From a virus, in the IMG/VR virus record IMGVR_UViG_3300037342_000088, positions 1 to 33,357 of that record: DNA of 33,357 nt. One strand, 5' to 3'. Below are positions 1 to 33,357 of the stretch, piece by piece; position 1 is the first letter of the stretch, and the number at the start of each line of letters is the position of its first letter. The notes beneath the pieces were generated by a model that saw only the letters and a program-made list of their open reading frames with translations, ran no database searches and was not told the DNA's origin. The translations under genes and the position numbers were made by a program.

Positions 1-496
1 TGGAGACGCAGGCAATTGCTGCAGAACCAAACATCTTGTTTAGCTCACGAATGCCCTTCTCCTCAATCCCATGCTCATGCACAATCGCGCGCACGATGTC
101 AGAATCTGTCGCGCACGATCTTTTATACTTCCCTTGGTCGAAGAGAAGATTGTGATTCGAGATCATTCCATTGTGTACGATAGCGGTTTCTCCATCAAAC
201 ATTGGATGATTGTTCTCGTTGTTCTCGGGATTGCCTGTGGTCGCCCATCGAGTGTGGAGTAAAGCGATGTATGTATCCGGAGTTAAGTGCTCCGTTAAGA
301 ACTTCTGAAAGTCCGCGTGCTTTGTAAATTGCCACGCGGGCATTGCAGCTTTGTGAACGAAGATTCCTTCGGGATTGAGGAGCGCAATTCCAGTCGCGTG
401 TTGCCCTCGGTGCTCCAGTGAGCAAAGCAGTAAAACAAGCTCTTCTCCTGTAATCGGGGTTGCCCCGAATTTACGTACTCCTGCAATTCCACACAT
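1..496 (-). CDS. Class II glutamine amidotransferase (N-terminal part, runs off window)
   Basis: Reading leftward from ATG at 496 gives 165 codons without a stop before the window edge, so the C-terminus is missing. The protein begins MCGIAG, so Cys2 becomes the N-terminal nucleophile after Met removal. It then shows the class II GATase signatures EHRGQHATG, HTRWATTG, NNHPM, HNGMISNHN and CATDSD. The family releases ammonia from glutamine for transfer to a carboxylate. The start overlaps the stop of the upstream amidoligase gene by one base (TAATG), implying coupled translation. Type 2 GATases next to COOH-NH2 ligases are known from phiEco32-like phage amidoligase clusters, so a role in peptide or cell-surface amidation is likely. 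The true substrate is unknown. Confidence 0.93.
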   Translation of the reverse strand, partial: MCGIAGVRKFGATPITGEELVLLLCSLEHRGQHATGIALLNPEGIFVHKAAMPAWQFTKHADFQKFLTEHLTPDTYIALLHTRWATTGNPENNENNHPMFDGETAIVHNGMISNHNLLFDQGKYKRSCATDSDIVRAIVHEHGIEEKGIRELNKMFGSAAIACVS

Positions 497-1938
497 TACA
501 ACTGCCTCCACTTTTCACGTTTGGCTTGTTTTGGATGTTGGATACACCACTGCTTGATTGAATCAGCTGTTACTGACTCAACCGTCCACAGCGGGAATAT
601 CCCGGAGTGCAACAAAATCGCTCGCAGACCCGCAATTGTTGCAGTCTGACAAAAAGGCTTGCTTACCACAATTGTAGGAGTATCACCCTTTGGATTGATA
701 AGCATTCGAGGATCATAGCTTCTTAAAAGATCGATTTCGGCTGGTGACATGCACGAAACCATCTCCCCGTAAATTTGGAGTTGCGTCGCGTGATTGTCGT
801 ACATAAACTTTACAGGAAACAATTGATGGGCAACCAAGTTATGAAGAAGGTCGCCAAATCCAGAGCGGCGGTTAGGTACTGTTACACTAGCCTCCCAAAA
901 ATAGTCATGTGGTAGGTTAGTTACAAAGTTTGCAGGTTCTTCTCGAAAGTTCAGAGGAAACTGCATAAGTAAGTGATTTTGCATTTCCTCAATTGTTTCT
1001 TTAGTGGGTTTAATGCTTGCGGGTAAAATTATATCCGCATTCCTTCCAGATTCTACAGGAATATGCGTAATGCCCCACGCAGCAGCGAAATCAGCAGCAA
1101 AATTGACTAGGAAGCAATCATCGCCCCTGCGAGTTAAATTGTGATAGAGGATGTAAGCATCATCATCGCGTCCTTTATACAGTTTGGCCAATCCTCTGAG
1201 CTTACTGTAGGCATCCACAAGATTCGTGTCCTTCCAATTCAGAGTAACCGAAGGATCAAGAACTGCAAGCTTTGAGCAGCAGAGCACTATAAAAGCCACT
1301 TCAGGTGTTTGTAACCACGAAGGAAGACTCCTGTATTCATAACCGTGGCGTTGCAGACGAAAGTCTCCAGGCATCCCGTAATGTTGCCCTATGGCGTCTC
1401 CTTGAATGCGTTTGTCCCATTCGCGTCCATCAAATAACCTTGCGCTTCTAAATACTCGCGCAAGTCCATCCAACGCGGAAATCTCAACGTCGCGTGTTGG
1501 GCGTTTCCTCCCAAAGTGAACGTGCCCTCCCATTCCATCTCCGGAATAGAAGCCACCTGAGCGCCAAGCACAAGCAGCTGCATATCTCCCGTAAACCCTG
1601 TGCAACCAACGCAACGCCGTCAATATTCCGGCAACGTGCTCTACTGCCGAAACAGATTGCCAAGGGCGAAGTTCAACCAAACGTTCATTTTGGTCAGCTC
1701 CTGCTACCAAACCAACCTTAAGTCCCGCAGAAACCGCTTCCATACGATCCCCTTGATAGATTAAGGAGAACTCAGGATCGGACCCTAAACAAAAGTGGTT
1801 TAAATGTCTCCCGGTCATAGAGAAAGCTGAAGGAGAAAGCAAGGGCTTATATGTTCTTGCCCAACTTTCCCAACGTATGTCTTCAGACGAAATCTCTTGT
1901 CCTTGAAGAATCTTTTTTAGTACATCATGTCTTTTCAT
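496..1938 (-). CDS. PhiEco32-like COOH-NH2 ligase-type 2 (amidoligase), copy 1
   Basis: 480 aa. The glutamine-synthetase-fold amidoligase signatures are visible: GSDPEFSLI near residue 52, an ELRPW motif near 90, GGHVHFGRKRP near 138, and a block around residues 186-210 with QHYGMPGDFR followed by GYEYRSLPSWLQTP. These His/Glu/Arg motifs correspond to the metal and ATP site of the family. Known members form an amide bond between a carboxylate and an amine. The C-terminal about 200 residues are less recognisable. The ATG directly follows the upstream stop (TAAATG) with no strong Shine-Dalgarno, so expression is probably coupled. It lies in a five-gene cluster that ends with the GATase. The family call is secure, the substrate is not. 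Confidence 0.9.
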   Translation of the reverse strand: MKRHDVLKKILQGQEISSEDIRWESWARTYKPLLSPSAFSMTGRHLNHFCLGSDPEFSLIYQGDRMEAVSAGLKVGLVAGADQNERLVELRPWQSVSAVEHVAGILTALRWLHRVYGRYAAACAWRSGGFYSGDGMGGHVHFGRKRPTRDVEISALDGLARVFRSARLFDGREWDKRIQGDAIGQHYGMPGDFRLQRHGYEYRSLPSWLQTPEVAFIVLCCSKLAVLDPSVTLNWKDTNLVDAYSKLRGLAKLYKGRDDDAYILYHNLTRRGDDCFLVNFAADFAAAWGITHIPVESGRNADIILPASIKPTKETIEEMQNHLLMQFPLNFREEPANFVTNLPHDYFWEASVTVPNRRSGFGDLLHNLVAHQLFPVKFMYDNHATQLQIYGEMVSCMSPAEIDLLRSYDPRMLINPKGDTPTIVVSKPFCQTATIAGLRAILLHSGIFPLWTVESVTADSIKQWCIQHPKQAKREKWRQL

Positions 1939-2931
1939 TTAGTTTTGACCAAAATTAGTAAAGGGAGCAATAGCGTTGCCGATTAAAGCATTCCGGAGCG
2001 TTGCTAAGTTGTTCAGCGGGGCTCCCAATCCAATTCCTGTTGCCGTTCTGCCCCTTGGAATGTTTGTTACGGTCTGCGGTCTCATTCGAAGTGCTTCTTC
2101 CGTTTCAAAGGCTGTTCGTGCAAAAGTTCGTTGCGCTAAAGACATTTGATGCCAAACAATTTCTCTCCGATCCTGCAAATCTCCAAAGGTCTCTCCGGGA
2201 TTTCCACGTTCCATGAACCAAAAAGGAGGGCCTTCGTGGGGAGCATCCACTGGAACTACTTCTGGATCAGTAAGCGCGGTACCCCAAATAACCTCGATTG
2301 GCTCGGGTATTGGCGGATCAAAAAAACGCGCTGCTGGGTGAACAGGCCTTCTTCCTCCTTCCAGTCGTAGTGTTCGATTAGGAGCTTTCTTTCTGCTCGG
2401 TTTTACAAGCGCAAGCCACTTCGTCCGTTCTATATCAAAAAGTTGATTAACATCTCCTCGATCATCTCCCACAGACATCCAATTTCGTTTGATATTACCC
2501 TTCGCACAATCCACCATCATGCGTGTTGTTTCGAAGGCAAACTTTGAGTCACGAAGAAGCGTACTTACGTACATTGGCTTATCCAGAACGCGCAGGGGTT
2601 CTCTTGATAAAAGAGCTACAATCTGCAAGAAACCAGTTGTATCGTCCCAGATATGTCTTGGCAGTGGAAAATACAAGTTCGCAAATCCGCCTGATTGCGT
2701 GTAGTTTTCGCTAAAGAATCGAACCCATCCATTCTGGTCGAATTCATAAAGAGTCATCGAAAACTTATGCTTGTACAAGCGCATAAGGTTCTTTATTCGA
2801 TTTCTCAACGCGAATGTCGGCTTCCCGATGTACTTGATTCCTACTCCATTCACAAACACCCGCGTCGGATACTTTCCTGGAAACGCCTTCGGTGACGGAG
2901 ATGGAACGCAAATATTCGCTTCAGAATACAT
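1939..2931 (-). CDS. Hypothetical protein in amidoligase cluster
   Basis: 330 aa, family not recognised. The N-terminal third mixes basic and aromatic residues (FALRNRIKNLMRLYKHKF). The middle holds a proline-rich stretch around residues 195-240, and the C-terminus is Asn/Ala rich. There is no signal peptide or membrane segment. The ATG overlaps the stop of the upstream zinc-binding gene (TAATG), and the stop abuts the amidoligase ATG. Its position between cysteine-rich and amidoligase genes suggests a dedicated partner or substrate-handling protein, but this is inference from context only. Confidence 0.8.
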   Translation of the reverse strand: MYSEANICVPSPSPKAFPGKYPTRVFVNGVGIKYIGKPTFALRNRIKNLMRLYKHKFSMTLYEFDQNGWVRFFSENYTQSGGFANLYFPLPRHIWDDTTGFLQIVALLSREPLRVLDKPMYVSTLLRDSKFAFETTRMMVDCAKGNIKRNWMSVGDDRGDVNQLFDIERTKWLALVKPSRKKAPNRTLRLEGGRRPVHPAARFFDPPIPEPIEVIWGTALTDPEVVPVDAPHEGPPFWFMERGNPGETFGDLQDRREIVWHQMSLAQRTFARTAFETEEALRMRPQTVTNIPRGRTATGIGLGAPLNNLATLRNALIGNAIAPFTNFGQN

Positions 2932-3479
2932 TATTTTCCTTTATTAGCAGCCGCACGCTCAAGTTCAAGTTCCTCGTCGACGAGATCAACCATCAAAGTG
3001 GGGTTCCAAATGTCCCACACTTCTAGACAGTCTTTGCCACAAAGCGGAATATCTAAATATTCTGTCGCAGAGCGCCTTTTCTGTATTTCGTCGAGTGGTT
3101 CATTACAAACTATGCAAATTCCTTGCTCTTTCGCTTTGTCAAGAGCGCGCATAGCTGTATGAAAACATGTTTTTAAATGCTCTCCGCGCTCTGCTTCTGT
3201 TCGAGCGAGTAAATCGCATACGCGACATGTTACAGTATCCTTACCGTCTGTCAAAACAAAAAACTTTCGTGTAAAAGGCCTTCGATCAAACAGCGGAGGT
3301 ACAACGAAACGCGCATCCAAAGGCCCTGTAAACACGCGATTATCCACGTGCATAAAGGTCTGCTTGACTTCCTTCTTCGGCTCTAAACGAACCAAACGCT
3401 CTAGACGATGCGAAGTTGAATAAACCTTCGCATGAAGGAGGGCTATCGGCACTCTTAACGGGGTGTACTTAGCAGCCAC
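2931..3479 (-). CDS. Putative zinc-binding protein
   Basis: 182 aa from a GTG start with GGTGA just upstream. Two metal-binding patches are visible: CRVC followed by HLKTCFH (C2H2-like, about residues 86-108), and CIVC followed by CGKDC (about residues 122-152). The first 80 residues are basic and may bind nucleic acid or virion protein. The C-terminus is acidic and probably helical (DEELELERAAANKGK). It overlaps the upstream gene by 25 nt and the downstream gene by one base, so it belongs to the amidoligase operon. No enzymatic motif is seen and its exact function is unknown. Confidence 0.8.
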   Translation of the reverse strand: MAAKYTPLRVPIALLHAKVYSTSHRLERLVRLEPKKEVKQTFMHVDNRVFTGPLDARFVVPPLFDRRPFTRKFFVLTDGKDTVTCRVCDLLARTEAERGEHLKTCFHTAMRALDKAKEQGICIVCNEPLDEIQKRRSATEYLDIPLCGKDCLEVWDIWNPTLMVDLVDEELELERAAANKGK

Positions 3480-3859
3480 AAAGTCACCATATTGCCTGAG
3501 TTGGGATTTCTAACAGTCTTAAGCTTCTCAGCGCCAAGCTTAACCAACAAGGCTTCAATTTCAGGCTGCTTGGCCGTTGCAAACAAAGCATAAGGCGCGT
3601 TAAATTCCTCGCGGAGTTCCAAGATGATTTTTGCAAGATATTGGCGCTCGGTCCATTTCTCTGGCTTATTAGCTAAAAGCAATCCGCAAAAAACGTCAAA
3701 AGCGCAGCAGTCGGGAAAGCCCTCCTGCTCAAAGGAGAACAACCTTTCGTCAAAAGGATCGTAATAATCCTTGTCCGTATCCACGTTCAGAGATCGCAAT
3801 ACCGCATGAAGACGGTCTGTTGTCCAAGACAGCTTTGGTAAAATCACTTTCTTAAACAT
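3455..3859 (-). CDS. Small protein with weak GNAT acetyltransferase resemblance
   Basis: 134 aa. The frame stays open to 3958, but the ATG at 3859 is preceded by AGGAG at ideal spacing, so I take it as the start (MFKKVILPKL). The C-terminal part (EALLVKLGAEKLKTVRNPNSG, then MVTLWLL) resembles the last strand-helix-strand of GNAT-like proteins found in phages. The acetyl-CoA P-loop is not obvious, so this is a weak call. It is the first gene of the amidoligase operon and sits directly behind a repeat arm at 3870-3893. Confidence 0.75.
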   Translation of the reverse strand: MFKKVILPKLSWTTDRLHAVLRSLNVDTDKDYYDPFDERLFSFEQEGFPDCCAFDVFCGLLLANKPEKWTERQYLAKIILELREEFNAPYALFATAKQPEIEALLVKLGAEKLKTVRNPNSGNMVTLWLLSTPR

Positions 3860-3869
3860 AACACACTCC

Positions 3870-3960
3870 TTGACGAGGGGTTTGGGCCTGGGGAGGAGAC
3901 TCACTTTTTTCACTTTACTACCGCGCTCAATGGCGGCTGCTAAGCGCACCAGACCCAAAC
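3870..3960 (-). repeat. Degenerate start-associated inverted-repeat element
   Basis: The arm at 3870-3893 (GACGAGGGGTTTGGGCCTGG on plus) ends next to the AGGAG of the 3859 start. A weaker partner at 3949-3960 (CCAGACCCAAAC) pairs with its inner 12 bases with one mismatch, and the outer part has decayed. This copy has three G in the variable centre, where most copies have four. Confidence 0.8.
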
Positions 3961-4257
3961 TAATCCTGTTGGGGGCTTCATCAAGCTCCTACAGCTTGAG
4001 TGTATCCCCCGGTGGCAGTACAGACCTTTTTAATTAGGGAGTAGACAGGATTGGCCGATCCTGTTTCTGTAGTGTAGTTACTTGGGGCACGTTTGCGCCG
4101 CTTTCGCCTCAACTCCCGCACCCCCGACAGTTGTCTGGGAGTACTACAACAGCAGAACCGGCAGCCACGTGCTACCTGTAGTGCGGTTGTGCTCCGCGTA
4201 GGGTTATGTGCATTCAGCAGCCCTCGCTGCCGTTATGCAACCCTGCGGGGACTCGTT
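3961..4257. other. Gene-free, strongly structured segment
   Basis: No credible ORF in about 297 nt. Hairpins visible by eye: GGGGG 3971-3975 with CCCCC 4006-4010 enclosing TCAAGCT/AGCTTGA (3981-3999); TACAGA near 4019 with TCTGTA enclosing ACAGGAT/ATCCTGT; and a three-tier hairpin near 4200-4252 (AGGGTT, TGCAT, GCAGC, each with its complement). One extra pair in the last hairpin is G-T on plus, which would be G-U if plus-strand RNA. It lies upstream of the leftward gene at 3859, so it may be a leader or a separate RNA. Confidence 0.5.
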
Positions 4258-4503
4258 TTAAGTTGTGATCTCAATTTTGGTGCCTTCTGGAAGAAGAATG
4301 TACGTCCCTTTTCCTTCCAAGCCTGCTTGATTCGAAGTGCCTAAGTCTCCATCGTTGTTGAACCACAAGAATTCGCCTGGCTGTAAAGTAGCCACAAACA
4401 GCCCGCTACCGTTGTCGCGCTCTCCAACGCGACCTACAGGAATAAACCTCGGGGGAATTCCCTGTGGTTTTTGCTGTTCAACGCGTATAAGTTTTGCTTT
4501 CAT
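4258..4503 (-). CDS. Small hypothetical protein, paralogue of the 7815-8078 gene
   Basis: 81 aa. ATG at 4503 has AAGGAGA five bases upstream, chosen over an in-frame ATG that overlaps that Shine-Dalgarno. The C-terminal half (GEFLWFNNDGD, then GTYILLPEGTKIEITT) matches the pattern in the 7815-8078 protein (FLWVSSDGQ, then GQYTRLPAGVKIVFET), so the two are probably paralogues. It looks like a small beta-rich domain. It stands alone between two structured non-coding segments. Function not recognised. Confidence 0.8.
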   Translation of the reverse strand: MKAKLIRVEQQKPQGIPPRFIPVGRVGERDNGSGLFVATLQPGEFLWFNNDGDLGTSNQAGLEGKGTYILLPEGTKIEITT

Positions 4504-4797
4504 CTTTGTCTCCTTAAACAAATTGAAGGGGGCCTCGCAGAAGCGTGTCCATAGAGTTCGCCCTGGAAAACCGTCGAAAAGCGCTGTAGCAGCATGTCAT
4601 ATAGGGTTAAGCTTTCAGCATATAAGAATCGAAATTCCAGCTGCTTATTTGCTTAAATCCCAAACAGAGACTTTACTCGCTCAATCCTATTGTTTCCCGA
4701 ACGTAAGACCTGAGCCCACTAGTTTCCTAATGTTTAACCCCAACAGGCACTAACTCAAGTCTACTCTAGCGTGTCACTCTGTTGCCCCCTCCAAACT
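4504..4797. other. Gene-free structured leader of the 4258-4503 gene
   Basis: No ORF in about 294 nt apart from the Shine-Dalgarno at its left end. Nested pairings are visible: AGGGGGC 4527-4533 with GCCCCCT 4784-4790; AGAGT 4553-4557 with ACTCT 4776-4780; GGGTTAAGC 4604-4612 with GCTTAA 4651-4656 plus CCC 4659-4661, enclosing ATAAG/CTTAT and AAT/ATT; and AGAC-TGAG 4706-4714 with CTCA-GTCT 4754-4762. Together they make a multibranch fold closed near the segment ends. Probably a 5' leader RNA (inference). Confidence 0.55.
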
Positions 4798-5109
4798 TTA
4801 TAAATCGTAACTAGCACCGTACCCAGGAAAAGGTCCACGCGTAGAGAATCCTGTAAACGTTGGGGATTTCTCTTCTTCCGCGTCTTCCTTCGCATCTGCT
4901 CTTAACAGTGTAAGGCACGTCTTTTCCCCGCAATAGGGAAACTTATCTGCGGAGACAATCACTACCGGACGCCCGCAAGCGCAAATAAACTGAGCCGGAA
5001 CAAAACCCCGGCCCGCGCAATCTCCACACGTAACAAACCGCCTGCGGTGCGGAGAGTAGACCTGCCCCAACAGACAGAAGGGGCACTTCTTGGCTTTTAC
5101 TTCTTCCAC
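4798..5109 (-). CDS. Cysteine-rich zinc-ribbon / DnaJ-like protein
   Basis: About 103 aa from the GTG at 5109 (GGTG five bases upstream); a TTG at 5130 would add seven residues but has no Shine-Dalgarno. Cysteine pairs: CPFC, CGDCAGRGF (CxxCxGxG type, as in DnaJ zinc fingers), CACG and YCGEKTC. The C-terminus is acidic then Gly/Pro rich. It overlaps the end of the second amidoligase gene, implying coupling. Likely a structural zinc protein or adaptor for the amidoligase (inference). Confidence 0.78.
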   Translation of the reverse strand: MEEVKAKKCPFCLLGQVYSPHRRRFVTCGDCAGRGFVPAQFICACGRPVVIVSADKFPYCGEKTCLTLLRADAKEDAEEEKSPTFTGFSTRGPFPGYGASYDL

Positions 5110-6389
5110 GCATTCACCAAATAGCCCCAAGAGGCGCGAAGATCATCCGAGTGCCTCATCCACGTGCTCTCGTTGATCTTCCAGTTCTTCTCGACGTTCT
5201 CATACTCCGGAAACACTGCTTCAACGCCGCCCTCAACAATGGTCTGGAAAGGCTTACCTGCTAGCGAGCCATCTCCTTGCATAAGTGTCTCAAAGACGTA
5301 CTTATGCTTGGTCACATACTCGCGCGCACCCTTAACATCGCAGAAATTGATGATTTCCTGCACACGCTCAGGCTCGATATCAAGGTCTTTCGTTAATCCA
5401 TTCCATCCAACTTTCAACCCGCTCCGCACCAGATTCAACACGAGATGTGCCAATGCTGGTGTTGCAAGCCAAGCATTAGAAAGAACACGATATTCGAGCC
5501 CATGCGCCGGAGTACGATACTCTCCGGCACGCCCATAATATTGCCTACGAATGGGCGAATCAACTGACGCGAACATAGCAACAGCTGGAATAGCCGCGAT
5601 TATGTCGCAGGCCTTCACGCACTCCTCAACACGTCCCTTCTCTCTCGGCATATTGAAGTGAACATGCCCTCCCGCGAAACGCATATTGAATCCGCGCGCA
5701 TCATTCGGGAGTTGCGGCGCATCTCCGTAGACATTCAAAGAGGGCATACAACCCAGCGCTACGTCTTCATCACTACCACTCTGCATCGTGACCTGCGGTA
5801 CTGAGAAAGTATTCTTGATTGTCAACTTCGCAGTCCGGTCAAATGTACGAGCCTTGTTCAACACAGCCGTCAAACCATCGCGAAGGTAGTCAATCAGATA
5901 TCCATGGCAGCTCACCTGATGAATATAGCACTCTGCGGCAAATCCATCACGATAAGCGTATGAGTTATCTCTATTTATTCTCTTCGCCTCCTCCTGCGTT
6001 AGAAGAAACTTAAACGCGGGGAGCAAAGAAGGTTTCACACCCCGCACAACGAAAATCTCGGGGTCGCTTCCTGTTTCCGAGTTGACTCTGGCCGAATGCG
6101 CACTAAGCCGCTGAATAACGGACATATTCTCCACTTCCTCAAGCTGGACTTCCTGAGGTAGATCAAGTTCGCTATATCCACCATTTTTTGGGCTTCGTAC
6201 CAAGGCAATTCCGCCTGGAAAATTTCTTATGAATCCATTTTTGTACTCATACAAAGCACCCTCAGGGCACGCCGAAATCCTATTAGTCCAAAAGGACTTT
6301 GGCTTTGGAACAGAAAAGACCTGCCCCTCTTGCAACGATCTCCAGTCAACCAACTGTTTAGCCACACTATCCTCCCAAGTACTCGTCAT
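5097..6389 (-). CDS. PhiEco32-like COOH-NH2 ligase-type 2 (amidoligase), copy 2
   Basis: 430 aa. ATG at 6389 (MTSTWEDSV) is chosen because GGAG lies seven bases upstream; an upstream in-frame ATG at 6404 has no such site. Family motifs: GSDPEIFVV near residue 110, an acidic AAECYIHQ segment near 150, RFAGGHVHFNMPRE near 240, and RRQYYGRAGEYRTP then GLEYRVLSNAWLATP near 280-310. These are the same landmarks as the 496-1938 protein, but overall sequences are diverged and this copy has a different N-terminal extension. It should catalyse ATP-dependent amide formation. The first gene of its operon is a 52-aa zinc ribbon. Confidence 0.9.
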   Translation of the reverse strand: MTSTWEDSVAKQLVDWRSLQEGQVFSVPKPKSFWTNRISACPEGALYEYKNGFIRNFPGGIALVRSPKNGGYSELDLPQEVQLEEVENMSVIQRLSAHSARVNSETGSDPEIFVVRGVKPSLLPAFKFLLTQEEAKRINRDNSYAYRDGFAAECYIHQVSCHGYLIDYLRDGLTAVLNKARTFDRTAKLTIKNTFSVPQVTMQSGSDEDVALGCMPSLNVYGDAPQLPNDARGFNMRFAGGHVHFNMPREKGRVEECVKACDIIAAIPAVAMFASVDSPIRRQYYGRAGEYRTPAHGLEYRVLSNAWLATPALAHLVLNLVRSGLKVGWNGLTKDLDIEPERVQEIINFCDVKGAREYVTKHKYVFETLMQGDGSLAGKPFQTIVEGGVEAVFPEYENVEKNWKINESTWMRHSDDLRASWGYLVNAWKK

Positions 6390-6525
6390 GCGGAATCTCC
6401 GCAACTATCGTCAACGCTTCCAACAACACGAAGCGATCTCCACACGTAGGGCAATGTACAATCCCCGCGTCTTCGAGAGTTTCCTTACTCAACGGCGTCG
6501 TACAGGTAAGACACTCTACGTGCAT
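6367..6525 (-). CDS. 52-aa zinc ribbon
   Basis: ATG at 6525 with AGAGGAG upstream. The open frame extends to 6681, but that part is the repeat hairpin read as protein. Four cysteines (ECLTC then HCPTCGDRF) form a compact zinc ribbon. The 3' end overlaps the amidoligase start by 23 nt, so the two are coupled. Possibly an accessory subunit of the amidoligase; function unproven. Confidence 0.75.
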   Translation of the reverse strand: MHVECLTCTTPLSKETLEDAGIVHCPTCGDRFVLLEALTIVAEIPHDEYLGG

Positions 6526-6540
6526 ACTCTCTCCTCTTGG

Positions 6541-6674
6541 GGTGACGAGGGGTTTGGGGCCTGGGGCTTCCGCGCAGGCCGGGATTGCTGAATCGAACAG
6601 CTTACCCCTACCCTCAGCCAAAGGAGCCCTAGGAGCCGCGTTGCTCCAACCCCAGGCCCCAAACCCCTCGTCAC
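6541..6674 (-). repeat. Start-associated inverted-repeat hairpin 1
   Basis: Perfect 26-bp arms at 6541-6566 and 6649-6674 with an 83-nt loop. Variable centre GGGG with flank GGGG, matched by CCCC in the other arm. It fills the gap between the stop at 6678 and the Shine-Dalgarno of the 6525 start. The loop sequence is not shared with the other hairpins. Confidence 0.95.
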
Positions 6675-6677
6675 CGT

Positions 6678-6932
6678 TCACATCTGTTCAGACCACCCTG
6701 GAACGGGTTCACGTAGCCAACCAGGTACCTTACTTGTCGCGCCATAAATTGGCTCGTCTGCACCAAGACCTTCAGAGACAGGAGTAGGCCCTTTCTCCTC
6801 GCCGCAATCGCAACATTCGCCTTCGGTGTCGAAGCAAGAGCAATGCTGGTGACAATCCTTTGGCGCGTCCGGCTCATCTTGCGTAAAGATTCCAAAGGCT
6901 TCTTCAGGAGATTCTGGAAGGAGTAGGCTCAT
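6678..6932 (-). CDS. Cysteine-rich acidic small protein
   Basis: 84 aa; ATG at 6932 overlaps the upstream stop (ATGA) and was chosen over the GTG at 6944. A dense metal-binding patch CHQHCSCFDTEGECCDCGEE lies near residues 27-46. The C-terminus is Trp/Pro rich. Last gene of the five-gene cluster 6678-8078; its stop ends four bases from hairpin 1. Function unknown. Confidence 0.7.
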   Translation of the reverse strand: MSLLLPESPEEAFGIFTQDEPDAPKDCHQHCSCFDTEGECCDCGEEKGPTPVSEGLGADEPIYGATSKVPGWLREPVPGWSEQM

Positions 6933-7240
6933 CTCTGCCACCACCTTTTCCTCGTAGGGGCCAACACTGCGGGAGCTGGAGTTCCCTCATCACGAAACTT
7001 GTAGTACAGATGTGTGTCGGCTTCTGTGATGTGATCGCAATTCGTTTCGATCCACTGCATCGCAGCGACTGTGACGTTAAGTAAGTCAACGAGGTACTCG
7101 CACGTTAACACTTCGGGGCTATCTGGTTGGTCGAACTCACCCTTCAGATTTGCAGTCTTAAGGGTAAACAAGACATAGCCCCTTGTGTCCGGGGAGAGTT
7201 CAAGGCTAAGCGCGGAAGAACGGAACGATACGTTTTTCAT
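6929..7240 (-). CDS. Hypothetical protein
   Basis: 103 aa from ATG at 7240, which overlaps the upstream stop (TAATG). An N-terminal beta-rich half (GYVLFTLKTANLKGEF) is followed by a helical segment (EYLVDLLNVTVAAMQWIE). No family recognised. Coupled on both sides within the 6678-8078 cluster. Confidence 0.75.
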   Translation of the reverse strand: MKNVSFRSSALSLELSPDTRGYVLFTLKTANLKGEFDQPDSPEVLTCEYLVDLLNVTVAAMQWIETNCDHITEADTHLYYKFRDEGTPAPAVLAPTRKRWWQR

Positions 7241-7536
7241 TACCAGCACACGTCGATTCTATAGTTGCCGGGAGAGATTTCTCCTCGATTGACAAGGTCT
7301 TGAAGGAGGGTCATGCACAGATCGGTGTGTTTGCCCGACTTCCTAAACTCTTCCAAGTTCTCTTGTTCCCAAATGAACAGTTCTTTCTGTATAATATCGT
7401 TGTAAACATGCGCAGAATCATTCCCGCACTCAATGTCCGAGACGAAATCATAAGCCTGTCCGTAGACTTTCTTCACGAAGGCCTCGAAGTCAGTCCACTT
7501 AACGACGTAGCTCTTCTCTACTGTACAGTTGAGCAT
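7240..7536 (-). CDS. Hypothetical protein
   Basis: 98 aa from ATG at 7536, preceded by AAGGAT at good spacing; a start at 7551 lacks a site. Acidic and helical, with aromatic residues (WTDFEAFVKKVYGQAYDF, then FIWEQENLEEF). Starts two bases after the upstream stop. No family recognised. Confidence 0.78.
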   Translation of the reverse strand: MLNCTVEKSYVVKWTDFEAFVKKVYGQAYDFVSDIECGNDSAHVYNDIIQKELFIWEQENLEEFRKSGKHTDLCMTLLQDLVNRGEISPGNYRIDVCW

Positions 7537-7538
7537 AG

Positions 7539-7808
7539 TTATCCTTTCCATGGCTTCATTATCTGAAGGCCCCAGCGATTATTCGCAGCAATTGAGCACG
7601 TCATGTCTGTAGTGCCGTCTACGCTACGCGCGCGAACAGACAACTTTCCATTATACAGCCCTAACAACGAGTCGATAATATACAAACCGCCAGTTGGCCC
7701 ACCAAACTTCGCATCTCGTGGATTACGAACGATTTGCCCTATTCTGTAAGGGAGTCCCGCTCGACGCGCAGCGTAGTTGCCTCGCGCGAGACGCGTAAAG
7801 GATGCCAT
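7539..7808 (-). CDS. Small basic beta-rich protein
   Basis: 89 aa, ATG at 7808, six bases after the upstream stop. The sequence (YRIGQIVRNPRDAKFGG, then GLYIIDSLLGLYNGKLSVRA) suggests a small beta-barrel like KOW/SH3-type domains, by pattern only. Coupled member of the 6678-8078 cluster. Confidence 0.75.
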   Translation of the reverse strand: MASFTRLARGNYAARRAGLPYRIGQIVRNPRDAKFGGPTGGLYIIDSLLGLYNGKLSVRARSVDGTTDMTCSIAANNRWGLQIMKPWKG

Positions 7809-7814
7809 GGACGC

Positions 7815-8078
7815 TCACTTTGTTTCGAAGACGATCTTAACCCCCGCTGGAAGGCGAGTATACTGACCTGAGCAAGCAGTTTGGTATTCCGCAGTGCGTG
7901 TATCCGCCTGCCCATCTGATGAAACCCACAAAAAGGTATCGTTGCTTAATCGGTACCAGATAGTGGAGAGTGATGACCCCGGTGTCTGAATGGCTTCACC
8001 AACCTCCATCAGGGCAAAAGAAACTTTTTCTTGATCTTTCAATCCCAAGATCACAGCTTTCCCAAAAGGTTTGTTCAT
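7815..8078 (-). CDS. Small hypothetical protein, paralogue of the 4258-4503 gene
   Basis: 87 aa; ATG at 8078 with GGGAG upstream. C-terminal FLWVSSDGQ and YTRLPAGVKIVFETK parallel the 4258-4503 protein. First gene of a five-gene cluster and, like its paralogue, preceded by a structured gene-free segment. Function unknown. Confidence 0.8.
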   Translation of the reverse strand: MNKPFGKAVILGLKDQEKVSFALMEVGEAIQTPGSSLSTIWYRLSNDTFLWVSSDGQADTRTAEYQTACSGQYTRLPAGVKIVFETK

Positions 8079-8081
8079 CAC

Positions 8082-8264
8082 ATCTCCCTTGTCAACGTTA
8101 AACAGCTTAGGAGTCTACAGGCCACTAAACCCTGACGCTGACCTGAACCAAGGTTTAGCAGTTCCCGTCATTAGCAGGGCTGTAGACTCCCCCATCCATT
8201 CGTCCACAACTAAGGCCGAGACACATCCACAGTCCAAGTGGCAGATGATGGCTGGTTCAGGACT
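8082..8264. other. Gene-free structured segment upstream of the 8078 start
   Basis: A perfect 11-bp stem (GGAGTCTACAG near 8112 with CTGTAGACTCC near 8180-8190) encloses a second stem CTAAACC/GGTTTAG (about 8127-8159). Further right CCAC-N7-GTGG adds a small hairpin. No ORF. It is the same type of arrangement as the repeat hairpins (long stem right before a Shine-Dalgarno) with unrelated sequence. Confidence 0.6.
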
Positions 8265-8486
8265 CTAGGACAGTCTGCGAAGTAGGTCTTCAACGTGCAA
8301 CTCCGCAAGCGTCACATTCAACAGCGTGTAGTAGCTCCGCGCAGCTTTCAAAGCGCGATCAAAAGCAACCTTCGCAGTTGATGCAAAGACAATGCCCGTC
8401 CACCGCGTATTCGGGCGAAGATGATCAGGGATGCGTGGAATTCCTTCCACAAACTTCGCCTGTACAACAGCTTTGTAGGTCTTCAT
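8265..8486 (-). CDS. Hypothetical protein
   Basis: 73 aa from ATG at 8486, which overlaps the upstream stop (ATGA) and has GGAG upstream. Basic N-terminus (MKTYKAVVQAKFVEGIPRIP), then a helical Ala/Leu-rich C-terminal half. Last gene of the 8265-9012 group. Family not recognised. Confidence 0.75.
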   Translation of the reverse strand: MKTYKAVVQAKFVEGIPRIPDHLRPNTRWTGIVFASTAKVAFDRALKAARSYYTLLNVTLAELHVEDLLRRLS

Positions 8487-8857
8487 ACACTCTCCACAAC
8501 GACTCGCAGCGTTCTGCCCGCGAGCCAATTCTTCACCGCGCGAATCTCGGTCTTCACAATACCGAGAGTCTTCTCCGGATCAGGGGTCTCTACTTCCGCA
8601 AACTTGAACCCCAACTGCGGAATTGTTTTTCCCCACTTGGTAATGCTCAGCGGCTTACCCAACAACGTCAAACCTGCGCTCTTTGGCACCAGCGCCTTAT
8701 TGCGCACCAGCACAATCACCCTAGAAGCTCCGGTGATGGTCTCTTTCGCTGACGCAACAAGAAATCGGTCAGCGGGTTTGGCTTCGGCGGCGACTCGTGC
8801 GATGAAAGGGTCAGCGGGAACGGTACGGAAGCCATAGGCTGTTTTTGATCTCGACAT
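8483..8857 (-). CDS. Hypothetical basic protein
   Basis: 124 aa, ATG at 8857 with GAGGAGA upstream. Alternating basic and hydrophobic segments (SRVIVLVRNKALVPKS, then LAGRTLRVVVESV) suggest a mixed alpha/beta fold. Its first 142 nt overlap the end of the gene at 8716-9012 in another frame. Function unknown. Confidence 0.75.
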   Translation of the reverse strand: MSRSKTAYGFRTVPADPFIARVAAEAKPADRFLVASAKETITGASRVIVLVRNKALVPKSAGLTLLGKPLSITKWGKTIPQLGFKFAEVETPDPEKTLGIVKTEIRAVKNWLAGRTLRVVVESV

Positions 8858-9012
8858 TTCTTCTCCTCTTCAAAGATGGATAGTTCAACCCAGTGTGCCT
8901 TACGCTCAGGAGTTAGACGGTCCCACTCGCGTTGGAAAAACGACATCCCTATCCCAGAGTAGAATGCCTCCCGATAAGCTTTGGCTGCTTCGATCTGCTC
9001 TGGAGTAATCAT
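8716..9012 (-). CDS. Hypothetical protein, long overlap with next gene
   Basis: 98 aa from ATG at 9012 with GGGGGA upstream. The first 60 residues are a credible helical domain (ITPEQIEAAKAYREAFYSG, then FFQREWDRLTPERKAHWVEL). The rest is Pro/Ser/Arg rich and is read through the 5' part of the downstream gene (8716-8857), where no earlier stop occurs. A terminator-like hairpin lies immediately upstream, so this probably opens a new transcription unit. Confidence 0.7.
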   Translation of the reverse strand: MITPEQIEAAKAYREAFYSGIGMSFFQREWDRLTPERKAHWVELSIFEEEKKCRDQKQPMASVPFPLTLSSHESPPKPNPLTDFLLRQRKRPSPELLG

Positions 9013-9021
9013 GCTTCCCCC

Positions 9022-9054
9022 AAACGAAAAGGGGTAGCGTGACTCCGCCACCCC
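9022..9054 (-). terminator. Rho-independent terminator (leftward)
   Basis: On the minus strand GGGGTGGCG and CGCTACCCC pair across a 6-nt loop (9031-9054), followed by TTTTCGTTT. It lies between the 9071-9537 pair of genes and the start at 9012. Confidence 0.7.
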
Positions 9055-9070
9055 TCTCGGGATTTCCCCT

Positions 9071-9157
9071 TCAATAATTGTCTTTATCCAAACTCCACGT
9101 CTGTGAAAATGCTAGGTCATCTTCATAGAGGCCTCCTTGTCCAAACGCGCCTTTCAT
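9071..9157 (-). CDS. 28-aa coupled microprotein
   Basis: ATG at 9157 overlaps the stop of the upstream gene (ATGA). The frame reads MKGAFGQGGLYEDDLAFSQT and ends SLDKDNY. Acidic with balanced codons, and ends 17 bases before the terminator. No independent Shine-Dalgarno, so it would depend on coupling. Could be chance, but the fit between gene and terminator supports it. Confidence 0.5.
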   Translation of the reverse strand: MKGAFGQGGLYEDDLAFSQTWSLDKDNY

Positions 9158-9537
9158 GCGGCGATACTACGGCTGCCCATTCCACCCGGTTCGTTTCGCT
9201 CCCATTGACCTGGGAGTAGTACATTCGCAGGAGCTCCCGCAAACATCGGTGCGATGTCCTCATCGCGATAACCTGCCAACCCGCAACCGACTCTCGTTAG
9301 CGTAAAATTCCAATCAAGATGCTCAGCCGCGCGCTGAAGGAACTCATCAACGTAAAACTTGATCACCGGAAGGGGCAGGGGTTTCATATCACGTCCCTTA
9401 GTGGGAATCGCATAAGAATCGCCTTGAAACCCAACTCCACGCCCATAAACAGCGCCATGCTCCCTACGAGCACAAAGAGCTGCCCCTTTGCCATGCCACC
9501 CATTTAAGTTAGAACCGAAAACAAAGAAAGTACGCAT
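9154..9537 (-). CDS. A1S_2505-like phage non-structural protein
   Basis: 127 aa. The N-terminus MRTFFVFGSNLNGWHGKGAA, then GVGFQGDSYAIPTKGRDMK and TRVGCGLAGYRDEDIAPMF, are the hallmarks of the A1S_2505-type family, a macro-domain-like fold common in phages. Macro domains bind ADP-ribose or related nucleotides; activity here is inferred from family only. Full length. ATG at 9537 has GAGG five bases upstream. It is the first gene behind repeat hairpin 2. Confidence 0.85.
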   Translation of the reverse strand: MRTFFVFGSNLNGWHGKGAALCARREHGAVYGRGVGFQGDSYAIPTKGRDMKPLPLPVIKFYVDEFLQRAAEHLDWNFTLTRVGCGLAGYRDEDIAPMFAGAPANVLLPGQWERNEPGGMGSRSIAA

Positions 9538-9560
9538 TAAGCCTCAATACCCCACCGATG

Positions 9561-9663
9561 TGACGAGGGGTTTATAGCCTGGTGGAGCCGCATAGGTTGG
9601 AGACAGAACCCGCGCTCACCGCCCGAAGACGGTCCCATACACCAGGCTATAAACCCCTCGTCA
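9561..9663 (-). repeat. Start-associated inverted-repeat hairpin 2
   Basis: Perfect 24-bp arms at 9561-9584 and 9640-9663, 55-nt loop. Variable centre ATAG paired with CTAT, flank GTG with CAC. Fills the gap between the stop at 9665 and the start at 9537. Confidence 0.95.
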
Positions 9664-9664
9664 A

Positions 9665-9886
9665 CTAAAGTCCGTAAGTGTCCAACAGAACCATCGTCGT
9701 GACAAGCCCGAAGAATGTGCAGATAGCTCCAACAGGTATACACGCGGTCGACTGCCAACTTTGCTGGTTGAAGTATCTGCAGTACCAGCCAAACGTAACA
9801 AGCACAACTCCCAGAACAAGCAAGGCAATCGTAAAGAAGTATTTCCGAATCTTAAAGTAACCGCGTTCGTCCTGTGAATAAGCCAT
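9665..9886 (-). CDS. Small two-helix membrane protein
   Basis: 73 aa. A charged N-terminus (MAYSQDERGYFKIRKY) precedes two hydrophobic helices at about residues 17-36 and 50-68. The ATG overlaps the upstream stop (TAATG). Holin-like size and topology, but no lysis genes adjoin, so function is open. Confidence 0.78.
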   Translation of the reverse strand: MAYSQDERGYFKIRKYFFTIALLVLGVVLVTFGWYCRYFNQQSWQSTACIPVGAICTFFGLVTTMVLLDTYGL

Positions 9887-10155
9887 TAAATCATCGTCCT
9901 TACTATCATCGTATCCATGAGGGAGCGCACAACGTCACGCTCCCTCTGTAGATGATCTGCTGCGTTCTCTGCGGTTGCGGTTAGAGCCTCGCTTAGTTGT
10001 GTTCCCTCGACGAGCCCTTTGCACGTCTCAAGGATTGCGAGGCTAATCTCCAGCTCGTCGGAGTCGTCGGAGTTCTCTGCGACCGACCTTATGATGCTGT
10101 TCAGGTGTTGGCGTCCGAGTTTGCGGATGTTCAGCACGTCGAGCCTCTTCTTCAA
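9886..10155 (-). CDS. Hypothetical helical protein
   Basis: 89 aa from TTG at 10155 (a GTG at 10137 with AGG upstream is an alternative). Acidic, all-helical pattern (NSDDSDELEISLAILETCKG, then HLQRERDVVRSLMDTMI). Coupled to the membrane protein that follows. A small hairpin precedes the start. Confidence 0.7.
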   Translation of the reverse strand: MKKRLDVLNIRKLGRQHLNSIIRSVAENSDDSDELEISLAILETCKGLVEGTQLSEALTATAENAADHLQRERDVVRSLMDTMIVRTMI

Positions 10156-10166
10156 GTGCTTGTGTT

Positions 10167-10185
10167 CCGGCTCTTAACAAGCCGG
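10167..10185 (-). other. Small hairpin before the 10155 start
   Basis: CCGGCT 10167-10172 pairs with AGCCGG 10180-10185 across a 7-nt loop, 12 bases upstream of the TTG start. Possible translational control or processing site; no T tract, so not a classic terminator. Confidence 0.4.
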
Positions 10186-10206
10186 GAATGGAATGCTTAA
10201 CGATGG

Positions 10207-10407
10207 TTAGCGGGACTCGCATGAATGGCCCACTCGGAAGCGATGGATGCGTGCTGGAGGCTCTTTCTCCCCTGCAAGAGGTACCAACTCGGCAATGTGT
10301 TTCGAACGCCGAGCATTTGGATCGTCATTTTCATCAGTAGCTCCGGTAACAACGAAGCCCGGAGCAAACTCGCCTTGGTTAATCAAGCGGATACTGTCGG
10401 GAGTCAC
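10207..10407 (-). CDS. Hypothetical protein
   Basis: 66 aa from GTG at 10407, with GGAGG four bases upstream and overlapping the upstream stop (GTGA). N-terminus MTPDSIRLINQGEFAPGF, then an acidic loop and a basic His-rich C-terminus. No family recognised. Confidence 0.72.
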   Translation of the reverse strand: MTPDSIRLINQGEFAPGFVVTGATDENDDPNARRSKHIAELVPLAGEKEPPARIHRFRVGHSCESR

Positions 10408-10649
10408 TTTGCCTCCAATGTTCGAATGACGCTTGAGGTAATTAACCTGCCTGTCATGCCCTTAACAAATGGTGGGCACCACATTAACAGTATATTACCC
10501 CTAACCTCCCACGTATTATACGTCCCATACGCAGTACGCAGGGAGGGAGAGCCCCCATTGGTATAGGTTCTCTCCCATCTCTTCGCTTCCAAGTGCAGGA
10601 CGTACGTGGAATTCAAGGTAACGATTGTAACGGTTGTCGCAGGAGTCAT
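10404..10649 (-). CDS. Hypothetical beta-rich protein
   Basis: 81 aa; ATG at 10649 overlaps the upstream stop (ATGA). Short beta strands (TTVTIVTLNSTYVLHLEAK) and a Gly/Pro loop. No family recognised. Middle gene of the 10207-10876 cluster. Confidence 0.75.
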   Translation of the reverse strand: MTPATTVTIVTLNSTYVLHLEAKRWERTYTNGGSPSLRTAYGTYNTWEVRGNILLMWCPPFVKGMTGRLITSSVIRTLEAK

Positions 10650-10876
10650 GCCCGCTCGCTGATCAACGGGGTAATCTTCCCGTTCGTTACGGCAGAGAGC
10701 CGCGTTCTGTGCCCGGCCAACTTCGAACTCTCATACTTCTTGAGAGCCGAAGAGATGGTCTCACGAGAAGCAAGCAATCCGTACACTTGCGTTCCCTTCC
10801 GACGTTCAATCGTGAAGGTCGCGTGCATGGGGTACTCCACGACTCTTCCACGAATCTTTGCGATGAGTGTTTGCAT
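10646..10876 (-). CDS. Hypothetical small basic protein
   Basis: 76 aa; ATG at 10876 with AAGGAG upstream, directly after repeat hairpin 3. The sequence (HATFTIERRKGTQVYGLLAS, then ALKKYESSKLAGHRTRLSAV) suggests a small alpha/beta nucleic-acid binding protein, by charge pattern only. Confidence 0.78.
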   Translation of the reverse strand: MQTLIAKIRGRVVEYPMHATFTIERRKGTQVYGLLASRETISSALKKYESSKLAGHRTRLSAVTNGKITPLISERA

Positions 10877-10891
10877 AAAGTCTCCTTGAGT

Positions 10892-11014
10892 TGACGAGGG
10901 GTTTGGGGCCTGGTGGCTGGGGCACTGGGGGTACTGATTTCAACCCTCAGCCGACAGCCTCACGCGGATTTTAGTGTGACATCAGTTCTCCACCAGGCCC
11001 CAAACCCCTCGTCA
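10892..11014 (-). repeat. Start-associated inverted-repeat hairpin 3
   Basis: Perfect 25-bp arms at 10892-10916 and 10990-11014, 73-nt loop. Variable centre GGGG/CCCC, flank GTGG/CCAC. The left arm ends 15 bases from the 10876 start. Confidence 0.95.
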
Positions 11015-11051
11015 CGTCGGTACGTTGGTGTCCGCTTTATCAGTGCGGCCC

Positions 11052-11237
11052 TTAACGTCCAAACTTGCGTGTTGTAATGTGGTACAGCAAAAGCGTCGAA
11101 TGGAGCTTCGGCATCCTTAACTGCCTGCCGAAGAACTCACTCAACATCCAAACATGGAGGTTCCTGCACAGAGAGTACCAAGCAACTATCATAATCCCTG
11201 TGCAGAGGGTTTCGATGAGGAGAATGTCAAGGTTCAT
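11052..11237 (-). CDS. Small membrane protein
   Basis: 61 aa; ATG at 11237 overlaps the stop of the 43-aa gene upstream (ATGA). One hydrophobic helix at residues 3-20 (LDILLIETLCTGIMIVAWYS) followed by a basic aromatic tail. Probably inner membrane. Function unknown. Confidence 0.65.
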   Translation of the reverse strand: MNLDILLIETLCTGIMIVAWYSLCRNLHVWMLSEFFGRQLRMPKLHSTLLLYHITTRKFGR

Positions 11238-11365
11238 ACCGTACCAAAGGAGAAGTGCAGGATACAACCGTTGGCCCTGTCCTTCTGCGAGATGGGGTGA
11301 AGGCGGATATAGCCAGTCTCATTGGCCGCCGCGACGATGTCTTTCGCAAACTGCTGCATGTCCAT
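11234..11365 (-). CDS. 43-aa hypothetical protein
   Basis: ATG at 11365 with AAGGAGA at ideal spacing. Begins MDMQQFAKDIVAAANETGYI and ends CILHFSFGTV. The strong Shine-Dalgarno and coupled stop make it a convincing short gene. No family recognised. The 140 nt upstream (11366-11505) hold a GGGGT/ACCCC hairpin and no ORF. Confidence 0.72.
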   Translation of the reverse strand: MDMQQFAKDIVAAANETGYIRLHPISQKDRANGCILHFSFGTV

Positions 11366-11505
11366 GTTGTCTCCTTAAATGGCGGAGTAAGTTCTTCTAC
11401 TGAGGCTCACGCTACTGGGGTCTTGGACACCCCCGCCTACATGATTTGTAGTTGTAACGAACCTGCACTCCCACAAAGGCTCGTAAGCCCTTGCGGGAAA
11501 GCACG

Positions 11506-12009
11506 TTAGTTGTTGTTGCCTTGAAGTTGAGCGAGTATTTGCTGGAAGGCCCAATAGCCCGGATTTAAGAGACACGTCAGTAATTCGTACCCTTTAACGA
11601 ATAGTACTACTGTAAAGATAAACTGCAAACAATGCCCTACGATACCACAGATGAAGTACCCGGTGTTGTCGCCGTGGCGGTCAAACTCGTTACAGAATGC
11701 CCAATATCTTCGTGTATTGAGCGCCCCAACCACAATCACCATCAACATCAAGGTCATCTCAATGGCGTTGAAGTATACTACCACTTCCGCCTGTTGGAGG
11801 TACATCTTCCAAACCTGCCCAGCGGCAACGCCCAACTTCGCAGCAATGGCGTCGAGACGTGAGAGAACTTCCGTAGTGACCTTGTCTACTTCCTGCGTTA
11901 CGTCCTGTGAGGTTGTGGGCGTATCAGCATAGGCTTGAAGCCCGCCAAAGAACGCCAAGCCGGTCAATGCCAACAACAGACTTGAGATACTGCGTCTTGC
12001 GTAAATCAT
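11506..12009 (-). CDS. Secreted/membrane protein with signal peptide
   Basis: 167 aa, ATG at 12009 with AAGGAGA upstream. A classical signal peptide covers residues 1-29, with likely cleavage after QAYA. A predicted helical/coiled-coil region follows (residues 36-70), then two membrane helices at about 84-100 and 128-146. This predicts a cell-envelope protein of the infected host, perhaps superinfection or lysis related (inference). First gene behind hairpin 4 and leader of a three-gene set. Confidence 0.82.
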   Translation of the reverse strand: MIYARRSISSLLLALTGLAFFGGLQAYADTPTTSQDVTQEVDKVTTEVLSRLDAIAAKLGVAAGQVWKMYLQQAEVVVYFNAIEMTLMLMVIVVGALNTRRYWAFCNEFDRHGDNTGYFICGIVGHCLQFIFTVVLFVKGYELLTCLLNPGYWAFQQILAQLQGNNN

Positions 12010-12025
12010 AAACGTCTCCTTCTCA

Positions 12026-12131
12026 TGACGAGGGGTTTAGGGCCTGGTGTAGCTGGCCAAGTGAATGGATTGGGGCGGACCCCTCTCTTCATAGCAGCAA
12101 TTCAGCGACACCAGGCTCTAAACCCCTCGTC
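12026..12131 (-). repeat. Start-associated inverted-repeat hairpin 4
   Basis: 24-bp arms at 12026-12050 and 12108-12131 with one non-Watson-Crick pair (G-T on plus, A-C on minus), 57-nt loop. Centre AGGG against CTCT, flank GTGT against ACAC. Fills the gap between 12137 and 12009. Confidence 0.93.
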
Positions 12132-12136
12132 TGTTA

Positions 12137-12457
12137 TTACATCAATTCGGATTCTGCGCTAAGTGAAGCACCCCTATACCCATGCGCTACTTTAGTAGGG
12201 TAGTTGTGTGCTATATCCTTGAGCTGTTTAGCTACTTCTTGGAACTTCACGGCAGCAGGAAAGCAAAGCCAAAGCGCACAGCTAAGTGGTTTGTTCGTGC
12301 ATCCATCGGTCCCGAGGAGTGAGCAACCTTGACAACACCCACCCTTGGGGCCTTTGATGCACTCAAGGCAGTAGTCACGTACTCCGCTGGTTTGCAGGAG
12401 TGTGTCTATCTGCCCAATCTGCACGAGCACTTGAGGGTTGCGTGGTTTGCAGCTCAT
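12137..12457 (-). CDS. YkgJ-like cysteine-cluster protein
   Basis: 106 aa; ATG at 12457 two bases after the upstream stop. The open frame continues far upstream but overlaps the 12460-12708 gene. It has a dense cysteine array (CLECIKGPKGGCC, QGCSLL, DGC, SCALWLC) like YkgJ-type putative metal or Fe-S cluster proteins. No signal peptide. Role unknown. Confidence 0.75.
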   Translation of the reverse strand: MSCKPRNPQVLVQIGQIDTLLQTSGVRDYCLECIKGPKGGCCQGCSLLGTDGCTNKPLSCALWLCFPAAVKFQEVAKQLKDIAHNYPTKVAHGYRGASLSAESELM

Positions 12458-12459
12458 GG

Positions 12460-12708
12460 TTAGGCTGCTTTTACGTTCTCGCAGATAGTGCAGCGAGCAC
12501 GCGCAGGTTCTTGTGGCTTGCGGCGAAGCAGGTTGTGCATTCGCATTCCCGGTCCGAACTTCTCGTCCTGGTATTGAACGCCGTTGGTACGTGTGTGAAA
12601 TGGAAACTGATAGCGCGGCTTTGGATTCGTTGCTTGAGAAACGGACGCGCTTCCTGAGTGACAATTGATTGAGGATGCGACTACGCAACCACAGAACATT
12701 ACCGGCAT
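12460..12708 (-). CDS. Hypothetical protein with terminal cysteine motifs
   Basis: 82 aa; ATG at 12708 with GGGAG upstream. CGC near the N-terminus, CTIC near the C-terminus and a basic aromatic middle (NPKPRYQFPFHTRT). Possibly a small zinc protein. Coupled to the cysteine-cluster gene that follows. Confidence 0.72.
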   Translation of the reverse strand: MPVMFCGCVVASSINCHSGSASVSQATNPKPRYQFPFHTRTNGVQYQDEKFGPGMRMHNLLRRKPQEPARARCTICENVKAA

Positions 12709-12718
12709 AGAGGTCTCC

Positions 12719-13243
12719 CTATTTCTTTGCTTTGGCCCAAAGACGCTCGTATGGGGTTAGTGCGTCGTCGGTGTGTGTTCGAGGAAACTTTGTACCCGCT
12801 CGCTTTCGGGCTTCCTCGTTTTGAGCGAACTCCACGGCTTGCATGTTAAGGCGCGTATCTACCCGGTGCTTCAGGTCCTCAATCTCACGGTTGTAGCTGG
12901 CTACCATGATGAAAGGGACCACCCCGGTTAGGATGCCATCGTTCAGGCACTTCTCTGAGATGTTCAGTAAGTCAATCAAACTGTCATGCCGCTGACGCCC
13001 CATACCGGGGCTAGCCTTTAGATCGTCTATTACATCGTCGAGGATTTGCCTTAAACTACGCCCGTCCTCTTGCATTTCTTTGAATGCTTTGAGTGTGTTT
13101 TGAATTGCCTCGGCTTCGGTCGTACCTTGACCGTGAAGGGTTAAAATTTGCCATCCTGCGTCTATTTGGACTGAGATGGCACCAGGAAACTCGCGTTTAA
13201 GCATTCCCTTGAGATTCTCAAGGTCAATGGGAACCTTCGGCAT
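12719..13243 (-). CDS. Hypothetical helical protein
   Basis: 174 aa from ATG at 13243 (GAGG seven bases upstream; a further ATG at 13255 has no site). A small beta module at residues 25-45 (AISVQIDAGWQILTLHGQG) is followed by long helices. Acidic, cytoplasmic, no family recognised. Lies 40 nt behind the Ala-rich gene. Confidence 0.78.
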   Translation of the reverse strand: MPKVPIDLENLKGMLKREFPGAISVQIDAGWQILTLHGQGTTEAEAIQNTLKAFKEMQEDGRSLRQILDDVIDDLKASPGMGRQRHDSLIDLLNISEKCLNDGILTGVVPFIMVASYNREIEDLKHRVDTRLNMQAVEFAQNEEARKRAGTKFPRTHTDDALTPYERLWAKAKK

Positions 13244-13283
13244 CGCTGGCCTCATGGTAAAGGCGAACAGGGTTAATTGTACT

Positions 13284-14336
13284 CTACTGGAGAAGTGTGC
13301 AACCAGGGCTGCTTAGTTCTTTGAGAACTTCGAGCGCCAAGTTTGCAGAAAGAATTAGGAATTTGTCAGCAGCAGCATAAGCAGCAGCAGCAGCATTAGC
13401 AGCAGCATAAGCAGCAGCAGCAGCATCAGCATCAGCATTAGCAGCATCAGCAGCACGAGCAGCATTAGCAGCATCAGCACGAGCAGCAGCAGCACGAGCA
13501 GCACGAGCAGTAGCAGCACGAGCAGCACGAGCAGTAGCAGCACAAGCACGAGCAGCATCAGCAGCACAAGCACGAGCAGCAGCAGCACGAGCACGAGCAT
13601 CAGCAGCACGAGCACGAGCATCAGCAGCACGAGCAGCATCAGCAGCAACAGCAGCACGAGCAGCAGCAGCACGAGCAGCAGCAGCACGAGCAGCATTAGC
13701 AGCAGCATAAGCAGCAGCATAAGCAGCAGCAGCAGCAGCAGCAGCATCAGCAGCACGAGCAGCAGCATAAGCAGCAGCAGCAGCATTAGCAGCAGCATCA
13801 GGAGCAGCACGAGCAGCAGCAGCAGCAGCAGCAGCATCAGCAGCACGAGCAGCAGCATTAGCAGCAGCATAAGCAGCAGCATAAGCAGCAGCAGCAGCAT
13901 CAGCAGCATCAGCAGCATCAGCAGCATCACCTTCTTCTTCGCAATTGTCCGCTGCCAAAAGACACGCAGAATTGTTAGGAAAGATTTCACGAAACAGCGT
14001 GGGAATCAAAACACGAATAGTTTTCTCTGAAATCCTTTGTGCAAACTCAACGCCATCTACTACGCCTCGGCTGCCCAGCTGCGCAATTCCTAAATTGCGC
14101 AATCCTTTCGCACGCGCTAAAGGCGAACTCCATGGAGAATCGTTAAGTGCTATCTTAAAGCTGCGTATTGATTGTGTTACACACTTAGGGTCATCGCCGT
14201 GAGGCAAGCCCAGTGTCTGACAGATAGCGGCTTCAATGCAAACTTGATCTGTTGAGTTTCCAAGACCGTATGATAAGCCTTTGGAAAGTATTGAGTCGAA
14301 CTTCTCAACGTTGAAATCACTCAAATTGAATGTCAT
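13284..14336 (-). CDS. Alanine-repeat protein with conserved N-terminal domain
   Basis: 350 aa; ATG at 14336 with AAGGAGA directly after the repeat arm. Residues 1-135 are a folded domain (STDQVCIEAAICQTLGLPHG, SFKIALNDSPWSSP, ARAKGLRNLGIAQLGS) of a kind I associate with proteins carrying alanine-rich tails in phages and bacteria, without an assigned function. Residues about 136-325 are almost pure Ala interrupted by D, Y, N or R every three to four positions, predicting a very long single helix. A short ordinary C-terminus follows (LALEVLKELSSPGC). The tail may be a structural rod or spacer. Its DNA is a trinucleotide repeat tract prone to length change. Confidence 0.85.
   Translation of the reverse strand: MTFNLSDFNVEKFDSILSKGLSYGLGNSTDQVCIEAAICQTLGLPHGDDPKCVTQSIRSFKIALNDSPWSSPLARAKGLRNLGIAQLGSRGVVDGVEFAQRISEKTIRVLIPTLFREIFPNNSACLLAADNCEEEGDAADAADAADAAAAAYAAAYAAANAAARAADAAAAAAAARAAPDAAANAAAAAYAAARAADAAAAAAAAYAAAYAAANAARAAAARAAAARAAVAADAARAADARARAADARARAAAARACAADAARACAATARAARAATARAARAAAARADAANAARAADAANADADAAAAAYAAANAAAAAYAAADKFLILSANLALEVLKELSSPGCTLLQ
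13366..13925. repeat. 560-bp imperfect CAG-type trinucleotide repeat
   Basis: Runs of GCA/AGC units with scattered GAGCA, TTAGCA and TAAGCA variants encode the Ala tail. The opposite strand is open as poly-Leu/Met, which is only a shadow. Confidence 0.9.
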
Positions 14337-14346
14337 GATGTCTCCT

Positions 14347-14370
14347 TGACGAGGGGTTTGTGGCCTGGTG
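14347..14370 (-). repeat. Start-associated arm, centre TGTG
   Basis: Lies immediately upstream of the Shine-Dalgarno of the 14336 start. No intact partner nearby; 14411-14430 may be a decayed one. The TGTG centre is unique in the window. Confidence 0.85.
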
Positions 14371-14392
14371 TCATTGGTTACTCCGGGCCGGG

Positions 14393-14584
14393 TTAAAGGC
14401 TGGGTTCACGCAGGACAACGACTCCTCTCGCGGGCGCGTCCGCGTATGATACGTGCGCTGCGAGCGTGGGTGCGTGCATGTGTGGGTGAGTGCGCGCGTC
14501 GCATGGGTGCGCTTGCGCGTATGAGTGCGCGTTAGATAGACGTATGTGCGCGTCTAACGCATGGGCGAACGTGTTTGGTTGCAT
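14393..14584 (-). CDS. Low-complexity small protein
   Basis: 63 aa; ATG at 14584 has a perfect AGGAGA, the same spacing pattern as other genes here. The protein is His/Ala rich (SNAHSYAQAHPCDARTHPHM). The DNA at 14440-14570 is alternating purine-pyrimidine (GTGCGC-type), unusual for a coding region. Either a genuine fast-evolving gene or a structural DNA element with a fortuitous frame. Confidence 0.5.
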   Translation of the reverse strand: MQPNTFAHALDAHIRLSNAHSYAQAHPCDARTHPHMHAPTLAAHVSYADAPARGVVVLREPSL

Positions 14585-14779
14585 GATGGTCTCCTATGGG
14601 CGAAGATTTTACGAAAATGCCGTTTTTGCGGTTTAAAGGCTCAAGGTGCGATTCTTGCCGTTTTTGGCTGCTACCCCTGCCTGAATTCTCAGCGCCGTGG
14701 TCTTGGGGCATTGCAGCGAAAAATAAATTGATTTACTGTTTCAGGTCAAACCCAATTTTCTCGCTTTCATCTTTCGGGC

Positions 14780-14814
14780 AAAAAAATGCCCACCCCGATG
14801 ATCTGGGGTGGGCA
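14780..14814 (-). terminator. Strong Rho-independent terminator (leftward)
   Basis: Perfect 10-bp stem (TGCCCACCCC/GGGGTGGGCA, 14787-14814) with an 8-nt loop, followed on the minus strand by seven T. It closes the unit 14838-15944. The flanking 14585-14779 holds no ORF and no clear promoter. Confidence 0.9.
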
Positions 14815-14837
14815 GGTGATTCAGTTTGTCGCCAGTG

Positions 14838-15245
14838 TTACTTTTTTGAGGCCGCCTTGACACGGCGAGCTTGCAAGTCCGCGTAGGTGAGTGCCTTGAC
14901 GGGTTCACCGGGTTCGCTGGTGTCTTCCGCTTTCTTCGGGGCAGGGATGGTCGCATTCACATTCAACGTGTATGTGCGGGTTTCCTCGTCTGCCGGTGCG
15001 CCTTCCGTGCGGAAGTGAATGGCTGGCATTGGGAGTGATAGTGCGACCATCACGGTTCCCTTGCTTTCATCGTTGCCCGGTGTGACGAACCCGCCAAGTG
15101 AATCGAGATTTTCCTCGATCAACGCGGCAATCTGCTTGCCGATGGTTTCGCGGGCTTGTACTTGCGTTTCGGTCAATGCGAAACTCGCCTTTGCATTCTT
15201 CGCCTTCTCGGAAGGACGGTCCCAAACTGGAATGATTTTTGCCAT
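14838..15245 (-). CDS. Hypothetical protein
   Basis: 135 aa from ATG at 15245 (MAKIIPVWDRPSEK); the upstream extension to 15311 has no site. N-terminal helical part, then beta strands (TVMVALSLPMPAIHFRTEG, TRTYTLNVNATIPAPKK) and a basic tail. Possibly a small nucleic-acid binding or DNA-modulating protein. Last gene before the terminator. Confidence 0.75.
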   Translation of the reverse strand: MAKIIPVWDRPSEKAKNAKASFALTETQVQARETIGKQIAALIEENLDSLGGFVTPGNDESKGTVMVALSLPMPAIHFRTEGAPADEETRTYTLNVNATIPAPKKAEDTSEPGEPVKALTYADLQARRVKAASKK

Positions 15246-15303
15246 TGTAGTGTTCTCGCTTTCATGGGTTGAAAGTTGCGTGATAGTCCAAGGTGTCACG
15301 CTG

Positions 15304-15480
15304 TTATTCACCTAACAGGGAAACTGTTTCCGCAAGCATATTCATCGCGGATTCGAACGGTTCCGGGAACTGGTAAAGACGAGTCGAATCGTTCATGTCC
15401 CAGAATAGCTTTTTGATGCGCTTAACTTCGACGCTGTCGCCTTCGGACTGTGCCATGAGTTTACGTGTTTCGTTTGTCAT
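15304..15480 (-). CDS. 58-aa hypothetical protein
   Basis: ATG at 15480 overlaps the stop of the 48-aa gene upstream (ATGA). Reads MTNETRKLMAQSEGDSVEVK, then RIKKLFWDMN; amphipathic and helical. Well-formed short gene. Function unknown. Confidence 0.7.
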   Translation of the reverse strand: MTNETRKLMAQSEGDSVEVKRIKKLFWDMNDSTRLYQFPEPFESAMNMLAETVSLLGE

Positions 15481-15623
15481 GGCTTATTGATTCCTACCGG
15501 GTTATTCCCGCGTAATCCCCTGTCTATCTTGGGGGAGGATTTCGGGAATAGTCGAAAGCAAGCTAAGAGGATAAGCACATCGCAAGCGCCGCATATTGCG
15601 CCGATTACTGCGATAGTGTGCAT
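15477..15623 (-). CDS. 48-aa membrane microprotein
   Basis: ATG at 15623 with GGAG six bases upstream. A single hydrophobic helix at residues 3-26 (IAVIGAICGACDVLILLACF) and a basic tail. Coupled to the 58-aa gene. Probably inner membrane; role unknown. Confidence 0.7.
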   Translation of the reverse strand: MHTIAVIGAICGACDVLILLACFRLFPKSSPKIDRGLRGNNPVGINKP

Positions 15624-15637
15624 TGTTTGCTCCAGTT

Positions 15638-15980
15638 TCCAAGGGTTAGCAGGGGGATGAGTTTGTTAGTACAGCTTTGAAACTGTGAATTGAGGAATGG
15701 GAGTTATTGAGATTACGTTAACTCCACCATGAATGCACAAGTGATGAAGAGTCACGAATGAGTCAATAACCATTACAGCGGGATGGGATGAATCCGCTGG
15801 AATGTCCGCGTCTGAAACCATGTATACCGGCGGCCAAGCCGAACACGCCGGTCCGAAGTTACGATCACAGGTCCAATAAAGCACTAGATACCTCGTTGGA
15901 CCGGGTTTGCTTATCTCAGTCATGGGATCTTTGATAGTCTCCATTGTTATCTCCAGTCAATCCCCCTGCTAACCCTTGGA
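15638..15980. repeat. Perfect 21-bp inverted repeat flanking one gene
   Basis: 15638-15658 is the exact reverse complement of 15960-15980 (core CCAAGGGTTAGCAGGGGG). The 300-nt interior is the gene 15666-15944. Not related in sequence to the start-associated arms. Confidence 0.9.
15666..15944 (-). CDS. Hypothetical protein
   Basis: 92 aa; ATG at 15944 with GGAGATAACA upstream. Beta-rich N-terminal half (RYLVLYWTCDRNFGP), two Cys, and HHLCIHGGVNVISITP near the end. No family recognised. First gene of the leftward arm next to the divergence region and bracketed by a perfect inverted repeat. Confidence 0.75.
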   Translation of the reverse strand: METIKDPMTEISKPGPTRYLVLYWTCDRNFGPACSAWPPVYMVSDADIPADSSHPAVMVIDSFVTLHHLCIHGGVNVISITPIPQFTVSKLY

Positions 15981-15988
15981 TGGGTTTG

Positions 15989-16210
15989 ACCACCAATCAA
16001 ATCAGCGCATTGTCACTAGACTGTGCAAAGGGTAAAGTTGACAGGGTAACACTGACTAATCGAGTCTGCTATTTATCTCGCCATAAGCAGGAATTACCTG
16101 CTATTTAGTCCAAACTCGAAAGTGTTCCTGTCTACCAGTAGCAGCGAATCGGTAACTGGTTAGAACGTATGGCCATAAGACGTTCGCCATGCGCTGATTT
16201 GATTGGTGGT
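15989..16210. ncRNA. Putative multi-helix structured RNA
   Basis: Closed by a perfect 22-bp stem (15989-16010 with 16189-16210). Inside, by eye: a small hairpin 16010-16028 (one base shared with the closing stem); GACAGG-AACAC (16040-16052) with GTGTTCCTGTC (16122-16132), 11 bp with a 2-nt bulge; CGAGT 16061-16065 with ACTCG 16114-16118; AGCAGG 16086-16091 with CCTGCT 16097-16102; ACCAGT 16134-16139 with ACTGGT 16155-16160; GAACGT 16163-16168 with ACGTTC 16180-16185. Nearly every base is in a helix or short linker. CTGCTATTTA occurs twice (16066, 16098), so AGCAG can switch partners. No ORF. Strand undetermined: leader of the leftward operon or independent transcript. Confidence 0.6.
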
Positions 16211-16388
16211 ACTCACTCTCACTTAGCGGGGAGTCTCACGACTGCCTTGAGTGGAGTGGATTGAGTTGTCAATGATCGAGCCGTTGCAGTCGTGTACTGC
16301 AAGGTGAGCGGAAAGACTCGCTCAATTTTCCGTATTTTTCCCGCCTAAAACTGTGGAAAAAACTGTGGAAAACTTTTGCAAGTGGTTG
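16211..16388. other. Gene-free segment with switch-like hairpins and DnaA-box-like repeats
   Basis: CACGACTGC 16237-16245 pairs with GCAGTCGTG 16286-16294, and the same right arm can instead pair as TTGCAGT 16284-16290 with ACTGCAA 16296-16302. TGAGCG/CGCTCA follows. AACTGTGGAAAA is repeated in tandem at 16349-16360 and 16361-16372; its TGTGGAAAA is one base from a DnaA-box complement. Confidence 0.5.
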
Positions 16389-16409
16389 ATTTTTAAACCG
16401 TTTAAAAAT
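16389..16409. promoter_or_regulatory. 21-bp palindrome (operator-like)
   Basis: ATTTTTAAAC and GTTTAAAAAT flank a single central C: perfect 10-bp half sites in AT-rich DNA between the divergent arms. Typical of a dimeric repressor site. Confidence 0.5.
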
Positions 16410-16520
16410 TCTTTCGGTCAATTTCTGGTTTCGGCGAAAGCCTCGCGCGTGTAGTGTGCGCGTCATGGTGACGTGGTGATCCGCCGGCGCATAACAGACG
16501 CTAACACATACACCAGCTCG

Positions 16521-16545
16521 TAAGTCGTTGATTCTAAAGGACTTA
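16521..16545 (+). promoter_or_regulatory. 25-bp regulatory repeat, copy 1
   Basis: TAAGTC and GACTTA half sites around the core TTGATTCTA. 22 of 25 bases match copy 3 at 16821. GATATA follows 19 bases after TTGATT, so it may be part of a promoter. Confidence 0.55.
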
Positions 16546-16560
16546 GCGCAAAGATATATC

Positions 16561-16599
16561 TTTACCGTAAACTATTGATTCTAAGCATGTTAAGGTAAA
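16561..16599 (+). promoter_or_regulatory. Regulatory repeat, copy 2 (diverged)
   Basis: The same TTGATTCTA core (16575-16583) lies between TTTACC and GGTAAA half sites. GATACA follows TTGATT by 20 bases. Downstream, TATAAT at 16661-16666 is a possible -10 element with a weak -35. Confidence 0.45.
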
Positions 16600-16820
16600 T
16601 GATACATTCACCGAACTATAGCTTGCTAGTATCGCACGTTACGCGTATCCAGGCGCGCGTTATAATACAAAACCTTTATTATCAGTTACTTAGGAGAAGA
16701 TTCGGGTGCGCGTGCGCGTGTGACGCGCGCGAGTAAAGGCTTCCGCCAGCGGACTCGCCAGTAAACTAGGGTCCCATCTCCCAATATTGATTTTTCAAAT
16801 TTGACTTTTTAAGAGGGTGG

Positions 16821-16845
16821 TAAGTACTTGATTCTACAGGACTTA
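16821..16845 (+). promoter_or_regulatory. 25-bp regulatory repeat, copy 3
   Basis: TAAGT and ACTTA half sites with the core TTGATTCTA, nearest the helicase gene. Copies 1 and 3 differ at three positions only. Confidence 0.55.
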
Positions 16846-16906
16846 TACAGCAGGATTTTGGGTCCGCTAGGACCCATGTAAGTCCCCTATTATCAATCAC
16901 ATGAGG

Positions 16907-16929
16907 TTGACGAGGGGTTTATAGCCTGG
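16907..16929 (+). repeat. Upstream-type repeat arm, centre ATAG
   Basis: TTGACGAGGGG, TTT, ATAG, CCTGG: the distal-arm orientation relative to the rightward genes. No partner nearby; its complement is at 21914-21936, 5 kb away. Confidence 0.85.
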
Positions 16930-17014
16930 AGTTATTCAGTTTATTTCCGGTTTTTTCGCGGTTTGTGAGTCAAAACCACCCCCGTTTACGTCTTATATTG
17001 CGTACGGAGGTACA

Positions 17015-17941
17015 TTGACTTCCTTAGAACTAAAGAACTTCAGTTTTAACAACCTAACGGACCCCCATGACCTTGAGGTTACTCAAGAGTGGGTAGTAGA
17101 CGATTTCTTACCCGAAGGGTCCCTCACGATGCTTTCAGGAGAAAGTGGTTCTGGTAAAAGTACTATTACCTTGCTCCTCGCATCAGCTGTCGCGGAAGGT
17201 AAACCCTTCCTTGGGCACCCTACCAAACAAAAAAAGGTTATCATTATAGACCGCGAGAACGGTGGAGGTATATATAAGGAGCGTTTTGGGCGCTTAAGGG
17301 TGGGCAAACACGAAAATATTACTTACTGGGGAGGTTGGGAGCCTGTTGAACCGCAAGGTCCTGAGTTCGAACCTTACCTTCAAATTGCCAAGGAGCACCA
17401 ACCCTTGATGATTTTCGATTCATTCATTGCCTTTTTAGGCGAGAATAGCGAGCAAGATGCTTCGGAGGTACGTCGTTACACCAACGACTTCAGGAAATTG
17501 GCCCAAGCAGGGGCCACAGTCGTATTTATTCATCACACCGGCAAAGCCGACTCTACCAAGCAGTATCGCGGATCATCCGATATCAAGGCTAGTATCGACA
17601 TGGGGTGGCTCTTAACGGCTAAAGATCGTCTGCAAGGAGCTCGTCTAACCAATATCAAAGCCCGAGAGGGTGTTGTGGAAAATATACAGTTCTTTCTTGA
17701 AGATGCAAACCTGATCGTCGTTGACGAGAAGTACATTAAACAAGATGACCCCGACTTCTTAGCGGTACACGAAGCTGTGCTACTGCACCCTGGAAGCAAC
17801 CAGAGCCAAATAATTGAGCTCGTACCTCACATCCCAGCCACTCGAGTACGCAAGATTCTCCTTCTAGGCGCGGATGTGGTCAAAACTCTCCGCGTAACCA
17901 AAGGACTTAATAATGCCTCTTTCTACACTGCAAAAGTCTAA
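17015..17941 (+). CDS. RecA-like AAA ATPase / RepA-type replicative helicase
   Basis: 308 aa from TTG at 17015 with GGAGG four bases upstream. Walker A GESGSGKST at about residues 42-50, a KKVIIIDRENGGG segment near 73, Walker B-like PLMIFDSFIAF near 132, and VVFIHHTGK near 172 as the DnaB/RepA-type sensor. The C-terminal part (DDPDFLAVHEAVLLHPGSNQ) looks like a small winged-helix region. Hexameric helicases of this family unwind DNA at phage or plasmid origins. First gene of the rightward arm, followed by an AT-rich inverted-repeat segment, which fits a replication module. Confidence 0.85.
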   Translation: MTSLELKNFSFNNLTDPHDLEVTQEWVVDDFLPEGSLTMLSGESGSGKSTITLLLASAVAEGKPFLGHPTKQKKVIIIDRENGGGIYKERFGRLRVGKHENITYWGGWEPVEPQGPEFEPYLQIAKEHQPLMIFDSFIAFLGENSEQDASEVRRYTNDFRKLAQAGATVVFIHHTGKADSTKQYRGSSDIKASIDMGWLLTAKDRLQGARLTNIKAREGVVENIQFFLEDANLIVVDEKYIKQDDPDFLAVHEAVLLHPGSNQSQIIELVPHIPATRVRKILLLGADVVKTLRVTKGLNNASFYTAKV

Positions 17942-17952
17942 GACTAGCAGTG

Positions 17953-18102
17953 AGAATTCGGTTTTTGGGTTTTTCATACTATAGTATATAGAAAACCGAA
18001 AAAACCAGTATTAACAAATAATACAGAGTATATAAACTACTTTAATTGGGTTTTTTAATAAATCCACTTTCCCTATATACACAAACCGAAAAACCGAATT
18101 CT
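17953..18102. other. AT-rich inverted-repeat region, candidate replication origin
   Basis: AGAATTCGGTTTTT at 17953-17966 extended by GGTTT pairs with AAACC plus AAAAACCGAATTCT at 18083-18102 (19 of 20). Inside lie GTATATAG/CTATATAC, ATACTATAGTAT, GTATT/AATAC and several AAACCGAAAAA units. Very AT rich, directly downstream of the helicase. No ORF. Confidence 0.5.
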
Positions 18103-18147
18103 GTGCGGCGGGTACCTGCGTCCGCACACGTAGCCAAGGACTGAAAA

Positions 18148-18330
18148 TTGAACATTAAAGATTTTAATATCAGAGACTTACCCTCAATCTGGGACATTGT
18201 AATAGACGCAAACGCCCCCGCAAGCGATGGACTGCGCGCGGGGTATAGGTTAGTCAGACCGGGTGAAAAACCACCCGCCCTGCCTTTTGAAGATCATACG
18301 AACGTAGAAACAGGAGAAAATCAGGAATAA
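18148..18330 (+). CDS. 60-aa hypothetical protein
   Basis: TTG start at 18148 with AAGGA upstream. Acidic C-terminus (PFEDHTNVETGENQE). Ends one base before the deaminase ATG. Function unknown. Confidence 0.7.
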   Translation: MNIKDFNIRDLPSIWDIVIDANAPASDGLRAGYRLVRPGEKPPALPFEDHTNVETGENQE

Positions 18331-18331
18331 T

Positions 18332-18823
18332 ATGTTACTTACCGACAAATGGGACAGAAAGTATCTTGAGTTAGCAAAATACATCGCCTCAGAATGGAGT
18401 AAAGACCCCCCTACTAAGGTAGGGGCTGTTGTGGTCAATTATGAGCATCAGAAGGAATTTTTTGGGTATAATGGGTTTCCAGCTGGAGTAGAAGACACTC
18501 CGGAGCGCTACAACAACAGAGACCTTAAATATAAACTGATAGTTCACGCCGAGGCAAACGCTCTCTATAAAGCGGGAACGCTCGCAAAAGGAGCCTCTCT
18601 ATACGTATATCCCAGCTTTGGCCTTCCTGCTATTTGTAATGAGTGCGCAAAAGCCGCCATCCAATGCGGCATCAAGGAAGTTGTTAGTTACATCCCTGAC
18701 GTAAGCGATTCGTTGAAGCTTCGTTGGGAAGAGTCTATCTCTTTATCTGCGCTAATGCTAAAAGAAGCGGGAGTTACTTGGAGGGGACTCCAGGCCCCAA
18801 ACCCCTCGTCATCCCGAAAGTAG
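18332..18823 (+). CDS. Deoxycytidylate/cytidine deaminase-like enzyme
   Basis: 163 aa, ATG with AGGAA upstream. Zinc deaminase motifs: HAEANALYKAG near residue 71 (His ligand and catalytic Glu) and ICNECAKAAIQCGI near 103 (two Cys ligands). The usual P-C-x-x-C is written CNEC after a proline-alanine. The N-terminus (DPPTKVGAVVVN) fits the dCMP deaminase family, which supplies dUMP for thymidylate synthesis. The last 12 residues (LQAPNPSSSRK) are encoded by a start-associated repeat arm, so the C-terminus is repeat-derived. Confidence 0.85.
   Translation: MLLTDKWDRKYLELAKYIASEWSKDPPTKVGAVVVNYEHQKEFFGYNGFPAGVEDTPERYNNRDLKYKLIVHAEANALYKAGTLAKGASLYVYPSFGLPAICNECAKAAIQCGIKEVVSYIPDVSDSLKLRWEESISLSALMLKEAGVTWRGLQAPNPSSSRK
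18790..18811 (+). repeat. Start-associated arm inside the deaminase 3' end
   Basis: CCAGG, CCCC, AAACCCCTCGTCA, 18 bases before the 18829 start and in sense orientation. A short GAGGGG at 18781 can pair with its CCCCTC. No full partner. Confidence 0.85.
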
Positions 18824-18828
18824 GATAA

Positions 18829-19119
18829 ATGGAAGATTTTTTAGAACGGTTCCTCGACTGGAGAGGCATTGAAACGCCCTGTAAACGTTGTAGTGGTGCC
18901 GGAAGCTACGGGTATGGCAATACGGCTACTTGGCATTATGATATAGGTGGTAGTATGATTACTTGGGGAATCTGTGATTTGTGTTGGGGAAGCGGTGACC
19001 ATACAAGACCTTGGCCAAATCTTAAGGTTCTTGAAGATGAACTAGGCGCACTCCGTAAGTTTAAAAATAAAGTTGAAAAACGTGAGTCAAAAGAGGCCGA
19101 TCCTACGTCTAATATATAG
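18829..19119 (+). CDS. DnaJ-like zinc-finger protein
   Basis: 96 aa; ATG with TAGGAT upstream. CKRCSGAGSYGYG and CDLCWGSGD are two CxxCxGxG repeats, as in the DnaJ central domain, forming one zinc site. Charged helical C-terminus. Phage proteins of this type may act as small adaptors or chaperone-like factors; role not established. Confidence 0.8.
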   Translation: MEDFLERFLDWRGIETPCKRCSGAGSYGYGNTATWHYDIGGSMITWGICDLCWGSGDHTRPWPNLKVLEDELGALRKFKNKVEKRESKEADPTSNI

Positions 19120-19130
19120 GACGGATACAT

Positions 19131-19247
19131 ATGCCCAAGTTGCCGCTTAGCTATTGTCCGTCGTGTGGCGAACTGCTTACTGAACTAAAATGTAAGCTGA
19201 TTTGCTTAACTTGTGGTTATTACATGAGTTGTTCGGATTTTTATTAG
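19131..19247 (+). CDS. 38-aa zinc ribbon
   Basis: ATG at 19131 with AGGACGGA upstream. MPKLPLSYCPSCGELL, then CLTCGYYMSCSDFY: two CxxC pairs plus a CSDFY tail. Convincing micro-gene. Function unknown. Confidence 0.75.
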   Translation: MPKLPLSYCPSCGELLTELKCKLICLTCGYYMSCSDFY

Positions 19248-19316
19248 GGTATGTAGAGCGGGGATACTTGAGAGTTCTACGCTAGGCAACTAGTAAATTC
19301 CCTCTAAGATTAAACT

Positions 19317-19760
19317 ATGCCTACTATTCCCGCCGCCGTCTGGTACGATAAAGCCGCTGAGGCGATGGTACGCAACGAATACACTCTCTTTCGCTTTGCT
19401 AATGAAAATAATCTAGGGCTGAAATCTACGGAGTGCGAGAATATAGCGCGCACCAAGGAGTTTCAAGCCGCACTTCGCGCTGCTAGGAACAGGTTTTATA
19501 AAGAACTGTCCACAGACCCCACGAGGAGCAGGAATACAGCGGTTGGTCAACTGCTGTTTGCTATCCAAAGGCTCCTTGAGGGTGAGCAGTACGACAAAGC
19601 GGTTACGGCGCTGTCTCAGTTGTTTAAAGCTGAAGGCTGGACTTCCGATCAGGCGCAGCTTACAATCTTTAATGAGTTGAGTGGTAAAGACATTGAGGGC
19701 CTTCGTGCCCGGCTAAGGGGTAAAGATGCTGCCACTCCTGATTCTACTGCTGCTAAGTAG
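19317..19760 (+). CDS. Putative terminase small subunit
   Basis: 147 aa, ATG without a strong Shine-Dalgarno. The N-terminal part (VWYDKAAEAMVRNEYTLFRF) and the following helices resemble helix-turn-helix small terminase subunits. Three genes lie between it and the large subunit. Family call rests on size, helicity and position; alternative is another DNA-binding protein. Confidence 0.55.
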   Translation: MPTIPAAVWYDKAAEAMVRNEYTLFRFANENNLGLKSTECENIARTKEFQAALRAARNRFYKELSTDPTRSRNTAVGQLLFAIQRLLEGEQYDKAVTALSQLFKAEGWTSDQAQLTIFNELSGKDIEGLRARLRGKDAATPDSTAAK

Positions 19761-19998
19761 CGCGCCCCCTGCTACACAATGCAATGTTTATGGTGTTAAT
19801 GCGGATCAGAAGGAAATCGAATCTAGTTGGATTTCCTGTAAAGTAGCTTCTGATGTTATAACAACGTTGGACGCGCCTGGTTACGTCCTTTGGACGGAAA
19901 AACAAACTTGGCTTGGCAAGCAGTGGTCGCCTTCGGAAGTAGATATTCCTCCTTTTAAGGTGCCTGATGAAGATCAAGACGACTTAGACATTATATAA
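19726..19998 (+). CDS. Small secreted protein
   Basis: 90 aa; ATG at 19726 with AGGGG, overlapping the previous gene by 35 nt. Signal peptide MLPLLILLLLSSAPPATQC without a classical lipobox, then a mature acidic domain. Extracytoplasmic, function unknown. Confidence 0.72.
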   Translation: MLPLLILLLLSSAPPATQCNVYGVNADQKEIESSWISCKVASDVITTLDAPGYVLWTEKQTWLGKQWSPSEVDIPPFKVPDEDQDDLDII

Positions 19999-20010
19999 TA
20001 GGTGTACTGA

Positions 20011-20265
20011 ATGGTTGACAGCTGTCCTTATTGCTCTTTGTTGCCCTGCCCTAAATGCGGCGAACAACCGGAACTGCTCGAATATAAGACTACGAAGACT
20101 TTAACCGACCCTCTTCGTACAATAAAGATGGGTATGAAATTAAAGGATGTATCTTGCGGTAGGTCTTGGGGCGTTGTGTTAAGTGTAGACGAAGGGCCTT
20201 GTGTTATTAGAGCCCGACAGCTTCTTGTTGAAGCTTGGAACCAAGAATACCGACTGGGTGAATAG
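20011..20265 (+). CDS. Lar-like zinc-ribbon protein
   Basis: 84 aa, ATG with TAGGTG upstream. CPYCSLLPCPKCGEQPELL, then VSCGRSWG and VEAWNQEYR match the layout of Lar-type restriction-alleviation proteins (CPxCG, C-x, A-x-x-AWN). Lar proteins reduce host type I restriction; transfer of that function here is inferred. Stop overlaps the terminase GTG. Confidence 0.65.
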   Translation: MVDSCPYCSLLPCPKCGEQPELLEYKTTKTLTDPLRTIKMGMKLKDVSCGRSWGVVLSVDEGPCVIRARQLLVEAWNQEYRLGE

Positions 20266-21791
20266 TGGCCGATCTCGATGTGCTTGTACAAAAGTTAGGT
20301 GATTACTCAACTGAAGACGCCCTAACTGTACTTGATGCGCTTGAGGCCGACCGCAAGGATAAGCATTTCGCGAAGTATTGGGCTACTGATCCCGATCCTA
20401 AGTGTATGGAGTTCTTCGATGCTATCGAAGCTGACTTCAAGAAGTTTACTAAGGATATTAAGATTTACGCCCTCTTAGGGGGCAATCGGTCAAGCAAGAC
20501 GGAAAGAGGCGCTTTCCTCGCAGTAGCTTGGCTCATGGGCAAAGAATACTTCAGAGATGAGCCCTCGTGGCGTTATGTGAAGGATTTACCGATTCCAGAG
20601 CACGGAGTCAACATTTGGGCTATCGGCCTTGACTTCTCGGTTATTCAAGATGTAATCTGGCGTGAGAAACTGCGCGTCGGCCATCGGCATCCCGGCCTCC
20701 TACCAAAGTCTCCGAGCCCCTTGATCACAAGGGTGTCAGATTCTTCCTTCCAAGTTGAAGTTAACGTCAATGGAAGGCGCTCCACACTGACATGCAAGAG
20801 CGCGGATTCGGGTCGGGAAAAGATGCAGTCAGCTTCGGTTGACCTTGTTTGGATTGACGAAGAGCCAGAAGAGGAAGTTTTTGACGAGCTATACCAAAGA
20901 ACAGCGGATTGTGCAGGTAAGATACTTATCACACTTACGCCGCTTACAGACATTGGCTCTGGCGTCAAAACTCCCTGGGTCTTCAATCTACACAAGGATT
21001 TTGTCGCAGGCCGTAAAGATGTCCTTTTTATCTCCCTCTCGACTTTAGACAATCCATTTATCCCAGAAGACGAAAAAGTAAAGCTAAAAGAGAAGTGGGC
21101 AGGCCATCCTGAGGAAAAAGCAAGACTCTACGGAGCATTCATTCAGCGCTCAGGCCTCGTGTATCCGCAGTGGGACTCGTCGATTCACATGGTTAAGCCA
21201 TTCACTATACCAGAAGAATGGCGTAGAATAGTCTCGATTGACCCTGCTGCAACGGGTGTTACTGCTGCGGTCTGGGCAGCAATTAAGCCCTCCGGCGATA
21301 TTGTAATCTACAGGACGTACTACGAGTCCAACCACATTGTTTCTGATCATGCGAAGAATATGCTGATTAAGAATGGTGGGGATAAAATAGACATCTGGCT
21401 TATTGATCCCTTCTGGGGAAGCGCGAGGAACGCGGAGAATCACAAACAAGGCTTTCAGCTGTACAAAGAAGCAGGTATACCTGTTCGGTTGGCTCCGAGA
21501 GCTGAAGATTTTGGACGCGACACCCTAGCAGAATACCTTGCTGCAAGCCTCGATAAGACAGCCCGCCACGCGAAGATTTGGTTCTTCAATAATCTCAGAG
21601 ACTTTCAGAACGAAATTGAGATGTATGTTTGGGACGTGGTCTCTAAAGGCCCATCAAAGGGTATGAATCGTGGTAAGCCGCTAAAGCGCAGCGATCATTT
21701 AATTAACGCGATCCAATATTTAGTTTCACTAAAGCCGAGGCCGAAAACAACTTATATTGCAAGCGCAGCGGGGAACAGTTCGTATACTTAA
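20265..21791 (+). CDS. terL: Terminase large subunit
   Basis: 508 aa from GTG at 20265 (TAGTG overlap). ATPase part: Walker A GGNRSSKTERG near residue 72, Walker B VDLVWIDEEPEEEVFDEL near 192, and a coupling TLTPL motif near 224. Nuclease part: RIVSIDPAATGVTAAVW near 325 and WLIDPFWG near 375, plus a late acidic site (KRSDHLINAIQYL). Length is normal. It drives DNA packaging into the prohead. Followed at once by a 30-aa coupled ORF. Confidence 0.93.
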   Translation: MADLDVLVQKLGDYSTEDALTVLDALEADRKDKHFAKYWATDPDPKCMEFFDAIEADFKKFTKDIKIYALLGGNRSSKTERGAFLAVAWLMGKEYFRDEPSWRYVKDLPIPEHGVNIWAIGLDFSVIQDVIWREKLRVGHRHPGLLPKSPSPLITRVSDSSFQVEVNVNGRRSTLTCKSADSGREKMQSASVDLVWIDEEPEEEVFDELYQRTADCAGKILITLTPLTDIGSGVKTPWVFNLHKDFVAGRKDVLFISLSTLDNPFIPEDEKVKLKEKWAGHPEEKARLYGAFIQRSGLVYPQWDSSIHMVKPFTIPEEWRRIVSIDPAATGVTAAVWAAIKPSGDIVIYRTYYESNHIVSDHAKNMLIKNGGDKIDIWLIDPFWGSARNAENHKQGFQLYKEAGIPVRLAPRAEDFGRDTLAEYLAASLDKTARHAKIWFFNNLRDFQNEIEMYVWDVVSKGPSKGMNRGKPLKRSDHLINAIQYLVSLKPRPKTTYIASAAGNSSYT

Positions 21792-21883
21792 TGGGTAAAA
21801 ACGAGAAACAACACCGGTTTGGCATGAAATTTGTTAAACAAGTTCAAGTTGAGAATCTAGACTCGACTATTGAAACCGCGTAA
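21791..21883 (+). CDS. 30-aa coupled microprotein
   Basis: ATG overlaps the terminase stop (TAATG). Reads MGKNEKQHRFGMKFVKQVQV, then ENLDSTIETA. Basic then acidic. Plausible, but short. Confidence 0.45.
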   Translation: MGKNEKQHRFGMKFVKQVQVENLDSTIETA

Positions 21884-21910
21884 ATCTAGATACGCGGAGA
21901 CGCGGGACAG

Positions 21911-21936
21911 CCACCAGGCTATAAACCCCTCGTCAA
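21911..21936 (+). repeat. Start-associated arm, centre CTAT
   Basis: CCACCAGG, CTAT, AAACCCCTCGTCAA ends 18 bases before the 21955 start. Its complement is the arm at 16907-16929, and the ATAG/CTAT centre is shared with hairpin 2. Confidence 0.88.
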
Positions 21937-21954
21937 CCTTCGAAGGAAAATAAT

Positions 21955-22338
21955 ATGGCATTGACTATCCCGAATCCGACTTTTGCGACGAGTGGCCCCA
22001 CGAAGACGTACCAGGTGCTTGCACCTAACGAGCTTTCGGGTCTTGAAGTTGCTTTTATCGGTCGTACAACGATTACCCTTGATGGTACGCTGACGACTGG
22101 CACGATTAATTACATCGACGGAACCCAAGCGATCTTTGCGACTGGGCAGTCTACTGCTGCAACAGTTGCTCCGGTTTCTGTAGTGGCATCCATCGTTGGC
22201 GGGACGCAGCAAGCTGCGACTCCCATTACTGGCATTTCCACTGGTACTCCGACTACGACTGGCTTCCCCTTCTATTTGAGCGGCGCTGGTACTAACGCGA
22301 ATACCCTCACTATTCAGTTCTCTGTATTTCGCTCGTAA
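21955..22338 (+). CDS. Virion decoration-like protein
   Basis: 127 aa, ATG with AAGGAAA upstream. Thr/Ala/Gly-rich beta protein (TITLDGTLTTGTINYIDG) typical of phage head decoration or collar proteins. First of a block of small virion-like genes between terminase and portal. Confidence 0.65.
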   Translation: MALTIPNPTFATSGPTKTYQVLAPNELSGLEVAFIGRTTITLDGTLTTGTINYIDGTQAIFATGQSTAATVAPVSVVASIVGGTQQAATPITGISTGTPTTTGFPFYLSGAGTNANTLTIQFSVFRS

Positions 22339-22347
22339 GGAGGCAAC

Positions 22348-22821
22348 ATGAGTCTATTTAAATCTGAAAATGTTGTAACTCCGAACATCGTAGGCGTACA
22401 GGACGGGTCAAACGCAACTACCGGAAGTGTTGGAGAGCTGGTACTTTCTAATATTGCGATTGGCTCTGCGGTTTCGTTGACTACGGCTACTGCCGCTAAC
22501 GTAACTTCAATTTCTCTTACTCCGGGTGATTGGGACGTTGATGGTAATGTTAATTATGCAGCGGCTTCCGCAACAACTGCGACAGGTGCTTTGTGGGTAA
22601 GTGGAATTAATACTACTTCAGCAACTATTCCTACAGACGGTACTGAAGTCCAGACTGCCGCTACTGCAATTACTACGACTTCCTTTAAGGAAGGGATTAC
22701 CCTGGCACGTAAGCGTATTAGCCTAACTACTACGACTACTGTATATCTTGTAGCGGAAGCTACCTTTACTGCAGGAACCGTGACTGGCTATGGGCACATT
22801 CATGCGAGGCGTGTACGTTAA
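22348..22821 (+). CDS. Phage virion beta protein
   Basis: 157 aa, ATG with AAGGAGG upstream. ELVLSNIAIGSAVSLTT, then NVTSISLTPGDWDVDGNV are typical of a widespread tailed-phage structural family; its precise place in the virion is not settled here. Confidence 0.75.
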   Translation: MSLFKSENVVTPNIVGVQDGSNATTGSVGELVLSNIAIGSAVSLTTATAANVTSISLTPGDWDVDGNVNYAAASATTATGALWVSGINTTSATIPTDGTEVQTAATAITTTSFKEGITLARKRISLTTTTTVYLVAEATFTAGTVTGYGHIHARRVR

Positions 22822-23130
22822 GTGCAACTTCTTAGGGAAGCTTTATTCCTCTTGTTGACCTTCTTAGATGTTCTGTTTACAGAACGGAAGATTCTAGAGA
22901 TGGGGCTTCAAGCGGAACTCAATCCGGTCATTCGTAAGTTGGTGCTTCTGCTCACTAAGAAGACCCGCCTTGAATGGGCAGTGGGTTGGGGAGTCTTTCT
23001 AGGAATTATGATTCCGGCAGGGGGCCAAATGGCCCTCGGCTGGTTCAATCCTAACTTGTTATCATTTTTAATTGGGATACGGTTTTGTTTATTCTTGTTC
23101 CAACGTCAGGCAGAGACTAATGGAAAGTAA
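22822..23130 (+). CDS. Membrane protein (DUF5658-like)
   Basis: 102 aa from GTG right after the upstream stop. Two or three hydrophobic segments at about residues 5-18, 50-70 and 78-93, with FLDVLFTERKILEMGLQAE and ELNPVIRK matching the LD-x-T and E-x-NP pattern of DUF5658. Inner-membrane protein; a holin role is possible but unsupported. Confidence 0.65.
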   Translation: MQLLREALFLLLTFLDVLFTERKILEMGLQAELNPVIRKLVLLLTKKTRLEWAVGWGVFLGIMIPAGGQMALGWFNPNLLSFLIGIRFCLFLFQRQAETNGK

Positions 23131-23383
23131 AGCAACGTTTAAGATGGCTCCCGTAGATACGTTTACGCCGGAGACAACCTCTGAAGAGGTAGTTCGCCTT
23201 CAAAGTGGTGTTGAGCCGCTTGAGGGCGCTGTTGTCGTTGGGAATACCTATGGCGCGGATTGCTTCCGTTGGCGCGGCCAACTACAGGCAGGACTTCCTA
23301 AGCAAGGATTTGATGGTTTGATGGACTATGACGCGAATTCAGTGTCTGCTACTAAGTGGACAGGCGAGGAGACGCGTAAGTAA
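23120..23383 (+). CDS. Hypothetical protein
   Basis: 87 aa from ATG at 23120 (MESKATFKMAPVDTF), overlapping the membrane gene by 11 nt. A longer frame from 23072 has no site. Beta-rich and acidic, probably a virion or assembly component. Confidence 0.7.
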   Translation: MESKATFKMAPVDTFTPETTSEEVVRLQSGVEPLEGAVVVGNTYGADCFRWRGQLQAGLPKQGFDGLMDYDANSVSATKWTGEETRK

Positions 23384-23697
23384 TGGCGCTTACTGACGCT
23401 CAAAAGCGTGATACGCTTAAGGAACTTTTTGACGCTACGCGCATTACAGTTAAGTGTGGCAAGCATCTGTATTTCGGTCCTGTCAAGGAACGTCCTGAAG
23501 TAACTCCCATGCTCGGGTGTGCTGATTGCTGGCGTGTATTTTATATCTCGGAGATGGCAACTACGCCCCCGGACGAGCGGCGACAAAAGCTTGAAGAGCT
23601 TGAAGAAGTAATGCACAACATGGTTGCGATGGTCGAGAGAGGCACTTGGGACTTCGAACCGTATGAACATGCGCAAATAGAATTTGGAGTAGAATAA
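23383..23697 (+). CDS. Hypothetical protein with Cys pairs
   Basis: 104 aa; TAATG overlap. KCGKHLYFG and GCADCWRVFYI could bind a metal; a helical acidic C-terminal half follows. No family recognised. Coupled to neighbours on both sides. Confidence 0.75.
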   Translation: MALTDAQKRDTLKELFDATRITVKCGKHLYFGPVKERPEVTPMLGCADCWRVFYISEMATTPPDERRQKLEELEEVMHNMVAMVERGTWDFEPYEHAQIEFGVE

Positions 23698-24023
23698 TGG
23701 CTGTTTCGGTTTTTGTACCAGTAGCATCTAACACGACAGGAACTGCTACTAATAATATCTACAACGCTACTCTTGGCGCGTCTGCAAACTCGACGGTCAT
23801 TACTGTGGGCAATGATGCGATTATCAGGATTGCTTGTTCAGGCGCTATTAATGTGAAGTTTAGTACTGCCACGAACCTGACTACGAATCCCGCAATTGCG
23901 ACGGATATGTACTTTCCTGCTGGCGTATACATCTACGATGTTGGGCATAACAATAACGCCATCTCGATTTGGTCTATTGCGGCTTCAACGATTATCACTG
24001 TCAGTGCAGTGCCGAGGAACTAA
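23697..24023 (+). CDS. Small virion beta protein
   Basis: 108 aa; TAATG overlap. Ser/Thr/Ala rich with short strands (IIRIACSGAINVKFSTATN), like head fibre or decoration proteins. Ends directly before the portal ATG. Confidence 0.7.
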   Translation: MAVSVFVPVASNTTGTATNNIYNATLGASANSTVITVGNDAIIRIACSGAINVKFSTATNLTTNPAIATDMYFPAGVYIYDVGHNNNAISIWSIAASTIITVSAVPRN

Positions 24024-26087
24024 ATGGATTTTGGCGCAACAATGCTTTATGGAGGGCCGAAAGAAAGAGCCCTACGGTTCCTTCGTAGAGGGGTTGACTA
24101 CAGACGCCAATTCGATTCTCGGCGGGCAATTTTCTACAGGCAATATATAGGGCAACGGGACGCCCAGAAGTTTCCTGACAATTCCACAAATAGGGCCAAC
24201 ACCTTTGTTCCTTACCCTCTTAGCAACGTAGAAACTATTGTATCGCGCGTAGATGATGCTTTCTTCTCTTTCGCACCTTGGTTTGAAGTTGATGGAGTTA
24301 CCCAGCAGGACGACCATGCCGCAGAATCAATGCAGCTAATTTTAGATAAAAAGCTTCTTCTTGCTAAATTTAAGGCAGCTTTCGAGTCTCTAGTACGTAA
24401 TATCGCGATCTACGGTTTTGGAGCGCTTAAGGTAGATTGGAATTGGGACTTTAAAACGCTTACCAAGCCAACAGCGCAATACGCAACTGGGCAAGACGGC
24501 CAGCCAATTCTTGATCCAAATACGGGGCAGCCTATTCTACTTGGTTATAAGCCGCAGACAACCCAAGTTCCGATGGCATGCCCACTTATCACTGCTATTG
24601 ATATTTATGATATTGTTGTTGACCCTGACGGAGATATTTCTGCTTGCTTAACAGAACGTACGCTTGGAGACATTAAACGTTCTTGCCAAGCATACAAGGC
24701 AGCAACCGGACAAGATTATTTCTATCCTACGGCTCTTACTGAATTGGAACAATATATAGCTGGTGCATGCCCTGAGAATCCAGAATCTGTGTTAGTTCGC
24801 TACGCAGAAGTCTGGGATAATCAAGATCAGAGCTGCACGCTTGTAACCTTTGGTGAAGATAAAGATGCAATCGCGTGGAAAGACCTTAGAGCCTCCTATC
24901 GCGCGACTGCCTACTCTCCTTACAAACGGAAGCTCTACGATGGTCCGCCCATCTTACTTTGGAGCGGCCCAAACCAGTTTGATCACAAGCGAAATCCTAT
25001 TCTCTATACTTCGTACATTAAGCTCCCCAACGAGCTCTACGGAATAGGCGCTATTGAGGTTATTACCGACCTTACTGAAGCCATGAATAAATTTGTCTGT
25101 ATGACAACTGACAACTGGAATATGGCTATCAACAGGCGCTATGCTTATGACACAAACGCTGATATTGATCACGAACAGCTAAATCAAGCAAATGTACCAG
25201 GCGGCAAAGTCGGCGTTAACGGAAACCCAAGTGAAGTTCTAGTCCCCCTACCCTTCTTTACGCCGAACCAAGGTGACTACGCGATTCTTGACCTTTACAA
25301 AGGCATGATCGAGATGGGTTCTGGTATTAGCGATTTTTACGGCAAGTCTGTCGGCTCTCCTACAGGCAATCGTACCGCAACTGGCATCAATTCCGTCATT
25401 AATGAGAGTAACTACCGCTTTAAGCTCTTCATTCGGAATCTCGAGCTCGACATTCTGCAGCCAATGCTGGCAATGTGCTCTTCGATGATTCAGCAGTATA
25501 TGTCGGATAAAGAAGAAGTCCTGATCACCAAGACGCAGACTCCGCTTATCCCTAAGTGGCAGATGATTGATCCTGAAGAAATCATTGGCAACTACGAATT
25601 TAACCTTACCGCAGCAAACTACGCGACCAACAAAACGGTCCGTCAGCGTAACCTCATGACCTTTGCCCAGATTGCGATGAATTCGCCTTACTGGAATCAA
25701 GGGGAAGGCCTCCGAGAGATTGCTAAGGTGCTTGAAATTCGTAACGCTAACGACATGATTAAGTCTGATCAGCAAGTCCAGCAGGAACAGCAAGCTGCTC
25801 AAGCTGCCCAACAGCAAGAGATGTTCATCGAGAAGGTTCTTGACACTGAATCTGCGATGGCGGTTGCTGAACAAGGCAACAAGTTCAAAGCGCAGCAAGC
25901 CTCAGCTCGAAGTAGTGGCAAAAACCCTCATAAGCCGGTAGGCACACCAAAACGCCCTGAAGGCAGACCGGCTGGCGCGAACCACAATCCAAGCTTAGCG
26001 GGCGCTAGCGATGAATCAGCTGTAAGAGAATTTTCGCAAGCAATGGGCGGGAACGCGACAGGACTGACGGGGTTACATGGCGCATAA
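24024..26087 (+). CDS. Portal protein
   Basis: 687 aa. Portal features: an N-terminal helical crown-proximal part (RRQFDSRRAIFYRQYIGQRD), the central NELYGIGAIEVITDLTEAMN and ISDFYGKSVGSPTGNRTATG motifs of the portal clip/stem, and a Gln/Ala-rich C-terminal tail. Size is like N4/phiEco32-type podovirus portals. It forms the dodecameric channel used for packaging and tail attachment. Lies between decoration genes and the scaffold-like gene. Confidence 0.9.
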   Translation: MDFGATMLYGGPKERALRFLRRGVDYRRQFDSRRAIFYRQYIGQRDAQKFPDNSTNRANTFVPYPLSNVETIVSRVDDAFFSFAPWFEVDGVTQQDDHAAESMQLILDKKLLLAKFKAAFESLVRNIAIYGFGALKVDWNWDFKTLTKPTAQYATGQDGQPILDPNTGQPILLGYKPQTTQVPMACPLITAIDIYDIVVDPDGDISACLTERTLGDIKRSCQAYKAATGQDYFYPTALTELEQYIAGACPENPESVLVRYAEVWDNQDQSCTLVTFGEDKDAIAWKDLRASYRATAYSPYKRKLYDGPPILLWSGPNQFDHKRNPILYTSYIKLPNELYGIGAIEVITDLTEAMNKFVCMTTDNWNMAINRRYAYDTNADIDHEQLNQANVPGGKVGVNGNPSEVLVPLPFFTPNQGDYAILDLYKGMIEMGSGISDFYGKSVGSPTGNRTATGINSVINESNYRFKLFIRNLELDILQPMLAMCSSMIQQYMSDKEEVLITKTQTPLIPKWQMIDPEEIIGNYEFNLTAANYATNKTVRQRNLMTFAQIAMNSPYWNQGEGLREIAKVLEIRNANDMIKSDQQVQQEQQAAQAAQQQEMFIEKVLDTESAMAVAEQGNKFKAQQASARSSGKNPHKPVGTPKRPEGRPAGANHNPSLAGASDESAVREFSQAMGGNATGLTGLHGA

Positions 26088-26502
26088 TGATTACGAGGGG
26101 ATTTTCGCCTGGATTTGGCGTAAACTAGCACCAGGCCCCAAACCCCTCGTCAACTACTTAGTTGTAGAAATTGAGAAGGGTGTGGCGGTTACACACGCCG
26201 ATGACGACGCCGCAATTGCCAGCTTAAAGAATCATCCCGGCATGATTGCGCTGTTGAATCGAATGAAACTCCGGCAAGCGGCTTTAAGAGCCCAGCTAGA
26301 GACAGTTCGCCACAAGGACATAAGAGATGTCGATTTTCTGGTCACTAGCGTTTCTTGGCTTGGGCTTCTACAACGAGAAGTCAATACCGCAATCGGTAAC
26401 CTTCATGATAAAAAGCCTCGCGCAGCGACTATTGACGAAGACCTAGAATTTAAGAGATTGCTTTCCTCCATCGAAAGCATCGGGGCCACAACCCCCGAAT
26501 AA
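26077..26502 (+). CDS. Hypothetical protein overlapping portal end
   Basis: 141 aa from ATG at 26077 (11-nt overlap). Residues 1-28 are read through a repeat element (APGPKPLVN). GTG at 26182, with GAGAAGG upstream and at the usual distance behind the arm, may be the real start and would give 106 aa. Helical and charged, perhaps a head-assembly factor. Confidence 0.65.
   Translation: MAHNDYEGIFAWIWRKLAPGPKPLVNYLVVEIEKGVAVTHADDDAAIASLKNHPGMIALLNRMKLRQAALRAQLETVRHKDIRDVDFLVTSVSWLGLLQREVNTAIGNLHDKKPRAATIDEDLEFKRLLSSIESIGATTPE
26091..26153 (+). repeat. Repeat element with decayed upstream arm
   Basis: The intact right arm at 26129-26153 (centre CCCC, flank CACC) faces a diverged left arm at 26091-26112 across 16 nt. 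Lies inside the 26077-26502 frame. Confidence 0.8.
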
Positions 26503-26524
26503 ATTTATTCCCACAAGGAAACCA

Positions 26525-27358
26525 ATGACATTTGATTTGAATGATGCTCCAGGTGGCGATCTGAGTCTAGACGACATCTTTGGAGAGAATAAGCCATCGA
26601 CAACGGTGGATACAGTAAATGAACCCCAAACGCCGCCTGTGACAACACCTGCGGAGCCTGTTATAAAGACGAAGACGGGCACTGTTTATAAGTCGATTGG
26701 GGATGCCGTCGAGGGCATTGAGCATAAGGACGCGCTCATTGCTCAGCTACGTGAACAAGTCAGGCAGAACACGGGGAAAGACCCGCTTTCTGTCCAGAGA
26801 CCAAATCCACAGGCCCCACTCAACTACACGGAAGATTCGGATAAATATTTCGAAGACGCTTCTGCTGCGGTTGCGAAGAACGACCGCAAGGGGTATATGG
26901 AAATTCAGCGTAAGATGATTTGGGACAGTCTGGGGCCGTTGGCTCCTACCATTACTGCCTTGAGTCGTGCAAATGCTGAGAGGGTAGTTTCAGAACAGAT
27001 TCCCGATTTTAAGGGTTTTTTGGCAAGCGAGCAGTACACTGCTGTTTCTCAAGATGCCCCCTTGCTGGCCGATGCAATTCGGTCTGCTGAAGCGAATCCA
27101 GCGGCTGCTCAGCAGTTGCCGGAGCTTTATCGGGTAGCTTATCTGGCTAGTCTTGGTCGTCGGGTTCCGGAGCTTATTCAATCGGCACGTAATGAAAACA
27201 CGCCGATTCCACCCCGGCCTACGGTTCAATCAGTTTCACTTGCTCCGCCTTCTTCCAATGGCACTCCTGTTGTGCAGCCTTCTCTAGATACCGCTGCAGG
27301 TAGGAAAGCTACTGTTGAGAAGTACGAAGCGGGTGGGTTGCTGAACCAACGATGGTAA
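26525..27358 (+). CDS. Putative capsid scaffolding protein
   Basis: 277 aa, ATG with AAGGAAA upstream. Acidic, disordered N-terminus (DLNDAPGGDLSLDDIFGE), a Pro/Thr linker, then helical regions (HKDALIAQLREQVRQNTG). Placed between portal and major capsid as scaffolds are. No protease motif seen. Call rests on position and composition. Confidence 0.6.
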   Translation: MTFDLNDAPGGDLSLDDIFGENKPSTTVDTVNEPQTPPVTTPAEPVIKTKTGTVYKSIGDAVEGIEHKDALIAQLREQVRQNTGKDPLSVQRPNPQAPLNYTEDSDKYFEDASAAVAKNDRKGYMEIQRKMIWDSLGPLAPTITALSRANAERVVSEQIPDFKGFLASEQYTAVSQDAPLLADAIRSAEANPAAAQQLPELYRVAYLASLGRRVPELIQSARNENTPIPPRPTVQSVSLAPPSSNGTPVVQPSLDTAAGRKATVEKYEAGGLLNQRW

Positions 27359-27374
27359 TTTAAAAAGGTACATC

Positions 27375-28906
27375 ATGTTCAAAAACTTTCTTAATCTCGC
27401 ATTTGGTTTGCTCGGCCTTGGTGCCGATGTAGTCACGGTCACAACCGGAACCGCAGGAAATGCAGGCAACGTTGCTGCTGATCTGCAGACCTACTTCTCT
27501 GCGAAACTTTTGGAAGTTGCTGAGCTTAATACGATTCTCGATGGATGTCAAATTTGGTCGAGATTAAATTTCTTCTAAATACCTTGGAAACCCTGAGTCA
27601 TAGAAGGCGTATTCTACGTCTAATATAAGACAGGGCAATCAGAGGCAAGCAGGGTAACCGTGCAGCCGCAGAGACTAACCGAAGAAACACGACGTTGTAC
27701 TCGTGAAGTGATAGTCCAGACCTGGGAGTAATTCCAGAAAGTCTACAGTTCGGCGAAAAAGCGCCGATCCCATCGAATTCGTCCCGCACGATTCAGTTCG
27801 TTCGCGAGGAAAAGTTCACAACTTCTACAACTCCTACTCAGCTTACTGAGGGTCTTCCTCCGGACGCTGTTGGGCTAACTTTGAACCAGTTCGACGCGGT
27901 GGTCGAGCAGTACGGATTTTTGACGCGAATCAGCGATTTGGCTGAGTTGACGGCCAAGCATCCCGTAGTCCAAAGGACTATGCACTTGCTTTCACTACAG
28001 GCAGCCGAAACCTACGATTAAATATAACTGGTCGTAGTAAAATCTAGCTAAATCGGTGAACATCTCTTTAGAGACAATACCGAGGAAAGATTCTGTGAAA
28101 GAACCTAAAAAGAAATAATTAAGGTTGCTTTAGAGTTTGCGGCACTTGAAAATACTGTGAATCCTGCTTTACGAGAAGCACTGTATTGGAAAGCAAAAGC
28201 ACTTACTCAACGCGGAAAATCCGTAGAGACTAATACGCTAGACCCGGTAACTCCGGTGAAGATAGAGCCCGATCTCATAGGCGACTATGAGAGTGCTCCG
28301 TTGGTGACAACGGAAGCCTAAACACAGATACAGCTTATTTTTAATGTTTTGAACGCCTCCACGCAGACTTACTTCCCGAATGGGCGTACTGCGATTACGG
28401 GTTTGCTCCCTACCGATCTGCCCAGCTACAATGACCTTACCGCCATTGAAGCTCAGCTCCAGACTTTGGGCGCGCGCGGTATGGACGGTGGCGATTACGT
28501 TGCAGTTATGGCACCCAACGCTTATAACGCGTTGCTGCGTGACCCCGACTGGAAGGCATCGCACCAGCTTAACTCCCCAGACAAAATCTGGCGGGGCGAG
28601 GTTGATTCCCTTGCTGGTATCCGCGTTGTGCGTTCGAACGCTCCGGGTTTCCTCCCGAACACGTCGAACACCACGACTGGAACTTCGACCAAGGTCTACT
28701 CCAGCTTCATGATCGCGCGTTACGCTTATCAGATCAGCGACTTGCAGAACCTTCGGGTTTATGTGGTTGCTCCTGGCGGGCAGACCGATCCTCTGCAGCA
28801 GTCTCGTAAGTTGGGCTGGAAGTTCGCCTTTAAGTCCATCATCACGAATAACAACTGGCTGACCTTGTATCTTACCTCCGGGTTGGATTCTCTGGCCCAC
28901 GCCTAA
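27375..28906 (+). CDS. N4-gp56 family major capsid protein, split by two group I introns
   Basis: Coding sequence is 27375-27542 + 27746-28018 + 28331-28906, giving 338 aa if both introns splice as modelled. Family signatures: ADLQTYFSAKLLEVAELNTI, KAPIPSNSSRTIQFVREEK, GFLTRISDLAELTAKHPVV, SLQAAETYD, then GDYVAVMAPNAYNALLRDP and VVAPGGQTDPLQQSRKLGW. Unspliced, exon 1 would end after 11 intron-encoded residues, so splicing is required for a capsid. Exon joins restore LD-QFGEKAP and ETYD-QLIFN, matching normal family spacing. It forms the icosahedral shell. Confidence 0.9.
27543..27745 (+). ncRNA. Group I intron 1 in the major capsid gene
   Basis: About 203 nt. P1: exon TCTCGAT pairs with GTCGAGA in the intron, ending in the canonical U-G pair at the 5' site (after 27542). 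Conserved core: GGAAACCCTGAG and GGGCAATC (P3-P5 region), GCAGAGACTA 27668-27677 pairing as P7 with ATAGTCC 27711-27717, P8 CACGA/TCGTG (27688-27705) and P9 CTGGGA/TTCCAG with a GTAA loop. No endonuclease ORF. The 3' end is 27745 or 27748. Confidence 0.88.
28019..28330 (+). ncRNA. Group I intron 2 in the major capsid gene
   Basis: About 312 nt. P1: exon CTACGAT with GTCGTAG at 28031-28037. P4 TCGGT/ACCGA (28053-28083) and P5 TCTC/GAGA resemble the T4 td class. P7 half AGAGACTA at 28225-28232 and GATAGAGCC near 28261; P8 CCGG/CCGG; P9 CTCATAG/CTATGAG (28274-28291) with a GCGA tetraloop; a further CCGTT/AACGG hairpin. The 3' end is 28330 or 28333. An in-phase open frame covers the second half, ending at 28321. 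Confidence 0.87.
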
Positions 28907-28913
28907 TCTAATT

Positions 28914-28940
28914 GAGAGGGGAGAGCAATCTCCCCTTCTC
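28914..28940 (+). other. Strong hairpin after the major capsid gene
   Basis: GAGAGGGGAGA pairs with TCTCCCC-T-TCTC across a GCAA tetraloop. No T tract; lies just before the Shine-Dalgarno of 28953. More likely an RNA-stability or processing element than a terminator. Confidence 0.65.
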
Positions 28941-28952
28941 TAAGGATACATT

Positions 28953-29177
28953 ATGGCTAAGTTTGAACAGTCACACGAACGGCACGAAGTCCACGAAATC
29001 CACAAGCCCGAGGGGCATGGTTACGTCGACCAGAAGTACGGGAAGGGAAATCTTTCTCCCATTCACAATTCTGTGCCGCAGATTGAATCAGGTGCGGTAG
29101 CTGGTGCTAATGGCGCAGGTTCTCCGGGCTCGCCTTCTGACGGCTATGCTGCAGGCGCTTCCGGCGCAGGTATGTAA
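28953..29177 (+). CDS. Hypothetical low-complexity protein
   Basis: 74 aa; ATG with AAGGAT upstream. Charged His/Glu-rich N-terminus (FEQSHERHEVHEIHKPEGHG), then an Ala/Gly/Ser tail. Possibly a flexible virion component. Family unknown. Confidence 0.72.
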   Translation: MAKFEQSHERHEVHEIHKPEGHGYVDQKYGKGNLSPIHNSVPQIESGAVAGANGAGSPGSPSDGYAAGASGAGM

Positions 29178-29182
29178 CAACA

Positions 29183-29204
29183 GAGGGCTGGGAAACTGGC
29201 CCTC
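29183..29204 (+). other. Hairpin before the 29225 start
   Basis: GAGGGC and GCCCTC pair across 10 nt, followed by AAACTTT. Weak terminator or processing stem. Confidence 0.45.
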
Positions 29205-29224
29205 AAACTTTAAGGAGCCTACAA

Positions 29225-29554
29225 TTGGCTAAGATTGATCTGGGAACGACAACTCCCAAACCCGAAGGACGCGGAAAGCGCTGGATTGAAGTTCCTGCTC
29301 GCGATTTGCATGATTTTCCCTACCCAACCATTCGCGTAAACTTGCTGGAGTTTCCTTCTGGCCGCCACTTTGTTGATGCAGAATTGGCCGACTTCATTGA
29401 AGACCGTATCGCCTTGAAGTTTCAGGCAGACGTTCGTGTAATGCGCCCAAATCAGGATTACGTAAGCACTAGTGCAATGAACCGTTTTGGAACTGGTTCC
29501 AGAATTGGGACAGTATCGAAGAATCCTGATGCTGATTTTGCAGAGGCTAACTAA
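29225..29554 (+). CDS. Hypothetical structural protein
   Basis: 109 aa from TTG at 29225 with AAGGAG upstream. Beta-rich (RWIEVPARDLHDFPYPTIRV) with an acidic helix. Position after the capsid gene suggests a head completion or structural role. Confidence 0.72.
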   Translation: MAKIDLGTTTPKPEGRGKRWIEVPARDLHDFPYPTIRVNLLEFPSGRHFVDAELADFIEDRIALKFQADVRVMRPNQDYVSTSAMNRFGTGSRIGTVSKNPDADFAEAN

Positions 29555-29557
29555 TAA

Positions 29558-30193
29558 ATGGCAACAACTGTCACGCTTCCAACTCCCAATATTCATTGGC
29601 TAACCTACCCGCTTCTTGTGGGAGGTTTGGTGTTTGGTTTGTGGCTTTGGCACGACACGGCCATAAAAGATCAAGCAAGTGTTGTTGCTGTAGCTACAGC
29701 CAAAACAACGCAAGCGACAACTGACAAGCAAGTTACGTCTGCGGATAGCACAGCTCAGGATACGCTAAAGCAGCAGAACGCGGTATTGCAGGCACAGCTT
29801 ACCGCAGCGAAGACGCTGAGCCAACAGATTGCCTTTGTCAACACGCAGCTTAATACGCACATTTCACAAACCCCAGGCCCAAACCCCTCGTCAACTGATT
29901 CCGTCCTTACTACGCAAGTTCCTACCGTGACAATTCCTGCGTCGGAGATTCCTGAAATTGCGAAACAGGCGGTTGATTTTAAGGAAGCACAGAATCAAGT
30001 TGCTGCTGATCAAATACAGATCGCAGGAGACAAGGAACAAATTGCTTCGCGAGACAATACTATTAAAGCAGACGATTCGGAAATTACTACTTTAAAGGGC
30101 GGTTCACACTTTAAGCGCTTTCTTAAAGGGGCGGAGCATGTTGCAATTGGGGTAGGAGTTGGTGTTGTTGTGGGGTACGCACTACATAAATAA
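29558..30193 (+). CDS. Membrane-anchored coiled-coil protein
   Basis: 211 aa. One membrane helix at about residues 17-32, a long Gln/Ala/Thr-rich coiled coil (DTLKQQNAVLQAQLTAAKTL), and a second hydrophobic stretch at the C-terminus (VAIGVGVGVVVGYALH). The layout recalls i-spanins or tail-associated membrane proteins. A repeat arm is translated in the middle (TPGPNPSST). Next to a possible holin. Confidence 0.7.
   Translation: MATTVTLPTPNIHWLTYPLLVGGLVFGLWLWHDTAIKDQASVVAVATAKTTQATTDKQVTSADSTAQDTLKQQNAVLQAQLTAAKTLSQQIAFVNTQLNTHISQTPGPNPSSTDSVLTTQVPTVTIPASEIPEIAKQAVDFKEAQNQVAADQIQIAGDKEQIASRDNTIKADDSEITTLKGGSHFKRFLKGAEHVAIGVGVGVVVGYALHK
29871..29894 (+). repeat. Start-type repeat arm inside a coding region
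   Basis: CCCCAGG, CCC, AAACCCCTCGTCAA: the three-base centre and CCCC flank are the exact complement of the 3870-3893 arm. No gene start follows, and no local partner exists. Confidence 0.88.
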
Positions 30194-30202
30194 GGACCTT
30201 TA

Positions 30203-30472
30203 ATGTTTGCTTTTCTTTCTAAGTGTTTATCTTCGAGCGACGAAGCTTCGTTTGGCAGAACTATGTCGGCGATTGCGTTCGTCGCTTGTATTTTGTGGGA
30301 CACATTTTTTGTCGGATTCGCTGCGCATAAGCTAAATCTTTCCGTGATGAATATTCACGATATCCTTCCTACTTCCGAACAGCTTCAAGGACAGGTTTGG
30401 TTCTGCGGGGCATGTTATGGTATTAACAAAATTACGGAGATATTCTCCGCCTTTGCGAAGAAAAATGTTTAA
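30203..30472 (+). CDS. Small membrane protein, holin-like
   Basis: 89 aa. One clear hydrophobic helix at residues 21-42 (TMSAIAFVACILWDTFFVGF) and a second, weaker one near 66-80, ending in a basic tail. Size and position beside a spanin-like gene fit a holin, but no endolysin is in view. Confidence 0.6.
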   Translation: MFAFLSKCLSSSDEASFGRTMSAIAFVACILWDTFFVGFAAHKLNLSVMNIHDILPTSEQLQGQVWFCGACYGINKITEIFSAFAKKNV

Positions 30473-32099
30473 GAAACTTATACAATTCGTTTTGTTACTA
30501 GTAACTCCATTAGCAGCGCAGACGTTGACTTATCCTGCTTTGTCCACAAGTAACGTTTTTACAGGTCTTAATTCTTTTAGTAATAATCTTTATCTACCCT
30601 CTTTAACAACTAATCAGTGTTTGGCTGTAGCCTCAGGGGGCTTAGTTGTAAGTCAGAATTGTAATACTTTTGGATATACACCGCTTAATCCTGCAAATAA
30701 TCTTAGCGATGTTGCTTCTACTAGTACGGCACTTTCTAATCTTGGTGGTTCCCCTTTAGCGTCTCCTACTTTTACCGGTATTGTTACAGCACCTTCTTAC
30801 ATCGACTCAGGGCTCACACCAAGTACTTCCGCTATTTGTCCTAATGGTACATCAGGTGCGTTTACAACAGTTGGATGTGTTGCTTCTGCTAGCTGGAATA
30901 ATGTTACAGGAGGAGCCCAAACAGGTAGTGGTTCAAGTCAGTTAAATACTTTCCCCGGCAGTGTAACAGCAGTTACTTCAATAACTGTTCCTATTATTAC
31001 AGGGGGTACATCTGGTTCGTCATCCATCGTTCTAAATAGTGATGGTTCGATCCTGCAAAATATGAACACCGGGGTGCCTGGGGATCAGGTGTTATGGGGG
31101 GACCGCACTTCCGTGGGCATACCAGTGCCTTACGTGATGCCGAATGGGAGCGCAAAGAATATTGCATTCGATATAGTCCCGCTGGCTGGGGCAACAAATT
31201 TTAATGGCAACACGGGCGTGGCGTGGACTGACATTTGCGACGGCAACTTTGCAACGGCATGCAACCAGCCAGGCACCGTAAATTACGAAACAATCCGGCT
31301 GGGAATTTACGCCACTGGCGACGGGTTCCTATCTTCGGAAGCTGGCGGCACTGGCACAATTCATAATCTTTTGCTGCAAAACACTCTCGGCAATGTGATG
31401 ATCGGCAGTGCCGGCAGCAATGAGCCCGCGTTTTCACTTGTGATTGCGGAGCCAACGAACCCTGCCATTGAGCTTGCAAACCAAACGCTGACGTCGACCA
31501 ACTATGTAGCGATGCCGACTGCCAGCAATGCGTTCATATTGGGTTCGGTTTCAGGGGACTTCGCTTTTCGCGGGGGTGGCGGCAACCTGCTTTTCGGCAG
31601 TAATTCATCCGCGCCGGGACCGACGCTGGAAATTACTCCGGGATCGCCGGGTACAACGGAGTCCCTTGGCAATTTTTTAGTAACAGACTCGCACGGAAGT
31701 GGATCGTCGCAGACAAGCGGAGCATCGGCTTGCTCTACCCTCCCTACCAACTTTGGAACCACAAGTGTAAACACTGGCAGTGCGACCACAAGCACGGTCC
31801 TAAGTTGTCTCCCCGCTAATTCTGTCATAGACGCTATCACCTACCGCGTGACGACAGCAATTACGACCGCAACGAGCTTCACCGTGGGCGATTCTGGATC
31901 GGCTACTCGGTACAGCACATGCTACTTCTCGGGCGGCGCGCAAGCGTTAACGCTGGGTGCTACAGGAGTATGCAACGCTGGATACTACCAGATCGGCGGG
32001 GCTGCGCTGCCGGTGCAGTTGACCTTCAACGCTACTCCGGGGGCCGGGGCGCTGCGAATTATTGTTTACTACCACACATGGGTGCCCCCTCAGTCGTAG
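30466..32099 (+). CDS. Fibre-like structural protein with N-terminal signal peptide
   Basis: About 544 aa from ATG at 30466 (overlapping the previous gene). A classical Sec signal covers MFKKLIQFVLLLVTPLAAQ. Ser/Thr/Gly/Asn-rich beta repeats follow (ASTSTALSNLGGSPLASPTF), typical of fibre or tail-spike shafts. From about 31050 the DNA becomes more GC rich and the C-terminal domain changes style, pointing to a swapped module. Function inferred from composition. Confidence 0.75.
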
Positions 32100-32154
32100 C
32101 GTGGTTATAAGCGATGTTGTGGGTTTACCCATAGGTAGGACCGCTCGGCAGTAA

Positions 32155-32277
32155 TGGCCGGAACTCGGAAGGGCAGCGGACGCATCAAATGAGGGTAACG
32201 AGTGGGCGACGAAGTCAGCCGCAGTAACTGTTACAGGGGCTATTTCAACAGGATCGTTGGTTTTGGAAGACTACTAG
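32155..32277 (+). pseudogene. Remnant of a fibre/tail gene C-terminus
   Basis: After the 32099 stop a 40-codon open stretch ends ASNEGNEWATKSAAVTVTGA, then ISTGSLVLEDY and TAG. It lacks a start codon and site; an in-frame stop precedes it. Looks like the displaced end of an earlier fibre gene. Confidence 0.45.
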
Positions 32278-32287
32278 GAAATTATAA

Positions 32288-33357
32288 ATGTCTGTAATTC
32301 AAGCTCAAGATATTGTAAATGCAGCAATACAAGACTCGCAGTCGCAAACTACGAATCGAACGGCTCTTTACGATTACACGGATCGTATTCATCAAAGAAT
32401 ACTACGCGAATCTCAGTGGAGGTTTTTGCTTTCTGATCCACAAGTGTTTACGACAATGCCCGGAGTTGGTTCTTATACTTTAGTTTCTGGGGCTCCTCCG
32501 GCGGGTTCTTTCCAGACAGCGAATCAATTAACAAACTTTGCAAACATCGCTCCCGGTTCTGTCTTCAATCTTACTACTTGGACGAAGATTGAAGAGGACT
32601 CTGACAGTCAAACGACTCTTAATTACTTTAATCAAAGAGACGGGTCGCTTCGTTACGGATATCCAAGGACCTACTATAATTCCATAACGAACCCTGGCAC
32701 TATCGTACTAAAGCCAGTGCCCGACGCACAAAATCTGTACTATCCGGTACCTGAGACTCCTGAAATTACTTTTACGGCAGGCGGTTCACTACCGGCGCGA
32801 ATATACTTTGGAGTTGTAACCTTTGTTGATTCGCTCAACGGAGAGAGTACCCAAAGTGCTATTCCTTTTACAGCTGCTGTTCCTGCGGGGTCATTGATTA
32901 CAGTCAACTCCCCGAACCCCGTGCCCTCTGGAATTGCGGGCAATCAAGCGGTTTATGGATGGTGGAACGTTTATATCGGTTATTCAGTTAGTAGCTATAA
33001 CAGACAGAATTTTGCGCCAATCCCCCTGGGCACCAACTGGACGGAATCAACTTTAGGAATCAATACAGGTACTTTGCAAGTACCTAGCACCGTGTATCTC
33101 CCTCCTTCCTCAAGCAATACAATCCTTGCGATCTTGTCAACTGGGCAGTTGACCACTACGAATGTAGGAGTTCCTGTTCTTCCCTCGTTTTGGGCCTTAA
33201 GGGATACTAGCAATAATTGGTGGCAAGTTTCAGTTAACGGTTCTGGAATGCTCATCACGACTATGATTTCTCCAAATCCCTCTATTATAAACGTTTATCC
33301 TGCAGTATATGTAACAGATCAATCCAGTGTAGCCACCTGGAAAATAACAGTTACGAC
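32288..33357 (+). CDS. Tail adaptor/connector-like protein (partial at 3' end)
   Basis: Open from ATG at 32288 (AGGAAA upstream) to the window edge, at least 356 aa. The N-terminus (ALYDYTDRIHQRILRESQWR, FLLSDPQVFTTMPGVGSYTL) resembles phage head-tail adaptor or tail proteins of podoviruses. The later part is beta rich. The C-terminus is outside the window. Confidence 0.65.
   Translation, partial: MSVIQAQDIVNAAIQDSQSQTTNRTALYDYTDRIHQRILRESQWRFLLSDPQVFTTMPGVGSYTLVSGAPPAGSFQTANQLTNFANIAPGSVFNLTTWTKIEEDSDSQTTLNYFNQRDGSLRYGYPRTYYNSITNPGTIVLKPVPDAQNLYYPVPETPEITFTAGGSLPARIYFGVVTFVDSLNGESTQSAIPFTAAVPAGSLITVNSPNPVPSGIAGNQAVYGWWNVYIGYSVSSYNRQNFAPIPLGTNWTESTLGINTGTLQVPSTVYLPPSSSNTILAILSTGQLTTTNVGVPVLPSFWALRDTSNNWWQVSVNGSGMLITTMISPNPSIINVYPAVYVTDQSSVATWKITVT

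Follow-up and report, generated by a model that had tools for sequence, protein, structure and literature searches.

Two group I introns, most likely ending in A, in the major capsid gene of a phage fragment

A phage capsid gene that is interrupted twice raises the question of what the insertions are and how a normal capsid protein would be made across them. Such a gene is found in a phage fragment of 33,357 nt (IMG/VR record IMGVR_UViG_3300037342_000088), the whole of which is referred to here as the window. Terminase (window 20265–21791), portal (24024–26087), and uncharacterised (26525–27358) genes precede the gene for the major capsid protein, which was recognized by a match to phrog_1357 (E 7e-33). 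Annotated phage records contain only distant relatives of this capsid protein, at ~30% identity or less, and no relative of the window phage was found among genome contigs, so that no host was identified. A second assembly (IMGVR 3300037168_000177), which may come from the same population, has 1 mismatch in 9,729 bases against the window region and carries the same two-intron gene. This agreement makes it unlikely that the insertions are an assembly accident. Elsewhere in the window, a gene on the minus strand (13284–14336) encodes a product with a long alanine-rich Ala/Asp/Arg/Tyr repeat in GCN-type codons, and matches to isrG and mir-6132 are due to this repeat gene.

To find the joints, their positions were shifted along the gene, and each resulting protein was scored by its alignment to relatives. 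A single best solution was obtained for each insertion, with GAT|CAG at both. Read against uninterrupted relatives, the spliced frame consists of three plus-strand exons: exon 1 (27375–27542, residues 1–56) ends in CTCGAT, exon 2 (27746–28018, residues 57–147) runs from CAG to GAT, and exon 3 (28331–28906, residues 148–338 and the stop codon) starts with CAG. Between them, on the same strand, lie intron 1 at site 56 (27543–27745, 203 nt) and intron 2 at site 147 (28019–28330, 312 nt), and by the comparative junctions the last base of each is an A. The uninterrupted relatives read straight through both sites and fix the joints as LD-QFG at site 56 and YD-QLIF at site 147. Gln57 is invariant among these relatives, while residue 148 is Gln, Ile, Leu, or Thr and is absent in none. 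An earlier note on this DNA had placed two introns with a shared GAT|CAG target within 27543–28330, and both the coordinates and the target are confirmed by the sliding of the joints and by the uninterrupted relatives.

Joined, the three exons give an open frame of 338 codons. The spliced product shares 94% protein identity with that of the uninterrupted gene of L003 (IMGVR 3300016728_000364; related loci are given by such L numbers), and the DNA identity is 784/1017 (77%). All capsid exons are under purifying selection (dN 0.04–0.14, dS >1), which alone is no proof of splicing, since the introns may postdate the divergence of the exons.

The nature of the insertions was addressed with the Rfam group I model, a search that the earlier note had called for. 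Both insertions matched Intron_gpI (RF00028), intron 1 with 33.2 bits (E 5.6e-5) and intron 2 with 34.2 bits (E 2.8e-5), and both scores are under the curated cut-off of 50. Scores of this size would be expected to some extent if the insertions were unrelated to group I introns, as in the case of translational bypass segments. We regard such an origin as highly improbable, as each insertion has a full conserved core with covariation and a U·G at the 5' site, relatives carry LAGLIDADG-type genes, and insertions at the same sites range in size from 158 to 612 nt. The core of each intron includes P1, P3–P9, and P10 and is backed by compensatory changes across relatives. P1 comprises 7 bp in both introns, with the U·G at the splice site, and the P1 and P10 pairing at the joints was equalled by 24 of 20,000 shuffles for intron 1 and by 2 of 20,000 for intron 2.

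These helices were drawn by hand and counted on alignments of related introns from which the endonuclease genes had been cut out. The site-56 lineage (six introns) has 99.2% of cells paired and 15 pairs changed on both sides; the corresponding values for the site-147 lineage (seven introns) are 91.2% and 25. In the site-147 lineage, none of 500 shuffles equals the observed pairing and covariation on any of the five measures; in the site-56 lineage this is true of four measures, and the fifth is reached by one shuffle. Slid controls had 33–43% of cells paired, a somewhat flattering comparison given the small alignment sets and structures derived from one member sequence. Covariation is present in P1, P3, P5, P8, P9, and P9.1. 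By pair counts, both introns possess the conserved core P3–P8 with the guanosine-binding site in P7, and the two belong to different ribozyme lineages. Anatomy and comparison thus support the presence of two group I introns in one major capsid gene, as the earlier note had proposed, and predicted group I splicing at both sites is well supported on the same grounds.

In intron 1, all elements of which are on the plus strand, the internal guide (27554–27562) pairs through GUCGAG with exon CUCGAU, forming the U·G at the splice site, and through UUG with the CAG of exon 2. The latter pairing, P10, has only 3 bp, one of them a wobble. P5 (27591–27635) contains a loop insert of ~35 nt that has no counterpart in the aligned relatives, and P6 (27644–27667) bears a short GUAA-capped hairpin at the position of the LAGLIDADG-type gene of relatives. 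P7, P3', P8, and P7' occupy 27671–27717, with a G-C guanosine-binding pair, and are followed by P9 (27722–27737), which has a GUAA loop and compensatory changes in four of six pairs. Over 44 bases, the loop-5 region (27584–27627) shares 80% identity (E 4.7e-5) with window 19073–19116, the end of a gene at 18829–19119; this likeness is a copied patch or chance.

The guide of intron 2 (28028–28037, plus strand, as are the elements below) pairs through GUCGUAG with exon CUACGAU and through CUG with the CAG of exon 3 (P10). P7, P3', P8, and P7' (28226–28270) again include a G-C guanosine-binding pair, adjoined in P7 by an A·C mismatch that is also found in L033. P9, with a GCGA loop, and P9.1, with a GUGA loop (28274–28313), keep 13 of 13 pairs, 11 of them with compensatory changes. 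The P1 pairing, P7, P8, and GNRA-capped P9 stems that had been reported from the sequence are therefore seen in both introns. The likeness of one intron to T4 td, reported alongside them, does not hold. P7.1/P7.2 are missing from both introns, where P7 is separated from P3' by only 5 nt (intron 2) or 3 nt (intron 1), and the td-type class (IA2) was dropped for this reason. For the tRNA-Leu type (IC3), the one consistent feature is that intron 1 is compact.

A guanosine at the 3' end is regarded as invariable in group I introns, since it fills the guanosine site during the second step of splicing. A specialist would be surprised by the apparent terminal A. At the comparative junctions of the introns tabulated for this capsid family, A takes the place of the canonical G in six introns: at site 56 in the window, at site 147 in the window, L026, L027, and L108, and at site 283 in L028. 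G is possible at every other resolved junction. CAG directly follows all six A-ending introns, and a terminal G would result if the joint lay 3 bases downstream of A|CAG. In the site-147 lineage, the A is located right after P9.0, at a base that is G in the sister introns of sites 22 and 150. At site 56, the related introns of L024, L026, L040, and L090 have a terminal G ahead of the same CAG, indicating that the A there is particular to the window. The guanosine-binding pair is a normal G-C in both lineages counted, and a compensating A-U was looked for in both and is absent.

A conventional terminal guanosine would be regained if the G of CAG were the 3' splice site. One Gln codon would then be lost per intron, giving a capsid protein with LD-FG and YD-LIF. 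This placement agrees with the occupation of the guanosine site by the terminal G in step two (PMC3984707, PMC10020454) and with the position of a G always exactly one codon downstream of the A-ending junctions. The best argument for a one-codon shift is that A-ending introns occur only where the 3' exon starts with CAG, at 3/3 such sites vs 0/~16 others, a post hoc count over introns that are not independent within a lineage. Such a shift is nevertheless rather unlikely in our view, as it would delete the invariant Gln57 and residue 148, which is deleted in no uninterrupted relative. Moreover, P10 and P9.0 set the joint at A|CAG, where P10 has 3–6 bp in the six A-ending introns, compared with 1–2 bp after a 3-base shift. 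Also considered were 3' exons starting with TTC and ATA, with both introns ending in G, which are countered by the uninterrupted relatives and by P10.

The comparative A|CAG joint is most likely the actual 3' splice site, and P9.0 together with P10 would position the reaction at the terminal A. For the broader proposition that natural group I introns splice at a terminal A with a normal G-C guanosine-binding pair, we see the chances as evenly balanced. The literature covered yielded no description of a terminal A in a natural group I intron, which is weak evidence, most subscription papers being outside that coverage.

The window holds no intact endonuclease, as the earlier note had rightly stated. 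Its further suggestion that double introns without endonucleases form an unusual arrangement is misleading, because L026 has ORFs at the same two sites and intron 2 has an endonuclease remnant. The L026 introns, of 570 and 605 nt, carry LAGLIDADG-type ORFs of 166 and 173 aa, both of which match PHROG 5046. The site-147 ORF of L026 reaches the Pfam LAGLIDADG_1 cut-off and its site-56 ORF has no Pfam match; the site-56 ORF of L024 matches LAGLIDADG_3 only below the cut-off. In intron 2, BLASTP revealed a remnant of a LAGLIDADG homing endonuclease gene (28095–28321, plus strand), in which both ends of the gene are retained on either side of a ~300-nt deletion. The tail frame of the remnant extends to the TAA used in relatives and is 56% identical over 71 aa to the endonuclease of L027; taken by itself, the loop part shares 53% identity with that of L026 (E 5e-8). 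A frameshift reading of the open frame in intron 2 was dropped, as the frame aligned as this remnant.

A site-56 intron of 158 nt (L090:791–948) has P1, P3–P9, and P10 and no endonuclease gene, and is very compact for a full core. It contains a hairpin equivalent to that of intron 1, in which, however, the loop is GAAA and one stem pair differs, suggesting that the endonuclease-free state of intron 1 may be old and not a recent deletion. By sequence comparison, intron 2 is shown to have lost its endonuclease and intron 1 to have none. Both introns would belong to families with LAGLIDADG-type endonuclease genes that invaded the capsid gene at many positions. With the gene absent from intron 1 and left as a deleted remnant in intron 2, passive inheritance or mobilisation in trans would follow.

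Endonuclease loss may also mark the onset of decay, with poor or no splicing and a capsid gene that is impaired or only partly expressed. The absent or deleted endonuclease, the replacement of the terminal G by A, the A·C mismatch in P7 of intron 2, and a P10 in intron 1 that is weaker than in relatives are all compatible with decay. However, the terminal A is common to site-147 introns with intact endonuclease ORFs (L026, L027, L108), the mismatch recurs in L033, and three of three capsid exons are intact. The second assembly carries the same two-intron gene as well, though maybe from the same population. Altogether, we judge decay to be improbable.

The reading that we favor, and hold to be probable, is that of two group I introns spliced GAT-CAG at both sites to give a normal capsid, most likely with a terminal A. 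The usual two-step guanosine reaction would remove both introns from the pre-mRNA and restore the normal capsid protein; splicing itself, its efficiency, and the exact 3' splice site are what we infer from the insertion sites, the ribozyme anatomy, and the comparative junctions. Counting against this reading are the Rfam scores under the curated threshold, the terminal A uncompensated at a normal G-C guanosine-binding pair, the 3-bp P10 with its wobble in intron 1, and the A·C mismatch in P7 of intron 2. If it is correct, A-ending introns with an intact guanosine site would allow the role of the terminal guanosine to be probed in wild-type RNAs rather than in mutants.

Neither the terminal A of both introns nor the intron-rich capsid family figured in the earlier note. 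In IMG/VR, the family has introns at ~19 positions, with 34 introns tabulated, three of them mini-introns, and is an intron hot spot. The capsid gene of L028 (~2852–6364) has four introns, at sites 20, 111, 126, and 283, and that of L109 has at least four. In two rows of the intron table, both for L096, the 5' joint is off by one base and the P1 values are to be disregarded. The family presents a graded series of intron reduction, with 557–612 nt in introns with an ORF and 158–312 nt in those without, and core-less mini-introns of 34–38 nt as a possible last stage. At site 126 in L023, L028, and L030, the 5' exon apparently ends in C rather than U; this C would form a C-G pair with the guide, and the introns have a P10 of 5–6 bp and a terminal G. 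Downstream of the capsid gene of L008 (1741–1777), an abiF RNA match reaches 38.1 bits, against a gathering score of 37.

The mini-introns are found at site 56 in L007 (4972–5006, 35 nt) and L044 (3463–3500, 38 nt) and at site 133 in L103 (about 2828–2861, 34 nt). They break the capsid frame and have a P1 of 6–7 bp, a P10 of 5–6 bp, and a terminal G, but they lack a ribozyme core. Between L007 and L044, P1 and P10 show covariation, and the combined pairing was equalled by 15, 21, and 0 of 20,000 shuffles in L007, L044, and L103, respectively. No further site-56 mini-introns emerged from a pattern scan, which recovered just these two. Each mini-intron is followed, 50–57 nt downstream, by a full group I intron that contains an endonuclease ORF and whose core might splice both.

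Capsid introns (PMC3706429) and phage genes with several introns (PMC11878797) have been described before, and a double intron by itself is therefore not new. Like the window, the mycobacteriophage LittleE has a probable group I intron in its major capsid gene; this intron is preceded by U, ends in G, and has a LAGLIDADG-like ORF, its splicing was shown by RT-PCR, and it is absent from related phages (PMC3706429). Tuc2009 is cited in the same work for a group I intron in a phage capsid gene. LittleE is an unrelated phage with one intron, a terminal G, and the ORF on the opposite strand (PMC3706429), whereas two introns without an intact ORF, both with an apparent terminal A, are present in the window. 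As in the window gene, several group I introns (two or three) share an essential gene in Twort and the Bastillevirinae, and endonuclease ORFs are carried by some of these introns but not by others (PMC11878797 and works cited there). Those introns reside in DNA polymerase, terminase, and reductase genes, in contrast to the ~19 positions in a capsid family observed here. The Phialophora introns of 63–75 nt, reduced to P1, P7, and P10, are a precedent only for the mini-introns of relatives, as they are found in fungal rRNA and the window introns have full cores (PMC3160393). Finally, the introns of the window resemble T4-type introns that home in trans, which have no ORF or a defunct one (reviewed in PMC3984707).
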